This document shows positions 1 through 64,000 of a DNA stretch of 64,000 bases, in pieces; position 1 is the stretch's first letter, and every line of letters starts with the position of its first letter. The notes under the pieces were generated by a model that made no database searches, was not told where the DNA came from, and saw only the letters and a program-made list of their open reading frames with translations. The stretch is from Methylopila capsulata (lineage in GTDB: Bacteria > Pseudomonadota > Alphaproteobacteria > Rhizobiales > Methylopilaceae): positions 372,001 through 436,000 of the forward strand of contig NZ_JAFBCY010000004.1 in assembly GCF_016907975.1 (NCBI RefSeq), written 5' to 3'. The translations under genes were made by a program, and so were the position numbers.

Positions 1-116
1 AGAACCTCTACATGGCCGGCAGCTCGGTGTTCACGACCGGTGGTTGCGCCAACCCGACCCTCACCATCACCGCGCTCGCGATCCGTCTCGCCGAGCGCCT
101 CGCGGTCAGCGCCTGA
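1..116 (+). CDS. GMC family oxidoreductase, C-terminal end only (partial)
   Basis: The first 38 codons readable here (frame beginning at base 3) end in TGA at 114-116. They contain AGSSVFTTGGCANPTLT, the closing signature of the GMC oxidoreductase C-terminal domain, in which the Asn of the NPT triplet is a known active-site position. GMC enzymes are FAD-dependent alcohol, choline or sugar oxidases/dehydrogenases. The substrate cannot be told from this piece. The stop lies 10 bases before the start of the small Tat-signal protein, so the two are probably one operon. The rest of the gene lies upstream of the window. Confidence 0.85.
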   Translation, partial: NLYMAGSSVFTTGGCANPTLTITALAIRLAERLAVSA

Positions 117-126
117 GGAGAGCGAC

Positions 127-543
127 ATGGGCAAGCTCACCCGCCGGGCGCTGCTCGGGACCGCAGCCGTCGGCGCCTTCGGCCTCGTGGCCTACGGCGG
201 CGGCCGCGCGGCCTGCAGCTTCGTGCCGCGCAACCATCCCGACTTCTTCTCGCTGCTCGACATCCCGCCGGAGGGCGCCGTCGCGCGCCGGATCGGGGAG
301 GGGGCGCTCGCCGAGGCGAGCCTCCCCTCGGATTTCGACGCTCTCGCGACGGCGATGAAGCTTCGTCCCCTGATCGCCGAGGCGATCGCGACCGACTGCC
401 CGACGACCCGCCGGCAACTGGTCCAGGATCAGTGCGCGGCGGACTTCGCCGAGGGCCGCTGCGTCGTGATCGACGGCTGGGTGCTGTCCGAGACCGAAGC
501 GAGCCTCTGCGCCGCGAAGCTGCTGCGGCCGTCGATCATCTGA
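127..543 (+). CDS. Small Tat-signal protein of unknown function, next to GMC oxidoreductase
   Basis: 138 residues. I chose ATG 127 because a GGAGAG ribosome site lies just before it and because the product then starts with a twin-arginine signal: residues 1-30 hold KLTRRALLG followed by a hydrophobic Ala/Gly stretch. The mature part has four Cys spaced along its length (near residues 30, 98, 107 and 132), possibly disulfides. Its position 10 bases after a GMC oxidoreductase suggests an exported small partner of that enzyme, as gluconate dehydrogenase has, but I do not recognise the family and this is inference. Its C-terminal half is repeated as a broken copy at 3245-3478 (CVVIDGWVLSETEASLCA versus SVVVEGWVLSEVEASLCA). 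Confidence 0.75.
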   Translation: MGKLTRRALLGTAAVGAFGLVAYGGGRAACSFVPRNHPDFFSLLDIPPEGAVARRIGEGALAEASLPSDFDALATAMKLRPLIAEAIATDCPTTRRQLVQDQCAADFAEGRCVVIDGWVLSETEASLCAAKLLRPSII

Positions 544-588
544 GCGCGCCCGCGCCGGGATTGCGAAGCACGACTCCGAGCTCCGCCG

Positions 589-2133
589 CTAACTGAAGAC
601 CCCGATGAACTGCAGCAGTTGGGTCATCGAGGCGATGCCGGCGGGCGAGGAGGGCGCGCCGGCCAGCGGCGCCGCTCGGGCCTCGACCTGCAGATCGAAC
701 TCGGCGTTCTGGATCTCGTCGAGCGATCCCAGAATCGTCTCCGCGACGATCAGCCCGCCGACCGCGCCGAGCTGGCGGTCCGCCGTGTAGAGGCCGGCTT
801 CGCGGAGGATGTAGTACCAGAGCGGCGTGGCCCAGACGAGCGAGGGCGCGAGCTGGAGGATCTCGGGAAAGTCGCCGAACTCCGACGGCGGGAACAGCTG
901 GTCGCCGCGGAGGCCCGGAACGAGGCCGCCGTAGATGTCCGTCAGCCGGGCCGCCGCCTCCTGGCCCGAGGGGAGGCCGAAATCCACCCCGCGGCGGATG
1001 TTGCGCTCGGCCAGCGACGCAGGCGGCTCGCCGATCGACGGCGGCGGCAGGCGGAACACCGCCTTGGCCAGCCGGGCGTCCAGCGGCTCGCCGTGCTGGG
1101 CCGTGGGCGTCGGGCTCGGCGCGTCGAAGAACAGCTCCCAGTCCACCACGAAGTCGCCGTCGCTGAGCTTGGCCTTGCCGCGGAGGTCGCGGCCCGGCGC
1201 GAACAGCGGCGCGCCGCCGCGGGCGTTCAGCGCATAGCCCTCCCGAAGCTGGCTGTGCCCCAGCCGGAACGCCGCGTGGGCGAACTCGACGGGCATCGCC
1301 AGGAGGTCCGCCACGCCCTCCGACGCGACGGCGCGGAGGTAGGCTTCGCGGGCGCGCGCGATCATCGCCTGATAGAGCGTCGTCTTTGCGGCGAGGGCCG
1401 CGAGAACGGCGTCGATGTGCTCCTTCTGCACGATGTTCGGAAGGTAGTCGTGCAGCACGATCCGCCGGTAGGCGTTCTGCACCTCGAGCTTGGTCGCCTT
1501 GAAGACGTCGCCGCCCGGACGCTTGTCGCTCGCGGACCCCGTCGCGGCGGCGTGGATCGCGTTGTGCAGCCGCTGGAACAGGATGTGGATCTGGACGATG
1601 AGCTTGTTCTCGTCGTTGCGCGGATCGGCGATCAGACGACCGTTGTTGAAGGCCGCCCCGCGCAGGATGTCCACGTCGTTGTCCAGCAGGAACAAGCCGT
1701 CGTCGTCGTAGAGGTCCGGCTGCGCGACGCCGAGCAGGCCGTAGACCGAATCCAGGTCCAGGCTCGGAATGCGGCCGTTGGTGGCGGTCGGCTGGCCGCC
1801 GTCCTCGAGGACGCGCTGGCGCTGGCCGAGCGTGGGGTTCTGGTGGACGAGCGCGAGATCCTGCGCCACGACGCGGAACTCCGTCATGTCGTGGTCGATG
1901 AACTGCCCGAGGAAGGTAAAGCCCGCCGGGTTGCCGGGTTTGCCGCCGGGCGGCGGCGGGACCGGCGTCGGCGCAATCTGCTCGATCGGCCCCCTTGCGC
2001 CCGCGAGCATGGAGAGCGCAAGGGAATCGTAGGCGTGGTTCGACGCTTCGAACAGGCGTCCGAACGGGGACTTGAGCGCGCTCGGCGCCAGGGTCCGCGG
2101 GTCGAGAACCGAAATCCAGCCGTGATGCGCCAT
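589..2133 (-). CDS. Haem peroxidase of the animal-peroxidase superfamily
   Basis: 514 residues, within the usual range for bacterial peroxidases of this superfamily. Three hallmark blocks are visible: GQFIDHDMTEF near residue 80 (distal His), ADPRNDEN near 170 (distal Arg region), followed by HILFQRLHNAIH, and FRLGHSQLREG near 290 (proximal His). No signal peptide is seen, so a cytoplasmic enzyme is likely; physiological substrate unknown. A TTG two codons upstream is possible, but the ATG at 2133 lies six bases after GGGGGAGG, an ideal spacing, so I start there. It lies downstream of mxaG on the same strand with about 240 bases between, too far to assume one operon. Confidence 0.88.
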   Translation of the reverse strand: MAHHGWISVLDPRTLAPSALKSPFGRLFEASNHAYDSLALSMLAGARGPIEQIAPTPVPPPPGGKPGNPAGFTFLGQFIDHDMTEFRVVAQDLALVHQNPTLGQRQRVLEDGGQPTATNGRIPSLDLDSVYGLLGVAQPDLYDDDGLFLLDNDVDILRGAAFNNGRLIADPRNDENKLIVQIHILFQRLHNAIHAAATGSASDKRPGGDVFKATKLEVQNAYRRIVLHDYLPNIVQKEHIDAVLAALAAKTTLYQAMIARAREAYLRAVASEGVADLLAMPVEFAHAAFRLGHSQLREGYALNARGGAPLFAPGRDLRGKAKLSDGDFVVDWELFFDAPSPTPTAQHGEPLDARLAKAVFRLPPPSIGEPPASLAERNIRRGVDFGLPSGQEAAARLTDIYGGLVPGLRGDQLFPPSEFGDFPEILQLAPSLVWATPLWYYILREAGLYTADRQLGAVGGLIVAETILGSLDEIQNAEFDLQVEARAAPLAGAPSSPAGIASMTQLLQFIGVFS

Positions 2134-2284
2134 CTGCAACCTCCCCCTCGCGATGATCGCGCAAAGGTTGCATTTAGCGGCAGACAGTGCAATCAGGAGT
2201 TATACCAATCCCAAGGCGCTCGTTTGGAGCGTGGTCGCTTGTGATCGGCCCGCCGCCTTCTCCGGCGGAGCCGGGCGTCCGCGA

Positions 2285-2324
2285 CGGGGGCGTCGAGCTT
2301 CGTCCGGTGTCGTGGACGCCCCCG
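2285..2324. terminator. GC-rich hairpin between mxaG and the peroxidase gene
   Basis: A perfect 10-bp stem, CGGGGGCGTC at 2285-2294 and GACGCCCCCG at 2315-2324, with a 20-base loop. It sits just after mxaG (minus strand) and before the peroxidase. No T-run follows, so it may be a weak or Rho-assisted terminator or an mRNA-stabilising structure. Confidence 0.4.
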
Positions 2325-2376
2325 CGACGGCGATCGGCCTGCCGGCGTGATCCATCCGGGCCTATCGGCCTTGGCT

Positions 2377-2964
2377 TTACTCTTCGGTCTTGCAGCTCTC
2401 GGGCGCGTCGGCGGCGGGCTTCGGGGCCGGCGTCTTGCCGTCGAAGGGCTTGTAGGCCGCCTTGAGCTCGGCGGTCATCCACTCGCCGGCGTCGTCGGGC
2501 TTGTCCTTGTAGAGGTGGCGCACCCAGGCCATCGTCAGCAGCATCTCGTCGACGTTCATCGAGCCGTACATCGGCCCCATCTGCCCGCTGGCGCCGCCGA
2601 AGATCAGCTCGAACAGGCCCTTGTCGGTCGCGCCCTGCGGGTAGGTCCAGTAGCTGTCGTTGAGGCCGGGTCCGAGCTTGCCCTCACCCTTCTGGCCATG
2701 ACAGCCCGAGCACATGGCGAGGAACAACTGCTCGCCCTTGGCGAGGCAGCTTGGGTTGCCGAGATAGGCGTTCTTGCCCGTCTCCACGAAGGCCTTGAAC
2801 GCCTCCGTGTCCTTGCCCTCCGGCGGGGCGTCGTCGAGGTTCAGGACCTCGCCGGTCACCGCGTTGTTGAAGGTGAGCGCAGCCTTGGCGCCCATGACGC
2901 CCGCCGCGCCGACGGCCGTCGCCAGCGCCGCAGCAACTGCGCCCTTCACCCAAGCTCTTGCCAT
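2377..2964 (-). CDS. mxaG: Cytochrome cL (c-550I), electron acceptor of methanol dehydrogenase
   Basis: 195 residues with an N-terminal signal peptide (about 1-29, Ala-rich). The single haem site is CSGCH at 85-89. Flanking blocks match my memory of Methylobacterium MxaG closely: FNNAVTGEVLNLDDAP, GKLGPGLNDSYWTYPQG, LFELIFGGASGQMGPMYG, and a C-terminal CKxxE. The protein takes electrons from periplasmic PQQ methanol dehydrogenase and passes them to a class I cytochrome c. GGGAGG precedes ATG 2964. The usual partners mxaF, mxaJ and mxaI are not beside it, which is odd. It could instead be an XoxG serving the lanthanide enzyme, but the sequence looks closer to MxaG. Confidence 0.85.
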   Translation of the reverse strand: MARAWVKGAVAAALATAVGAAGVMGAKAALTFNNAVTGEVLNLDDAPPEGKDTEAFKAFVETGKNAYLGNPSCLAKGEQLFLAMCSGCHGQKGEGKLGPGLNDSYWTYPQGATDKGLFELIFGGASGQMGPMYGSMNVDEMLLTMAWVRHLYKDKPDDAGEWMTAELKAAYKPFDGKTPAPKPAADAPESCKTEE

Positions 2965-3060
2965 GTCATTCCTCCCGCGCGTTTCTCAAAAACCGAAAAG
3001 ACGTAAATTATAAAACTCATATTATAAGTATGAGCCGGTATAATGTTCCGTCTATCGCGA
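2965..3060 (-). promoter_or_regulatory. AT-rich upstream region of mxaG with inverted repeat
   Basis: This stretch is much richer in A+T than the rest of the window. It carries an inverted repeat CTCATA (3016-3021) and TATGAG (3029-3034) around TTATAAG, plus several TATAAT-like hexamers readable on the minus strand. It is the natural place for the mxaG promoter and perhaps an operator; which hexamer is used cannot be decided by eye. Confidence 0.4.
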
Positions 3061-3215
3061 CGGCGACACATAAATGACATGGGTGATATTGCGACCGAGG
3101 CGACCCTCACATTGCCGTCAGGGCGTCGTGATCACGCTGATCATCTTGGCGGGGCGGGAGCTGGCCTGCGACCAAAGTCAATGCGGCCGGTTTGTCTGCG
3201 TTCGCCGCCGCGTAA

Positions 3216-3242
3216 CGAAAAAGGGCGCCCGAAGGCGCCCTT
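3216..3242 (-). terminator. Orphan rho-independent terminator (minus strand)
   Basis: On the minus strand the sequence is AAGGGCGCC, loop TTCG, GGCGCCCTT, then TTT. This is a perfect 9-bp stem with a stable UUCG loop and a T-run. No intact minus-strand gene lies upstream that it could end, so it is probably left over from a lost gene, or acts weakly for plus-strand transcription. Confidence 0.6.
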
Positions 3243-3244
3243 GA

Positions 3245-3478
3245 GTGCGCGGCGGCGAGGCCGCCGCCGCTCTCGGCGACCGCCCACTGATCCCCGAGGC
3301 GCTCACGGCCGGGCTGTCCGACGGCGCGCAAAATCTCGGTTCCGGACGCTGCGCCGGCGACTTCGCTCACGGCCGGTCGGTCGTCGTGGAGGGCTGGGTG
3401 CTGTCCGAAGTCGAAGCCAGCCTGTGCGCCGGCCGGAGCCTCGTGGGGCGAGTGGCAGAGGAGCGTGAGCAGGTATAG
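3245..3478 (+). pseudogene. Broken duplicate of the small Tat-signal protein (C-terminal part)
   Basis: An open frame from GTG 3245 gives 77 residues whose central part matches the end of the gene at 127-543: RCAGDFAHGRSVVVEGWV against QCAADFAEGRCVVIDGWV, then LSEVEASLCAG against LSETEASLCAA. Homology begins near RPLI and covers roughly the last 60 residues of the intact copy. The first half, including the Tat signal, is missing. Shared DNA includes the exact run GGCTGGGTGCTGTCCGA. I call it a remnant of duplication or rearrangement. It could in principle be translated, but there is no ribosome site or signal peptide. Confidence 0.7.
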
Positions 3479-3560
3479 GAAAAAAAGCTTATTATAGCTT
3501 GACCACCACGGCGGCCGTGGGTTAGGAAGCGAGTGTTCTTGTTTTGTTCAGGAGGATTCC

Positions 3561-4925
3561 ATGCCTACGGTCACTCAGCTCAACGCCGTCGATTATGGGT
3601 TCACGCCCACCGCTGCGAACCCTTCGGCGGCCTTGTCGAGCGCGATCGCCGCAGCCATTTCGCAAGGAAAGCCGCTCTTCATCGAGCCCGGCTCCTATAC
3701 CGTCAGCAACGTCGTGATTTCCGGTCCGATTGAACTGATCGGCGTGCCCGGCAAGGTGACGTTGAAGATGGCGTCGGGGGCGAAGTCCATCCTCGTTCTG
3801 CAGAATTTCTCGTCCGCGCAGCTTAGCGGCCTGATCTTCGACGGCGCGGATCTCACGCCTTCCGACGCCTATGGCGTCGGCTACCGCGCTCTCTTGGTCG
3901 CTCGGCGAACGACCACTGTCGCATCCCGCATTCGGATCGAACGTTGCGCCTTCCAGGCCGCAGACGGCTACGGGCTCGGCATATCCCAATGCGCCGCGTT
4001 CGTGACGGATAGTCGTTTCTCGAACTTGTACGCGGCGACGGGGGCGTCCAATCACGAAGGCTTCGTCTTCGAAGGAAACCGGATCGGCGCGATGAGAAAC
4101 AATGGCGTCGTCATCTCCCGCGACGCGGGAACGCCTGCGATCACGCGGATTGTCGGCAATCGAGTCGACGGCGTTTCACGCACTCTTCCTGAGTCTACGG
4201 GCTATCAGGGCAACGCCGTGTTGATCGAGTCGGAGTCCAATGTCGTCGTCGCCCAGAATGAGATTCATGATTGTGCGTTCACGGCGGTTCGACTGAACGG
4301 TTGCACGCGCGCCCGAGTCGTCCAGAACCACTGCGATAAACATGGCGAGGTCGCGATCTACATCGAGGGCTTCGGTAACGGACGGCAGATTGCGAATGAC
4401 GGCTACGATGTGGTGGTCAGCGACAACGTGATCAATGACGCCGGAGTGGGCGTCGCGATCGCCAACATCGATTACAGCGGCCGGCTCGGTGTGATCTCGA
4501 ATAATATAATCCGGCGCATTTCCAAACGTACCGTAGCTGCGGGAACGCCAAACCAGTACACCTCACCCGGCAAGGCGATCGCGGTGGAGACCTGCGCGCT
4601 TATTGCGAACAACTTCGTGGAGAATGCCTTCCAGGCGATCGACGTCTCCGCGGGCTCTTACACGCAGGACAGCGTCGTCATCGGCAACGTCCTGCGCCAG
4701 ACGACGCTCGCGATGGGCGTTTCGACGGTCAACGGGGCCAAAGACGTGCTGGTCGCCGACAACCTCGCGGCCGGCTTCGCCTCGGTCGCGTCGGGCGGCG
4801 GCGCTTTGCGACAGATGAACGCTGCGGGGACCATCACTGGAACGACCGACCTCGCATCATTCAGCGAAAGCACTGGGACCGCGAATCTTCGCGTAGAAGG
4901 CGTCGTCAGCCGCGCCAGCCTCTGA
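3561..4925 (+). CDS. Right-handed beta-helix repeat protein (TIGR03808-like), lacking a Tat signal
   Basis: 454 residues after a strong AGGAGGA ribosome site. Residues 35-420 are a chain of short repeats with N-x-I/V steps (GNRIGAM, QNEIHDC, DNVINDA, NNIIRRI, GNVLRQT), typical of a parallel beta-helix. Blocks such as CAFTAVRLNGC, GEVAIYIEGFG and NIDYSGRLGVISNNIIR fit the family I know as TIGR03808, Tat-exported repeat proteins of Hyphomicrobiales. This copy starts MPTVTQLNAVDYGF, with no twin-arginine signal, so its location is uncertain. A surface-binding or carbohydrate-active role is only a guess. Base composition is visibly less GC-rich than neighbouring genes and codon choice is more relaxed, so recent acquisition is possible. 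Confidence 0.75.
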   Translation: MPTVTQLNAVDYGFTPTAANPSAALSSAIAAAISQGKPLFIEPGSYTVSNVVISGPIELIGVPGKVTLKMASGAKSILVLQNFSSAQLSGLIFDGADLTPSDAYGVGYRALLVARRTTTVASRIRIERCAFQAADGYGLGISQCAAFVTDSRFSNLYAATGASNHEGFVFEGNRIGAMRNNGVVISRDAGTPAITRIVGNRVDGVSRTLPESTGYQGNAVLIESESNVVVAQNEIHDCAFTAVRLNGCTRARVVQNHCDKHGEVAIYIEGFGNGRQIANDGYDVVVSDNVINDAGVGVAIANIDYSGRLGVISNNIIRRISKRTVAAGTPNQYTSPGKAIAVETCALIANNFVENAFQAIDVSAGSYTQDSVVIGNVLRQTTLAMGVSTVNGAKDVLVADNLAAGFASVASGGGALRQMNAAGTITGTTDLASFSESTGTANLRVEGVVSRASL

Positions 4926-4950
4926 TGAGGCTTTCAAGATCGTCATAGAA

Positions 4951-4977
4951 CAAAAAGGGGCGCCTTTCGGCGCCCCT
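4951..4977 (-). terminator. Rho-independent terminator of glnA
   Basis: On the minus strand AGGGGCGCC, loop GAAA, GGCGCCCCT is followed by a T-run. It lies 32 bases after the glnA stop. It also separates glnA from the convergent beta-helix gene. Confidence 0.85.
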
Positions 4978-5008
4978 GCAGTCGGCTTTCCGGTTCGGAA
5001 GGAACGTC

Positions 5009-6424
5009 TCAGGCCGAGTAGTACATATCGAACTCGACCGGGTGCGGCGTGTGCTCGAACCGGATGACCTCCTTCATCTTCAGCTCGATGAAGCTGTCGA
5101 TCTGGTCGTCCGTGAACACGTTGCCCTTCTTGAGGAACTCGCGGTCCTTGTCGAGGTTCTGCAGCGCCTCGCGCAGGCTGGCGGAGACGGTCGGGATCTT
5201 CTTCAGCTCGCGCGGCGGCAGGTCGTAGAGATCCTTGTCCATGGCCGGGCCCGGATCGATCTTGTTGGTGATGCCGTCGAGGCCGGCCATCAGCAGCGCG
5301 GCGAAGGCGAGGTAGGGGTTCGCGGTCGGATCGGGGAAACGGACCTCGACGCGCTTCGCCTTCGGCGAGTTGGTCCACGGGATGCGGCAGGAGGCCGAGC
5401 GGTTGCGCGCGGAGTAGGCCAGCAGCACGGGCGCCTCGAAGCCCGGGACGAGGCGCTTGTAGCTGTTCGTCGACGGGTTGGTGAAGGCGTTCAGCGCCTT
5501 GGCGTGCTTGATGATGCCGCCGATGTACCAGAGGCACTCCTGGCTGAGGCCGGCGTACTTGTCGCCGGCGAACATCGGCTTGCCGTCCTTCCAGATCGAC
5601 TGGTGGACGTGCATGCCCGATCCGTTGTCGCCGTAGACCGGCTTCGGCATGAAGGTCGCCGTCTTGCCGTAGGAATGCGCCACCTGGTGGATGCAGTACT
5701 TGTAGACCTGCAGGTGGTCGGCGATCCGGACGATCTTCTCGAACTTGAGGCCGAGCTCGTGCTGGGCGGAGGCCACCTCATGGTGGTGCTTCTCGACGAC
5801 CGCGCCCATGGCGGCCATCGCGGCCAGCATCTCGCCGCGCATGTCCTGCTCGCTGTCCACCGGCGGCACGGGGAAGTAGCCGCCCTTGGTGCGGACGCGG
5901 TGGCCCATGTTGCCGGTTTCGTAGTCGGTGTCGGAGTTCGTCGGCAGCTCGATCGAGTCGAGCTTGAAGCCGGTGTTGTACGGGGTCGCCGCGAACTTGA
6001 CGTCGTCGAACACGAAGAACTCGGCCTCGGGGCCGAAATAGACGGTGTCGCCGATCCCCAGCGACTGCATGTAGACCTCGGCCTTCTTCACCGTGCCGCG
6101 CGGGTCGCGCTCATAGGGCTCGCCGGTGGTGGGCTCGAGCACGTCGCAGACCACAGACAGCGTGGTGGCGGCGAAGAACGGGTCGAGGCACGCGGTGGCG
6201 ACGTCCGGCATCAGCAGCATGTCGGACTCGTTGATCGCCTTCCAGCCGGCGATCGACGAGCCGTCGAACATCTGGCCTTCGGCGAAGAACTCGTCGTCCA
6301 CCATCGTGATGTCGAAGGTGACGTGCTGCCACTTGCCCTGCGGGTCGGTGAAGCGGAGATCGACGTACTTGACATCGTTCTCTTTGATGAATGCGAGAAT
6401 GTCCTTGGCCGTGGTCATTGCCAT
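5009..6424 (-). CDS. glnA: Glutamine synthetase type I
   Basis: 471 residues, the normal length for dodecameric GSI. It makes glutamine from glutamate, ammonia and ATP. Visible signatures: DGSSIAGW near 54, [10 protein letters not shown] near 131, [17 protein letters not shown] near 267, and NRSASCRIP near 341. Tyr400 in [10 protein letters not shown] is the adenylylation site, so activity is probably controlled by GlnE. I use the first of two ATGs because AAGGAT lies about nine bases before it; the second (residue 3) is also possible. It lies 66 bases after glnB on the same strand, the classic glnBA operon, ending in a terminator at 4951-4977. Confidence 0.97.
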
Positions 6425-6460
6425 TTTGATTATCCTTATCCTTGTTCAGGAGTGGGGCTT

Positions 6461-6480
6461 CGGCCGCTCAGGGGCGGCCG
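6461..6480. other. Hairpin in the glnB-glnA spacer
   Basis: CGGCCGC (6461-6467) pairs with GCGGCCG (6474-6480) around a six-base loop. It lies between glnB and glnA with no T-run. It may slow transcription or mark a processing point that sets different mRNA levels for the two genes. Confidence 0.4.
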
Positions 6481-6490
6481 TATCCAAGGC

Positions 6491-6901
<411 letters not shown>

Positions 6902-6904
6902 CTA

Positions 6905-6921
6905 AGCAGCTAGCGTGCCAG
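6905..6921 (-). promoter_or_regulatory. Sigma-54 (RpoN) promoter of glnB-glnA
   Basis: The minus strand reads CTGGCACGCTAGCTGCTT. The -24 GG (6919, 6918) and the -12 GC (6907, 6906) are separated by exactly ten bases, and the TGGCACG half is a perfect consensus. This implies NtrC/RpoN-controlled transcription starting near 6894, about 65 bases before the GTG of glnB. I saw no clear NtrC dyad upstream. Confidence 0.8.
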
Positions 6922-7109
6922 TCTTCCGCCGTCGGCGAAACCTCTGCGTCCGCCGACTGTTTGATAGATAGGTCGAGCCCCCGAATTGGCAGCCGCCCGA
7001 TGTATGATCTAAAAATAGGCAAAATGCTTAATAAAAAGGCGATTAAATCCGCGCCGGCATCGCGTGGCAGCGTGAGAATTGTGCAGAGTCTCCCCGGCGG
7101 GGCTCGGTG

Positions 7110-8588
7110 ATGACGCTGGAGCTGCTGTCGACCACGGAGATGGCCGACGCAGACCGCCGTGCGCCCGCCGCCGGCGCGCCGGCGGAGGCGCTGATGGAGG
7201 CCGCGGGCCGCGCCGTTGCGGACGCCGCGCTCGATCTCTGGCCGCTCGCCCGCCGCGTCGTCGTCATGGCGGGACCCGGAAACAACGGCGGCGACGGCTA
7301 CGTCGCGGCGCGCCTGCTGGCCGCGCGCGGCCTTGAGGTCGCGGTCGCGGCGCTCGTTCCGCGCGAGCGGCTAAAGGGCGACGCGGCGGCGGCTGCCGGC
7401 CGCTGGGAAGGGCCGGTGGTCCCGCTCGCCGAGGCGGAGTTTTCGGGCGCCGACGTCGTGATCGACGCGCTCTTCGGCGCCGGCCTGTCGCGAGCGCTCG
7501 ACGGCGCCGCCGCGAACGCGGTCGAGCGGCTCCGCACGGCGGCGGTCCCGACGCTCGCCGTGGACGTGCCGAGCGGCCTCGACGGGGACACGGGGCGACC
7601 GGCGGGGCAGGGCGCCGTGGTCCGGGCGGGCGCCACCGTCACCTTCGTCCGCCTCAAGCCGGGCCACGTGCTCTATCCCGGCCGCGCGCTGTGCGGCCGC
7701 CTCGTGCTCGCCGACATCGGCATGCCGGAGCGCGTGGTCGAGAGCGTCGGCGCCACCGTGTTCCTCAACCGTCCGGCGCTGTGGCTGGCCGCGCTGCCGC
7801 GTCCCGAGCCTGAAGGCCACAAATACGGCCGCGGCCACTGCGTGGTGTGGACCGGCCCCGAATTCGCGACCGGCGCGGCACGGCTGTCGGCGGTCGCGGC
7901 GCTGAGGGCGGGAGCGGGCGCGGTGACGCTGATCGGCCCGCCCTCCGCGCTCCGAATCCATGCCGCGCACGTCACCGCCGTCATGCTGCGGCCGGCCGAC
8001 GACGCCGCTGGATTCGCCGCCGCGGTCGCCCTGCGCCGGACCGACGCGGCGGTCGTGGGGCCTGGGGCGGGCGAGGGCGTGGAGGAAATCGTCCGCCGGG
8101 CGCTCGATCTCGCCGGTGCGGTCGTGCTCGACGCCGACGCCCTCACCGCCTTTGCGGGGCGGCCCGAAGACCTCGCGGCGGCGATCGCCGCGCGACCCGA
8201 CCGGCCGGTGGTCGTCACCCCGCACGAGGGCGAGTTTGGCCGGCTGTTCGGCGACGCGGCTCCCTCGGGATCGAAGCTCGAGCGGGCGCGCGAAGCGGCG
8301 GTCCGGCTCGGCGCCGTGGTGGCGCTCAAGGGGCCGGACACGGTGGTCGCCTCGCTCGACGGGCGGGCCGCGATCGCCGACAACGCGCCGCCGTACCTCG
8401 CCACCGCCGGCGCCGGCGACGTGCTCGCGGGGATCGCGGCCGGCCTGCTCGCACAGCGCACGCCCGCCTTCGAGGCGGCGGCGGCGGCGGTCTGGATCCA
8501 CGGCGAGGCGGCCAAGGCGATCGGCCGCGGGCTCATCGCCGACGATCTGCCGGGAGCGCTGCCGGCCGTCCTTGCGGCGCTAGACTGA
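7110..8588 (+). CDS. nnr: Bifunctional NAD(P)HX epimerase and ADP-dependent dehydratase
   Basis: 492 residues, the usual fused form. The N-terminal epimerase (YjeF_N, about 1-205) shows AGPGNNGGDGYVAARL near 54 and AVDVPSGLDGD. The C-terminal ribokinase-like dehydratase (about 230-492) shows HKYGRGHCVV, VVVTPHEGEFGRLFG and the catalytic loop ATAGAGDVLAGIAAG. Together they repair hydrated NADH and NADPH. GTG at 7107 directly precedes ATG 7110; I use ATG. It is transcribed away from glnB, with a shared 280-base upstream region. In many proteobacteria the gene lies beside glnB, which fits. Confidence 0.95.
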   Translation: MTLELLSTTEMADADRRAPAAGAPAEALMEAAGRAVADAALDLWPLARRVVVMAGPGNNGGDGYVAARLLAARGLEVAVAALVPRERLKGDAAAAAGRWEGPVVPLAEAEFSGADVVIDALFGAGLSRALDGAAANAVERLRTAAVPTLAVDVPSGLDGDTGRPAGQGAVVRAGATVTFVRLKPGHVLYPGRALCGRLVLADIGMPERVVESVGATVFLNRPALWLAALPRPEPEGHKYGRGHCVVWTGPEFATGAARLSAVAALRAGAGAVTLIGPPSALRIHAAHVTAVMLRPADDAAGFAAAVALRRTDAAVVGPGAGEGVEEIVRRALDLAGAVVLDADALTAFAGRPEDLAAAIAARPDRPVVVTPHEGEFGRLFGDAAPSGSKLERAREAAVRLGAVVALKGPDTVVASLDGRAAIADNAPPYLATAGAGDVLAGIAAGLLAQRTPAFEAAAAAVWIHGEAAKAIGRGLIADDLPGALPAVLAALD

Positions 8589-8706
8589 TCAGGCTGTGGG
8601 GGAAGGGCGACGCGCGCATGTCAGTTTTTTGCTGCGCGCGGCCTCGGCCATGATATAGAGCGTCCGCTTTCGCGCCGGTCCCGGCGCGAGGAGCAATGCG
8701 CCCGGC

Positions 8707-8791
8707 GCGGGCGTGGTGGAACTGGTAGACACGCGGGATTTAGGTTCCCGTGGCGCAAGCCGTGGGGGTTCGAGCCCCTCCGCCCGCACCA
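8707..8791 (+). tRNA. tRNA-Leu (anticodon TAG)
   Basis: 85 bases including an encoded CCA. The acceptor arms GCGGGCG and CGCCCGC pair perfectly. The anticodon stem CGGGA/TCCCG holds the loop TTTAGGT, giving TAG, which reads CTA/CTN leucine codons. There is a long variable arm (TGGCGCAAGCCG), as expected for class II tRNA-Leu, and a T loop TTCGAGC. Confidence 0.97.
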
Positions 8792-8893
8792 AGCCTGTGA
8801 CCGCAAGCCCGCCGCCATCCGAGACACAAGGACCGCGGTCGCGCGCAGCTCGAAAAGCGCGCCGCCCGCGGAGGATTCGAAGAGACCACTCTC

Positions 8894-10270
8894 ATGCAGG
8901 TGACGCAAACCCTCGACGAGGGCCTGAAGCGCGAGTTCAAGATCGTCGTGCCGGCGCAGGATCTCGACGCCCGCCTGATCGAGCGGCTCACGAGCCTCAA
9001 GGACCGTGTCAACATCAACGGCTTCCGCAAGGGCAAGGTGCCGCTCGCGCACCTCAAGAAGCTCTATGGCAAGTCGGTGATGGCGGAGGTCGTCGAGCAG
9101 GCGGTCGCAGACGCCAACCGCAAGATCGTCGACGACAACGGCCTGAAGCTCGCGATGCAGCCGAAGGTCAACTTCCCCGAGGACAAGGACGAGGTCGAGG
9201 GCGTGCTCTCGGGCAAGTCCGATCTCTCCCTCGGCGTCGAGCTCGAGGTGCTGCCGACGTTCGAGGTCAAGGACGTCTCGGAGCTCAAGCTCGAGAAGCT
9301 CGTGGCCGAGGTCGAGGACGCCGAGGTCGACGAGGCGGTCGAGCGCATCGCCAAGCAGAATCAGTCCTTCACGCCCAAGGGCGAGGGCGAGGCCGCCGCT
9401 GACGGCGACCGCGTCACCATCGACTTCGTCGGCACGATCGACGGCGAGGCCTTCGAGGGCGGCTCGGCGACCGACCAGCCGCTCACGATCGGCTCCAACA
9501 CCTTCATCCCGGGCTTCGAAGAGCAGCTCGTCGGCGTGAAGACCGGCGACGAGACGGTTGTGAAGGTGAGCTTCCCCGAGGCCTACGGCGCGGCGAACCT
9601 CGCCGGCAAGGCGGCGGAATTCGCCGTCACGGTGAAGGGAATCGAAGCGCCGGGCGCGCTGTCAATCGACGACGAGCTCGCCAAGGGCATGGGCTTCGAG
9701 GACGTCGCCGGCCTCAAGGACGCCGTCCGCACCCAGATCTCGACCGAGTACGCCCGCGTCTCGCGCCAGCGCGTGAAGCGCGAGCTGCTCGACGCGCTCG
9801 ACGGCCAGTACGATTTCGCGCTGCCGCCCACGCTGGTGGAGCAGGAGTTCGAGAACGTGTGGCGCCAGGTCGAGCAGGATCTCGCCCGCTCCGGCCGCAC
9901 CTTCGCGGACGAGGAGACCACCGAGGACGAGGCCAAGGCCGAGTACCGCAAGATCGCCGAGCGCCGCGTGCGCCTTGGCCTGGTCCTTGCGGAAATCGGG
10001 GAGACGCACGAAGTCAAGGTCACCGACGACGAGGTCACCCGCGCGCTTGTCGAGCGGGCCCGGCAGTTCCCGGGCCAGGAGCAGCAGGTGTGGGACTTCT
10101 ACCGTCAGCGTCCGGAAGCTCTGGCCGAGCTGCGCGCCCCGATCTTCGAGGATAAGGTCGTCGACCTGGTGCTCGAGAAGGCGTCGGTCGCCGAGCGCAA
10201 GGTCGGCAAGGACGAGCTCCTCGCCGAGCCGGACGCGGACGAGACGAAGACCGACCAGCCGTCGGCTTGA
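8894..10270 (+). CDS. tig: Trigger factor, ribosome-bound chaperone and prolyl isomerase
   Basis: 458 residues. The ribosome-binding signature GFRKGK is at 43-48. A central FKBP-type isomerase domain (about 160-245; GDRVTIDFVGTIDGEAFEGG) is followed by the helical chaperone arms. It folds nascent chains at the ribosome exit. Its place directly before clpP-clpX-lon is the classic bacterial order. The acidic C-terminus (DADETKTD) is ordinary for the family. Confidence 0.97.
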   Translation: MQVTQTLDEGLKREFKIVVPAQDLDARLIERLTSLKDRVNINGFRKGKVPLAHLKKLYGKSVMAEVVEQAVADANRKIVDDNGLKLAMQPKVNFPEDKDEVEGVLSGKSDLSLGVELEVLPTFEVKDVSELKLEKLVAEVEDAEVDEAVERIAKQNQSFTPKGEGEAAADGDRVTIDFVGTIDGEAFEGGSATDQPLTIGSNTFIPGFEEQLVGVKTGDETVVKVSFPEAYGAANLAGKAAEFAVTVKGIEAPGALSIDDELAKGMGFEDVAGLKDAVRTQISTEYARVSRQRVKRELLDALDGQYDFALPPTLVEQEFENVWRQVEQDLARSGRTFADEETTEDEAKAEYRKIAERRVRLGLVLAEIGETHEVKVTDDEVTRALVERARQFPGQEQQVWDFYRQRPEALAELRAPIFEDKVVDLVLEKASVAERKVGKDELLAEPDADETKTDQPSA

Positions 10271-10360
10271 CGCAGGCGCCGCAAGCGGCGTCGATAGGGC
10301 GTCCGGCCGCGCTGATTTGCGTGGCCGGCGACCGGCCCCAGTGAGGAAGAGACTTCAGAG

Positions 10361-11002
10361 ATGCGCGATTTTCAGGATCTGACGACGAACTTCCTCATCC
10401 CGATGGTGATCGAGCAGACCAACCGCGGCGAGCGGTCGTTCGACATCTACTCCCGCCTGCTCAAAGAGCGCATCATCTTCCTTTCCGGCCCCTTCAACGA
10501 CGACATGGCGGCGGTGATCTGCGCCCAGCTGCTGTTTCTCGAGGCCGAGAATCCGAAGAAGGAGATCGCGCTCTACATCAATTCGCCGGGAGGCGTCGTC
10601 ACCTCCGGCCTCGCGATCTACGACACCATGCAGTACATCCGGCCCGCGGTCGCGACCCTCTGCATGGGCCAGGCCGCCTCGATGGGCTCGTTCATCCTGA
10701 TGGCCGGCGAGCAGGGCATGCGCGCCGCGCTGCCGAACGCCCGCATCCTCGTGCACCAGCCGTCGGGCGGCTTCCAGGGCCAGGCCTCGGACATCGAGCG
10801 CCACGCCGAGGACATCGTGAAGATCAAGCGTCGGCTGAACGAGATCTACGTCAAGCACACCGGCCGCTCCTACGAGGAGATCGAGCGCACGCTCGACCGC
10901 GACACCATGCTGTCGGCGGAGCAGGCGCGCGACTTCGGGCTGATCGATCAGGTGTTCGAGAAGCGCCAGGTCGAGGGCGAGCCGGATCCGAAGCCGGCGT
11001 GA
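10361..11002 (+). CDS. clpP: ATP-dependent Clp protease proteolytic subunit
   Basis: 213 residues. The catalytic triad is visible: Ser107 in GQAASMGS, His132 in VHQPSGG, Asp181 in LDRDTM. It forms a tetradecameric chamber and works with ClpX (next gene) and probably ClpA. A GAGGAAGAG ribosome site precedes ATG 10361. It is 90 bases after tig and about 210 bases before clpX, so clpX may also have its own promoter. Together with SspB and tmRNA, both present in this window, it completes the tag-degradation route. Confidence 0.98.
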
Positions 11003-11020
11003 CCCTAAAGGCGCGGGCGG

Positions 11021-11058
11021 GCCGCAACCGAGACGCCGGGCGCGTGTGCGGTTGCGGC
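11021..11058 (+). terminator. Hairpin in the clpP-clpX spacer
   Basis: GCCGCAACCG (11021-11030) pairs perfectly with CGGTTGCGGC (11049-11058); the loop is 18 bases. There is no T-run. It may attenuate read-through from clpP into clpX or protect mRNA ends. Confidence 0.4.
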
Positions 11059-11213
11059 GCCGCCGCATGAAGCTATCATAACGATCTGCGTTGCGTCGCG
11101 GCGTGACCGTGCCTACGTGACGGCGCCGATTGATTAAGCCCGATCGACGTATGACATTCCGATGAAGCAGCGCGGCGACGGGACGCTGCTTGGGACCCGA
11201 AAGGGGTAAGATG

Positions 11214-12479
<1,266 letters not shown>

Positions 12480-12513
12480 CGCCGACGACGCGACATCGCT
12501 TCGAACGTGAAAC

Positions 12514-12550
12514 GACGCCCGCGGCCCACGCCGCGGGCGTCATCGTTTTT
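12514..12550 (+). terminator. Rho-independent terminator of clpX
   Basis: GACGCCCGCGGC (12514-12525), loop CCAC, GCCGCGGGCGTC (12530-12541), then ATCGTTTTT. A 12-bp perfect stem plus T-run makes this a clear terminator. Confidence 0.9.
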
Positions 12551-12851
12551 GCAGGCCGCAGAACGGTGTTACCAGCCATCCGCCGCCGCGGACCACGCCT
12601 GCTACGCCATCCGCCGGTGGTGCGGCGCAATATTGGCGTCGCCGGTCATGTGTCCCATTCTTGACACCCCCCAAGGCGAGGGCCACCTAATCCTCAACTA
12701 GGCGTGCACAGACCCCTCTCCCCTGCGCGCTTCCCCTTGGGCGGTCGCCCCGCGAGGCCTTAGGCTCGCACCTGACGACCGCGCCGAATCGTGGCTCCGC
12801 CGTGACGCGCTCCCAAGGCGTCCGGCGCGGGCCGGTGACAAGGACCAGACG
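12551..12851. other. clpX-lon intergenic region without a recognisable gene
   Basis: About 300 bases separate the clpX terminator from lon. I see no coding frame with a ribosome site and no structured RNA. A TTGACA at 12661-12666 is the best -35-like sequence, but no hexamer with proper spacing follows. The lon promoter must lie in here. Confidence 0.4.
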
Positions 12852-15278
<2,427 letters not shown>

Positions 15279-15287
15279 AGCCTACTG

Positions 15288-15327
15288 CGCCGGCCGTCTC
15301 AACGCGGGACGGCCGGCGTGGACTTTT
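15288..15327 (+). terminator. Terminator of lon
   Basis: CGCCGGCCGTC (15288-15298) and GACGGCCGGCG (15308-15318) form a perfect 11-bp stem with a nine-base loop. A TTTT run follows at 15324-15327 after a short gap. Confidence 0.75.
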
Positions 15328-15505
15328 CGCGCGGGTCCGGAATAGGGTACCCCTTTTGGGGCGTTATATCGGTCGAAACGCGTAGAAAATGACGGAAAAC
15401 GGCGCGTCCGTCCTTGCAGCCACTGCCATTTTCGGAAAGTGTGCGCGGGCTCGTTCAACGGAACGCGCCAAAGGCGCGATTCCCGACGTGTTCATGGAGG
15501 GAACG

Positions 15506-15781
15506 ATGAACAAATCCGATCTGATCGCCGAAGTTGCAGAGACGTCCGGCCTGACCAAGCTCGACGCCGCCAAGGCCGTCGACGCGACGTTCGACGCGGT
15601 GATCGCTGCTCTCAAGAAGGGCGAAGAGGTCCGTCTCGTGGGCTTCGGCACCTTCGCGGTGGTGAAGCGCGCCGCCGGCGTCGGCCGCAATCTCCGCACC
15701 GGCGAAACCATCAAGATCCCGGAGTCCAAGACGCCGAAGTTCAAGGCCGGCCAGGCCCTGAAGGACGCCGTCAACGCCTGA
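15506..15781 (+). CDS. hupB: HU family DNA-binding protein
   Basis: 91 residues. [12 protein letters not shown] at the start and [22 protein letters not shown] in the DNA-binding arm, then [13 protein letters not shown] at the end, are unmistakable HU signatures. I start at ATG 15506, preceded by GGAGGG; an in-frame extension back to 15389 has no homology. HU bends and compacts DNA as a dimer. It stands between lon and tRNA-Val, the usual neighbourhood. Confidence 0.97.
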
Positions 15782-15785
15782 CGCG

Positions 15786-15826
15786 GATCGTCGGCGCGGA
15801 CGATCTTTCCGGCTTCGTCCGGAAAG
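15786..15826 (+). terminator. Two hairpins after hupB
   Basis: GATCGTC/GACGATC (15786-15792 with 15799-15805) is followed at once by CTTTCCGG/CCGGAAAG (15805-15812 with 15819-15826). No long T-run follows; this is probably the end of the hup transcript before tRNA-Val. Confidence 0.45.
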
Positions 15827-15909
15827 AGGCGTCCCGCCGACGCCCGTCATACTGCCCGGCCGAACCAGCCGCTTCCCGCACGGGAGCGGCGTTTCCATAT
15901 CCGGCCGGA

Positions 15910-15985
15910 GGGCGGTTAGCTCAGTTGGTAGAGCATCTCGTTTACACCGAGAGGGTCGGCGGTTCGAGCCCGTCACCGCCCACCA
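15910..15985 (+). tRNA. tRNA-Val (anticodon TAC)
   Basis: 76 bases with encoded CCA. Acceptor arms GGGCGGT and ACCGCCC pair fully. D arm TAGCTCAGTTGGTAGAGCA, anticodon loop TTTACAC giving TAC, and T arm with GGTTCGAGCCC are all in place. It reads GTA/GTN valine codons. Confidence 0.97.
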
Positions 15986-16058
15986 GTTTCCGGCTTCGAG
16001 CGATCCCGCGCGACCGGGCGCGGCGCCGGAAGACCGTTGAGCCCGGAGATCTTTCCCC

Positions 16059-17423
16059 GTGACTGCGACACGCGCTCCGGACGTGCTGCGCTTCGCGCCT
16101 TCGCCGACAGGGCGCCTTCATCTCGGCAACGCCCGCACGCTGCTGCTCAACGCTCTGACCGCGCGCAAGCGGGGCGGGCGCTTCGTGCTTCGGCTGGACG
16201 ACACCGATCGCGCCCGCGTGCGTGAGGAGTATGCCGAGGCCATCCGCGAGGATCTGGCCTGGCTTGGTCTCGCCCCGGACGTCGAGGTGCGCCAGTCCGA
16301 CCGCGACGCGCTCTACCAAGCCGCCTTCGCGCGCCTGCAGGCCGCCGGCCGCGTCTATCCCGCCTATGAGACCGAGGAAGAGCTCGACCGCGCGCGTCGG
16401 CTTGCCCGCGCCTCGGGACGTCCGCCGGTCTACGACCGGGCCGCACTTCGGCTGACGGACGCAAAACGCGCCGCCTACCTCGCCGAGGGCCGCGCGCCGC
16501 ATTGGCGCTTCCGGCTGTCCGATGGCCGCATCGGCTGGGACGATGGCGTCCGAGGGCGGCAGGAGATCGATCTCGGAAGCCTGTCCGACCCGGTCGTCAG
16601 GCGCGACGACGGCTCCTTTCTCTATGTCTTCACCAGCGTGGTCGACGACGTCGATCTCCAGGTGACGGAAGTGGTGCGCGGCGAGGACCACGTCGCCAAC
16701 ACCGCGGTGCAGATCGACATGTTCACAGCGCTCGGCGCCGCGCCGCCGGCCTTCGCGCACCACAATCTGCTGACGGCCGCCGACGGCGCCGGTCTGTCGA
16801 AGCGCGAGGGCAGCCTGTCGCTCGGCGCGCTGCGCGAGCGCGGCGTCGAGGCGCTGGCGGTGGCGGCCTATGTCGCGCTGATCGGCTCGGCCGAAGCCGT
16901 GCGGCCGATCGCGGACCTCGACGCGCTGGCGGCGCTCGTCGATCTGAAGCGGCTGTCGCGGGCGCCGGCCCGGATCGACGAGGACGACCTTCAGGCCCTT
17001 TCGGCCAGAACCCTGCATGGCTTGGACCACGCTGCGGTCTCTTCCCGTCTTCTGGCGCTCGGCGTCGGGGGCGGCGCGGCCTTCTGGGAGGCGGTTCGCG
17101 GCAATCTCGCCCGGCTCGACGAAGCGCTCGACTGGTGGCGGATCGCGACCGCGCCGCTGCCCGCGACCGCGGAGCGTCCTTCCGGAGACGACGCGAGCTT
17201 CCTTGCCGAAGCGCTGCGGGCCTTGCCCCCAGAGCCCTGGGACGAGACGACCTGGAAGAGCTGGACCGCGGCGCTCGGCGCCGCCACCGGCCGGAAGGGC
17301 CGGGCCCTGTTCGCGCCGCTCCGCCTCGCGCTGACCGGCTGGCCGCATGGGCCGGAGCTCGCGAAGCTGCTGCCCTTCATCGGACGCAAGCGCGCCGCCG
17401 AGCGCCTGACGCCGCGCGGCTGA
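16059..17423 (+). CDS. gltX: Glutamate--tRNA ligase (second-type, GltX2-like)
   Basis: 454 residues. The class I signature HIGH appears as HLGN in [15 protein letters not shown], and KMSKS as [27 protein letters not shown] and [14 protein letters not shown] are typical of glutamyl-tRNA synthetases. It charges tRNA-Glu, and in organisms with GatCAB it may favour tRNA-Gln. Alphaproteobacteria usually have two GltX paralogues, and the moderate length and divergent C-terminal anticodon domain suggest the second type. The start is GTG 16059 with weak GGAG upstream. Which tRNA it prefers cannot be read from the sequence. Confidence 0.9.
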
Positions 17424-17448
17424 GGGCGGTCTGGTCTGGGAAGCCGCC

Positions 17449-19263
17449 TTACAGCGGCGCGCAGGTGGCCTCGAGCCACGCCGCTGTCGCCGGATCGACC
17501 AGACGGCCGATCTCCGCCAGCACCCGCGCGTGATAGGCGTCGAGCCACGCGCGCTCCTCCGCCGTCAGCAGCTCGGAGACGATCGCGCGGCGGTCGATCG
17601 GCGCCAGCGTCAGGGTTTCGAAGCCGTACATCTCGCGCTCGGCGCCGGGGATCCGCCGGCGCTCGACCAGCACCAGCGTCTCGGTGCGGATGCCGTAATG
17701 GCCTTCCTTGTAGTAGCCGGGCTCGTTGGAGAGGATCATGCCGGGTTCGAGCGGCGTGGTCCCGAGCTTCGAGATGCGCTGCGGACCCTCGTGCACCGAC
17801 AGGTAGGACCCGACGCCATGGCCGACGCCATGGTCGAAGTCGAGGCCGGCCTCCCACAGCGGGCGCCGCGCGTAGGCGTCGATCTGCGCGCCGGAGACCC
17901 CCTTTGGGAACACGGCGGTCGAGATCGCGATGTGGCCCTTCAGGACGCGCGTGAACCGGTCCTTCATCTCGTCGCTGGCTTGGCCGATCACCACGGTGCG
18001 CGTGACGTCGGTGGTGCCGTCCTCGTACTGGGCGCCGCTGTCGATCAGAAAGTAACCCGGAGTTAACCGCGCGTTGCTCGCGCGCGTCACTCGGTAATGC
18101 GGCAAGGCCGCGTTTTGACCGGCGGCCGAGATCGACGGGAACGACACGTCGCGCAGCAGGCCGGTCTCGCGCCGGAAGCTCTCCAGCGCCTCGGCCGAGC
18201 CGATTTCGTCCAGCGTCCCCTTGGGCGCCTCGGCGTCGAGCCAGGCGAGGAAGCGGCAGAGCGCCGCCCCGTCGCGCAGATGCGCGGCCCGCGCGCCGTC
18301 GATTTCGACCGGATTTTTCACCGCCTTGAGCTTGGCGATCGGGTCCGCGCCGCGCTGCAGCCGGGCGCCGCCTGCCTCCAGCCTGCGGGCGAAGGCGGCG
18401 GCGACGCCTGAGGCGTCCACCCGCACGGTCTTGCCCGACAAGCGACCGAGCGCGGCGTCCAGCGCGGCGGGCTCGGCGAGCTCCGCGTTCGCTTCAAGAT
18501 CCGCCCGCACCGCGTTGGAAAGCTTGCGCCCGTCGAGGAACACCGTGGCCCGACCCTCGGCCGGAATGATCGCGAATCCGAGCGGCAGCGGCGTGTGCGC
18601 GACGTCGGAGCCGCGGATGTTGAACGCCCAGGCCAGCGCATGAGCGTCCGTCACCAGCAGCGCGTCGGCGCGCGCCCTGGCGAGTTCGTCGACGATCCGA
18701 CCGAGCTTGCTGTCCACCGTTTCGCCGGCGAAGGCCGGGTCGTGCGGAACGACCGGCGTCAGCGGCGGGGCCGGCCGGTCGCTCCAGATCGCGTCGACCG
18801 GGTTCGTCTCGACCGCGACCAGAGCCGCGCCGGCGTGGTCGGCGGCCTTCTCCAGCCGCTCGATGCCCTCGAGCGTGTGGAGCATCGGGTCGTAGCCGAC
18901 GCGCGCGCCGGCCTTGAGGTTGCGCTTCAGCCACTCCGTCGGCGGCGTGTCTCCCACATTTACCGGCGTGAAGCAGGACGCGTCGACCTGCGTCCGCGCC
19001 TGCACGGTGTAGCGCCCGTCCACGAACAGCGCGGCGCGGTCGGCGAGCACGACGACGAAACCGTAGGAGCCGGTGAAGCCCGTGAGCCAGGCCACGCGCT
19101 CGGCGGAAGGCGGCAGGTACTCGTTCTGGTGCTCGTCCGCCCGCGGCAGCAGGAAACCGTCAAGCGTCAGCGTCGCGAGCCTCGCCCGAAGCGCGGCGAG
19201 CCGCGGCGCGCCCTGGGACGGGTCGGAGGTCTCGTCGAAGGACTGGAACTTCGCTTCGAACAT
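17449..19263 (-). CDS. pepP: Xaa-Pro aminopeptidase (peptidase M24B, aminopeptidase P)
   Basis: 604 residues, the long three-domain form. Two creatinase-N domains (about 1-300) precede the pita-bread metallopeptidase fold. Metal ligands are visible: the two Asp in DSGAQYEDGTTDVTRTV, His in GHGVGSYLSVHEGP, Glu in LSNEPGYYKEGHYGIRTE, and a further Glu near ETLTLAPIDR. It removes N-terminal residues before proline, probably using two manganese ions. Convergent with gltX, with 25 bases between stops. Confidence 0.93.
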   Translation of the reverse strand: MFEAKFQSFDETSDPSQGAPRLAALRARLATLTLDGFLLPRADEHQNEYLPPSAERVAWLTGFTGSYGFVVVLADRAALFVDGRYTVQARTQVDASCFTPVNVGDTPPTEWLKRNLKAGARVGYDPMLHTLEGIERLEKAADHAGAALVAVETNPVDAIWSDRPAPPLTPVVPHDPAFAGETVDSKLGRIVDELARARADALLVTDAHALAWAFNIRGSDVAHTPLPLGFAIIPAEGRATVFLDGRKLSNAVRADLEANAELAEPAALDAALGRLSGKTVRVDASGVAAAFARRLEAGGARLQRGADPIAKLKAVKNPVEIDGARAAHLRDGAALCRFLAWLDAEAPKGTLDEIGSAEALESFRRETGLLRDVSFPSISAAGQNAALPHYRVTRASNARLTPGYFLIDSGAQYEDGTTDVTRTVVIGQASDEMKDRFTRVLKGHIAISTAVFPKGVSGAQIDAYARRPLWEAGLDFDHGVGHGVGSYLSVHEGPQRISKLGTTPLEPGMILSNEPGYYKEGHYGIRTETLVLVERRRIPGAEREMYGFETLTLAPIDRRAIVSELLTAEERAWLDAYHARVLAEIGRLVDPATAAWLEATCAPL

Positions 19264-19321
19264 CAGATCTGTTCCGTAAACATCGCACGCGCGTGACCGA
19301 CGACAGCGGAGCCGCCGACGA

Positions 19322-19639
19322 TCAAGTCGACCTTATCCGCCGGTACTCGTCCAGGGCGTCCGGATCGATCTCGACCTCGAGGTCGAGATTGTCGGGGTGG
19401 GTGTTGGAGCCCCGCTTTTTGACGTCCGAGACCCAGTACACGTCGCCCGTGATCACGTCGAAGCAGTTCCCGCGGGGCACGACGCCCTTCTGCAGCATCA
19501 GCCCACGGTAGTAGATCGTCTGGCCGGTCTTCGAGAACTCGACCCAGCCGATCCGGGCCGCGACGCCCTCGATGGTTCCGCTCTTGCTCTCGACGTACAT
19601 CACGCGGCGTTCCGGACCGCGCTTCGGCTTGGCGCTCAT
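19322..19639 (-). CDS. Conserved small protein of unknown function
   Basis: 105 residues, basic N-terminus and acidic C-terminus. Motifs such as MYVESKSG, WVEFSKTGQTIYYRG, GNCFDVITGDVYWVSDVKK and RGSNTHP recall a short soluble family that database entries sometimes label DXP synthase, apparently wrongly: it is far too short and lacks any thiamine-diphosphate motif. No signal peptide or membrane helix. It stands between pepP and prmA on the same strand with short gaps. Function unknown. Confidence 0.75.
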   Translation of the reverse strand: MSAKPKRGPERRVMYVESKSGTIEGVAARIGWVEFSKTGQTIYYRGLMLQKGVVPRGNCFDVITGDVYWVSDVKKRGSNTHPDNLDLEVEIDPDALDEYRRIRST

Positions 19640-19685
19640 CTCAGGCCTCGAGTCCCACGGCAGTAGCGCAGAGCGAGAGGGCGGA

Positions 19686-20558
19686 TCATGCCTTGAGCAT
19701 CAGCGTCGACCAGCCTTCGAGCTGGCGCGAGGAGATCAGCCCAAGGCCTTCCGCCGCGTAGGCCGCGAGAACGCGGTCCTCCTCGTGGTTCATCAGGCCC
19801 GACAGCACCACGCGGCCATCGGCGGCCAGATGACGCTTCACGTCGGGGGCGAGCTCCACCAGCGGGCCGGCCAGGATGTTCGCGACGATCAGGTCGAACG
19901 GGCCGCGCTCCGCGAAGACGGGATGGTCGAAGCTGGTGGCGTGGATGGACTCAACGAAGGCGCCGGCTCCGTTCGCCTCGGCGTTCTCGCCGGCTATGCG
20001 CGCGGAGGTCTCGTCGATGTCGGTCGCGAGCACCGGCGCCTGCTGGGCGAGACCGATGGCGATCGCCAGCACGCCGGTGCCGGAGCCGAGGTCGAGCACC
20101 CGCTCGAAGCGGCGCTCGGTCAGCAGTTCGTCGATCGCGAGCAGGCAGCCACGCGTGGTGCCGTGGTGGCCGGTGCCGAAGGCCAGAGCAGCTTCGATCT
20201 CGATGCCGATCACGTCCGCCGGGATCTTGTCGCGGTCGTGGGAGCCGTGGACCACGAAGCGGCCCGCCGGCACGGGCGCGAGCCCCGCGAGGCTCTTCGC
20301 GACCCAGTCGGCCTCCTCGACGGCGTCGGCCTCGATGCGCAGGCCGGCGCTCTCCGGTCCCAGCGCCTCGCGCAGGGCGGACGCCAGCTCCTCGGCGGTC
20401 GCGTCCGGGCCGCCGTAGACCTCGACCGTCCAGTCGTCCTTGGTCACCTCGAACGCGGCGATGGAGGCCTCGCCGAACGGGAAGGCCTCCTCCAGCACGT
20501 CTGCGACGCGCTTAGCGGTCGCTTCGTCGAGACAGAGGCGGACGAGGGGCGTGGACAT
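19686..20558 (-). CDS. prmA: Ribosomal protein L11 methyltransferase
   Basis: 290 residues. I start at ATG 20558 (MSTPLVRLCLDE), since the 23 residues read upstream look non-coding. The SAM-binding motif VLDLGSGTGVLAIAIG and the post-motif DLIVANILAGPLVELAPD (the catalytic NxL) are clear. It trimethylates ribosomal protein L11. An N-terminal L11-recognition domain occupies about 1-90. It is preceded on the same strand by the SHOCT protein. Confidence 0.93.
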   Translation of the reverse strand: MSTPLVRLCLDEATAKRVADVLEEAFPFGEASIAAFEVTKDDWTVEVYGGPDATAEELASALREALGPESAGLRIEADAVEEADWVAKSLAGLAPVPAGRFVVHGSHDRDKIPADVIGIEIEAALAFGTGHHGTTRGCLLAIDELLTERRFERVLDLGSGTGVLAIAIGLAQQAPVLATDIDETSARIAGENAEANGAGAFVESIHATSFDHPVFAERGPFDLIVANILAGPLVELAPDVKRHLAADGRVVLSGLMNHEEDRVLAAYAAEGLGLISSRQLEGWSTLMLKA

Positions 20559-20677
20559 GGAGACGAGACCTTCAGCGACGTTGCTCGGGACCTCGACGGC
20601 GGGTCCCGGCCTTGAGCGGGGAGCCATAGCCGGTCCGCCCGCGGAGGGGAACCGGTCCGAGCCTCGCCGATGCCGCC

Positions 20678-21514
20678 TCAGATGCGGGCGAGCAGCTCGA
20701 TCTTCTTCGCCTGGAACTCGTCCTCAGTGAGCGCGCCCGCGTCCTTGAGCGCCGCGAGCTTGCGGATGAGTTCGATCGGGTCGGCGCTCTCGCCGTTCGG
20801 GCGGGGGGCGGGGGCTTGCGGCGTATCGGGTTGCGCCTGCGCCCGAGGAGCTGAGCGGGGCTCCTCCATGAACGTCTGCAAGGCCGCTGGCTGTTGCTGC
20901 TGCTGCTGCCAGCCGTCGGACGACCTGGGCGCGGGGTCCGGGGCGGCGGATGTCTGGGCGTCGACCTCCCGAAGGTCATGCACGCCAATCGAGCCGCGGT
21001 CGGTGGAGAAGCTCAGGCTGTCGCCGCCGCCCTGCTGCTGGCCGGCGCCGCCGATGTTGTGGTCCCCGGTGTCGTAGATCCGAACCTGCCCGTCGCGCTC
21101 GATTGCGAGCCGGCGCGTGGCGGGGAACACCGCGTAGCGCCGTCCGTTCTGGGCGCCGGTGGCGGAGGGCGCCCCGAGCTCCTCGGGCCACCAGTTCGCG
21201 AATCCCGCGGAGGATTGGCCGGGGGCGGGCCGCCGGGCCGGGATCGCGCCGCCCGCCATCGCGGCGGCGAGGTCGTCGGCGAGGGCGCCGACCCGCGCCT
21301 TCAGGCCGTTGTTGAACATGTCGCCGATCATCAGCATGCCGCCGCGCGACCACTGGCCCATGCCGCCCAGCTCGTAATGGCTGAACTGCGCCATCGCGCC
21401 GGCGCCGGCTTCCAGCGCCGCGACCATGGCCTGGCCCGCCTCGGGGCCGAAGCCGTGACGCTGCGCGATCTCCGCGATCACGCGCGTTCCTTCGTCGGTC
21501 TGCGACGTCTGCAT
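20678..21514 (-). CDS. SHOCT-domain protein of unknown function
   Basis: 278 residues. A Gln-rich and Pro-rich linker (about 155-240, with QQQQQQ) leads to a C-terminal SHOCT domain at about 244-278 (PIELIRKLAALKDAGALTED). The N-terminal half is helical, Gly/Ala-rich, with WWPEELGAPSATGAQNGRRY near 108. AAAGGAAG stands eight bases before ATG 21514. SHOCT domains are short oligomerisation or interaction modules; no enzyme motif is visible. It lies 59 bases after uvrD on the same strand. Confidence 0.8.
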   Translation of the reverse strand: MQTSQTDEGTRVIAEIAQRHGFGPEAGQAMVAALEAGAGAMAQFSHYELGGMGQWSRGGMLMIGDMFNNGLKARVGALADDLAAAMAGGAIPARRPAPGQSSAGFANWWPEELGAPSATGAQNGRRYAVFPATRRLAIERDGQVRIYDTGDHNIGGAGQQQGGGDSLSFSTDRGSIGVHDLREVDAQTSAAPDPAPRSSDGWQQQQQQPAALQTFMEEPRSAPRAQAQPDTPQAPAPRPNGESADPIELIRKLAALKDAGALTEDEFQAKKIELLARI

Positions 21515-21573
21515 GATCGGCTTCCTTTGATGCGATCGGGACGTCGCGGGCGAAAAGCGATCGTCGAGGTGAG

Positions 21574-23952
21574 TTAGGCGGCCTTCACGAAGCTGTCCAC
21601 CACGCGCTTGTGGCCGGCCTTGTCGAAGGCGACGGTGAGCTTGTTGCCGTCGACCTCGACCACAGTCCCGTTGCCGAACTTCTGGTGGAACACGCGCGCG
21701 CCCTTGCCGAAGCCGGCGGACTTCGCGGTGGAGGAGGCGACCAGTTCGCCCTCGATCGTCATCGGCCCGCTGCGGCGCGCGCCGGGGCCGGGGGAGGCGG
21801 GGCCGCGGTTTTCCTGCGCGCGGCGCCAGCCGGGCGTGTCGTAGGTCGATTTGAACGGCTCGGCGCGGTCGAAGCGGCTCGCGCCGTAGGACCCGCCCAT
21901 GCCGCCGCTTCCGCCGCCGAACGTCGCCGGCGCCTCGATCACGTCGACGTCGGCCTCCGGCAACTCGTCGAGGAAGCGCGAGGGGAGCGAGGATTGCCAC
22001 ATGCCGTGGATGCGGCGGTTGGAGGCGAACCACACCTTCGCCCGACGCCGCGCCCGCGTGACGCCGACATAGGCGAGGCGGCGCTCCTCCTCGAGCCCGG
22101 CGCGGCCGCTCTCGTCGAGCGAGCGCTGGTGGGGAAAGAGGCCTTCCTCCCAGCCGGGCAGGAACACCGTGTCGTACTCCAGCCCCTTGGCGGCGTGCAG
22201 CGTCATGATGGTGACGGCGTCCTCGCCCGGGCCGCGGTCGGCGTCCATGACGAGCGAGACGTGTTCGAGGAAGCCGCGCAGGTTCTCGAACGGCTCCATG
22301 GAGCGCACCAGCTCCTTCAAGTTTTCCAGCCGCCCCTGCGCCTCCGCCGAGCGGTCCTTGGTCCACATATCGGTGTAGCCGCTCTCCTCCAGCACCTGCT
22401 CGGCGAGCGCGGTGTGGGGGATCTTGTCGATCAGCGCCGACCAGCGGTCGAAGGACTGCACCAGCTCCTTCAGCGTGGAGCGCGGCTTCGGCTTCAGGTC
22501 GGGCCCGTCGAGCAGGCGGCGCGCGGCCTCCAGCAGCGGCACCTCCTCGGCGCGCGACAGGTCGACGATCTGCTTCAGCGCCGCATCGCCGAGGCCGCGC
22601 TTCGGCGTGTTGTAGATGCGCTCGAAGGCGAGGCCGTCCGCGGGGCTTGCGACCACGCGCAGATAGGCGAGGGCGTCGCGGATCTCGGCGCGTTCGTAGA
22701 ACCGCGGACCGCCGACGACGCGGTAGGGCAGGCCCAGCGTGATGAAGCGCTCTTCGAACTCGCGCATCTGGAACGAGGCGCGCACGAGGATCGCGATCTC
22801 GTCGAGCTTGTGGCCCTTGGTCTGCAGCGACTCGATCTCGTCGCCGATCTGGCGCGCCTCCTCGCCGGAGTCCCAGGCGCCGGCGACGGTGACCTTCTCG
22901 CCAAGCTCGGTCTGCGGCCGCAGCGTCTTGCCGAGGCGGCCCTGGTTGTGGGCGATGAGATGGGACGCGGCGTTGAGGATGTGGCCGGTCGAGCGGTAGT
23001 TGCGCTCGAGGCGCACGACCTTCGCGCCCGGAAAGTCCTTCTCGAACCGCAGGATGTTCTCGACCTCGGCGCCGCGCCAGCCGTAGATCGACTGGTCGTC
23101 GTCGCCGACGCAGGCGAGGTTGGAGGAGCCCTTCGCCAGCAGCCGCAGCCAGAGGTACTGGGCGACGTTGGTGTCCTGGTACTCGTCCACCAGCATGTAT
23201 TTGAAGCGGCGGTGGTACTGCTCCAGCACGTCGGGGTGCTCCCGGAACAGCCGGATCGGCTCCAGCAGCAGGTCGCCGAAGTCGACCGCGTTCAGCTGGC
23301 GCAGCCGCGCCTGATAGATGGCGTAGAGCTCGGCGCCGCGGCCGGCGGCGAAGCTCTGCGCCTCGCCGGCCGGCACGTCCTTCGGCGCAAGCGCCCGGTT
23401 CTTCCAGCCGTCGATCGCGAAGGCCAGTTGGCGCGCGGGCCAGCGCTTGTCGTCGATGTTCTCGGCGGACAGCACCTGCTTCAGCAGGCGGATCTGGTCG
23501 TCGGTGTCGAGGATGGTGAAGCTCGACGACAGGCCCGCGAGCTCCGCATGGCGGCGCAGGATGCGGGTGCCGATGGAGTGGAAGGTGCCGAGCCACTGCA
23601 TGCCCTCGGCGGCTTCGCCCAACAGCTTGCCCACGCGCTCGCGCATCTCGCGCGCGGCCTTGTTGGTGAAGGTGACAGACAGGATCTCGAACGGCCGCGC
23701 CTTGCCGAGCGCCAGGATGTGCGCGATGCGCGTGGTCAGCACGCGGGTCTTGCCCGTTCCGGCGCCCGCGAGCACCAGCAGCGGGCCGTCGAGCGTCTCG
23801 ACCGCCTCCCGCTGCTCGGGATTCAGCCCCTGAAAATAATCCGGCGCGGAGGCGGGACGAAGGGCTGCGGCCGCGCGCGCGGCGATGCCCCCGGCGCGGG
23901 GCGCGGGCAGCGTCAGGTCGTCGTCCGGATGGCGGGCGTTCTGGTCAGGCAA
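21574..23952 (-). CDS. uvrD: UvrD/PcrA-type DNA helicase
   Basis: 792 residues, superfamily I 3'-5' helicase. The Q-motif region LNPEQREAVETLDGP and Walker A AGAGTGKTRVLTTR (from residue 62) are followed by FTNKAAREMRERV, LVDEYQDTN (motif II), VGDDDQSIYGWRGA (motif III), RLERNYRSTGHIL (motif IV) and TLHAAKGLEYDTVF (motif V). The C-terminus carries a Tudor-like tail (KVFHQKFGNGTVV type) that binds RNA polymerase in related proteins. It acts in mismatch and nucleotide excision repair. No alphaproteobacterial LexA box (GTTC-N7-GTTC) was seen upstream. Confidence 0.96.
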   Translation of the reverse strand: MPDQNARHPDDDLTLPAPRAGGIAARAAAALRPASAPDYFQGLNPEQREAVETLDGPLLVLAGAGTGKTRVLTTRIAHILALGKARPFEILSVTFTNKAAREMRERVGKLLGEAAEGMQWLGTFHSIGTRILRRHAELAGLSSSFTILDTDDQIRLLKQVLSAENIDDKRWPARQLAFAIDGWKNRALAPKDVPAGEAQSFAAGRGAELYAIYQARLRQLNAVDFGDLLLEPIRLFREHPDVLEQYHRRFKYMLVDEYQDTNVAQYLWLRLLAKGSSNLACVGDDDQSIYGWRGAEVENILRFEKDFPGAKVVRLERNYRSTGHILNAASHLIAHNQGRLGKTLRPQTELGEKVTVAGAWDSGEEARQIGDEIESLQTKGHKLDEIAILVRASFQMREFEERFITLGLPYRVVGGPRFYERAEIRDALAYLRVVASPADGLAFERIYNTPKRGLGDAALKQIVDLSRAEEVPLLEAARRLLDGPDLKPKPRSTLKELVQSFDRWSALIDKIPHTALAEQVLEESGYTDMWTKDRSAEAQGRLENLKELVRSMEPFENLRGFLEHVSLVMDADRGPGEDAVTIMTLHAAKGLEYDTVFLPGWEEGLFPHQRSLDESGRAGLEEERRLAYVGVTRARRRAKVWFASNRRIHGMWQSSLPSRFLDELPEADVDVIEAPATFGGGSGGMGGSYGASRFDRAEPFKSTYDTPGWRRAQENRGPASPGPGARRSGPMTIEGELVASSTAKSAGFGKGARVFHQKFGNGTVVEVDGNKLTVAFDKAGHKRVVDSFVKAA

Positions 23953-24170
23953 AGGGTCTGCAGCTCCTGGGGGCGAGGCGCGGCGCGGCGAACGAGCCGC
24001 GGCGACTCAATCGCCATAGGAGAACAAAATGGCGCCGTCGGGTCCGGATTGCGAGGGCGCAGGCTCGCCTTGGCCGCCTGCGAGCCTCGCCCGCCCGGCG
24101 AACCCCTGGCTCAAAAGAGGTACGAAGAAACCGTCCCGCAATGTTGTCGGTCGATAAGTTTAATGGCCAC

Positions 24171-24195
24171 GGAACCTCAATTGCGACTCCGCGTT
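24171..24195 (+). promoter_or_regulatory. EcfG-type general stress promoter
   Basis: GGAAC at 24171-24175, a 16-base spacer, then CGTT at 24192-24195. This is a perfect match to the alphaproteobacterial EcfG consensus (GGAAC-N16/17-CGTT). It stands about 34 bases before the ATG of the DUF1236 gene, so the transcript leader would be short. Confidence 0.8.
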
Positions 24196-24228
24196 ATTGA
24201 GCGGGCGGACAAGAGGAGGAAAGACATT

Positions 24229-24609
24229 ATGCGGATCAGCACTTTGGCTCTGGCCGTCGCGCTTGCTACGGCTCCCGCTGCTGCCTTCGCGGCCGAAGGT
24301 ACGGCGGCGGGCATCGCCGGCGGCGCGGCGACGGGCGCGGTTCTCGGCGGCCCGGTCGGCGCAGTGGCTGGCGGCGTGGCCGGCGGCGTGATCGGCACGC
24401 TGGCGTCCCCGCCGGAGCGCGTGAAGACCTATGTGGTGCAGGAGCAGCGCCCCTCCGTCGTCTACGAAGGCGACGTGGTGGTGGGCAAGCCGGTGCCGCA
24501 GACCGTCGAGGTCTATCGCGTGCCGGACAGCGACTACAGCTACACCGTGATCAACCAGAAGCGGTACATCGTCGACAGCGACCGCAAGGTCGTCGAAGTC
24601 GTCGACTGA
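24229..24609 (+). CDS. Exported DUF1236 protein, predicted general-stress protein
   Basis: 126 residues after a strong AGAGGAGGAAAG site. A signal peptide (about 1-22, cleavage after AFA) precedes a glycine-zipper stretch (GTAAGIAGGAATGAVLGG to about residue 55). The C-terminal module with VEVYRVPDSDYSYTVINQKR and IVDSDRKVVEVVD is DUF1236. These proteins are common, often multicopy, in Hyphomicrobiales; function unknown, probably envelope-related. The perfect EcfG promoter just upstream puts it in the PhyR-NepR-EcfG stress regulon. A bidirectional terminator follows. Confidence 0.85.
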   Translation: MRISTLALAVALATAPAAAFAAEGTAAGIAGGAATGAVLGGPVGAVAGGVAGGVIGTLASPPERVKTYVVQEQRPSVVYEGDVVVGKPVPQTVEVYRVPDSDYSYTVINQKRYIVDSDRKVVEVVD

Positions 24610-24635
24610 ACCGATCGGTCCCTCCGCAGGATCTG

Positions 24636-24671
24636 AAAAAGGCTCCGCAGCCATGCTGCGGAGCCTTTTTT
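24636..24671. terminator. Bidirectional terminator
   Basis: AAAAA, GGCTCCGCAG (24641-24650), loop CCATG, CTGCGGAGCC (24656-24665), TTTTTT. The perfect 10-bp stem is flanked by A and T runs, so it can end both the DUF1236 transcript and the convergent thioesterase transcript. Confidence 0.93.
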
Positions 24672-24680
24672 GTCGCCCAT

Positions 24681-25160
24681 TCAGCGCTGCATGCCGACGC
24701 GGCGACCGAGCCAGTCCAGCTTCGCGGCTTCCCGCCTATGGCTCTCGATCATGGCGGCTATCGCTGGCCGGACCGTGTCAGGGAAGGGCGCAACCCGCCG
24801 CGTCGCGAGCGACACCGACAGCGTCACGCCCTCGACGGTCGTGGTCACGGCCCCGTCGGCCTCGCGGCGCAACTCGACCGCCCAGCGCACGCGCTTCGCA
24901 TCGGCCTCCAGAAACACCACGCGGCCACTTATGACGTCGCCGAAGTTGATCTCGTTGAGGTAGCGGACGTGCATCTCGCCGGCGAAGGTCGAGAGCCCGA
25001 GATCCTGGACGTAGGCGGCGTCCACCCCGAACGCCGCGAAGGAGAGGTCGAGCGCCTGATCGACCAGCACCAGATGGTAGGCCATGTTCACGTGGCCGTT
25101 GTGGTCGAGGTAGGAGCGCTCGATCGGCAGGGGGGCGGTGACGAAAGCGGCGTCGGTCAT
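24681..25160 (-). CDS. Hotdog-fold acyl-CoA thioesterase family protein
   Basis: 159 residues. The N-terminal block SYLDHNGHVNMAYHLVLVD holds the Asp/His/Asn pattern of 4HBT thioesterases, followed by YLNEINFGDVISGRV, the typical second strand. It probably cleaves an acyl-CoA or acyl-carrier thioester, resembling the thioesterases linked to carnitine use; substrate unknown. It is 15 bases after the DHFR-like gene on the same strand, likely co-transcribed. Confidence 0.8.
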   Translation of the reverse strand: MTDAAFVTAPLPIERSYLDHNGHVNMAYHLVLVDQALDLSFAAFGVDAAYVQDLGLSTFAGEMHVRYLNEINFGDVISGRVVFLEADAKRVRWAVELRREADGAVTTTVEGVTLSVSLATRRVAPFPDTVRPAIAAMIESHRREAAKLDWLGRRVGMQR

Positions 25161-25175
25161 CGTCGGATCTCCGGT

Positions 25176-25733
25176 TCAGCGCAGCCGGACATAGCGCAGC
25201 GCCACGCTGTTCGCTCCCTGGGTCGCGCCCTTGAGCCCGAAGTCGCGCAGCGGGATGCCGCTGCCTTCCGCGAGGGCGGGGCCTTCGCCCAGGATCGTCG
25301 GGACGAGCGTCAGGACGATCTCGTCCACCAGGTCGTCGTCGAAGAACGCGCCCGCCAGACGGCCGCCGCCGGCGAGCCAGACTCGGCCGCTTCCCGCCGC
25401 GTCGAGCGCCTCCGCGAGCTCGCGCGGCGTCCCCGCGAAAGCTTCGACCTCCGCCCCGGCCATCGGGGCGATCCGGTCCTTGCGCGTCATGACGATGGTG
25501 CGGCGGTCGCCGTAGGGCCAGCCGTCGGCTTCGTCCGCCAGGATCGCAGCCTGCAGCACGGCGAAGGTCTTCGCGCCCATGACGATCGCGTCCACCGTGT
25601 CGAAGAACGGCTCGAACGCGTCGTCCCCGTAGCTCTCCGGGTCAGCGAGCGCTTCGAGAAACGCCAGCGCGTCGCCCGGGCCTGCGAGCCGACCGTCGAG
25701 GCTGGTGGCGGCGTAATAGATGATGTGTGGCAC
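25176..25733 (-). CDS. Dihydrofolate-reductase-like protein (RibD C-terminal family)
   Basis: 185 residues, starting at GTG 25733 (GGAG nine bases upstream). It opens HIIYYAATSLDGRLAGPGDAL and contains DAIVMGAKTFAVL and GRVWLAGGGRLAGAFFDDDL, then DEIVLTLVPTILGEG, the signature set of the YwjB/RibD_C reductase family. These use NADPH on flavin precursors or other substrates; some act as auxiliary folate reductases. This is not the main DHFR, which is at 37842-38369. Function beyond reductase is unknown. Confidence 0.82.
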   Translation of the reverse strand: MPHIIYYAATSLDGRLAGPGDALAFLEALADPESYGDDAFEPFFDTVDAIVMGAKTFAVLQAAILADEADGWPYGDRRTIVMTRKDRIAPMAGAEVEAFAGTPRELAEALDAAGSGRVWLAGGGRLAGAFFDDDLVDEIVLTLVPTILGEGPALAEGSGIPLRDFGLKGATQGANSVALRYVRLR

Positions 25734-25850
25734 GCAAGGCCGCTCCGGGGGCGCCGCGGGGGCGATGGCGGGGAAATCTGCTAGACTTTCGGCAAACACC
25801 GGTCCGGCGACTCTGAACCGGACCAGCGACCGGGAAGGACATCGCCGAAC

Positions 25851-27266
25851 ATGCCTGCTTCTGCAACCTCCGGCGCCCTGCGCCCCGAGAGTTTCGCGCT
25901 TCAGACCGTGCTCGAGACCCTTTCGGACCGGTTCGGCGATCGCTTCTCGACCTCGCGCGCCGTGCGAGAACAGCATGCCAATACCCTGACATGGATCGAG
26001 AACCAGCCGCCGGACGGGGTCGTGTTTCCCGAGAGCACCGAGGAGGTCGCCGGGATCGTGCGGCTCTGCGCCGCGCATGGCGTGCCGATGGTGCCGTTCG
26101 GGATCGGCTCGTCGTTCGAAGGCCACGTGAACGCCCCGCTCGGCGGAATCTCGATCTCGACCGCGCGCATGAACGCGGTGGTCGCCGTGCATTCCGAGGA
26201 CCTGGACGTCGTCGTCCAGCCGGGCGTCACCCGCAAGCAGCTGAACGAGGCGCTGCGCGACCAGGGCCTGTTCTTTCCGATCGATCCCGGCGCGGACGCG
26301 AGCCTCGGCGGCATGGCCTCGACCCGCGCCTCCGGCACCAACGCGGTGCGCTACGGCACCATGAAGGACAACGTGCTGGCGCTGACGGTGGTGCTGCCCT
26401 CGGGCGAGATCATGACGACCGGCGGGCGCGCCAAAAAGTCGTCGTCGGGCTACGACCTCACGCGGCTGCTCGTGGGCGCCGAAGGCACGCTCGGCGTCAT
26501 CACCGAGCTGACCCTGCGACTGCAGGGCATTCCCGAGGCGATTTCGGCCGGCGTCTGTCCGTTCCCGAGCGTGGAGGCGGCCTGCGACGCGACCATCATG
26601 ACGATCCAGTCCGGCCTGCCGGTGGCCCGCATCGAACTGCTGGACGAGGTCCAGGTGCGCGCGGCCAACGCCTACTCCAAGCTCTCGCTCGTCGAGACGC
26701 CGACGCTGTTCCTCGAATTCCACGGCACGGACGCCAGCGTGAAGGAGCAGGCCGAGCGCTTCGGGGAGATCGCCGAAGAGTTTGGCGGCGGCCCGTTCGA
26801 CTGGGCGACCAAGGCCGAGGACAGGAACAAGCTGTGGCAGGCGCGGCATGACTCGTTCTGGGCCGCGCTGGCGCTTCGTCCGGGCGCGAAGAGCGTGCCG
26901 ACGGACGTCTGCGTGCCGATCTCGCGGCTGGCCGAATGCGTGGCCGAGACAAAGCGCGACCTGGCCAGGAGCGGCATCGTCTCGCCGATCGTGGGCCACG
27001 TCGGCGACGGCAATTTTCACTGCCAGCCGCTGGTCGACATGGACGATCCCGCGGACGTCGCGACCTGCAAGGCGTTCCTCGCCCGGCTGGTGGAGCGCGC
27101 GATCGCCATGGGCGGCACCTGCTCCGGCGAGCACGGCGTGGGCCAGGCCAAGATGAAGTATCTCGAGGCCGAGCACGGCGCGGCGGCCTTGGCCGCCATG
27201 CGGGCCATCAAGCTGGCGCTCGATCCGCAAAACATCATGAATCCCGGAAAGATCGTGACTGTGTAA
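25851..27266 (+). CDS. dld: FAD-linked D-lactate/2-hydroxyacid dehydrogenase (GlcD/Dld family)
   Basis: 471 residues. The PCMH FAD-binding domain spans about 55-230: VPFGIGSSFEGHVNAP, DLDVVVQPGVTRKQLNEAL, IDPGADASLGGMASTRASGT and YDLTRLLVGAEGTLGVITELT. The C-terminal cap has VGHVGDGNFHCQP and the closing block GTCSGEHGVGQAKMKYLE, LDPQNIMNPGKI. It oxidises D-lactate, glycolate or a similar 2-hydroxyacid and passes electrons to cytochrome c or quinone. The exact substrate is not shown by the sequence. Divergent from the DHFR-like gene. Confidence 0.87.
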   Translation: MPASATSGALRPESFALQTVLETLSDRFGDRFSTSRAVREQHANTLTWIENQPPDGVVFPESTEEVAGIVRLCAAHGVPMVPFGIGSSFEGHVNAPLGGISISTARMNAVVAVHSEDLDVVVQPGVTRKQLNEALRDQGLFFPIDPGADASLGGMASTRASGTNAVRYGTMKDNVLALTVVLPSGEIMTTGGRAKKSSSGYDLTRLLVGAEGTLGVITELTLRLQGIPEAISAGVCPFPSVEAACDATIMTIQSGLPVARIELLDEVQVRAANAYSKLSLVETPTLFLEFHGTDASVKEQAERFGEIAEEFGGGPFDWATKAEDRNKLWQARHDSFWAALALRPGAKSVPTDVCVPISRLAECVAETKRDLARSGIVSPIVGHVGDGNFHCQPLVDMDDPADVATCKAFLARLVERAIAMGGTCSGEHGVGQAKMKYLEAEHGAAALAAMRAIKLALDPQNIMNPGKIVTV

Positions 27267-27380
27267 GCCCTTCGCAGGGCTATAGAGTGCGATGCGGCGC
27301 GCCGGTCCTCCGCCCGGCTGGCGCGCCCGCGGCCGGGTGAGGCCGCGCCGGGGGATGAGGCGAAGAAACGGCGGTCTCTG

Positions 27381-30300
27381 GTGAACAATGCGCTGACGGG
27401 TCTCGGACTTGCGCTCGTTCTTGCGCTCGTCGCGGCGCTGGTCGGCCCGTGGTTCATCGACTGGAACGCCTATCGCGACGACTTCGCGGCGCAGGCGAGC
27501 GCGCTGGTTGGGGCGCCGGTGACCGTCTCCGGCGACGTCGACGCGCGGCTGCTGCCGAGCCCCTACGTCCGGTTTCGCGGCGTCACGGCGGGCGCGGGCG
27601 ACGCGCGGCTCGAAGCCTCCGAGATCGAGATCACCCTCGCCATCGGTCCGCTGCTGAGGGGCGAGGCGAAGGCCGAGCGGCTGAAGCTCGTCCGCCCCGT
27701 GCTGAACCTCGCCGCCACCGCCGGCGGCGTTCTGACGACGCCCTTCGGCGCCGGCGCGCGCGGCGCTCGCGATGCGGACCGCATCTCCTTCGAGCGCGCG
27801 GAGATCGTCGACGGCGCCCTTCGCCTCGCGACGCCCTCCGGGCCGCTGGCGCTGACGGCCATCGACGGCGTGGCGGAGGCGGGCTCGCTGCGCGGGCCAT
27901 TCCGCTTCGAGGGCGCAGCCACGACGGCGTCCGGCCGCGCTACGTTCAAGCTCTCCACCGCGAAAGCGGACGACCTCGGCGTGCTTCGGCTGAAGCTCGC
28001 GGCCTCCCTGGACGGACGTCCCGAGACCTTCGACCTCGACGGCGCGCTGACGATCGCCGCAAAGCCGCGCTTCGAAGGTCAGGCGTCCGTCGCCCGACCG
28101 GAGACGAAGTCGGATCCGAAGGACAGCAAGGCGAAGGCCGAAGCGGCGCCATGGCGGCTCACGGCGAAGGTTGCGGGCGACGGCGCGCGCCTCGCCTTCG
28201 ACTCGATCGACGCGGCCTACGGGCCGGACGAGCGCGGCCTGCGTCTCGCGGGGAAGGGCGCCCTGACCCTGGGTGCGACGCCGCGCGTGGACCTGGCGTT
28301 CGGGGCGCGCCAGCTCGACCTCGATCGCTTTGCTGGAGCCGACCGTCCCAAGACGCCGCTTGGCGTCATCGAGCAGATTGCGGCTCGGTTCGCCGGCGCA
28401 GCGCGACCGCTGCTGCCCGGCCGCATCACCATCGACGTCGGCGGGGTCGTCCTCGCCGGTGACGTCGCCCGCACTCTCTCCGCCGAGCTGGTGGCGAACG
28501 ACGACGTCTGGCGGGTCGCCCGCGCGTCGGTGGGCCTCCCCGGCGACGCGCGCCTGGCGGCGTCGGGCGCGCTGGTGTTCGTGGACCGAGAGCCGGGGTT
28601 CGCCGGCAAGATCGATTTCGCGGCCGGCGACCTCGCGGGCCTTCGCCGTTGGCTGCAAGGCGGCGTGGGGGAGGGCGGGCGGACTGCTATTCGCCGCCTG
28701 TCCGTCAAAGGCGACGTCAGCGCGCGGATGGGCGGGCTGGCGGTCGACAACGCGCGAATCGAAGGCGACGGCGCGGTGACGTCGGGGCGGCTCGCGTGGC
28801 GGGGGGCGGAGGATGGCCAGCGCGCCGCCCTGGAAGCGCGGCTCACGGCCGACAAGCTCGACCTGGACGCGCTCGGCGCGGATCGGCTCGTCGCCGGCCT
28901 GATCCGCGGCGCCGACACCGACGTCGCCGTGACGCTTGACGCAAACGCCCTGACGCTGCTCGGCGTCTCGCTGAGAGACGTCGCCCTGGACGCGGCGCTG
29001 GACGCGGACGGCTTCGAGGTGCGGCGGCTCGCCGTGGCGGACGCAGGCGGCGCGAAAATCTCCGGGCGAGGGCGCATCGGCGCGGGCGCCGAGGGTCCGG
29101 AAGGACGGCTCGCCTTCGACGTCGACGCGCAGCGGCTCGACGGGCTCATCGCCTTCGCGCGCGCGATCGACGGCGCCGGCGGGGCAGCCGACGTGCTGGC
29201 CCGCCGCGCGGCGGCGCTGCAGCCGGCGAAAGCCGCCGTCGAGCTCACCACCGGCGCGGCCGGCCACCGCGTCACGGCACGCGGAAGCGCCGCCGGCGGG
29301 GCCTTCGAGGCGCGGCTCTCGACGCCGCGCTTCGCGCTCGACGCCGACATGGACATGGCGCTCGAGCTCGGTTCGCCGGACGGACGGAGCCTCGCAGCCC
29401 TTGTCGGTCTGGCGACCAGTCCTGTGGCGTCCGCGGAGGGAGGGCGCCTGACGCTGGCGCTCAAGGGAGCGCCGGCCAGCGGCATGACGGGCGACGCACG
29501 CTTCGCAGCGCTCGGCCTCGACCTCGCCGCCAAAGGCGACGTGGCGTTCGCGCCTGCAGAAAGACTGTCCGCGGCGGCTGACGTGACGCTCAAATCGCCA
29601 GATATCGCCGCCTTCGCCGAAGCTCTGGGGCGCCTCACGCCCGGCGTTACGCCAGCGATCCCTGTCGACCTCGCGGCCCGCGTCGCAGTTACCGCCGATC
29701 AGGCGGCGATCGAGACCCTCACCGGATCAATCGCCGATCGCGCCATATCCGGCCGGCTCGTCGTCCCGTTCGACGCCAGGGCGGCCTTTGAGGGCGAGGC
29801 CACGGTCGACGAGGCGCCCGCCGCCGCGCTTCTTGCGCTCGGCCTCTCGCCCGAAGGCCTGACCGCCGGAACAAAAAGCGGCCGTTCGGTCTGGCCGTCC
29901 GCCGCCTTCGGACCTTCGCCGCTGCGCGGCCTCAACGGGCGGATCGCGGTCTCGGCGCGGCGCATGCCGTTGGGACTGGCCGAGCCTGCGACGGACGTGC
30001 GCTTCACCCTGGCGCTGCGCCCGAACGCGACATCCGTGGAGCGGTTCTCCGCCAATCTCGCCGGCGGGGGAATAACCGGTTCGCTCGATCTCTCCCGGCC
30101 GGGTCTGGAGGCGACGCTTGCGGTGAAGGCCGCGGCGAAGGACGTGCGTCTGGAACGGCTGACGGGCCTCGGCGTGGCGTCCGAGCTGATTGGGGTGATC
30201 GAAGGAACGGTCGAGGCGCAGGGCTCCGGCCGCAGCCTCTCGGCGATCATGGCGAGCCTCGCCGGCGCCGGCTCCGCGACGCTGCGCTCGGCCGCGATCC

Positions 30301-30926
30301 GCGGCCTCGACGCCGCCGCGCTCGACGCGGTCGAGCCGATGATCGAGCAGGGACTGCCGCTCCAGGCGCCGAAGATCGCGGGCGCGCTAGAAGCGCTGAT
30401 CGGCCGGGCGGATTTCACGGCGCCGCGCCTCGGAGCGCCTTTCACGATCTCGGGGGGCGTGCTGCGCTCCGGCGCGATCGTCGACGAGGGTGCGGCGGCC
30501 CGGCTCGGCGGCGGCGTCTCGATCGATCTGTCGCGGCTCGCTCTGGACGCCACGCTCACCCTGGGACCCCGGCGGGCGGACGCTCCGCAGCTCGGCGTCG
30601 CGTTCCAGGGGCCGCTTGCCGCGCCGCGCCGAAAGCTGGATGCGACCGCCCTGACGAGCTGGCTTTCGGTGCGTGCCGTCGAGCGCGAGACGAAGCGGAT
30701 CGAGGTGATGGAAGCCGAGATCCAGCAGAGGGCCCGGCTCGCGCGCGAACGCGCCGCCGCGGAGGAGCGGCGTCGCGCCGAGGAGCAACGGGTCACGGAC
30801 GAGAAGCGGAAGGCGGACGAGGAGCGTCTTAAGGAGCTGCAACTGCTCGCGCCGCCTCAGCCGACGCTCCCGCCGACGTTCGACCTGGCCCCGCCGACCG
30901 AGGGCGAAACGCAGGGCGGTCGCTGA
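27381..30926 (+). CDS. Large AsmA-family envelope protein
   Basis: 1181 residues from GTG 27381. A single N-terminal transmembrane segment (about 6-24) is followed by the AsmA start WFIDWNAYRDDFAAQASALVG, GAPVTVSGDVDARLLPSPYV. The rest is long repetitive beta-rich sequence as in bridge-like lipid-transfer proteins, ending with an AsmA-like 2 block (SLAGAGSATLRSAAIRGLDAA) and a highly charged coil of Arg/Glu at about 1095-1155. AsmA proteins influence outer-membrane lipid composition. It is 115 bases after dld and converges with the ribbon-helix-helix gene nine bases later. Confidence 0.87.
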   Translation: MNNALTGLGLALVLALVAALVGPWFIDWNAYRDDFAAQASALVGAPVTVSGDVDARLLPSPYVRFRGVTAGAGDARLEASEIEITLAIGPLLRGEAKAERLKLVRPVLNLAATAGGVLTTPFGAGARGARDADRISFERAEIVDGALRLATPSGPLALTAIDGVAEAGSLRGPFRFEGAATTASGRATFKLSTAKADDLGVLRLKLAASLDGRPETFDLDGALTIAAKPRFEGQASVARPETKSDPKDSKAKAEAAPWRLTAKVAGDGARLAFDSIDAAYGPDERGLRLAGKGALTLGATPRVDLAFGARQLDLDRFAGADRPKTPLGVIEQIAARFAGAARPLLPGRITIDVGGVVLAGDVARTLSAELVANDDVWRVARASVGLPGDARLAASGALVFVDREPGFAGKIDFAAGDLAGLRRWLQGGVGEGGRTAIRRLSVKGDVSARMGGLAVDNARIEGDGAVTSGRLAWRGAEDGQRAALEARLTADKLDLDALGADRLVAGLIRGADTDVAVTLDANALTLLGVSLRDVALDAALDADGFEVRRLAVADAGGAKISGRGRIGAGAEGPEGRLAFDVDAQRLDGLIAFARAIDGAGGAADVLARRAAALQPAKAAVELTTGAAGHRVTARGSAAGGAFEARLSTPRFALDADMDMALELGSPDGRSLAALVGLATSPVASAEGGRLTLALKGAPASGMTGDARFAALGLDLAAKGDVAFAPAERLSAAADVTLKSPDIAAFAEALGRLTPGVTPAIPVDLAARVAVTADQAAIETLTGSIADRAISGRLVVPFDARAAFEGEATVDEAPAAALLALGLSPEGLTAGTKSGRSVWPSAAFGPSPLRGLNGRIAVSARRMPLGLAEPATDVRFTLALRPNATSVERFSANLAGGGITGSLDLSRPGLEATLAVKAAAKDVRLERLTGLGVASELIGVIEGTVEAQGSGRSLSAIMASLAGAGSATLRSAAIRGLDAAALDAVEPMIEQGLPLQAPKIAGALEALIGRADFTAPRLGAPFTISGGVLRSGAIVDEGAAARLGGGVSIDLSRLALDATLTLGPRRADAPQLGVAFQGPLAAPRRKLDATALTSWLSVRAVERETKRIEVMEAEIQQRARLARERAAAEERRRAEEQRVTDEKRKADEERLKELQLLAPPQPTLPPTFDLAPPTEGETQGGR

Positions 30927-30935
30927 CGACGAGAG

Positions 30936-31277
30936 CTAGCTCTTGATCGCGCCGAGCGCGCCCGAGCGGCGGCGGTAATGATCGAGCACGTGCAGCCGAA
31001 CGGCGGACGACAGGTTGCCGCCCGTTCGGCTGGCGTCGATCTCCGCAACGAGGCTGCGCAGAGACTGTCCGCGCTCGCGCGCGATGTCCTTCAACGCGTG
31101 CCAGAAGGCGTCCTCGAGGCTGACGCTCGTCTTGTGCCCGGCGACCACGATTGATCGCTTGACGATGTCAGGGTTGATGACGTTCGCGATCGCTTCAGGC
31201 ATCTCGCGGACGATCTCGTTCACGACGATGCCGTCCGAGTTCGAGACGCCGATGGTCAAATTCTCAATGCGGCTCAT
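30936..31277 (-). CDS. Ribbon-helix-helix domain protein
   Basis: 113 residues. The core VKRSIVVAGHKTSVSLEDAF, WHALKDIARERGQSLRSLVAEID and NLSSAVRLHVLDHYR is the RHH-like family next to fumC in many Hyphomicrobiales. About 38 residues precede that core; homologues I recall start nearer to VKRS. I keep the long start because its ATG (31277) overlaps the stop of the DUF4169 gene by four bases (ATGA), which indicates translational coupling. It may be a DNA-binding regulator; target unknown. A downstream start remains possible. Confidence 0.75.
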   Translation of the reverse strand: MSRIENLTIGVSNSDGIVVNEIVREMPEAIANVINPDIVKRSIVVAGHKTSVSLEDAFWHALKDIARERGQSLRSLVAEIDASRTGGNLSSAVRLHVLDHYRRRSGALGAIKS

Positions 31278-31468
31278 TGCTCCGCGTCGCCCCCGTTGTC
31301 GCGACGATGACCATCGAGAAGGCGTTCCGCCTGAGCGCGGCGAACCTCCTCGGCGGCCTGTTCGTCCTTCCGCCGGCCGAAGCGGACGCGATTCTCGGCG
31401 GCTTGCGCCGACCTGTCCTCGCGTTCCCGCCGCTTGCGCGCCTGGCGCAGATTCACGATCTCAGCCAT
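31274..31468 (-). CDS. DUF4169 family protein
   Basis: 64 residues, extremely rich in Arg, Glu and Ala: it begins MAEIVNLRQARKRRERE and ends LLDGHRRDNGGDAEQ. Short helical proteins like this accompany fumC and the RHH gene in Hyphomicrobiales. On the minus strand a hairpin CGGAGG...CCTCCG (31471-31495) stands just before the ATG and would hide a GGAGG-like site. Function unknown; coupling with the downstream RHH gene suggests a pair acting together. Confidence 0.8.
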   Translation of the reverse strand: MAEIVNLRQARKRREREDRSAQAAENRVRFGRRKDEQAAEEVRRAQAERLLDGHRRDNGGDAEQ

Positions 31469-31520
31469 TACGGAGGAGGTGTTTACACGCCTCCGAACAG
31501 GAAATCGAGACCCGAGGGTC

Positions 31521-32912
31521 TCAGCTCGGCTTGATCATCGTTTCCGGGCGCACCACGGCGTCGAATTCCTCCGCGGTGACGAAGCCCAGCTTGACCGCCT
31601 CTTCGCGCAGCGTGGTGCCGTTCTTGTGCGCCGTCTTCGCGACCTTGGTGGCGTTGTCGTAGCCGATCGTCGGCGCGAGCGCGGTGACGAGCATGAGCGA
31701 ACGGCCCATCAGGTCGGCGATGCGCGTCTCGTCCGCCTCGATGCCGACGACGCAGTTGTCGGCGAAGCTGACGCTCGCGTCCGCGATCAGTCGGATCGAC
31801 TGGAGCATGTTGTAGGCCATCACAGGCTTGAACACGTTCAGCTCGAAATGGCCCTGGCTGCCGGCGAAGGTCACGGCCGCGTTGTTGCCGAACACCTGGG
31901 CGCAGACCATCGTCAGGGCCTCGCACTGGGTCGGGTTCACCTTGCCCGGCATGATCGACGAGCCGGGCTCGTTCTCGGGCAGAATCAGTTCGCCGAGGCC
32001 GGAGCGCGGACCCGACCCCAGGAATCGGATGTCGTTCGCGATCTTGAACAGGCCGGCGGCGATCGAGTTCAGCGCGCCATGGGCGTAGACGTAGGCGTCG
32101 TGGGCGGCGAGCGCCTCGAACTTGTTCGGCGCGGTCACGAACGGCAGCCCGGTGATCTCGGCCGCCTTCTCCGCGAACTTCTCCGCGAAGCCGATCTTGG
32201 CGTTGATTCCCGTGCCGACGGCGGTGCCGCCTTGGGCGAGCGGCAGCAGGTGCCGGAGGCCTTCCTTCGCCCGGACGACGCCGAGCCGCACCTGCGCGAC
32301 GTAACCGGAGAACTCCTGCCCCAGCGTCAGCGGCGTCGCGTCCTGGGTGTGGGTACGGCCGATCTTGATGATGTGCTCGAACGCCGTCGCCTTGGCGTCC
32401 AGCGCGCGCTCAAGGTGTTCGAGGGCGGGAACGAGCCGGTTCTCGATCTCCTCGGCCGCCGCGATGTGCATCGCCGTCGGAAAGGTGTCGTTCGACGACT
32501 GGCTCATGTTGACGTGGTCGTTCGGGTGCACCGGCTTTTTAGAGCCGAGTTCGCCGCCGAGCATCTCGATCGCCCGGTTCGAGATGACCTCGTTCGCGTT
32601 CATGTTGGACTGGGTGCCGGAGCCGGTCTGCCAGACCACCAGGGGGAAGTGCTTGTCGAACTTGCCGTCGATCACATCCTGGGCGGCGCCGGCGATCGCG
32701 CTCGCGAGCTCCGGCTTCAGGACGCCGAGTTCCTCGTTGGCGAGGGCGGCCGCGCGCTTGACCACGCCAAGGGCGCGGATCAGCGGCTTCGGCATGGTCT
32801 CGCCGCCGATCTTGAAGTTCTGCAGAGAACGCTGGGTCTGCGCGCCCCAGTACTTGTCGGAGGGGACCTCGAGCGGCCCGAAGCTGTCGGTTTCGGTGCG
32901 TGTCGCGGTCAT
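31521..32912 (-). CDS. fumC: Class II fumarate hydratase
   Basis: 463 residues, standard length. The superfamily signature [15 protein letters not shown] is present, with [18 protein letters not shown] and [20 protein letters not shown], which hold the catalytic His and Ser neighbourhood. It converts fumarate to L-malate in the TCA cycle and needs no iron-sulfur cluster. It is followed on the same strand by DUF4169 and the RHH gene and preceded by sspB 115 bases upstream. Confidence 0.97.
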
Positions 32913-33027
32913 CGGCGGCGCTCTCGGATCAGGAGGGGAAGGACACGGCGCGGATGCTGCGTCGCAGCGGCGTCCTTACCACGCAGCTTCCCGCCCCGTC
33001 ACGCCCGAGCGCGACGAAGAAGCGCAG

Positions 33028-33552
33028 TCATTTCTTCCTGAACTTGTCCAGGCTGACGACCTGCGCGCCGCCTTCGGGCGTTGCGGCCGGCGGCGTCTCT
33101 TCGGCGTCCTGCGCCGAGTCGGAGGCCGGTTCGACGGGCGTCTCGGCCTCGTCGGTCCCTACGGTCTCCACAGCGTCCGGATTATCGAACTTGAGCCCGA
33201 ACTGCACCGAGGGATCATAGAAGCCGACGATCGAATCGAACGGCACGCCGAGCTTCTCCGGCACGCCACCGAACGACAGTCCGACCTCGAACCCCTGGTC
33301 GGTGACGATCAGGTCCCAGAACTGGTGCTGGAGGATGACCGTCATCTCGGCGGGATAACGCTCCCGCAGACGGGTCGACAGCTTCACGTCCGGCGCCTGC
33401 GTCCGGAACGAGATGTAGAAATGATGGTCGCCGGGCGCGCCATCGCGCGCGACGTTCGCCAGCACCTCGCGCACCACGCCGCGCAGGGCGCGTTGGGTGA
33501 GCAGGTCGTAGCGGATGAAGTCCTGGGCGGTCGGCGGCGTCTCGTTCGTCAT
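33028..33552 (-). CDS. sspB: SspB-family adaptor for ClpXP
   Basis: 174 residues. The N-terminal two thirds match alphaproteobacterial SspB: IRYDLLTQRALRGVVREVL, DHHFYISFRTQAPDVKLS, LRERYPAEMTVILQHQFWDL, and FGGVPEKLGVPFDSI. After an acidic Pro/Glu linker (about 125-160) the C-terminus ends QVVSLDKFRKK, the usual ClpX-docking tail. It tethers ssrA-tagged proteins to ClpX. It lies just downstream of the tmRNA gene on the same strand, and clpP and clpX are also in this window. Confidence 0.94.
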   Translation of the reverse strand: MTNETPPTAQDFIRYDLLTQRALRGVVREVLANVARDGAPGDHHFYISFRTQAPDVKLSTRLRERYPAEMTVILQHQFWDLIVTDQGFEVGLSFGGVPEKLGVPFDSIVGFYDPSVQFGLKFDNPDAVETVGTDEAETPVEPASDSAQDAEETPPAATPEGGAQVVSLDKFRKK

Positions 33553-33639
33553 GTTCGCTACTTAGGCGGATTCGAGCGGAGAAAAACAGCCGACGTTCGC
33601 AGAAGCGAAGAGAGATGGCCGAACGAAACGTATAAGCAC

Positions 33640-33965
33640 AAAAAAGGGAAGTGGAGGTTTCTGTTGCCAGGTACCTCCGAACCCCGCCTAAAAGAGCTAA
33701 CCCCTTAGGACTTTAGTTCGGTGTTTCAAACCGCTCACGCGGCCTGAGCAACCGGAGCATAGTTGTCGTTGGCAACTATAGATTGAGCCCGATAACGGCG
33801 GTGCCATGCCGGGGGAAAGCTCGCCCTTTACGCCCCCGTCGATCCTGTTTCGCCCCCGCCGAAACCCACTTTGACGAGTGGGCTTGGGTGGAGGCGCCGG
33901 GTGCTGCCCCCGGGTCCGAAGGGTTTATTGCGGCGACCGTTTATCACCATAGCCGGATCGCTCCG
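33640..33965 (-). ncRNA. ssrA: Circularly permuted two-piece tmRNA
   Basis: On the minus strand the coding piece begins GGGGGCGAAACAGGATCGAC at 33857, the universal tmRNA 5' sequence. The tag frame at 33773-33738 reads ANDNYAPVAQAA, then TGA at 33737-33735. Upstream on the same strand (33896-33890) is CGCCTCC followed by ACC, which pairs with GGGGGCG as the acceptor stem. The 3' acceptor part therefore comes first, as in the alphaproteobacterial permuted gene. A 29-base spacer with the hairpin CCCACT/AGTGGG joins the pieces and is expected to be removed. The 3' end has the hairpin GGAGGT/ACCTCC and a T6 run at 33645-33640. Outer limits are approximate. Confidence 0.93.
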
Positions 33966-34119
33966 GCCCGATTGATATAGTCCCAGTCGTGCGGGATCGG
34001 AAGGGGGCGCCTGAGCATTCAACGATGAACGCACGCGAAACTTCATTGCTTAACCGGCAAGACGGCGAGCCTTTTAGCAAAGGTGCAATTATTCGGCGGC
34101 ACAATCCGAAGCGTAGAAA
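33966..34119. promoter_or_regulatory. Divergent spacer between ssrA and the chemoreceptor gene
   Basis: About 150 bases, moderately AT-rich near the chemoreceptor start. It must hold the ssrA promoter (minus) and the receptor promoter (plus). A TATATC-like -10 lies near the ssrA end, but no convincing -35 is seen by eye. Confidence 0.35.
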
Positions 34120-35814
34120 ATGATGCGATTCGGGGATGGAAGCGTGCGTATCGGGACGAAGATCTTTGCGCTGATCGCAGCTCTTGGAGCGGTGGCGATC
34201 GGCGTCGCGGGCGTCGGCTATTCGACGCTGCAAGCTTACGACCAGGCGGTGGACGACGTGCAGGTCGCGTCGAGGCGCGCGCTCTACAGCGAGCGCCTGA
34301 ACCGGCTCGTGACCAGCGTGGTGATGGACGCCCGCGGGATCTATGCGGCGGACGACGCCGCCACCGCCAAGAAGTTCGGCGAGGGCGTGATGGCGTCGCT
34401 GGGGCAGATCGACGAGCTTCTGAAGGCGTGGGCTCCGATCGTTCCCGCGCAGGACCAGGCTCTGTTCGACGCCGTGTCGCGCGACGCCGCCACGTTCCGC
34501 GCGTTCCGCACCGAGACCGTCCGTTTGGGGTCGCAGGAATCGCCGGCCGCGGCCAACGCCCAGGGCAACAATGACGGCAACCGGGCGAACCGCCGGGCGT
34601 TCCAGGCCAGCATCGACGCGATGACCGAGCGCGGGCGCGCCGAGGTGAAGGCGGTCGACGAGCAGGTCGCCTCGCTCTACGCGGAACGGCTCGCGCTTCT
34701 GCTCATCCTCTCGCTGGGCGGCACGCTGGCTGCGATCGTCGTGGGCGGTCTGATCGTTCAGCGCCAGATCGCGCGGCCGCTTGCGGGCGTCACCGGCGCC
34801 ATCCAGCGGCTCGCCGCGGGCGACCACCGGCTGCCCGACGTCAAGCCGGGCAAGGACGAAGTCGGCGACATCTGGCGCAGCATGCAGGTGTTCGCGGGCG
34901 CCATGCAGGAGGCGGCCAGCCTCCGCGAGGCCCAGGCTGAGACCGACAAACGCCGCATCGTCGAACGCCGGTCGGAGATGACCGGTCTCGCGGGCCGCTT
35001 CGAGGGAAGCGTGGGCGAACTCGTCCAGCACCTCGCCGCTGCGGCGCAAGAGATGGAGGCGACCTCGCGAAGCCTCGCGGCCAACGCCGAGCAGACCACG
35101 CGGCAGTCCAGCTCCGTGCTGACGATCGCGAGCGACGCGTCGAACAATGTCCAGGCCGTGGCCGCCGCGACCGAGGAACTCGCAGCCTCCGCCCGCGAGA
35201 TCGGCGCCCAGGTCGAGCTGACCTCGCAGGCCGCCGCGAACGCGGTCGAGAACGTCCGCCACGCTCATGAGCGGGTGGATCTGCTCGCCCGCGGCGCGCA
35301 GAAGATCGGCGAGTTCGTGAAGCTGATCCAGGACATCGCCGGCCAGACCAACCTTCTCGCGCTCAACGCGACCATCGAGGCGGCGCGCGCGGGCGAGGCC
35401 GGCCGCGGCTTCGCGGTGGTGGCCGCCGAGGTCAAGGAGCTCGCCGGCCAGACCGCGCGGGCGACGGACGAGATCACCGCCCAGATCAGCTCGATCCAGG
35501 GCGCGACCGAGGAGACGGTGAAGGCGATTGAAGAGATCGCCGGCATCATCGCCGAGGTGCACCACATCGCAAGCGGCGTCTCCGCGGCCGTCGAGGAGCA
35601 GCAGGCCGCCACGCAGGAGATCGCGCGCAACATTTCGGAGGCGGCGCGCGGCACGCTTCGCGTCAGCGAGGACGTCGCCGAGATGCAGATGGCGGCCAAC
35701 GAGGCCGGTCACGGGGCCTCGCAGGTGCGCTCCGCCGCCGGCGAGCTCGCGGTGCAGTCGACGCGGCTCGGGAAGGAGGTCGACGGCTTCCTCTCGGGCG
35801 TCCGGGCCGCCTGA
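34120..35814 (+). CDS. Methyl-accepting chemotaxis protein
   Basis: 564 residues. A transmembrane helix (about 14-34), a periplasmic helical sensor domain, and a second transmembrane helix (about 191-213, [20 protein letters not shown]) precede a HAMP domain ([21 protein letters not shown]). The signalling hairpin tip is intact: [37 protein letters not shown]. The ligand is unknown; no C-terminal CheR pentapeptide is seen. The start is uncertain: ATG 34120, or GTG 34144, which would begin with the common sequence [15 protein letters not shown] hairpin terminator follows the gene. Confidence 0.93.
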
Positions 35815-35835
35815 AGCCGGCGCCGAACCTGTTGA

Positions 35836-35870
35836 CGAAGGGCCTCGCGACGCCGTCGCGGGGCCCTTCG
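35836..35870 (+). terminator. Long hairpin after the chemoreceptor gene
   Basis: CGAAGGGCCTCGCGAC (35836-35851) pairs with GTCGCGGGGCCCTTCG (35855-35870) over 16 positions with one G-T wobble and a three-base loop. No T-run follows, but the stem is very stable. Confidence 0.7.
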
Positions 35871-35910
35871 CATGTTAAGCTGCGGTCCAGGACGAACGAC
35901 GAGCGCCGCC

Positions 35911-36705
35911 ATGCACGCCTATCTCAGCCTTCTGCGTCAGATCCTCGACCAGGGCGCCGGCAAGGACGACCGCACCGGCACCGGCACGCTGTCGCTCTTC
36001 GGCGCTCAGATGCGCTTCGACCTGACGCAGGGCTTTCCGCTCGTCACCACGAAGAAGCTGCACCTCAAGTCGATCGTGCATGAGCTGCTCTGGTTCCTGG
36101 CCGGCGACACCAACGTCCGCTACCTGCGGGACAACGGCGTCAGCATCTGGGACGAGTGGGCGGACGAGCATGGCGACCTCGGCCCGGTCTACGGCAAGCA
36201 GTGGCGGTCGTGGGCCGCGCCGGACGGGCGGACGATCGATCAGATCGCCTGGGTGCTCGACGAGCTGAAGCGCAATCCGTCGTCCCGCCGGCTCGTCGTC
36301 TCGGCCTGGAACCCTGCGGACCTCGACGCCATGGCGCTCGCGCCTTGCCACTGCCTGTTCCAGTTTCACGTGGCCGAGGGCCGCCTCTCCTGCCAGCTCT
36401 ACCAGCGCTCGGCGGACGTCTTCCTCGGGGTGCCGTTCAACATCGCCTCCTACGCGCTGCTGACGCACCTCGTGGCCCACGAGGCGGGCCTTGCCGTTGG
36501 CGACTTCGTGCACACGCTTGGCGACGCCCACCTCTACCTCAATCACCGGGAGCAGGCGCGCGAGCAACTGGCGCGTCAGCCGCGCGCCTTGCCGAAGCTG
36601 CGCCTCAACCCGGCGGTGCGCTCGATCTTCGACATGGCCTACGACGACGTCGCCTTCGAGGGCTACGAGCCGCACCCCGCCATCAAGGCCCCGGTGGCGG
36701 TCTGA
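35911..36705 (+). CDS. thyA: Thymidylate synthase
   Basis: 264 residues, identical in length to the E. coli enzyme. The nucleophile is Cys146 in [12 protein letters not shown]. Other marks are [51 protein letters not shown] and HLYLNHREQ. It methylates dUMP to dTMP with methylene-tetrahydrofolate and yields dihydrofolate, which FolA (2 kb downstream) recycles. I start at ATG 35911; the open frame extends upstream, but the homology begins at MHAYLSLL. Confidence 0.98.
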
Positions 36706-36736
36706 ACCCATCGTCTTTCGTCGCGGAGCCTGTCGT

Positions 36737-37219
36737 TTGAGCCTCGTCATCGCCCCGGCCGCGCCGGCGGACGCCGCCCTGGTGTTCTCCTTCGTGCGCG
36801 AACTCGCCGAGTACGAAAACCTGCTGCACGAGGTCGAGGCGACGGAGGAGGGGCTCGCCGAGGCGCTGTTCGGTGCGAATCCCCGCGTGTTCTGCGACAT
36901 TGCGCGCTGGAACGGCGAACCTGCCGGCTTCGCGCTCTGGTTCTACAACTACTCGACCTTCCGAGGTCGCCACGGGATCTATCTCGAAGATCTGTTCGTG
37001 CGGCCGACGTTCCGCGGTTCAGGAATTGGCAAGGCGCTGATCCGGGGGCTCGCCGCGCGCTGCCGCGACGAAGGGTTGGCGCGGCTCGAGTGGTGGGTGC
37101 TGAACTGGAACGCTCCATCGATCGCCTTCTACGAGCGTCTCGGCGCCAAGCCGATGGACGAGTGGACGGTCTACCGGCTCTCCGGCGAGGCGCTGGAGCG
37201 CGCGGCCGCCCTGGGATGA
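36737..37219 (+). CDS. GNAT family N-acetyltransferase
   Basis: 160 residues. I start at TTG 36737 because GGAG lies nine bases upstream and the product then starts SLVIAPAAPADAALVFSF, the usual GNAT beginning. The acetyl-CoA loop is LFVRPTFRGSGIGKALIRGL (R/Q-x-x-G-x-G/A). LEWWVLNWNAPSIAFYERLG and the FYEKLGA-type end point to the spermidine/diamine or thialysine acetyltransferase-like group; substrate unknown. It is 31 bases after thyA. Confidence 0.87.
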   Translation: MSLVIAPAAPADAALVFSFVRELAEYENLLHEVEATEEGLAEALFGANPRVFCDIARWNGEPAGFALWFYNYSTFRGRHGIYLEDLFVRPTFRGSGIGKALIRGLAARCRDEGLARLEWWVLNWNAPSIAFYERLGAKPMDEWTVYRLSGEALERAAALG

Positions 37220-37473
37220 GCGACGGCGTCTCCACGGACGGCATCCGCCCGACGGCTGTCGCGCAGGCGTGATCGCAGAGGGCCAGCCCGTCGTATCCCC
37301 TCGATGATGGCTGTGGGACGATCGCAGCCACGCTCTGTCGCGCCTCCGGCTCTGTGCAGGAGAGCGTGGCGGCCCGTCGCAGGAGGGTGTATCGCGTGGG
37401 ATACGGACGCGTTCGCGCGACTCGGGGCGAATCTGTGGCGCGCGGACGGCGCGCGTGGGACGGGGAATTGACG

Positions 37474-37845
37474 ATGCGGTTTTGCATTCAGGCGCTGCTG
37501 GCCGCGGCGCTCGTGACGGGAAGCGCGGCCGCGGCGGCCGCACAGAGCACCCCGGCGCTGTACTCCCAGACGGAGCAGACGCTGCGCGCGAAGCTCAAGT
37601 CGGCCTACGCCGGGCAGCCGGCCCGCTTCGGCTTCGAGAACTTCCGTCGCCGCAGCAACGGCAAGGACGAAGCCGTCTGCGGCCAGGCGACGATCTATAT
37701 CGGCCGTGACAAGCCGAGCCTCGTGCGGTTCGTCTACCGCTACAACGCCGGCGACGCGGCGATCGAGACGCTGGGCGCCGAAGACACGCGGACCGTTCAA
37801 GCGCTGTGGACGCCGCTCTGCCTGCGCGGCCGCCCGATCGAGTGA
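37474..37845 (+). CDS. Exported protein of unknown function
   Basis: 123 residues from ATG 37474 with a clear signal peptide (about 1-22, MRFCIQALLAAALVTGSAAA). The mature part has two Cys (near 69 and 117), perhaps one disulfide, and a block GFENFRRRSNGKDEAVCGQA resembling small periplasmic DUF proteins next to folA. Its last base triplets overlap the GTG start of folA by four bases (GTGA), which suggests coupled translation. No function recognised. Confidence 0.75.
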   Translation: MRFCIQALLAAALVTGSAAAAAAQSTPALYSQTEQTLRAKLKSAYAGQPARFGFENFRRRSNGKDEAVCGQATIYIGRDKPSLVRFVYRYNAGDAAIETLGAEDTRTVQALWTPLCLRGRPIE

Positions 37846-38369
37846 GCGTCCCTCTCGTCATCCTCGCGGCCGTGGCGCGCAACCGCGTCATCGGCCGCGA
37901 CAACGACATGCCCTGGCGGCTGTCGAGCGATCTGAAGCGCTTCAAGGAGGTCACGATGGGCAAGCCGCTCATCGTCGGCCGCCGCAACCACGCCGCGATC
38001 GGCCGGGCGTTGCCGGGGCGCGAGACGATCGTGCTCACCCGCGACCGCACGTTCCGGGACGGCGGCGTCCACGTGGCGCATGATCTCAAGGACGCGCTTG
38101 GGTTGGCCGAGGCGCTCGCTGAGGAGATGGGCGCCGACGAGATCATCAGCGCGGGGGGCGGGGAGATCTACGCGCTGACCATTCCCCTGGCGCAGCGGAT
38201 GCGGCTCACCGAGATCGACGCGGCGCCGGAGGGCGACGTGCTGTTTCCGGAGTACAATCCCGCGGAATGGCGGGAGACGTTCCGCGAAGCGCATCCGGCC
38301 GGCGGCCGTGACGACCATGCTTTTGTGTTTCGAGACCTCGTGCGCGAGCGCGGGCTGAAACGCTTGTGA
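37842..38369 (+). CDS. folA: Dihydrofolate reductase
   Basis: 175 residues from GTG 37842, overlapping the preceding stop. ILAAVARNRVIGRDNDMPWRLSSDLKRFKEVT contains the substrate-binding Asp/Trp; GKPLIVGRRNHAAIG and ISAGGGEIYALTIPLAQRM are the NADPH-binding blocks. It reduces dihydrofolate made by ThyA. In the usual GRKTWESIG block the Thr/Trp positions are here Asn/His (GRRNHAAIG), as in many alphaproteobacteria. It lies between thyA and hflK, the normal Hyphomicrobiales order. Confidence 0.95.
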   Translation: MSVPLVILAAVARNRVIGRDNDMPWRLSSDLKRFKEVTMGKPLIVGRRNHAAIGRALPGRETIVLTRDRTFRDGGVHVAHDLKDALGLAEALAEEMGADEIISAGGGEIYALTIPLAQRMRLTEIDAAPEGDVLFPEYNPAEWRETFREAHPAGGRDDHAFVFRDLVRERGLKRL

Positions 38370-38527
38370 TCGACGCGGGCCTCTTTCGCCATTGACGGCC
38401 GATCACGCGCACGCCACCTGCGGAGCGCTTGAATCTCTTCGCGTTGAACGCGGGAAAGCCGTCGCCTATAAGCGGCGCGTGACATCGAACGGCGCGGGTT
38501 CCCGTCCGTCATCCTGAAGGAGCATCG

Positions 38528-39805
38528 ATGCCCTGGAGCAACCAGAGTGGCGGCGGCGGAGGCGGCGGCCCTTGGGGAAGCAAGCCCGGCGGGCCTTGGG
38601 GACAAGGTCCCCAGCAGCAGGGCCCCACGCCGCCGAATCTCGACGACCTGATCCGTCGCGGGCAGGACCGTCTGCGAACCGTCCTTCCGGGCGGAGGCGG
38701 CGGATCGCGCGGCGTGCTGGTTTTGGCCGTGGTCGCCGTGGTCGCCTGGGCGCTTTCCGGCTTCTACCGCGTCGAGGCCGACGAGGAAGGCATCGTTCTG
38801 CGCTTCGGCCAGTACGTCCGCACCACGCAGTCGGGCCTGAACTACCACATGCCCTATCCCATCGAGACCGTGCTGACCCCCAAGGTCACCACGCAGAACT
38901 CGATCGAGGTCGGCATGCGCAGCAACGCCGGCGCGACGCGCGCCGTGTCGTCGCGTGAAGTCCCGCAGGAGAGCCTGATGCTCACCGGCGACGGCAACAT
39001 CGTCGACGTCAACTTCTCGGTGGTCTGGGTGATCAAGCCGGCCGACGGCGCGACCGGCCGCCCGAGCGGGGCCGCGGACTATCTGTTCAATCTGCAGAAC
39101 CCCGAGAGCTCCATCAAGGCCGTGGCGGAAAGCGCCATGCGCGAGGTGGTGGGCCGTTCGAAGCTCCAGCAGATCCTGACGGAGGGCACGCCGGACGCTA
39201 CCGCTCAGCCGACCACGCCGGGAGCTCCCCCGGTTGAGCCGGTGACGCCGGCGGCCGAGACCCTCAACCCCGAAGTGACCGCCGCCGCTGTTCGCGAACT
39301 GATGCAGAGGACGCTCGACAGCTACCAGTCGGGCGTCGACATCTCGTCGGTGCAGCTGCAGAAGATCGCTCCTCCCGGAGAGGTCATCGGCGCGTTCCGC
39401 GAAGTCCAGGTGGCGCAGGCCGACCGCATCCGTCTGACCAACGAGGCGCAGGCCTACGCGAATCGGGTGGTGCCGGAAGCGCGCGGCCAGGCCGCCCAGG
39501 CGCTTCAGCGCGCGGAAGGCTACAAGTCTGCGACCGTCGCCGACGCCCAGGGCCAAGCCTCGCGCTTCGGCCAGGTCGCGGCCGTCTACCGCACGGCGCC
39601 CGACGTGACCCGCGAGCGCCTGTTCCTGGAGACCATGGAGCGCGTGATCGGCGGCGTTGACAAGGTCATCATCGATCCCAAGGCGTCCGGCCAGGGCGTG
39701 GTGCCGTTCCTGCCGCTCGATCAGATCCAGGGCGCGGGCCAGCAGAACCAGCAGCAGCAACGTCAGGCGCCCCGCGCGACGATCAGCACGGGAGCCGGCC
39801 AGTGA
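38528..39805 (+). CDS. hflK: HflK, SPFH-family regulator of FtsH
   Basis: 425 residues. The N-terminus is Gly/Pro/Gln-rich (NQSGGGGGGGPWGSK), then one transmembrane helix (about 60-80), then the band-7 domain (YRVEADEEGIVLRFGQYVRT). An Ala/Gln-rich coiled coil and a Gln-rich tail follow. With HflC it forms a membrane cage around the FtsH protease. The stop overlaps the GTG of hflC by four bases. A 57-residue Pro/Thr-rich insertion (about 219-245) separates helix segments. Confidence 0.96.
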   Translation: MPWSNQSGGGGGGGPWGSKPGGPWGQGPQQQGPTPPNLDDLIRRGQDRLRTVLPGGGGGSRGVLVLAVVAVVAWALSGFYRVEADEEGIVLRFGQYVRTTQSGLNYHMPYPIETVLTPKVTTQNSIEVGMRSNAGATRAVSSREVPQESLMLTGDGNIVDVNFSVVWVIKPADGATGRPSGAADYLFNLQNPESSIKAVAESAMREVVGRSKLQQILTEGTPDATAQPTTPGAPPVEPVTPAAETLNPEVTAAAVRELMQRTLDSYQSGVDISSVQLQKIAPPGEVIGAFREVQVAQADRIRLTNEAQAYANRVVPEARGQAAQALQRAEGYKSATVADAQGQASRFGQVAAVYRTAPDVTRERLFLETMERVIGGVDKVIIDPKASGQGVVPFLPLDQIQGAGQQNQQQQRQAPRATISTGAGQ

Positions 39806-40704
39806 ACCGCAGCATCCTCGGCGGCTTCGTCGCCGCCATCGTCGTGCTGGCGCTGATCGCGGCCTACAGCGCGCTCTACGTCGTCAATCAGACCGAGCAG
39901 GTGATCGTGCTGCGCCTCGGCCAGCCGGTCGGCACCGTCACGCAGCCCGGCCTGCATGTGAAGGCGCCCTTCATCGACACCGTCACGCGGATCGACAAGC
40001 GCATCCTCGATCTCGACATGCCCGAGAAGGAAGCGACGGCGAACGACAACCAGCGTCTCGTGGTCGACGCCTTCGCGCGTTACCGGATCACGAATCCGCT
40101 GCGCTTCCGCCAGGCGGTGGGGACGATCGAACAGGCCAACGCGCGCCTGACCTTCGTGCTCAACGACGCTCTGCTGGAGGCGATCCGCTCGAACAGCTTC
40201 GAGCAGATCGTGCGCGATCGCCGCGACCAGATCATGGCCCGCATCCGCGACCAGGCGAACCGCGAGGCCGACCGCTTCGGCATCCAGATCGTCGACGTGC
40301 GCATCCGCCGCGCCGACCTGCCGGAGCAGAACTCGAAGGCGGTGTTCGACCGGATGTCGTCGGAGCGCGCGCAGGAGGCGGCCCAGATCCGCGCCCGCGG
40401 CGCGGAGCAGGCGCAAGGGATTCGCGCCCGCGCCGACCGCGACAGCCAGGTGATCGTCGCCGAAGCCAACCGCGACGCCGAGATCCTGCGGGGCCAGGGC
40501 GAGGCCGAGAAGACCAAGCTGCTCGCCGACGCCTACGGCGGCGACCGCGACTTCTTCGCCTTTTACCGTTCGATGCAGGCCTATGAGACGAGCCTGAAGA
40601 CCGGCACGCGAATGGTGCTGGCGCCGGACAGCGAGTTCTTCCGCTTCTTCCAGCGCCCCTCGGGCGAGCCCGCGGCTCCGGCCGCCCCCGCCCAGGCGCG
40701 ATGA
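39802..40704 (+). CDS. hflC: HflC, SPFH-family partner of HflK
   Basis: 300 residues from GTG 39802 (overlap GTGA with hflK). One N-terminal transmembrane helix (about 6-26) and a band-7 domain: YVVNQTEQVIVLRLGQPVGT, RIDKRILDLDMPEKEATAND. ADRFGIQIVDVRIRRADLPE and the heptad-rich C-terminal helix follow. It works only with HflK. The stop overlaps the ATG of the DUF2065 gene by four bases. Confidence 0.96.
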   Translation: MNRSILGGFVAAIVVLALIAAYSALYVVNQTEQVIVLRLGQPVGTVTQPGLHVKAPFIDTVTRIDKRILDLDMPEKEATANDNQRLVVDAFARYRITNPLRFRQAVGTIEQANARLTFVLNDALLEAIRSNSFEQIVRDRRDQIMARIRDQANREADRFGIQIVDVRIRRADLPEQNSKAVFDRMSSERAQEAAQIRARGAEQAQGIRARADRDSQVIVAEANRDAEILRGQGEAEKTKLLADAYGGDRDFFAFYRSMQAYETSLKTGTRMVLAPDSEFFRFFQRPSGEPAAPAAPAQAR

Positions 40705-40886
40705 CCGACCTGTTGGCCGCCCTCGGTCTCGTGCTCGCGATCGAGGGCGTGCTCTTCGCCGGGTTTCCCGGCGCCGCGAAACAGGCGAGCGCGAATGTGG
40801 TCGCGACACCCGAAGGCCTATTGAGGACGATCGGCCTGGTCTCCGCCCTAGTCGGCGTGATCATCGTCTGGTTCGTGCGGGGTTGA
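40701..40886 (+). CDS. DUF2065 (YjeT-like) small membrane protein
   Basis: 61 residues with two hydrophobic helices (about 4-22 and 41-58), beginning MTDLLAALGLVLAIEGVLFAG and ending VGVIIVWFVRG. This is DUF2065, which follows hflC in many proteobacteria. The ATGA overlap with hflC indicates coupled translation. A helper of the HflKC/FtsH complex is plausible but unproved. Confidence 0.9.
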   Translation: MTDLLAALGLVLAIEGVLFAGFPGAAKQASANVVATPEGLLRTIGLVSALVGVIIVWFVRG

Positions 40887-41009
40887 TTCGCCTCACGAAA
40901 GGTCGCGAACGCCGCCCCGCCGTCCTCTTTTCGCCTCTTCGCCGTCGTGTAGAGTGACGGCCAAAATCGGACGCGTCCGCCCGCGTCGAACCAGCTTTGA
41001 GGAGACGTC

Positions 41010-42497
41010 ATGAGCGAGCCTGCCGCCCGCAAGGCGATCCGCGCCCGCCGCGCGCTCGCCTTCGCCCTCGCCGCCGCGACCGCGTTTTCGCCGATGGCGC
41101 TCGCGTCCGCCCAAGCCCGGCCCGCGCCCGACAGCTTCGCCGACCTCGCCGAAGGGCTGCTCGACTCGGTGGTGAACATCTCCACCTCGCAGAACGCCCC
41201 GGCGCAGAAGGAAGTGACCCCGCCGAAGGCGCCGGAAGGTTCGCCGTTCGAGGAGTTCTTCGACGAGTTCTTCAACAAGCGGAACGGGCAGGGCGGTCCG
41301 CAGCAGCGGCAGCGCAAGCAGAGTTCGCTCGGCTCTGGCTTCGTGGTCGACGCGAGCGGGATCGTGGTCACCAACAACCACGTCATCGACGGCGCCGACG
41401 AGATCGTCGTGAACTTCCCCGACGGGACAAAGCTGACCGCCGAACTGGTGGGCAAGGACGCGAAGACCGACATCGCGGTGCTGCGGGTGAAGCCCACGAA
41501 GCCGCTAAAGGCGGTGAAATTCGGCGACGCTCAGAAGCTCAGGGTTGGCGACTGGGTGCTCGCGATCGGCAACCCGTTCGGCCTGGGCGGCTCGGTCTCG
41601 GCCGGCATCGTCTCGGCGCGCGACCGGAACATCAATTCCGGGCCATACGACAACTTCATCCAGACCGACGCCGCCATCAACCGCGGCAATTCCGGCGGGC
41701 CGCTGTTCAACATGAGCGGAGAGGTGGTCGGCATCAACACGGCGATCATCTCGCCGTCCGGCGGGTCGATCGGCATCGGTTTTTCCGTGCCGGCCAACAC
41801 CGCCCAGCCGGTGGTCGAACAGATCCTCAAGTTCGGCGAGACCCGCCGCGGCTGGATCGGCGTCCGTATCCAGCAGGTCACTGACGACATCGCCGAAAGC
41901 CTCGGCGTCTCGGGCGCCGAGAAGGGCGCTCTGATCGCCGGCGTCAACGACGACGGCCCTGCCGCGAAGGGCGGGATCGAGGTCGGGGACGTGGTGCTCA
42001 AGTTCGACGGGAAGAGCGTGCGCGACGTGCGTGACCTGCCGCGGATCGTCGCCGACACGCCGATCGACCGCGAGGTCGAGGTGGTGGTGCTGCGCAAGGG
42101 CAAGCAGGAGACCCGGAAGCTCACGGTCGGCCGCCTCGAGGAGGCGGAGCCCAAGAACGCGGCGGAGAAGACGCCTCCTCCCGCCGAGGAGGCGAAGACC
42201 GGCGCCGCGCTGGGGCTGCAGTTCTCGTCGGTGACGGACGAGCTGAAGACCAGGTTCAAGTTGAAACCGGACGCCAAGGGCGTGGTCGTCACCGGGGTCG
42301 ACGACGGCTCGAACGCGCAGGAGAAGAACATCCAGCCCGGCGACATGCTGATCGAGGTGGCGCAGGAGACGGTGCAGACGCCCGCGGACGTCGCCGCCCG
42401 GATCGAGGCGCTGAAGAAGGACGGCAAGAAGACCGCGCTGCTCCTGCTTGCCAATCGCCAGGGCGACGTGCGTTTCGTGGCGGTGTCGATCGACTGA
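41010..42497 (+). CDS. degP: Periplasmic serine protease of the Do/DegP family
   Basis: 495 residues with a signal peptide (about 1-35). The catalytic triad is His124 (VVTNNHVIDGAD), Asp154 (KTDIAVLRV) and Ser228 (NRGNSGGPLFN). Two PDZ domains follow, at about 270-370 (RRGWIGVRIQQVTDDIAESL) and 395-490 (GLQFSSVTDELKTRF). It degrades or refolds misfolded envelope proteins. It follows hflK-hflC-DUF2065 with a 123-base gap, so membrane and periplasmic quality control are grouped here. The ribosome site is GAGGAG. Confidence 0.96.
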   Translation: MSEPAARKAIRARRALAFALAAATAFSPMALASAQARPAPDSFADLAEGLLDSVVNISTSQNAPAQKEVTPPKAPEGSPFEEFFDEFFNKRNGQGGPQQRQRKQSSLGSGFVVDASGIVVTNNHVIDGADEIVVNFPDGTKLTAELVGKDAKTDIAVLRVKPTKPLKAVKFGDAQKLRVGDWVLAIGNPFGLGGSVSAGIVSARDRNINSGPYDNFIQTDAAINRGNSGGPLFNMSGEVVGINTAIISPSGGSIGIGFSVPANTAQPVVEQILKFGETRRGWIGVRIQQVTDDIAESLGVSGAEKGALIAGVNDDGPAAKGGIEVGDVVLKFDGKSVRDVRDLPRIVADTPIDREVEVVVLRKGKQETRKLTVGRLEEAEPKNAAEKTPPPAEEAKTGAALGLQFSSVTDELKTRFKLKPDAKGVVVTGVDDGSNAQEKNIQPGDMLIEVAQETVQTPADVAARIEALKKDGKKTALLLLANRQGDVRFVAVSID

Positions 42498-42524
42498 CCG
42501 CCGTCATGCCGGGGGCTGCGGACC

Positions 42525-43187
42525 TCAGAGCTTCACCGCCTCGTTGAGGCGGCCGAGTTCGGCTTCGATCAGCTTCATCACGCCCTCGCTCGTGGTCGCG
42601 AGCGAGTTCATCTCCTGCGCGACCACGTTGAAGCCCACGCCATGTTCGGCGGCGCGCGCGGCCTCGATGCGGGCGTTCAGCGCCAGGAGGCGGAGGGTCT
42701 TCAGCGTCTTGAAGATCTGCTCGATCGAGCCGTTCATCGCCTTCACGGAGGCGCGGCCACTGTCGAGTTTTTCGGCCAGACGCGTCAGGCGGCCGGACTC
42801 CAGGATGATGCCGTCGAGATATCGCGGCATGCCGGTCACGGGATCCGGGTCGCATCCGCCTCCCGTCTCGTGCACGTAGCGCCAGCCGCCTCCCGGAGCC
42901 TTGAGACGATAGGCGACCTGCCACCGGCCTCCGGTTTCCAGCGCTTGCGCCACGGCGTCGTTGACGCTCTGGAGGTCTTCCGGATGGATCAGCACGCTGA
43001 ACGATTTCCGCTGGCGCACGAAAGCGTCGCCGTCCTCGCCCGTCAGCGCCTGGAAGCCCGACGACACCCACACCATCGCGTAGTCGTCGCGGTTGAGGCC
43101 ACGGTAGAGGAAGCCGTCTATCCGGCTGCCGATGTTTTCCGTGTACTCGACAAGATCAATGGCCGCGGCGCCGCTAACGCTCGACAT
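42525..43187 (-). CDS. Small PAS protein with a chemoreceptor-type signalling tip
   Basis: 220 residues with no transmembrane segment. A PAS domain fills about 20-125 (YAMVWVSSGFQALTGEDGDA, YRLKAPGGGWRYVHETGGG). The C-terminal part, about 140-220, carries LRLLALNARIEAARAAEHG and VGFNVVAQEMNSLA, the CheA/CheW contact tip of chemoreceptors, but with only a short coiled coil on each side and no HAMP. It could be a soluble mini-receptor or an adaptor that couples a PAS sensor to a CheA kinase. Convergent with degP. Confidence 0.82.
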   Translation of the reverse strand: MSSVSGAAAIDLVEYTENIGSRIDGFLYRGLNRDDYAMVWVSSGFQALTGEDGDAFVRQRKSFSVLIHPEDLQSVNDAVAQALETGGRWQVAYRLKAPGGGWRYVHETGGGCDPDPVTGMPRYLDGIILESGRLTRLAEKLDSGRASVKAMNGSIEQIFKTLKTLRLLALNARIEAARAAEHGVGFNVVAQEMNSLATTSEGVMKLIEAELGRLNEAVKL

Positions 43188-43409
43188 GGGAGGACCTTCG
43201 TTCGAAGCCGGTGCGAACGCGCCGCCCGCGCGCCCGATCGTGAACAGTGGACCTCGACGGCCTTAACGACTCGTTGCGCGGCGCGAAAAAGCGTTTCTCT
43301 GCATGCACATGCGGCGATGGCGCCTGCCGGGTGAGCGACTGTTCCGGCATACCGAGGGGGGCGATTGATCAGACCGACGGCATTTGCTTAGCCGGCAGGC
43401 AGATGGACC

Positions 43410-44306
<897 letters not shown>

Positions 44307-44417
44307 GGACACTCCGGCGGAGAAGGAACGTGGCGGGCGCAATCCTCGTGTCTATAACGACCGCGCGGCGCGCAGGGAAACGAACGGCGCGCAGGTGAGG
44401 GCAATGAGACAGGATCC

Positions 44418-45335
44418 ATGACGGCGCCGGTCACGGCGGTTTTGATCGCGGGCCCGACCGCGTCCGGCAAGTCCGCGCTGGCGCTCGCCCTCGCCGAACG
44501 TTTCGACGGTGTCGTTGTCAACGCCGACGCCACGCAGGTGTACGCCGACCTTCGCGTGCTGAGCGCCCGTCCGTCCGACGCCGATCTCGCCCGCGCGCCG
44601 CATGCGCTCTACGGCCATGTGGACGGCGCGACGCCCTACGCGGTCAGTTCCTGGCTTCAGGATGTGGAGGGCGTTCTGAGCGGCGGTCGCTTGCCGATCG
44701 TGGTCGGAGGGACAGGCCTCTACTTCGATGCGCTGACAAGGGGGTTGTCGGCGGTGCCCGAGATTGCGCCCGAGATCCGCGAGCGATGGCGCGGCGCCGG
44801 GGCGGACGTCGATCTCCACGCCGAGCTTGCAAAGCGCGACCCGGTCATGGCGTCGCGGCTCAGGCCGTCCGATCCGCAGAGGCTCATGCGCGCGCTCGAG
44901 GTGGTCGAAAGCACCGGCCGCTCGCTCAGCCTGTGGCAGCAGGAGACGGGCGCCCCGCTGCTTGCGCCGGAGACCGCGCTTCGGCTGGTGCTGGCGCCCG
45001 ACCGATCGGCGCTCGACCTCCGCATCGCGCGGCGGCTCGAAGTGATGCTCGAGGCGGGTGCGGCCGAGGAAGCCGAGCGTCTCGTCTCCCGCGGCCTGCC
45101 CGAGGGGGCGCCTGTCATGAAGGCGGTCGGCGTCTCGGCGTTCGCCGCATGGAAGCGCGGCGAGATCGCTCGCGAGGAGGCGGTCGAGCGCACCCGCCTC
45201 GACACGCGACGCTACGCCAAGCGGCAATCGACGTGGTTCCGCAATCGAATGCCGGACTGGCGCCACGTGGCGCCCGAGGGCGCGGAAGCGGCGGCCCTCG
45301 ACGCGCTGATGATCAGGGGCGTCGAGGGCCGCTAG
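44418..45335 (+). CDS. miaA: tRNA dimethylallyltransferase
   Basis: 305 residues. The P-loop GPTASGKSALALALA (near 12) is followed by VVNADATQVYADLRVLSARP (usually DSxQVY; here DATQVY), HALYGHVDG and the block GGTGLYFDALTRGLS. It adds a dimethylallyl group to A37 of tRNAs reading U-initial codons. It is divergent from serB, 111 bases apart. DATQVYADL is a common alphaproteobacterial variant, not damage. Confidence 0.95.
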   Translation: MTAPVTAVLIAGPTASGKSALALALAERFDGVVVNADATQVYADLRVLSARPSDADLARAPHALYGHVDGATPYAVSSWLQDVEGVLSGGRLPIVVGGTGLYFDALTRGLSAVPEIAPEIRERWRGAGADVDLHAELAKRDPVMASRLRPSDPQRLMRALEVVESTGRSLSLWQQETGAPLLAPETALRLVLAPDRSALDLRIARRLEVMLEAGAAEEAERLVSRGLPEGAPVMKAVGVSAFAAWKRGEIAREEAVERTRLDTRRYAKRQSTWFRNRMPDWRHVAPEGAEAAALDALMIRGVEGR

Positions 45336-45359
45336 ATCCTACGGCGGAGCCCGCGGCTG

Positions 45360-46649
45360 TTACGCCGCCGCCGCCCGGCGCTTGGCGCTTTCGACTTCCG
45401 CCGCGGCGAGCAGGATGCAAAGCGCGATGCCCTCGGAGGCCGCCTTCACGTCGGAGAGCGACGGGAAGGACGGCGCGAGGCGGAGGTTCGAACCGTGCGG
45501 GTCCTTGCCGTGGGGCCAAGTCGCGCCGGCGCCGGTCAGCAGCAGGCCGGCTTCCTTGGCGAGTTGGACCACCCGCGAGGCCGCGCCCTCGACCACGTCG
45601 ACGCTGACGAAGTAGCCGCCCTCCGGCTTTGTCCAGCGCGCCGCGCCCGTGCCGGCGAGCTTGGCCTCGAGCGCGTCCGTCACCGCGGCGAACTTCGGCG
45701 CGAGCAGGGCGCGGTGCTTCTCCATGTGGGCGTGGAGACCCGCTTCATCCTTCAGGAAGCGGATGTGGCGGAGCTGGTTCAGCTTGTCCGGTCCGATGGT
45801 GCGCTTCGCGGCGCTCGCCAGGAACCACTTCACGTTGGCGGCCGACGACGCGAAGAACGACAGGCCGGCGCCGGCGAGCGTCATCTTCGAGGTCGAGGCG
45901 AACACGAAGGCGCGGTCGGGATTGCCGGCTTCGGCGCAGGCGTCCACGACGTTGAGGATCTCGCGCTTCGCGTCCGTCAGGTGGTGCAGGACGTAGGCGT
46001 TGTCCCAGAACAGCCGGAAGTCGGGCGCGCCGGTCGTCATGCTAGCGAGCCGGCGGATGGTTTCGTCGGAATAGACGTCCGCCGACGGGTTGGCGTACTT
46101 CGGGACGTTCCACATGCCCTTTACGGCCGGATCGCGGACGAGCTCCTCGACCTTGTCCATGTCGGGCCCGTCGCCGAGCAGCGGAACGGGGATCATCCGG
46201 ATCCCGTACTCCTCGCAGATCGCGAAGTGCCGGTCGTAGCCCGGGACGGGGCACAGGAAGGCAATGTCGCTTTCCTTGCTCCACGGCCGCTCGGAGCCCG
46301 TAACGCCCTTCAGCAGCGCCCAAACGATGGTGTCGTGCATCAGCGCGAGGCTGGAGTTGTCGCCGACGACGATGCGGTCCGGCGTGGCGCCGAGCGTGCC
46401 GGCGAACAGCGCGCGGGTCTCGGCGAGGCCTTGCACGCCGCCGTAGTTGCGGGCGTCCTCGCCGGCGTCGGAGATGTGGTCGCGGTTCCCGGGCAGGGCG
46501 AGCATGCCTTCGGCGAGGTCGAGCTGCTCCGGCGCCGGTTTGCCGCGGGTCATGTCGAGCTTCAGCCCACGAGCGCGGAACGCGTCGTAGTCGGCGCGGG
46601 TGCGGGCCGTCAGGCCCTCGAGATCGGCGGCGGAGAGATCGGCGAGCAC
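45360..46649 (-). CDS. Class Ic PLP aminotransferase (aspartate-type)
   Basis: 429 residues from GTG 46649, with AAGGA nine bases upstream; a longer reading to 46724 has no ribosome site. MTRGKPAPEQLDLAEGML, RNYGGVQGLAETRALFAG and WNVPKYANPSADVYSDETI are typical of the subgroup Ic aminotransferases (PF12897, often loosely called MocR-like). The PLP lysine is in FASTSKMTLAGAGLSFFASS. It probably transaminates aspartate or a related amino acid with 2-oxoglutarate. Convergent with miaA, 24 bases between stops. Confidence 0.88.
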   Translation of the reverse strand: MLADLSAADLEGLTARTRADYDAFRARGLKLDMTRGKPAPEQLDLAEGMLALPGNRDHISDAGEDARNYGGVQGLAETRALFAGTLGATPDRIVVGDNSSLALMHDTIVWALLKGVTGSERPWSKESDIAFLCPVPGYDRHFAICEEYGIRMIPVPLLGDGPDMDKVEELVRDPAVKGMWNVPKYANPSADVYSDETIRRLASMTTGAPDFRLFWDNAYVLHHLTDAKREILNVVDACAEAGNPDRAFVFASTSKMTLAGAGLSFFASSAANVKWFLASAAKRTIGPDKLNQLRHIRFLKDEAGLHAHMEKHRALLAPKFAAVTDALEAKLAGTGAARWTKPEGGYFVSVDVVEGAASRVVQLAKEAGLLLTGAGATWPHGKDPHGSNLRLAPSFPSLSDVKAASEGIALCILLAAAEVESAKRRAAAA

Positions 46650-46774
46650 GGCGGGCGTCCTTGAAACGAAGGGCCTAAGTCTTTCGGCGACGCTATACGC
46701 TCGCGCGCGTCGGCGCGCCAGCACGCGCCGGCATCAAATTCAGCGCCTGCGGCGTCGTGGTATACCTCTCGCTG

Positions 46775-46788
46775 ACACACACACACAC
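46775..46788. repeat. (AC)7 dinucleotide repeat in the leader of the amidotransferase gene
   Basis: Seven AC units run from 46775 to 46788, ending 17 bases before the ATG at 46805. It is the only long dinucleotide run noticed in the window. Slippage here could change the leader length or ribosome-site spacing. Confidence 0.8.
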
Positions 46789-46804
46789 GGACGCGGGGCG
46801 GACG

Positions 46805-47536
46805 ATGCGCATTCTGGTTTTCCAGCATCTCGACGTGGAGCATCCCGGCGTGTTCCGCGACATCTGGGACGCCAAGGGCCATGACTGGATCCCGGTCGAG
46901 CTCGACGCCGGCGAGCCGATCCCCGAGCTCGACGGCTTCGACATGCTGGCGGTCATGGGCGGGCCCATGGACGTCTGGCAGGAGGACGCCCATCCCTGGC
47001 TGAAGCCCGAGAAGGCCGCGATCCGCCGCTGGGTGCGGGAACTGCGCCGACCCTACTTTGGCGTCTGCCTCGGCCATCAATTGCTCGCCGACGCCCTCGG
47101 CGGCCGGGTCACGCTGATGGACGCTCCCGAAGTCGGGCTGGCGCGGGTCGATCTCACGGACGCCGGCGCGTCCGACCCGATCTTCGAGGGGTTTCCGCGG
47201 ACGATCGAAACCTTGCAGTGGCATGGCTGCGAGGTGTCCGTCCTGCCGGAGGGCGCCGTCGCGCTCGCGGCCAACGCCGCCTGCGCGGTGCAGGCGATGC
47301 GGTGGGGCGACCGCGCCTACGGCTTCCAGTACCACTCCGAAATCACGCCCGAGACGACCGACGACTGGACGCGGATTCCAGAGTACCGGGCGAGCCTTGA
47401 GCAGGCGCTCGGAGCGGAGGCCGCCGCGGGGCTTGGCGCGCTGGTCGCGCCGAAGCTGCCGGCGTTTCGCGCTGACGCGGAACAGCTCGACCGCAACTTC
47501 GAGACGATTGTCGCGAAGGTCGGCGCTGCGGTCTGA
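46805..47536 (+). CDS. Class I glutamine amidotransferase-like protein
   Basis: 243 residues from ATG 46805. The catalytic Cys88 lies in FGVCLGHQLLADALGG, and the His-Glu pair in YGFQYHSEITPETT. LAVMGGPMDVWQED matches the GuaA-like stand-alone amidotransferases of the YfeJ type. No synthetase domain is attached, so the ammonia acceptor is unknown; glutathione or polyamine metabolism is possible. Ribosome site weak (GGGGCGGACG), preceded by the (AC)7 run. It ends 10 bases before the convergent MsrQ-like gene. Confidence 0.88.
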   Translation: MRILVFQHLDVEHPGVFRDIWDAKGHDWIPVELDAGEPIPELDGFDMLAVMGGPMDVWQEDAHPWLKPEKAAIRRWVRELRRPYFGVCLGHQLLADALGGRVTLMDAPEVGLARVDLTDAGASDPIFEGFPRTIETLQWHGCEVSVLPEGAVALAANAACAVQAMRWGDRAYGFQYHSEITPETTDDWTRIPEYRASLEQALGAEAAAGLGALVAPKLPAFRADAEQLDRNFETIVAKVGAAV

Positions 47537-47546
47537 AAGGGGCGCG

Positions 47547-48560
47547 TCAGCGTGCGCGCGGGGCGGGGCCTTCCGTCGCCAGACGTTCGGTCGGGGCGAC
47601 GCGAGGCGCCCGCGCGCGCTCCGGCCCGCGACGGCGGGCGCCGATGAGGCTCGAGGCCGCGGCGGCGAGCCCGAAGGCCAGCGCCCAGCCGGCAGGGCGG
47701 ACGCCATAGCCGGGATCGAGGTTCGCGCCGAGCACGCGCCAGGGGTCGACGCCCGTGGCGAGCCCGTACCACAGCGCCTCGGAGGCGGCGGTGAACAGGC
47801 CGGTCGCGACGGCGAGGCCGAGCAACCAGGGCAGGGCGGTCTCGCGACCGTCGTGGCGGGCCTGCAGCCAGCGCCAGCCCATCGCCCAGCCGAACAGGCC
47901 CCACATCAGCATGGGTTCGCCGACGTCGAGCTTGGACTGCATGGCGAAGTGCAGCACGGCGAGGCCGGCGATGGCGTAGGCCGCCTTGTGCAACTGGCCC
48001 CAGCGCTTCGCCCCCATCCGGCGGACCATCCCGTCGGTCGAGGTCGACCCCAAGGCGATCAGACCGAGGAGCGCGACGAAGCCGACCGCGAGATAGATCC
48101 GCAAGACGATCTCGGTCGCGATCCGGCTCAGCACGAGCTCCTGGTCGATCGCGTAGAGCCCAAGGTGCAGCGCGGCGTAGGCCAGCGCCGCAAGGCCGAC
48201 GCGTCGGCGCACGAGTTGCAGCCGGCTCCAGTGCCACAGCCGCCGGAACGGCGTCACGGCGAGCGACAGCAGCAGGAACCGGACGGCCCAATCCCCGGTG
48301 AAGTGGATTGCGTCGTAGATCGGCCGGGCTGCAGCCTCTCCGCCCGGCCGCAGCGCCGCGCCGGGGGCCGCGCCGCCGAACGCGGACGGCCCGTCCGGGG
48401 CAAGGCCCGGCGGAACCCCAAAAGGCGGCGCGAGTGCGGGTCCGGAGAAATCGCCGTTGGCGGCGCGCAGCGCGAGCCAGATGGCCGGCGCGACCAGCGC
48501 GACGAGCGTGAGCGTCAGCAGCGGCGAGAAGCGGCCGGAACGGTCGCGAAGGAGCGGCAT
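47547..48560 (-). CDS. Ferric-reductase-like haem membrane protein (MsrQ-related), extended form
   Basis: 337 residues, longer than the usual 200-220 of MsrQ. About eight transmembrane helices can be drawn. Haem-ligand His candidates are in AIHFTGDWAVRFLLL, AALHLGLYAI, WGQLHKAAYAIAGLAVLHFA. SLAVTPFRRLWHWSRLQLVRRRVGLAALAY is the family signature area. A Pro/Gly-rich loop of about 45 residues follows helix 1 and two extra helices are added at the C-terminus. MsrQ delivers electrons to periplasmic methionine sulfoxide reductase MsrP, but no msrP is adjacent. Another cytochrome b-type electron carrier is possible. Confidence 0.8.
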   Translation of the reverse strand: MPLLRDRSGRFSPLLTLTLVALVAPAIWLALRAANGDFSGPALAPPFGVPPGLAPDGPSAFGGAAPGAALRPGGEAAARPIYDAIHFTGDWAVRFLLLSLAVTPFRRLWHWSRLQLVRRRVGLAALAYAALHLGLYAIDQELVLSRIATEIVLRIYLAVGFVALLGLIALGSTSTDGMVRRMGAKRWGQLHKAAYAIAGLAVLHFAMQSKLDVGEPMLMWGLFGWAMGWRWLQARHDGRETALPWLLGLAVATGLFTAASEALWYGLATGVDPWRVLGANLDPGYGVRPAGWALAFGLAAAASSLIGARRRGPERARAPRVAPTERLATEGPAPRAR

Positions 48561-48728
48561 CGAAACGTCCTGCGTGGTGGTTCGGTCCAGTCTACGAAAC
48601 CCTCGGCTCGGCCGTTACCTCGGCGACCGCCGCGAAAACGCGAAACACTTTAAATTTGAGAGGCGTCGCCAACCCGGATTTAGGGTGTAGCCGGCATTGT
48701 GAAGGCCAGTCACAGGTGCCCCCGCCCC

Positions 48729-50240
48729 ATGTTCAAACTGCGTGATGTGCGTGCGCTCGTTCGCGTCGAGCGGATCCGCAATCGTAGCGTCGCCTTGTCG
48801 CTCTGCTACGCGCTCGGCCTCCTCGCCGATCAGATCATAGGCGTCGGAGCCGCAGGCTATCCATTGCTTCTGATCGCCGCGCCGGCGGCGGTCGGCATGT
48901 TGGTCCGCATGGGCGATCGGCTCGATCCGATCGACCTGTTGAAGCTGTTCGCGGTCCACATCGGTATGGGCCTGTTCTTCGGCTTTCCGCTGGAGGCGAC
49001 GCTTTTGGCCAGCGCCCGCGATCTCGCGGCGATCGCGGTCGGCGTTCTGGCTTTCCAGCTGATGCGTCGCCGAGGCGCCGTCGCCTCTCCCATCGGCCTG
49101 ATGGGCGCGCTCGTCGTCGTGGCGCTCGCCAGTTCGGTCGCGGCCGTGGCGGTCGAGGCTGCGGCCATGCTCGGCCGCGGCGGGATCGACGGCCTCCGGC
49201 TCGCGGCGCTGATGATGGTCGGCCTGGTCTCGATGACCCTGATGCTGTCGATCAGCGTCACGCAGGGGAGGGACCGGTCAAAATCGTTTCTCGACAGCCA
49301 GGTCACGAACGAGCGCGAGCCCTCCGCCTGGGAATATGTCGGCGCGGCGTCGGTCGCCATGGTCATGGTCGAGTTCTCGATCGTGACCGGCTGGCCGGTA
49401 GCGGCCTTGGCGGCGTCGGTCGCGCTGCTCTGGTTCGCGCTGCGGCTCGGCCTGTTCGCCACGACGGTCGCGGCATTTGGCTTCGCGGTCATCTTCCTCA
49501 TGCACGGAGCGGCCGCGCCCTGGCCGGCGCCGTTCAGCGCGGCGAGCACGGCGGCGGGCGACATCCTGCGCTACATCGCGCTCGCCTTGCTGGCGACGCC
49601 CAGCATCGTCGTCGCGACGGTCGTGTTCGAGCAGCAACGCCTCAAGCGGATGTTCGCCTACCGCGCGCGCCACGACGCGCTCACCCGCCTCACCAACCGC
49701 GCGCATTTTCTCGAGATGCTGGACGCCTACGCCGCAGCGGCCCGTCGCGAGGAGCGACGTTTCCTGCTGCTTCTCGTGGACCTCGATCACTTCAAGGCGG
49801 TGAACGACACGTTCGGTCATGCTCGCGGGGACAAGATGCTGATCGCGGTGTCGTCGCGCATCCGGGCCTCGTTTCGGGCGACCGACGTCGTTGCGCGTCT
49901 GGGCGGCGACGAGTTCGCTGTGATCGCGCCGATTTCGTCGGTCGAGGACGCCATGCGGCTCGCCAAGCGCGTCGTCGACAACGTCCACCAGGACTGCGGT
50001 CTCGAGGAGGTCTCGCTCCGACCGAGCGTCACCGTCGGCGGCGTGCTCGCCCCCGACAGCGCGACGGAGTCCGAGCGCCTGCTCCTGCTCGCGGACGAGG
50101 CGCTCTACAAGGCCAAAGCCGCCGGCCGGAATTGCTGGCGCTTCGCGGGCGACGAACTGCGGAGGGCCGCGCTGATCCCTCCGCCCTCGGCTGTCTCGCC
50201 TCACGCGGAGGACGAGTTCGAGACGGTTTTCATCGACTGA
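48729..50240 (+). CDS. Membrane diguanylate cyclase (GGDEF)
   Basis: About 503 residues from ATG 48729 (a GTG at 48699 would add ten). The N-terminal half has about eight hydrophobic helices of a MASE-like sensor. The C-terminal GGDEF domain is intact: HDALTRLTNRAHFLEML, LLVDLDHFKAVNDTFGHARGD, and ARLGGDEFAVIAP. An RxxD product-inhibition site (RATD) lies five residues before the GGDEF motif, so feedback control by c-di-GMP is likely. No EAL domain. The signal sensed is unknown. Divergent from the MsrQ-like gene. Confidence 0.92.
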   Translation: MFKLRDVRALVRVERIRNRSVALSLCYALGLLADQIIGVGAAGYPLLLIAAPAAVGMLVRMGDRLDPIDLLKLFAVHIGMGLFFGFPLEATLLASARDLAAIAVGVLAFQLMRRRGAVASPIGLMGALVVVALASSVAAVAVEAAAMLGRGGIDGLRLAALMMVGLVSMTLMLSISVTQGRDRSKSFLDSQVTNEREPSAWEYVGAASVAMVMVEFSIVTGWPVAALAASVALLWFALRLGLFATTVAAFGFAVIFLMHGAAAPWPAPFSAASTAAGDILRYIALALLATPSIVVATVVFEQQRLKRMFAYRARHDALTRLTNRAHFLEMLDAYAAAARREERRFLLLLVDLDHFKAVNDTFGHARGDKMLIAVSSRIRASFRATDVVARLGGDEFAVIAPISSVEDAMRLAKRVVDNVHQDCGLEEVSLRPSVTVGGVLAPDSATESERLLLLADEALYKAKAAGRNCWRFAGDELRRAALIPPPSAVSPHAEDEFETVFID

Positions 50241-50304
50241 ACGGCAGCCGGCACGGGCGTGAGGGGCCCCCCGGTTCGTGCCGCTGGCGGGCAAGCTTTA
50301 TGCC

Positions 50305-50333
50305 TTGACGAGGGGCCGGCGCGCGCGTAGCGT
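50305..50333 (+). promoter_or_regulatory. Candidate sigma-70 promoter of the ilv leader
   Basis: TTGACG (50305-50310), 17 bases, TAGCGT (50328-50333). The -35 is good and the -10 modest. Transcription would start near 50340, about 20 bases before the leader peptide start. Confidence 0.5.
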
Positions 50334-50362
50334 CCGCGCAACTTTACGACAGGAGCGGCCAC

Positions 50363-50419
50363 GTGGCGCGCAATCTCATTCTCGTAATCAGGGCGTCATC
50401 CCAGGAGCGGACCAGATAG
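50363..50419 (+). CDS. ilvB leader peptide (attenuation)
   Basis: A short frame with AGGAG seven bases before GTG 50363 encodes MARNLILVIRASSQERTR and stops at TAG 50417-50419. Codons 5-9 are Leu-Ile-Leu-Val-Ile, the three end products of the pathway, which is what a ribosome-stalling leader needs. A stem GGCGTCATC/GATGACGCC (50392-50400 with 50434-50442) and then a terminator follow. The frame is too short for routine gene finding. Confidence 0.82.
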   Translation: MARNLILVIRASSQERTR

Positions 50420-50448
50420 GTTCGCTTCCGAGTGATGACGCCTAAGCC

Positions 50449-50474
50449 AAGGGCTCCCCAGCGGGCCCTTTTTT
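50449..50474 (+). terminator. Attenuator terminator before ilvB
   Basis: AAGGGCTC (50449-50456), loop CCCAGC, GGGCCCTT (50463-50470), then further T to 50474. The 8-bp stem has one G-T pair and ends in six T. It lies between the leader peptide and ilvB. Regulated readthrough into ilvB is expected. Confidence 0.82.
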
Positions 50475-50538
50475 GTTGCCCGGCGTCCAACGAGGCGCCG
50501 GGTGGTTTCAGGGTCGAGACGGCGAAAGGACAAACGCC

Positions 50539-52302
50539 ATGACCGAGACGATGACCGGCGCGGAGATGGTCGTTCGCGCGCTGCAGGACCAGGGCGTCGA
50601 GCACATCTTCGGCTATCCCGGCGGCGCGGTGCTTCCGATCTACGACGCGCTTTTCCAGCAGGACAAGGTCGAGCACGTGCTCGTCCGGCACGAGCAGGGC
50701 GCGGCGCACGCGGCCGAGGGCTATGCGCGCTCCACCGGCAAGCCCGGCCTGGTGCTGGTCACCTCCGGCCCCGGCGCGACCAACGCCGTGACGGGCCTGA
50801 CCGACGCGCTGATGGACTCGATCCCGCTGGTTTGCATCACCGGCCAGGTCCCGACGCACCTTATCGGCTCGGACGCGTTCCAGGAGTGCGACACGGTCGG
50901 CATCACCCGGCCCTGCACCAAGCACAACTACCTGGTGAAGGACGTGAACGACCTCGCGCAGATCCTGCACGAGGCGTTCTACGTCGCAACCAACGGCCGG
51001 CCGGGGCCCGTCGTCATCGACATCCCGAAGGACGTGCAGTTCGCGACCGGAACCTACGTCGGTCCGCAGAACGTCGTCCATAAGAGCTATCAGCCCAAGG
51101 TCGACGGCGACATCGAGCGTATCAAAGCCGCGGTCGAGCTGATCGCCTCCGCCAAGAAGCCGGTGCTCTACACCGGCGGCGGCGTCATCAACTCCGGTCC
51201 CCGGGCGAGCGAACTGCTGCGCGAGTTCGCGGAGCTCACCGGCGCGCCGGTGACCTCGACGCTGATGGGCCTCGGCGCCTATCCGGCCTCGGGCCCGGCG
51301 TGGCTCGGCATGCTCGGCATGCACGGCACTTATGAGGCCAACCACGCGATGCACGATTGCGACGTGATGGTCTGCATCGGCGCGCGCTTCGACGACCGGA
51401 TCACCGGCCGGCTCGACGCGTTCGCGCCGAACTCGAAGAAGATCCACATCGACATCGACCCCTCGCAGATCAACAAGAACGTCAAGGTTCAGATCCCGAT
51501 CATCGGCGACGTCGCGCATGTCCTCGCCGACATGATCCGGATCTGGAAGGCGACCTCCGCCGAGATCGACGCCGACGCGCTTGCCTCCTGGTGGGGCGAG
51601 GTCGATCGCTGGCGCGCGCGCAAGAGCCTCGGCTACCGGAACTCGCAGGAGATCATCAAGCCGCAGCATGCGATCGAGCGGCTGTACGAGCTGACCAAGA
51701 ACCGGAAGACCTACATCACCACCGAGGTCGGCCAGCATCAGATGTGGGCGGCGCAGTACTACCGCTTCGAGGAGCCGAACCGCTGGATGACCTCCGGCGG
51801 CCTCGGGACGATGGGATACGGCCTGCCGGCCGCGGTGGGCGTGCAGAAGGCGCATCCCGACGCGCTCGTCATCGACATCGCCGGCGAAGCCTCGATCCAG
51901 ATGATGCTGCAGGAGCTCTCGACCGCGCTGCAGTACAAACTGCCGGTCAAGGTGTTCATCCTGAACAACGAGTACATGGGCATGGTGCGCCAGTGGCAGC
52001 AGCTGCTGCACGGCGGCCGTTACTCCAACTCGTACTCCGAGGCGCTGCCGGACTTCGTGAAGCTGGCGGAAGCCTACGGCGGAACGGGCATCCGGGTGCA
52101 GGACCCCGCCGACCTCGACGCCGCCATCCAGGCGATGATCGACGCGCCGGGCTTCGCCGTCGTCGATTGCCTCGTCGACAAGATGGAGAACTGCTTCCCG
52201 ATGATCCCCTCGGGCCGCGCGCACAACGAGATGCTGCTCAACGATGACGCCGACGAGAGCATCAATGCCGCGATCACCGGGGCCGGTCAGGCGCTGGTGT
52301 GA
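50539..52302 (+). CDS. ilvB: Acetolactate synthase, large catalytic subunit
   Basis: 587 residues. I start at ATG 50539 ([19 protein letters not shown]); the frame upstream overlaps the attenuator. [15 protein letters not shown] holds the proton-abstracting Glu region, [18 protein letters not shown] the substrate/FAD part, and the thiamine-diphosphate motif is [20 protein letters not shown], continuing to [14 protein letters not shown]. The motif begins GEAS where most enzymes have GDGS or GDAS, so the metal-binding Asp position is Glu here. It makes acetolactate and acetohydroxybutyrate, the first common step for Val, Leu and Ile. Partner: IlvH. Confidence 0.96.
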
Positions 52303-52319
52303 GCCACGTCTGAAGGACG

Positions 52320-52422
52320 CGTCATCCCGGACGGCCGCAGGCCGATCCGGGACTCGCTCGCCCGCGTGACCGTCCCGTTCTGACGACGATCCCGGATCGG
52401 CCTGCGGCCGTCCGGGATGACG
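52320..52422. repeat. Paired REP-like inverted repeat between ilvB and ilvH
   Basis: A 33-bp arm at 52320-52352 is perfectly complementary to 52390-52422, with a 37-base loop. Each arm is itself an imperfect palindrome, TCCCGGACGGCC, GCA, GGCCGATCCGGGA, like a REP unit, so the whole is a two-unit head-to-head element. Such GTCATCCCGG-bounded units are dispersed in many alphaproteobacterial genomes. Only one is seen in this window. It probably affects ilvBH mRNA stability. Confidence 0.9.
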
Positions 52423-52450
52423 TCTCTCTCAAAAGAGCAAGAAGAACCCC

Positions 52451-53005
52451 ATGCCGCCTCTGCCGACCGGTTCCGCCTATTTCATGGACGACGCGCATCC
52501 GCCGCTCGCCCGCCACACGCTCGCGATCCTCGTCGACAACGAGCCGGGCGTGCTCGCCCGCGTCATCGGCCTGTTCTCCGGCCGCGGCTACAACATCGAC
52601 AGCCTGACGGTGTCCGAGGTCAGCCTCGAGAGCCATCTCTCGCGTATCACGATCGTCACGACCGGCCCCGATGGCGTGGTCGACCAGATCAAGAGCCAGC
52701 TCGACCGGCTGGTGCCGGTGCACTCCGTGGTCGACCTCACGCTCACGGGTAAATCGCTCGAGCGCGAGCTGCTGCTGGTGAAGGTGCGCGGCAAGGGCGA
52801 CGACCGCGTCGAGGCGCTGCGCATCGCCGAGGCGTTCCGCGCCCGGGTGATCGACGCGACCACGGAGAGCTTCGTGTTCGAGCTGACGGGCAAGCCCGAC
52901 AAGCTCGATCAGTTCATCTCGCTGATGGTGCCGCTCGGCCTCGTGGAGGTCGCCCGCACCGGCGTCGCCGCGATCGCGCGCGGACCCGAGGGCATGGCCG
53001 GCTGA
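52451..53005 (+). CDS. ilvH: Acetolactate synthase, small regulatory subunit
   Basis: 184 residues. An ACT domain (about 22-95) opens HTLAILVDNEPGVLARVIGLFSGRGYNIDSL, the valine-binding part, and a second domain includes RELLLVKVRGKG and ATTESFVFELTGKPDKLDQF. It activates IlvB and gives valine feedback inhibition. It follows ilvB after 148 bases that contain the REP-like pair. Confidence 0.96.
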   Translation: MPPLPTGSAYFMDDAHPPLARHTLAILVDNEPGVLARVIGLFSGRGYNIDSLTVSEVSLESHLSRITIVTTGPDGVVDQIKSQLDRLVPVHSVVDLTLTGKSLERELLLVKVRGKGDDRVEALRIAEAFRARVIDATTESFVFELTGKPDKLDQFISLMVPLGLVEVARTGVAAIARGPEGMAG

Positions 53006-53049
53006 CGTTCGTCGCCCGCGCCGCGTCTTCCTCCACGACGAAAAACCTC

Positions 53050-53106
53050 TTGCAAGCGCTCGTCGGATCGCTCATATGACCGAACCGTAACGTACGGTAC
53101 GGTCAT

Positions 53107-53111
<5 letters not shown>
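53050..53111 (+). promoter_or_regulatory. Promoter and 41-bp palindromic operator of tetR
   Basis: TTGCAA (53050-53055), 17 bases, CATATG (53073-53078) is a plausible promoter. A 41-bp near-perfect palindrome, 53071-53111, overlaps the -10 and the transcription start: outer arms CTCATATGACCG and CGGTCATATGAG, inner arms ACCGTA and TACGGT around ACG. Only one pair (53083/53099) and the centre fail to match. This is the form expected of a TetR autoregulatory operator. The ATG at 53107 lies inside the right arm. Confidence 0.8.
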
Positions 53112-54805
<1,694 letters not shown>

Positions 54806-54813
54806 GACGCCCA

Positions 54814-54843
54814 GAAGGGCCCGGAGGCGACTTCGGGCCCTTC
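54814..54843 (+). terminator. Terminator of ilvC
   Basis: GAAGGGCCCG (54814-54823) and CGGGCCCTTC (54834-54843) make a perfect 10-bp stem with a ten-base loop, eight bases after the ilvC stop. T-poor tail. Confidence 0.7.
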
Positions 54844-54908
54844 ACCTTCTGCTCGGCCGGCTGGAGACCAAGCGCGTGAGCGAGACGCGCTCCTCCCAGG
54901 CCTAAGCG

Positions 54909-55805
54909 TCAGCCGATCGAAAGCTCCGGCGCCTCACGCAGCTTCGCAGCGTCGCGCAGCGGCGGCGCGCCGAACAGACGGCTGTACTCCCGCGAGAACT
55001 GCGAGGGGCTGTCGTAGCCCACGGCGTGCCCGGCGGAAGCCGCGTCCCGCGCCTGGCTCAGGATCAATCGCCGCGCTTCCTGCAGCCGCAGTTGCTTCTG
55101 GTACTGCAGCGGGCTCATCGCGGTCACGGTCTTGAAATGGGCGTGCAACGCGGAAGGGCTCATGCCTGCGGCGTCGCACACCGAGTCGATCCGGAACGGT
55201 TCGCGGAAGTTGCGCCGGATCCAGTCGATCGCCCGGTTCACCTGGCTCAGCTTGCTGTCGGCCAATGCGATCTGGCGCAGGCGCGACGCCTGATCGCCCG
55301 TCATCAGGCGATAAAGGATCTCCTTCTCAATCAGCGGGGCCAGGGCGCCGATGTCGTCGGGCTGATCGAGCAACCGCGTCAGGCGCACGACCGCGTCGAT
55401 CAGGTCCGGCGTCATCCGCGCAAGACCTAGTCCGGGGCCGGCGGGAATGTCGCGGCGATCGAGCCCGTGCTCGATCATCATCGCGCTCAGGGCGGCGGGA
55501 TCAAGATCGAGGCGCAGGCCGAGGTAGGGCTCGTCGTCGGACGCTTCGGTGACCTGCGCGACGATGGGCAGATCGACCGAGACGACGAGATAGTGCGCGG
55601 GGTCGTAGCCGTAGATCGCGCCGTTCAGCATCACCTGCTTGCGGCCCTGGGCGATGATGCAGAACGCGGGCTCATAAAGAGAATGCACGGGTTCGGTCGG
55701 CCGCGAGGCGCGAAACAGTGAAAGCCGCGGAGCCGCGGTCGCTGTGACGCCTTCGTCCGTGGCGAATCGCGCAATCAGTGCCGCGAGTTCGGTGGTGTCG
55801 GCCAT
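54909..55805 (-). CDS. AraC family transcriptional regulator
   Basis: 298 residues from ATG 55805, with AGGAG upstream. The N-terminal part (about 20-165) is the AraC_N type (PVHSLYEPAFCIIAQGRKQV, YLVVSVDLPIVAQV). The C-terminal pair of helix-turn-helix motifs is in FRIDSVCDAAGMSPSALHAHF and AGHAVGYDSPSQFSREYSRLFG. Regulators of this subgroup often control neighbouring oxidoreductase genes and respond to small organic molecules. Here no such gene is adjacent; dedA is divergent. Confidence 0.9.
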   Translation of the reverse strand: MADTTELAALIARFATDEGVTATAAPRLSLFRASRPTEPVHSLYEPAFCIIAQGRKQVMLNGAIYGYDPAHYLVVSVDLPIVAQVTEASDDEPYLGLRLDLDPAALSAMMIEHGLDRRDIPAGPGLGLARMTPDLIDAVVRLTRLLDQPDDIGALAPLIEKEILYRLMTGDQASRLRQIALADSKLSQVNRAIDWIRRNFREPFRIDSVCDAAGMSPSALHAHFKTVTAMSPLQYQKQLRLQEARRLILSQARDAASAGHAVGYDSPSQFSREYSRLFGAPPLRDAAKLREAPELSIG

Positions 55806-56124
55806 CGCCGCGTCTCCTGGTCGCCCCTTGGCCGCTCGCTTGTAACGCAGCGTCCGAGGATTGGGTCTTCGCGCTGCAAGATAGGAGAGCGGCGGGAGCT
55901 TTCGCCAGAGCTGTCCCATCACGTTCGGAGGATCGTGCAAGACTTGCGGAGGATCGGGATGTCGAGGGACTGCGCAACGGTCCTCGCGAGCTGGTCGCGC
56001 GCCGCCTCCGGGCGCGGACCCGCCGCCGCCCGGTAAAGCGATCGTTCCCTCCGTGCGCGTTGCGTCGGGGCCGAAAACGCGGGAGAAACGCCGGCTTTCC
56101 GCCATCTCACGATTCCGGCTGCCC

Positions 56125-56646
56125 ATGACCTTCGACAGCGTGATGACGACGACGCTCGACTTCGTCCGGGAGCACGAGGCCTGGGCGCCGGCGATCGTGT
56201 TCGTGCTCGCCTTTCTCGAATCGATCGTCGGGCTGTCGCTGGCGGTGCCGTCCACGCCGCTTTTCGTCGGCGTCGGAGCGCTGATCGGCGCGAGCAACAT
56301 CGCGTTCTGGCCGATTTTTGCAGGCGTCGCGCTGGGAGGCTTTCTCGGGGACTGGGTGTCCTATGCGCTCGGCTACCGCCTGAAGGACCGCGTGCTGGAG
56401 TGGAAGACCATCAAGAACCGGCCGGAACTCATTCATCGCACGCAGAATTTCGTGCAGAAATGGGGCGCGCCCGGCGTGTTCGTCGGCCGCTTCATCAGCC
56501 CGATTCGATCCTTCGTGCCCTTCGTCGCCGGCATGTTCGAGATGGGACAGGTGCGCTTTCAACTGGCGAACGCCAGTTCCGCGGTCGTCTGGGCCTACAT
56601 CCTGCTCGCGCCGGGCGGCGTCTTTCTGCGCGACTACTTCGCCTGA
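56125..56646 (+). CDS. DedA family membrane protein
   Basis: 173 residues with about four to five hydrophobic segments. The VTT/SNARE-associated core is LAVPSTPLFVGVGALIGASN, GGFLGDWVSYALGYRL, and GAPGVFVGRFISPIRSFVPFVAGMFEM, including the conserved FxGRFxxxxR-type motif. DedA proteins are lipid-carrier flippases or translocases of the inner membrane. ATG 56125 was chosen because upstream residues are not hydrophobic or conserved. Divergent from araC. Confidence 0.87.
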   Translation: MTFDSVMTTTLDFVREHEAWAPAIVFVLAFLESIVGLSLAVPSTPLFVGVGALIGASNIAFWPIFAGVALGGFLGDWVSYALGYRLKDRVLEWKTIKNRPELIHRTQNFVQKWGAPGVFVGRFISPIRSFVPFVAGMFEMGQVRFQLANASSAVVWAYILLAPGGVFLRDYFA

Positions 56647-56742
56647 CGCATCAGCGCGGACGATCGTCGCGATCACCGATCGGAACTCGACGGGCCGGCT
56701 GATGCGGCGCTAGAACCGGCGCGGCAAAAGCGGGGCGCGCTG

Positions 56743-57591
56743 ATGAACATCCTGTCGATCCAGTCTCACGTCGCCTATGGCCACGTCGGCAACGCTTCCG
56801 CGGCGTTTCCGATGCAGCGCCTCGGCCATGAGGTCTGGGCGATCAACACCGTCCAGTTCTCGAACCACACGGGTTACGGCGCCTGGCGCGGCCCGGTGTT
56901 TCCGGCCGACGCCATCCGCGAGGTGGTGACCGGCGTCGAGGAGCGGGGGGTCCTGCCGTCCTGCGACGGGGTGCTGTCCGGCTACATGGGCGACGCCGCG
57001 ATCGGCGAGGCGATCCTCGACGCCGTCGGCCGCGTGCGGGCGGCGAACCCCGAGGCGCTCTACTGCTGCGATCCCGTCATCGGCGACGTCGGCCGCGGGG
57101 TGTTCGTGCGGCCGGGCATTCCGGAGTTCATGCGGGACCGCGCCCTGCCGGCCGCGGACGTCGTCACGCCGAACCAGTTCGAGCTCGAATACCTGACGGG
57201 GGTGACGGTCGGCTCGCTCGGCGCGGCCGTCGCCGCCGTCGAGGCCATGAGGGCGCGGGGCCCGAAGGCGGTGTTGGTCACCAGCCTGCGGACGCCGGAG
57301 ACGCCGGAGGACGCGATCGATCTGCTCGCGGTCGACGGGGAGGGCGCCTTCCGCCTCCGCACCCCGCTGCTGCCGCTCTCGGTGAACGGAGCGGGCGACG
57401 CGATCGCGGCCCTGTTCTTCGTGCATCTGCTGACGACCGGCTCGGCGGCGCAGGCGCTGTCGCTGGCCGGATCCTCGGTCTACGGACTGCTGAGGGCGAC
57501 GTCGGACGCGGGGTCACGAGAGATTCTGACGATCGCGGCGCAGGAGGAGTTCGTGCGCCCGACCAGGCTGTTCCAGCCGGAGCGGGTGTAG
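56743..57591 (+). CDS. pdxY: Pyridoxal kinase
   Basis: 282 residues. SIQSHVAYGHVGNASAAFPM at the start and LSGYMGDAAIGEAILDAV, YCCDPVIGDVGRGVFVRP, TPNQFELEYLTG match PdxY/PdxK. The anion-hole/catalytic GxGD motif is SVNGAGDAIAALFFVHLL. It phosphorylates pyridoxal to PLP in the salvage pathway. Start at ATG 56743. PLP-dependent enzymes in the window include the class Ic aminotransferase. Confidence 0.95.
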   Translation: MNILSIQSHVAYGHVGNASAAFPMQRLGHEVWAINTVQFSNHTGYGAWRGPVFPADAIREVVTGVEERGVLPSCDGVLSGYMGDAAIGEAILDAVGRVRAANPEALYCCDPVIGDVGRGVFVRPGIPEFMRDRALPAADVVTPNQFELEYLTGVTVGSLGAAVAAVEAMRARGPKAVLVTSLRTPETPEDAIDLLAVDGEGAFRLRTPLLPLSVNGAGDAIAALFFVHLLTTGSAAQALSLAGSSVYGLLRATSDAGSREILTIAAQEEFVRPTRLFQPERV

Positions 57592-57850
57592 GAAATCCGC
57601 GCGAACGCTGAGCGCCGCAGGGGCCGCGGCCCTGACGATCGTCGCGTTCCGCCGCGCCGCGCGGATTGTCGCCCGGAGCGCTCCGATCGCCGTCATGCCC
57701 TTGGCGTTCCTTGGTTTTTTCTTGGCCCGCTGGCGCTCGTTGCGCCTTCGCGGTCGGGGCGAAGGCCGCTTTTAGGAGCGGCGAGACATCGTCGTCTCCG
57801 CCGATTCCGGCTCTGGCCTGATCTTCGCGGAGCGTGCTAAGCCGCGCGTC
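57592..57850. other. Spacer between pdxY and phzF without a recognisable gene
   Basis: 259 bases with several short GC-rich inverted repeats (for example around CAGGGGCCGCGGCCCTG) and one T-rich patch, GGTTTTTTCTTGG, near 57712. No coding frame with a ribosome site or conserved RNA was seen. Confidence 0.4.
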
Positions 57851-58750
57851 ATGGCCAGACGCTATGTGATCCTCGACGTCTTCACCGACCGCGCCTACGC
57901 CGGCAATCCCTTGGCCGCGGTGCTCGACACCGAGGGCCTGGACGCCGCCGGGATGCAGATGATCGCCCGCGAGTTCAACCTGTCGGAGACGGTGTTTCTG
58001 CTTCCGGCCGAGGTCGACGGGCGCAAGGCGCGGCTTCGAATCTTCATGCCGCACAAAGAGTTACCCTTCGCCGGGCACCCCACTGTCGGCGCCGCCGTGC
58101 TGCTGGGGCTGCTGACCGGGGTCGGCTCGAAGGAGGAAGGCGCCTTCGAGGTCGAGGAGGCCGTCGGCGTCATTTCCTGCCGGGTCAGGCTCGCGAACAG
58201 GACCTCCGGCCGCGCGAGCTTCACGCTTCCGCGCCTGCCGGAACCTGCGGGGGAGCCGCCGACCGTCGCGCAAGCTGCTGCGGCGCTTGGGATTTCGCCG
58301 GATGAGATCGGGTTCGACGGGCATTCGGTGTCGCGATTCTCGGCCGGAAACCCCTTCACCTTCGTGCCGGTGAAGAACGCCGACGCCGTTGCTCGCGTGG
58401 CCGCGAACGGCGTGCTCTGGCCGGAGGCGTTCGGCGACGACCGCAACTCCGCCGTCTTTGTTTACACGCGAGAAACGGTCGACAGCGCAAACACTTACCA
58501 CGCGCGGATGCTGGAACCTGCGATCACGGAGGACCCCGCGACGGGCTCCGCCGCGGCCGCTTTCACGGGCGTGGTGGCGGCGTTCGACCGGCCGGGCGAG
58601 GGCTCCCACGCGGTGCGGATCGAACAGGGCTACGAGATGGGGCGGCCCAGCCTGATCGAGGTCGGCCTCGAGATCGCGGGCGGAACGCTCGCCTCGGCCA
58701 CGGTGGGCGGCGGCGCCGTCGTCGTCGCCGAAGGGACGCTGCTGGGTTAA
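57851..58750 (+). CDS. PhzF family isomerase
   Basis: 299 residues. The diaminopimelate-epimerase-like fold is shown by VFTDRAYAGNPLAAVLDTEG, FNLSETVFLLP with the catalytic Glu, MPHKELPFAGHPTVGAAVLL, and EDPATGSAAAAFTGVV with GEGSHAVRIEQGYEMGRPS. PhzF isomerises dihydrohydroxyanthranilate in phenazine producers; isolated copies such as this have unknown substrates, and no other phenazine gene is here. It is followed by a hairpin. Confidence 0.9.
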   Translation: MARRYVILDVFTDRAYAGNPLAAVLDTEGLDAAGMQMIAREFNLSETVFLLPAEVDGRKARLRIFMPHKELPFAGHPTVGAAVLLGLLTGVGSKEEGAFEVEEAVGVISCRVRLANRTSGRASFTLPRLPEPAGEPPTVAQAAAALGISPDEIGFDGHSVSRFSAGNPFTFVPVKNADAVARVAANGVLWPEAFGDDRNSAVFVYTRETVDSANTYHARMLEPAITEDPATGSAAAAFTGVVAAFDRPGEGSHAVRIEQGYEMGRPSLIEVGLEIAGGTLASATVGGGAVVVAEGTLLG

Positions 58751-58784
58751 CCCGCGCCGCTCCGTTGTGACGCGGCGGGTTAAC
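58746..58784 (+). terminator. Hairpin at the end of phzF
   Basis: GTTAACCCGC (58746-58755), which overlaps the phzF stop, pairs perfectly with GCGGGTTAAC (58775-58784). The loop is 19 bases and there is no T-run. Confidence 0.5.
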
Positions 58785-58820
58785 GGCGGGGTAACAGCCG
58801 GTCAACCGCGGGTTTACCCG
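58777..58820. repeat. Four tandem degenerate 11-bp repeats upstream of leuA
   Basis: GGGTTAACGGC, GGGGTAACAGC, CGGTCAACCGC, GGGTTTACCCG follow one another without gaps, each exactly 11 bp, with the shared core GGTNAAC or GGTTTAC. The period is about one DNA turn. Two weaker units (GTGCAAC, GTAAACG) follow a few bases on. It looks like an array of binding sites on one face of the helix. Confidence 0.6.
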
Positions 58821-58905
58821 TTGATCGCCGCGTGCAACGGGCGTAAACGTGGCCTTCGCGCCGGATGTGTCCCGGCGTTTGCCTTGCGGATTTCGGACAG
58901 GCGTC

Positions 58906-59007
58906 ATGCGCGCGAGCGGCGACCTCATCGTGGATCGGACGACGGCCTTCGCGGCCGACGCCTCCGCGCGCCCGTTCGCCGGCCGACTTCTCCTTACGCG
59001 CCCCTGA
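58906..59007 (+). CDS. Candidate leuA leader peptide (attenuation)
   Basis: ATG 58906 opens a 33-residue frame with GGACAGG just upstream. It ends with RLLLTRP and TGA at 59005-59007, so three adjacent Leu codons (CTT CTC CTT) stand just before the stop. The stop lies within CCCCTGAG (59001-59008), which is complementary to CTCAGGGG (59056-59063); a further hairpin GGGC.../GCCC lies between. Leucine-dependent ribosome stalling would change this pairing. No T-run is seen, so a translation-linked or Rho-linked mechanism is possible. Confidence 0.6.
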   Translation: MRASGDLIVDRTTAFAADASARPFAGRLLLTRP

Positions 59008-59138
59008 GGGCCGGCCGGGCTTTGTCGCCCTGGCGCTCAGGGGACGCCGAGAACCCGACCAGCACGCGACGCTCGCGAGCCCGCTGACGGCCACATCAGA
59101 GCCGGCGGAGCCGCCCGGATCCCGAAGGACCTTTCCCG

Positions 59139-60689
59139 ATGACCGCATCCACCGACCGGATCGTCATTTTCGACACCACGCTGCGCGACGGCGAACAGTG
59201 CCCCGGCGCCACCATGACGTTCGAGGAGAAGCTCGACGTCGCCCATCTGCTCGACCGGATGGGCGTCGACGTCATCGAGGCGGGCTTCCCGATCGCGTCG
59301 AACGGCGACTTCGAGGCGGTGGCCGAGATCGCTCGGCGCACCGAGACCGCGATCGTCGCGGGCCTCGCCCGGGCAATCCCCGCGGACATCGCCCGTTGCG
59401 GCGAGGCGGTGCGCTTCGCCCGGCGTCCGCGGATCCACACCTTCGTCTCCACCTCGCCGATCCATCTCGCGCACCAGATGCGCAAGACGGAGGAGCAGGT
59501 GCTGGAGATAATCTCGGGCACCGTCGCCCAGGCGCGCAATCTCGTCGACGACGTCGAGTGGTCTGGGATGGACGCCACCCGCACGCCGATCGACTACCTC
59601 TGCCGGGCGGTCGAAGCCGCGATCCGGGCGGGCGCGACCACGATCAACCTGCCGGACACGGTCGGCTACGCCACGCCCGACGAGTACCGGAACATGTTCG
59701 TCCAGGTGCGCGAGCGGGTTCCCGGCGCAGACAAGGTGATCTTCTCCACCCATTGCCACGATGACCTGGGCCTTGCGGCAGCGAACTCGCTGGCGGGCGT
59801 CGCCGGCGGCGCGCGGCAGATCGAGTGCACCATCAACGGCATCGGCGAGCGGGCGGGCAACGCCGCGCTCGAGGAGATCGTCATGGCGCTGAAGGTGCGC
59901 CGGGACGCCATGCCCTATGAGACCGGCGTCGACTCGACCCTGTTGACGCGCGCCTCCCGCCTCGTATCGGCCGCCACCTCGTTCCCCGTGCAGTACAACA
60001 AGGCGATCGTCGGCAAGAACGCCTTCGCGCACGAAAGCGGCATCCACCAGGACGGCATGCTGAAGCATTCCGAGACCTACGAGATCATGACCCCGGCCTC
60101 GGTCGGCATGTCGAAGACCTCGCTGGTGATGGGCAAGCATTCCGGCCGCGCCGCCTTCAAGGACAAGCTCAAGGCCCTCGGCTACGAACTCGGCGAGAAC
60201 GCGCTGCAGGATGCGTTCGCCCGGTTCAAGGATCTCGCCGACCGCAAGAAGCACGTCTACGACGAAGACATCGAGGCCCTGGTCGACAACCAGATCGCGA
60301 GCGGAAACGATCGCATCAAGGTGCTCTCGCTGACCGTGATCGCCGGCACCATGGGGCCGCAGTCGGCGACGCTGACGCTCGACATCGACGGCGTGCACAC
60401 CACGGTGCAGGCGGTCGGCAACGGGCCGGTGGACGCGATCTTCAACGCCATCCAGCGCGTGGTCCCGCATGAGGCGCAGCTCGCGCTCTACCAGGTCCAC
60501 GCGGTGACCGAGGGCACCGACGCCCAGGCCGAGGTCTCGGTGCGGCTGGAGGAGGGCGACAAAATGGTGACCGGCCGCGGGGCCGATCCGGACACGCTCG
60601 TCGCCTCCGCCCGCGCCTATGTGGCGGCGCTGAACAAGCTCGCGACCAAGCGCGTCAGTCTGAACGCCCAGGCCGCCATCCGCGCCTGA
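59139..60689 (+). CDS. leuA: 2-isopropylmalate synthase
   Basis: 516 residues, long LeuA type 1. [20 protein letters not shown] is the catalytic start with the metal-binding Asp, followed by [18 protein letters not shown] and the HxH ligand [17 protein letters not shown]. The C-terminal regulatory domain (about 395-516, [33 protein letters not shown]) binds leucine. It condenses 2-oxoisovalerate with acetyl-CoA, the first committed step to leucine. It is preceded by the candidate leader peptide and 11-bp repeats and followed by a terminator. Confidence 0.97.
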
Positions 60690-60713
60690 GCACGGGCATA
60701 CCAAGAACTGCTT

Positions 60714-60740
60714 AGAGGCCGCCGCGAGGCGGCCTCTTTT
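60714..60740 (+). terminator. Rho-independent terminator of leuA
   Basis: AGAGGCCGCC (60714-60723), loop GCGA, GGCGGCCTCT (60728-60737), then TTT. A 10-bp perfect stem 24 bases after the stop. Confidence 0.9.
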
Positions 60741-60976
60741 CGTTCAGCCTCTTGGCATTCGGGCGACGACGAGCGATCGTGGAGCCGCCGATCACGGGCT
60801 TGCGTTCATGGTGCGCCGCCGCAATCTCGCCTTGATCGGTTGCGTTCGACTTAAGCATCATCGATAAGCGAACAGCCCATCAAGACGCGTAACGCGCGGA
60901 TCGGGAAGAGCTACGGGGACGCTCCGCTCAGAGGCGGACGATCGACCGTCACACGGGCGTGAGGAGGGAAAATCCT
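60741..60976. promoter_or_regulatory. Upstream region of the tctCBA genes
   Basis: About 235 bases between the leuA terminator and tctC. It contains no frame with a ribosome site apart from GGAGGG just before tctC. The moderately AT-rich patch GACTTAAGCATCATCGATAAG (split around 60850-60870) is the best place for a promoter. Confidence 0.35.
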
Positions 60977-61948
60977 ATGTTCAAGTCGCTTGCCGCCGCG
61001 GTTGCGGCCTTCGGGGTGCTGACGGGCGGCGCCGCCGCCGAGACTTATCCGTCCCGCGTCATCACCATGATCGTGCCGTTCTCCGCCGGCGGGCCGACCG
61101 ACACGGTCAGCCGCCTCGTGGCGGAGGCCATGAGCAAGGATCTCGGCCAGCAGATCGTGATCGAGAACGTCGGCGGCGCCGGCGGCACGCTCGGCGCGGG
61201 TCGCGTCGCCAAGGCCGATCCCGACGGCTACACGCTGCTGCTCCACCACATCGGCATGTCGACGAGCGCGTCGCTCTACCGCAAGCTGCCCTACGACACG
61301 CTGAACGCGTTCGAGTACGTCGGCCTCGTCACCGACGTGCCGATGACCATCGTCGCCCGCGCCAATTTCGAGCCGGCCGACATGAAGGCGCTCGTCGAGT
61401 ACGCGAAGGCCAACAAGGACAAGGTGACCTACGCCAACGCCGGCATCGGCGCGGCGTCGCACCTCTGCGGCATGCTGTTCATGTCGAAGATCGAGACCCC
61501 GCTCACGACCGTGCCGTACAAGGGCACCGGTCCCGCGATGACGGACCTCGTGGGCGGCCAGGTCGACCTGATGTGCGACCAGACCACCAACACGACGAAC
61601 CAGATCAAGGGCGGCAAGATCAAGGCCTACGCCACCACGACCAAGGAGCGCCTCGCTGCGCTGCCGGACGTGCCGACCGCGGCCGAAGGCGGGCTGACCG
61701 ACTTCGAGGTCGGCATCTGGCACGGGATCTACGCCCCCAAGGGCACCTCGCCGGAAATCGTCGCCAAGCTGTCGGCCTCGCTCCAGAAGGCGCTGAAGGA
61801 TCCGAACGTCGTCAAGCGCTTCGCCGACCTCGGAACCGTCCCGTCGCCGGACGCCGACGCCACGCCGGAGGCGCTGAAGGCCAAGCTGACCTCCGAGATC
61901 GCCCGCTGGGCGCCCGTGATCAAATCCGCCGGCGTCTACGCCGACTGA
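60977..61948 (+). CDS. tctC: Tripartite tricarboxylate transporter solute-binding protein
   Basis: 323 residues with a signal peptide (about 1-20, cleavage after GGAAA). The mature protein begins ETYPSRVITMIVPFSAGGPTDTVSR, the Bug/TctC signature. GQQIVIENVGGAGGTLGAGR and PYKGTGPAMTDLVGGQVDLM form the ligand-binding loops. It binds a carboxylate (citrate-like or aromatic acid; identity not shown) in the periplasm and gives it to TctAB. ATG 60977 follows GGAGGG; the six codons upstream are an alternative. Confidence 0.94.
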   Translation: MFKSLAAAVAAFGVLTGGAAAETYPSRVITMIVPFSAGGPTDTVSRLVAEAMSKDLGQQIVIENVGGAGGTLGAGRVAKADPDGYTLLLHHIGMSTSASLYRKLPYDTLNAFEYVGLVTDVPMTIVARANFEPADMKALVEYAKANKDKVTYANAGIGAASHLCGMLFMSKIETPLTTVPYKGTGPAMTDLVGGQVDLMCDQTTNTTNQIKGGKIKAYATTTKERLAALPDVPTAAEGGLTDFEVGIWHGIYAPKGTSPEIVAKLSASLQKALKDPNVVKRFADLGTVPSPDADATPEALKAKLTSEIARWAPVIKSAGVYAD

Positions 61949-62046
61949 CCCTCTCTGGAGCCGGGAGCGGCGGGGCGACCCGCCGCTCCCGTTCTATTCG
62001 GCGCCCGCTTCAGGCGGGTCGACGCGTTCGTTCCCGAGGCCACTTC

Positions 62047-62499
62047 ATGCAAATCAACACACGTGACGCCGCGGCCGGCGTCATCTTCATCGTGATCGCC
62101 GGGCTGTTCGCGCTCGGCACGCAAGAGCTGACGATCGGCACCGCGCTGCGGATGGGCCCCGGCTACTTCCCGCTGGTGCTAGCAGGCGTGCTTGGATTGA
62201 TCGGCTTCATCACCCTCTTCAAGGCGGTCGGCAAGGCGCCGTCGCCGATGACCGGCGTGCCGTGGCGGGGCCTGATCCTGATCCTGGGCGCGCCGGTCGT
62301 GTTCGGCCTCACGCTCCGGGGCCTCGGCCTCGGGCCTGCGACCGCGCTCGTGGTCGCGATCTCCGCTTTCGCCAGCCGACGCGCCACGCTCGTCATGGCC
62401 GCCTCGCTGACCGTCGGGCTGACGATTTTCTGCGTTCTGGTGTTCAGCTTTGGCCTTGGGTTGCCGGTCCCGCGGATCGGCCCCTGGCTCACCTTTTAA
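62047..62499 (+). CDS. tctB: Tripartite tricarboxylate transporter small membrane subunit
   Basis: 150 residues with four hydrophobic helices: GVIFIVIAGLFALGTQEL, GPGYFPLVLAGVLGLIGFITLF, LILILGAPVVFGLTLRGLG, and LTVGLTIFCVLVFSFGLGLP. The MGPGYFP motif is typical of TctB. The position between tctC and tctA, with 12 bases to the latter, confirms it. Start at ATG 62047; the frame upstream overlaps tctC. Confidence 0.93.
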   Translation: MQINTRDAAAGVIFIVIAGLFALGTQELTIGTALRMGPGYFPLVLAGVLGLIGFITLFKAVGKAPSPMTGVPWRGLILILGAPVVFGLTLRGLGLGPATALVVAISAFASRRATLVMAASLTVGLTIFCVLVFSFGLGLPVPRIGPWLTF

Positions 62500-62511
62500 A
62501 GCGAGGCTGAG

Positions 62512-64000
62512 ATGGAGATCCTTCAGAATCTCGGGCTTGGCCTCGCGACCGCCGCGGAGCCTGTCAATCTTCTGTTCTGCTTCATCGGCGTTCTGCTCGG
62601 CACGCTGATCGGCGTGCTGCCGGGCATCGGCCCGACGGCGACCATCGCGATGCTGCTGCCGATCACCTTCGGTTTCGAGCCGGCGACGTCGCTGATCATG
62701 CTTTCCGGCATCTACTACGGCGCGCAGTACGGCGGCTCGACCACGGCGATCCTGATCAACCTGCCGGGCGAGAGCTCGTCGGCGGTGACCGCGATCGACG
62801 GCTACCAGATGGCGAAGCAGGGCAGGGCGGGTCCGGCGCTTGCGACCGCCGCGCTTGGCTCGTTCTTCGCCGGCACGGTGGCGACGGTGCTGATCGCGCT
62901 GTTCGCGCCGCCGCTCACCGAGGTCGCGCTGAAGTTCGGCCCGGCGGAGTACTTCTCGCTGCTGATGCTGGGCCTCGTGGCCTCGGTCGCGCTCGCGCAC
63001 GGCTCGGTCATCAAGGCGCTCGGCATGATCGTGATCGGGCTTCTGCTCGGTCTCATAGGGTCGGACGTCAACACCGGCGCGCAACGCTTTACGATGGGCT
63101 TCCTGGAGCTCGCCGACGGCGTCAACTTCGTCGCGGTGGCGGTCGGCGTGTTCGGCATCGCCGAGATCCTGCGCAACCTCGAGGACGAGAGCGACCGCGA
63201 GGTGATGGTGAAGAAGGTCACGGGCCTCTTCCCAAGCAAGGAGGACTTCAAGGCGGCCTGGGCGCCCGTCGTGCGCGGCACGGCGCTGGGCTCCATCCTG
63301 GGCATCCTGCCGGGCGGCGGCGCGGTGCTGTCGTCGTTTGCGGCCTACACCGTCGAGAAGCGCATCTCGAAGACGCCGGAACGCTTCGGCAAGGGCGCGA
63401 TCGAGGGCGTGGCGGCCCCGGAAGCCGCGAACAACGCCGGCGCGCAGACCTCGTTCATCCCGATGCTGACGCTCGGCATCCCGGCGAACCCGGTGATGGC
63501 GCTGATGATCGGCGCGATGATCATCCAGGGCATCCAGCCCGGGCCGAACGTCGCGGTGGAGAAGCCGGAGCTGTTCTGGGGCGTCATCGCCTCGATGTGG
63601 ATCGGCAACCTGATGCTGGTGCTGCTGAACCTGCCGCTGATCGGGCTGTGGGTGCGGCTGCTGACGGTGCCCTACACGGTGCTGTTCCCGGCGATTCTCG
63701 CCTTCTGCTGCATCGGCGTCTACAGCGTGAACTCGAACGCGTTCGACCTCTATGCGGTGGCCGCCTTCGGCCTGCTCGGCTACGTGCTGGTGAAGCTCGA
63801 ATGCGAGCCGGCGCCCCTGCTGCTCGGCTTCGTGCTCGGGCCCATGCTGGAGGAGAACCTGCGCCGCGCGATGACCATTTTCCGCGGCGATCCAACGGTG
63901 TTCTTCACCCGTCCCCTGAGCGCGGGCCTGCTCATCGTGGCGGTTCTCGTGCTCGTCGTCGTCTTCCTCCCCTCCGTGCGCAAAAAGCGCGACGAGGTTT
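62512..64000 (+). CDS. tctA: Tripartite tricarboxylate transporter large membrane subunit (3' end cut)
   Basis: Open from ATG 62512 to the window end without a stop, 496 codons, close to the family's full length of about 500. The TctA signature is GVLPGIGPTATIAMLLPITF, then GIYYGAQYGGSTTAILINLP; later GILPGGGAVLSSFAAYTVEK and the proline-rich ML-TLGIPANPVMALMIG repeat the pattern. Ten to twelve hydrophobic helices. It is the transport channel working with TctB and TctC. The last readable residues (RKKRDE) suggest only a few codons are missing. Confidence 0.95.
   Translation, partial: MEILQNLGLGLATAAEPVNLLFCFIGVLLGTLIGVLPGIGPTATIAMLLPITFGFEPATSLIMLSGIYYGAQYGGSTTAILINLPGESSSAVTAIDGYQMAKQGRAGPALATAALGSFFAGTVATVLIALFAPPLTEVALKFGPAEYFSLLMLGLVASVALAHGSVIKALGMIVIGLLLGLIGSDVNTGAQRFTMGFLELADGVNFVAVAVGVFGIAEILRNLEDESDREVMVKKVTGLFPSKEDFKAAWAPVVRGTALGSILGILPGGGAVLSSFAAYTVEKRISKTPERFGKGAIEGVAAPEAANNAGAQTSFIPMLTLGIPANPVMALMIGAMIIQGIQPGPNVAVEKPELFWGVIASMWIGNLMLVLLNLPLIGLWVRLLTVPYTVLFPAILAFCCIGVYSVNSNAFDLYAVAAFGLLGYVLVKLECEPAPLLLGFVLGPMLEENLRRAMTIFRGDPTVFFTRPLSAGLLIVAVLVLVVVFLPSVRKKRDEV

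Follow-up and report, generated by a model that had tools for sequence, protein, structure and literature searches.

In the type VI clusters of Vibrio cholerae, a horizontally acquired module has been inserted and a resident element shifted behind it, and the authors suggest homology-facilitated illegitimate recombination for the displaced genes (PMC5361080). In Hansschlegelia quercus strain Dub (NZ_SIUB01000002.1; genome G003), the genes of interest here stand in the order GMC oxidoreductase - tatS - beta-helix gene - terminator - glnA. We analyzed a window of 64,000 nucleotides from Methylopila capsulata (genome G000), to which all positions refer (Table 1). The order, orientation, and similar spacing of H. 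quercus recur there, but in H. quercus tatS is intact and neither mxaG nor the peroxidase gene is present. We infer that the segment 3271-5008 is probably foreign chromosomal DNA that came from a congener with the order tatS - beta-helix - glnA, as in H. quercus. Unlike in V. cholerae, what has been displaced here is a resident terminator, and we take the gene fragment to stem from the donor rather than the recipient. The names glnA, GMC oxidoreductase, hflX, and acyltransferase-like were given by eye and from the initial annotation; tatS is our own label.

Table 1 Features of the tatS-glnA region, in window coordinates
Feature	Position	Strand	Remarks
tatS	127..543	+	Resident intact copy, 138 aa, 3' of the GMC oxidoreductase gene
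Haem peroxidase module with flanks	544..2383	-	Gene 589-2139, minus strand; absent from the sister genomes
Second mxaG (cytochrome cL)	2377..2964	-	TIGR03872, 193.1 bits (cut-off 147.8); resident in the clade
Resident intergenic DNA	2965..3270		AT-rich strip upstream of mxaG, terminator, short GC-rich hairpin
Displaced resident glnA terminator	3221..3242	-	9-bp stem and T tract; -18.5 kcal/mol, z -4.8
Insert	3271..5008	+	Missing in G007 and G011; borders accurate to about 10 bases
tatS remnant (3' end of a second tatS)	3271..3478	+	5'-truncated, apparently frameshifted
TIGR03808-like right-handed beta-helix protein	3561..4925	+	454 aa; TIGR03808, 147.3 bits (cut-off 120); PF13229, E 8.1e-11
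Second glnA terminator	4956..4977	-	Probably brought with the insert; -21.3 kcal/mol, z -4.4
glnA, resident	5009..6424	-	Identity 97.9% to G007, 96.0% to G011, 86.7% to G003

The resident locus, its terminators, and the peroxidase

The rpoB tree groups this genome with G007 and G011. These two nearest genomes have the order GMC oxidoreductase - tatS - mxaG - terminator - glnA and contain neither the broken tatS copy nor the beta-helix gene. They follow the window over 2384-3270 and resume at 5011 or 5008, with 15 or 11 bases between; 14 bp of the junction (GCGATCGATCGGCC) are common to both and absent at that place in this genome. In both, the counterpart of the intergenic DNA leads almost directly to the glnA stop, and the identity over 2990-3270 is 94.8% with G007 and 80.7% with G011. 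The same place is occupied by mxaG in G007, G011, and the outgroup G005, where it also adjoins tatS (tatS - mxaG - glnA, with no remnant or beta-helix gene). Another mxaG, 65% identical, lies elsewhere in this genome. As G007 and G011 share about 2384-3270, this block of mxaG, AT-rich strip, and terminator is resident.

The hairpin at 3221-3242 had been taken for an orphan terminator. It is instead the resident glnA terminator, which the insert has displaced: it lies 43 and 42 bp from the glnA stop in G007 and G011, respectively, and 1768 bp from it here. The second terminator is 32 bp from the glnA stop (26-48 bp in relatives). This genome alone among the 11 compared carries a pair of glnA-type terminators between tatS and glnA; nine of the ten others have one, and none was called in G009. 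A terminator consensus scan gave five hits in the region against 4.5 expected, and stem length and conservation alone distinguish these two.

The initial annotation read 589-3244, between the two tatS copies, as an inserted segment with the peroxidase gene, mxaG, the AT-rich strip, and the terminator. An insertion did occur at the locus, but the bracketed DNA is not one inserted unit, and this proposal was rejected because mxaG and the strip are resident in the sisters. Only the peroxidase part is extra: where this genome has 544-2383, there are 49 bp in G007 and 45 bp in G011. The second tatS copy instead marks where a different insert begins on its left side, and this insert extends rightward through the beta-helix gene as far as the glnA end. 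The simpler order lacking 589-3244, which the annotation proposed to look for in relatives, does exist, since in H. quercus tatS is followed directly by the beta-helix gene.

The peroxidase belongs to PF03098 (An_peroxidase, E 5.3e-11) and has no match in the 17 other genomes of the family. Across 60 other genomes, the match with the lowest E has 41% identity, and short pieces reach 47%; in a set of 384 other genomes, four matches fall below 1e-30, the best (54%) in G564 from another family of the class. The extra piece 544-2383 is separate and has its own borders; it is probably a second gain.

The partial tatS copy

The N-terminus of tatS is twin-arginine-like by eye, and profile searches gave no Pfam or NCBIfam family above cut-off. 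The resident copy is 95.7% and 94.2% identical to the orthologues at the same place in G007 and G011, respectively. The repeat of its end, as first noticed in the initial annotation, is real. Positions 433-514 and 3350-3431 form an ungapped 82-nt repeat with 78% identity, and the exact 17-base match reported earlier is found at 475-491 and 3392-3408. Searched against the whole genome, tatS DNA matches itself and this second place (E = 2.7e-16, 74% over 151 nt); a third match elsewhere is marginal (30 bases, E 7.8e-4). The local alignment of tatS and the remnant scores 102, far above 500 shuffles (mean 24.4, sd 3.2, maximum 37).

The remnant is without approximately the first 72 of the 138 tatS codons and keeps roughly the last half of the gene. 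Its frame, 3260-3478, is open with no inner stop, but by eye its middle part has to be read in the next frame to match tatS (CPTARKISVPDAA vs CPTTRRQLVQDQC). It seems to carry two compensating frameshifts; hence, "broken" was a fair word for it. The homology, however, begins at about 3271-3280 and not at 3245; the bases 3245-3270 are shared with both sister genomes and belong to the resident sequence. In 60 genomes searched, tatS was found in 13 relatives, and a second copy in none of them, so the outcome that would have refuted duplication according to the initial annotation did not occur.

The insert and its beta-helix gene

The insert contains the truncated tatS 3' end, the beta-helix gene, and the second glnA terminator, and both sister genomes have a site free of it. 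On the left, the GC-rich hairpin of the resident DNA is followed directly by sequence from the middle of a tatS gene; on the right, the insert abuts glnA. In H. quercus, tatS (intact), the beta-helix gene, and glnA are neighbors, and both order and length match the insert: from a tatS motif to the glnA stop there are 1728 bp here and 1699 bp in H. quercus. The stretch from the beta-helix stop to the glnA stop aligns with H. quercus via the terminator (score 39; all 1000 shuffles lower, maximum 36). From the remnant to the beta-helix gene (3432-3533), the similarity to H. quercus is not above chance, as 192 of 1000 shuffles were as good.

The protein is called TIGR03808-like only, because it has no Tat signal at its N-terminus: both it and the H. 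quercus orthologue start with MPTVTQLNA and have no RR motif, and the match begins at profile position 39. It is 83% identical to the orthologue and about 30-34% identical to a paralogue in the genus. Against the H. quercus gene, the identities at the first, second, and third codon positions are 85.5, 93.0, and 50.4%, respectively. The first two are conserved, and the gene is apparently functional. The third-position identity between the two genomes is 57.2% for the GMC oxidoreductase gene, 58.4% for hflX, 55.9% for tatS, and 74.3% for glnA. As the divergence of the beta-helix gene resembles that of other genes of both species, transfer is argued from place and distribution and not from unusual similarity. 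GC3 is 76.7% in the beta-helix gene against 92-96% in tatS, the peroxidase gene, mxaG, and glnA; the H. quercus copy is also low (77.4%), so this may be a property of the gene.

Within the family (18 genomes), the protein occurs at 83% identity or more in this genome and H. quercus only. Matches below 1e-60 among 397 genomes of the order are confined to these two and G302 (34% identity). On the rpoB tree, the arrangement requires at least two changes. The tree covers 15 of the 18 genomes, all rows on one strand, as G016 and G017 gave no rpoB match and G008 gave two pieces. G004, G013, G014, and G015 were coded as lacking the arrangement on the basis of the protein search, which finds at most a distant paralogue (30-33%) in them.

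Origin of the insert

Under the transfer reading, the donor piece would have gone in between the stop codon of the resident glnA and the terminator of that gene. It would have brought approximately the last half of the donor tatS, now a dead remnant, plus the beta-helix gene and the glnA terminator of the donor, leaving the resident terminator 1.8 kb from glnA. Homology in glnA may have anchored the right end, while the left end may have been closed by illegitimate joining. The mechanism is perhaps homology-facilitated illegitimate recombination. Like that process, the locus has one border at a conserved gene (glnA) and the other at unrelated sequence, with little or no homology at the left end. 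A short resident stretch is missing, and the insert is absent at the same site in both of the two nearest genomes. No mobile-element gene was recognized by eye in the list of open reading frames and no tRNA lies at the borders, the sole tRNA in 1-12000 being tRNA-Leu (8707-8791). In contrast to the process, no donor tract is detectable inside glnA: no donor bases were seen, and the 15 sites differing from both sisters are not clustered at the 3' end. The transfer would be of an ordinary kind, and both borders are clearly readable. H. quercus itself is too divergent to be the direct donor.

Vertical inheritance of tatS - beta-helix - glnA from the genus ancestor, with loss elsewhere, is unlikely. 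The divergence of the beta-helix gene from H. quercus, close to that of the GMC, hflX, and tatS genes, would suit it. Two trees lean to G007 and G011 without this genome (downstream flank, 87/95; tatS 3' part, 85/84). If these two form a clade, a single loss in their ancestor would be possible on these three genomes alone. Loss would nevertheless be needed in most lineages, since 9 of the 11 genomes with tatS beside glnA lack the beta-helix gene. The second terminator and the second tatS would be left unexplained, and the loss would have to leave the displaced terminator, in both sisters, exactly where glnA needs it.

Slightly less probable still is the duplication favored by the initial annotation, in which the C-terminal end of resident tatS was copied to 3245-3478 as the peroxidase-mxaG segment entered. 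The affinity of the remnant bears on this. The comparison covered 12 intact tatS genes out of 14; those of G029 and G038 were left out. The DNA alignment scores are 150 for G002, 144 for G007, 135 for the resident copy (76.1% over 155 nt), 128 for G011, and 81 for H. quercus, to which the remnant shows no affinity. The highest percentage is to G030 of another family (80.8% over 151 nt), with more gaps and a score of 107. The resident copy is thus among the higher-scoring relatives. The best tatS tree pairs the remnant weakly with G002 (73/66), and a formal test does not reject joining the remnant with the resident copy (p-AU 0.052; 0.078 with G007 and G011 added). However, about 24% of the aligned bases differ between the remnant and resident tatS, plus indels, which exceeds the 5% (G007) and 19% (G011) in the non-coding DNA beside it. 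Hence, the remnant does not look like a recent duplicate, although the 19% weakens this argument, as fast decay is conceivable. The remnant is also absent from the sisters that have mxaG and the terminator, and it is followed by a gene that adjoins tatS in another species. Divergence and the insert-free sites therefore make duplication unlikely, although it survives the tree test taken by itself.

Replacement from the left, in which the upstream part of a resident tatS - beta-helix locus gave way to a GMC - tatS - mxaG block from a strain like G007, is very improbable and was rejected: the border 3270/3271 does part DNA common with G007 from DNA common with H. quercus, but glnA (97.9%) and 6 kb downstream (94.9%) are also G007-like, and rpoB places the genome beside G007 and G011; the part shared only with H. 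quercus is an island.

The tatS-glnA gap was surveyed in 11 of the 13 genus members, as G004 and G008 gave no tatS match. It holds no long gene in G002, G009, and G012, an acyltransferase-like ORF in G001 and G006, a repeat-rich ORF in G010, the beta-helix gene in G003, and mxaG in G005, G007, and G011; the peroxidase gene, mxaG, the remnant, and the beta-helix gene occur together in G000. We tentatively suggest, with considerable doubt, that the gap is a recurrent cargo site in the genus, where the glnA end and terminator serve as a shared anchor for single-gene swaps without a mobile element.

A repeated gene end is no proof that the DNA between its copies is an insertion; in this case, the inserted piece is to be found outside the bracketed stretch. 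If the transfer reading is true, the locus is a clean example of a gene moving between related species without a mobile element, in which the remnant of a donor neighbor gene and the doubled terminator mark both borders. The biological consequence would be modest: the gain of one beta-helix protein (role unassigned) and, separately, of a haem peroxidase.

Two extra pieces relative to the sister genomes

The window corresponds to G000:C4:372001-436000 of M. capsulata (G000). We found 13 tatS-bearing relatives of it among 60 searched and compared all of them. tatS, a working label for the small gene with a twin-arginine-like N-terminus behind the GMC oxidoreductase (GMC) gene, lies beside glnA (glutamine synthetase) in 10 of the 13. 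In the sisters G007 and G011, the order is GMC-tatS-mxaG-terminator-glnA, with mxaG (cytochrome cL) and glnA on the minus strand. The outgroup G005 also has mxaG beside tatS. G007 DNA can be aligned with the window up to 543 (93% across 5.8 kb), lacks 544-2383 (49 bp instead), matches 2384-3270 at 95%, lacks 3271-5010 (15 bp instead), and picks up at 5011 for 6 kb more at 95%. G011 follows the same pattern, with matching stretches of 92, 90, and 92%, resumption at 2379 and 5008, and 45 and 11 bp in place of the two pieces. As two stretches are skipped in both alignments, G000 carries two separate extra pieces relative to its sisters.

The initial annotation had taken everything between the repeated tatS ends as inserted. 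Of this stretch, the peroxidase module is an extra piece. The bracketed mxaG, the AT-rich strip upstream of it, and the terminator are resident, as they are present in both sisters. The repeat does mark an insertion, but which DNA was inserted had most likely been misjudged.

Features of the tatS-glnA region in G000 and related genes elsewhere in the genome
Feature	Position	Strand	Remark
tatS, intact	127-543		138 aa
Peroxidase module	544-2383		haem peroxidase
mxaG	2377-2964	minus	
Orphan terminator	3221-3242		
Right-hand insert	about 3271-5008		
Second tatS match	about 3271-3442		partial
Beta-helix gene	3561-4925		TIGR03808 family, no Tat signal
glnA	5009-6424	minus	
Other mxaG	G000:C2:674910-675467		65% identical to that at 2377-2964
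Beta-helix paralogue	G000:C3:229930-231066		about 30-34% identity

The peroxidase module sits where the sisters have a short GC-rich spacer between tatS and mxaG, by eye a shared terminator. It had no match in the other 17 genomes searched from the family; the nearest peroxidase relative found (54% identical) is in G564, from another family of the class. Two mxaG genes also occur in G004, G005, G007, G008, G011, and G012. At locus L004 (9047-12543), an acyltransferase-like gene, the GMC gene, and tatS lie in this order on the same strand, separated by 4 and 10 bases, an arrangement suggestive of a single transcription unit. tatS matched no Pfam or NCBIfam family above cut-off, and its product could be a small partner of the GMC enzyme.

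The repeated tatS end and the displaced terminator

That the tatS end is repeated was borne out. The second copy was recovered in a genome-wide search (E = 2.7e-16), aligns with tatS over 82 bases without gaps at 78% identity, and scores 102 against a maximum of 37 in 500 shuffles. At the protein level, it matches residues 73-133 at 51%. Its frame is open from 3260, but inspection by eye could match the middle part to tatS only one frame over, so the copy is truncated and apparently has compensating shifts. We take it for a remnant and not a functional gene.

A pattern search for glnA-type terminators in the tatS-glnA gap of 11 genomes gave two in G000, one in 9 genomes, and none in G009. In each of the 10 genomes having at least one, the hairpin closest to glnA is 26-48 bp away from the glnA stop. 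The orphan terminator has no neighbouring gene to serve in G000, and its hairpin recurs 43 bp (G007) and 42 bp (G011) from glnA. Thus, it is glnA's own terminator, parted from the gene by the insert, whose terminator replaced it. A plain consensus scan of 1-6500 gave 5 terminator-like sites versus 4.5 in shuffles; the case therefore rests on the 9-bp stems, folding energies, and conservation.

Direction of change and source of the right-hand insert

In an rpoB tree of 15 genomes, G000 groups with G007 and G011 (100/100), G005 and G004 adjoin this group (99/98), and Hansschlegelia quercus Dub (G003) stands apart with G006 (100/99). To explain a beta-helix gene beside glnA, this tree requires a minimum of two changes, for which separate gains in G000 and G003 would account. 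Branching within G000/G007/G011 is weak in rpoB (48/18), and the upstream flank likewise gives no firm order; the downstream flank (87/95) and the tatS 3' part (85/84) join G007 with G011. The polarity we propose thus rests on the simple state of G005, the single terminator in relatives, and 14 bp common to the sisters' junction.

The insert holds, in order, the tatS 3' end, the beta-helix gene, and the second terminator, and ends at the glnA stop. In G003, an intact tatS comes first, and behind it lie an orthologous beta-helix gene (83% amino acid identity), a terminator, and glnA, in that order; from a tatS motif common to both to the glnA stop, the distance is 1728 bp in G000 and 1699 bp in G003. 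Identity between the beta-helix genes is 85.5, 93.0, and 50.4% at first, second, and third codon positions, which suggests purifying selection. With third-position identities of 56-58% for GMC, hflX, and tatS (74% for glnA), the beta-helix genes have diverged as much as most compared neighbours. Their GC3 is 76.7% in G000 (neighbours 92-96%) and, equally, 77.4% in G003. Low GC3 may hence be a trait of the gene itself and is weak evidence of transfer. Separately, G000 and all 12 other genus members carry a beta-helix paralogue at about 30-34% identity, in two pieces in G008.

Duplication of the resident tatS, as had been proposed, is most likely wrong. In the non-coding DNA that adjoins the insert, G000 is 94.8% identical to G007 and 80.7% to G011, and a copy made after the split should fall within or above this range. 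The remnant reaches 76% plus indels. Its alignment scores against tatS are 150 (G002), 144 (G007), 135 (G000), 128 (G011), and 81 (G003); G030, from another family, has the highest percentage (80.8%) but more gaps. The tree leaves placement undecided (p-AU 0.052 with the resident copy, 0.078 with the G000 clade, 0.168 with G003). Given this and the low G003 score, the donor would have shared the gene arrangement of H. quercus without being a near relative of it; alternatively, the remnant is too decayed to tell.

Gap content across the genus and a proposed route of integration

The content of the tatS-glnA gap varies by species across the genus. Counted from where the tatS match ends, the gap spans 112 bp in G009, 199 bp in G002, and 725 bp in G012, there with no ORF over 72 aa. 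It holds a beta-helix gene in G003, mxaG in G005, G007, and G011, and, named by eye at loci L025, L027, and L028, an acyltransferase-like ORF in G001 and G006 and a repeat-rich ORF in G010. An acyltransferase-like gene also precedes the GMC gene in G006 and G001.

The insert's left border falls where the resident GC-rich hairpin runs into mid-tatS sequence, and its right border at the glnA stop. glnA belongs to the resident DNA; its 15 sites that differ from both sisters show no clustering near the 3' end. Integration anchored on the right by glnA homology and closed on the left by illegitimate joining would produce these borders. The same route has been proposed in an account of displaced genes in Vibrio cholerae (PMC5361080).
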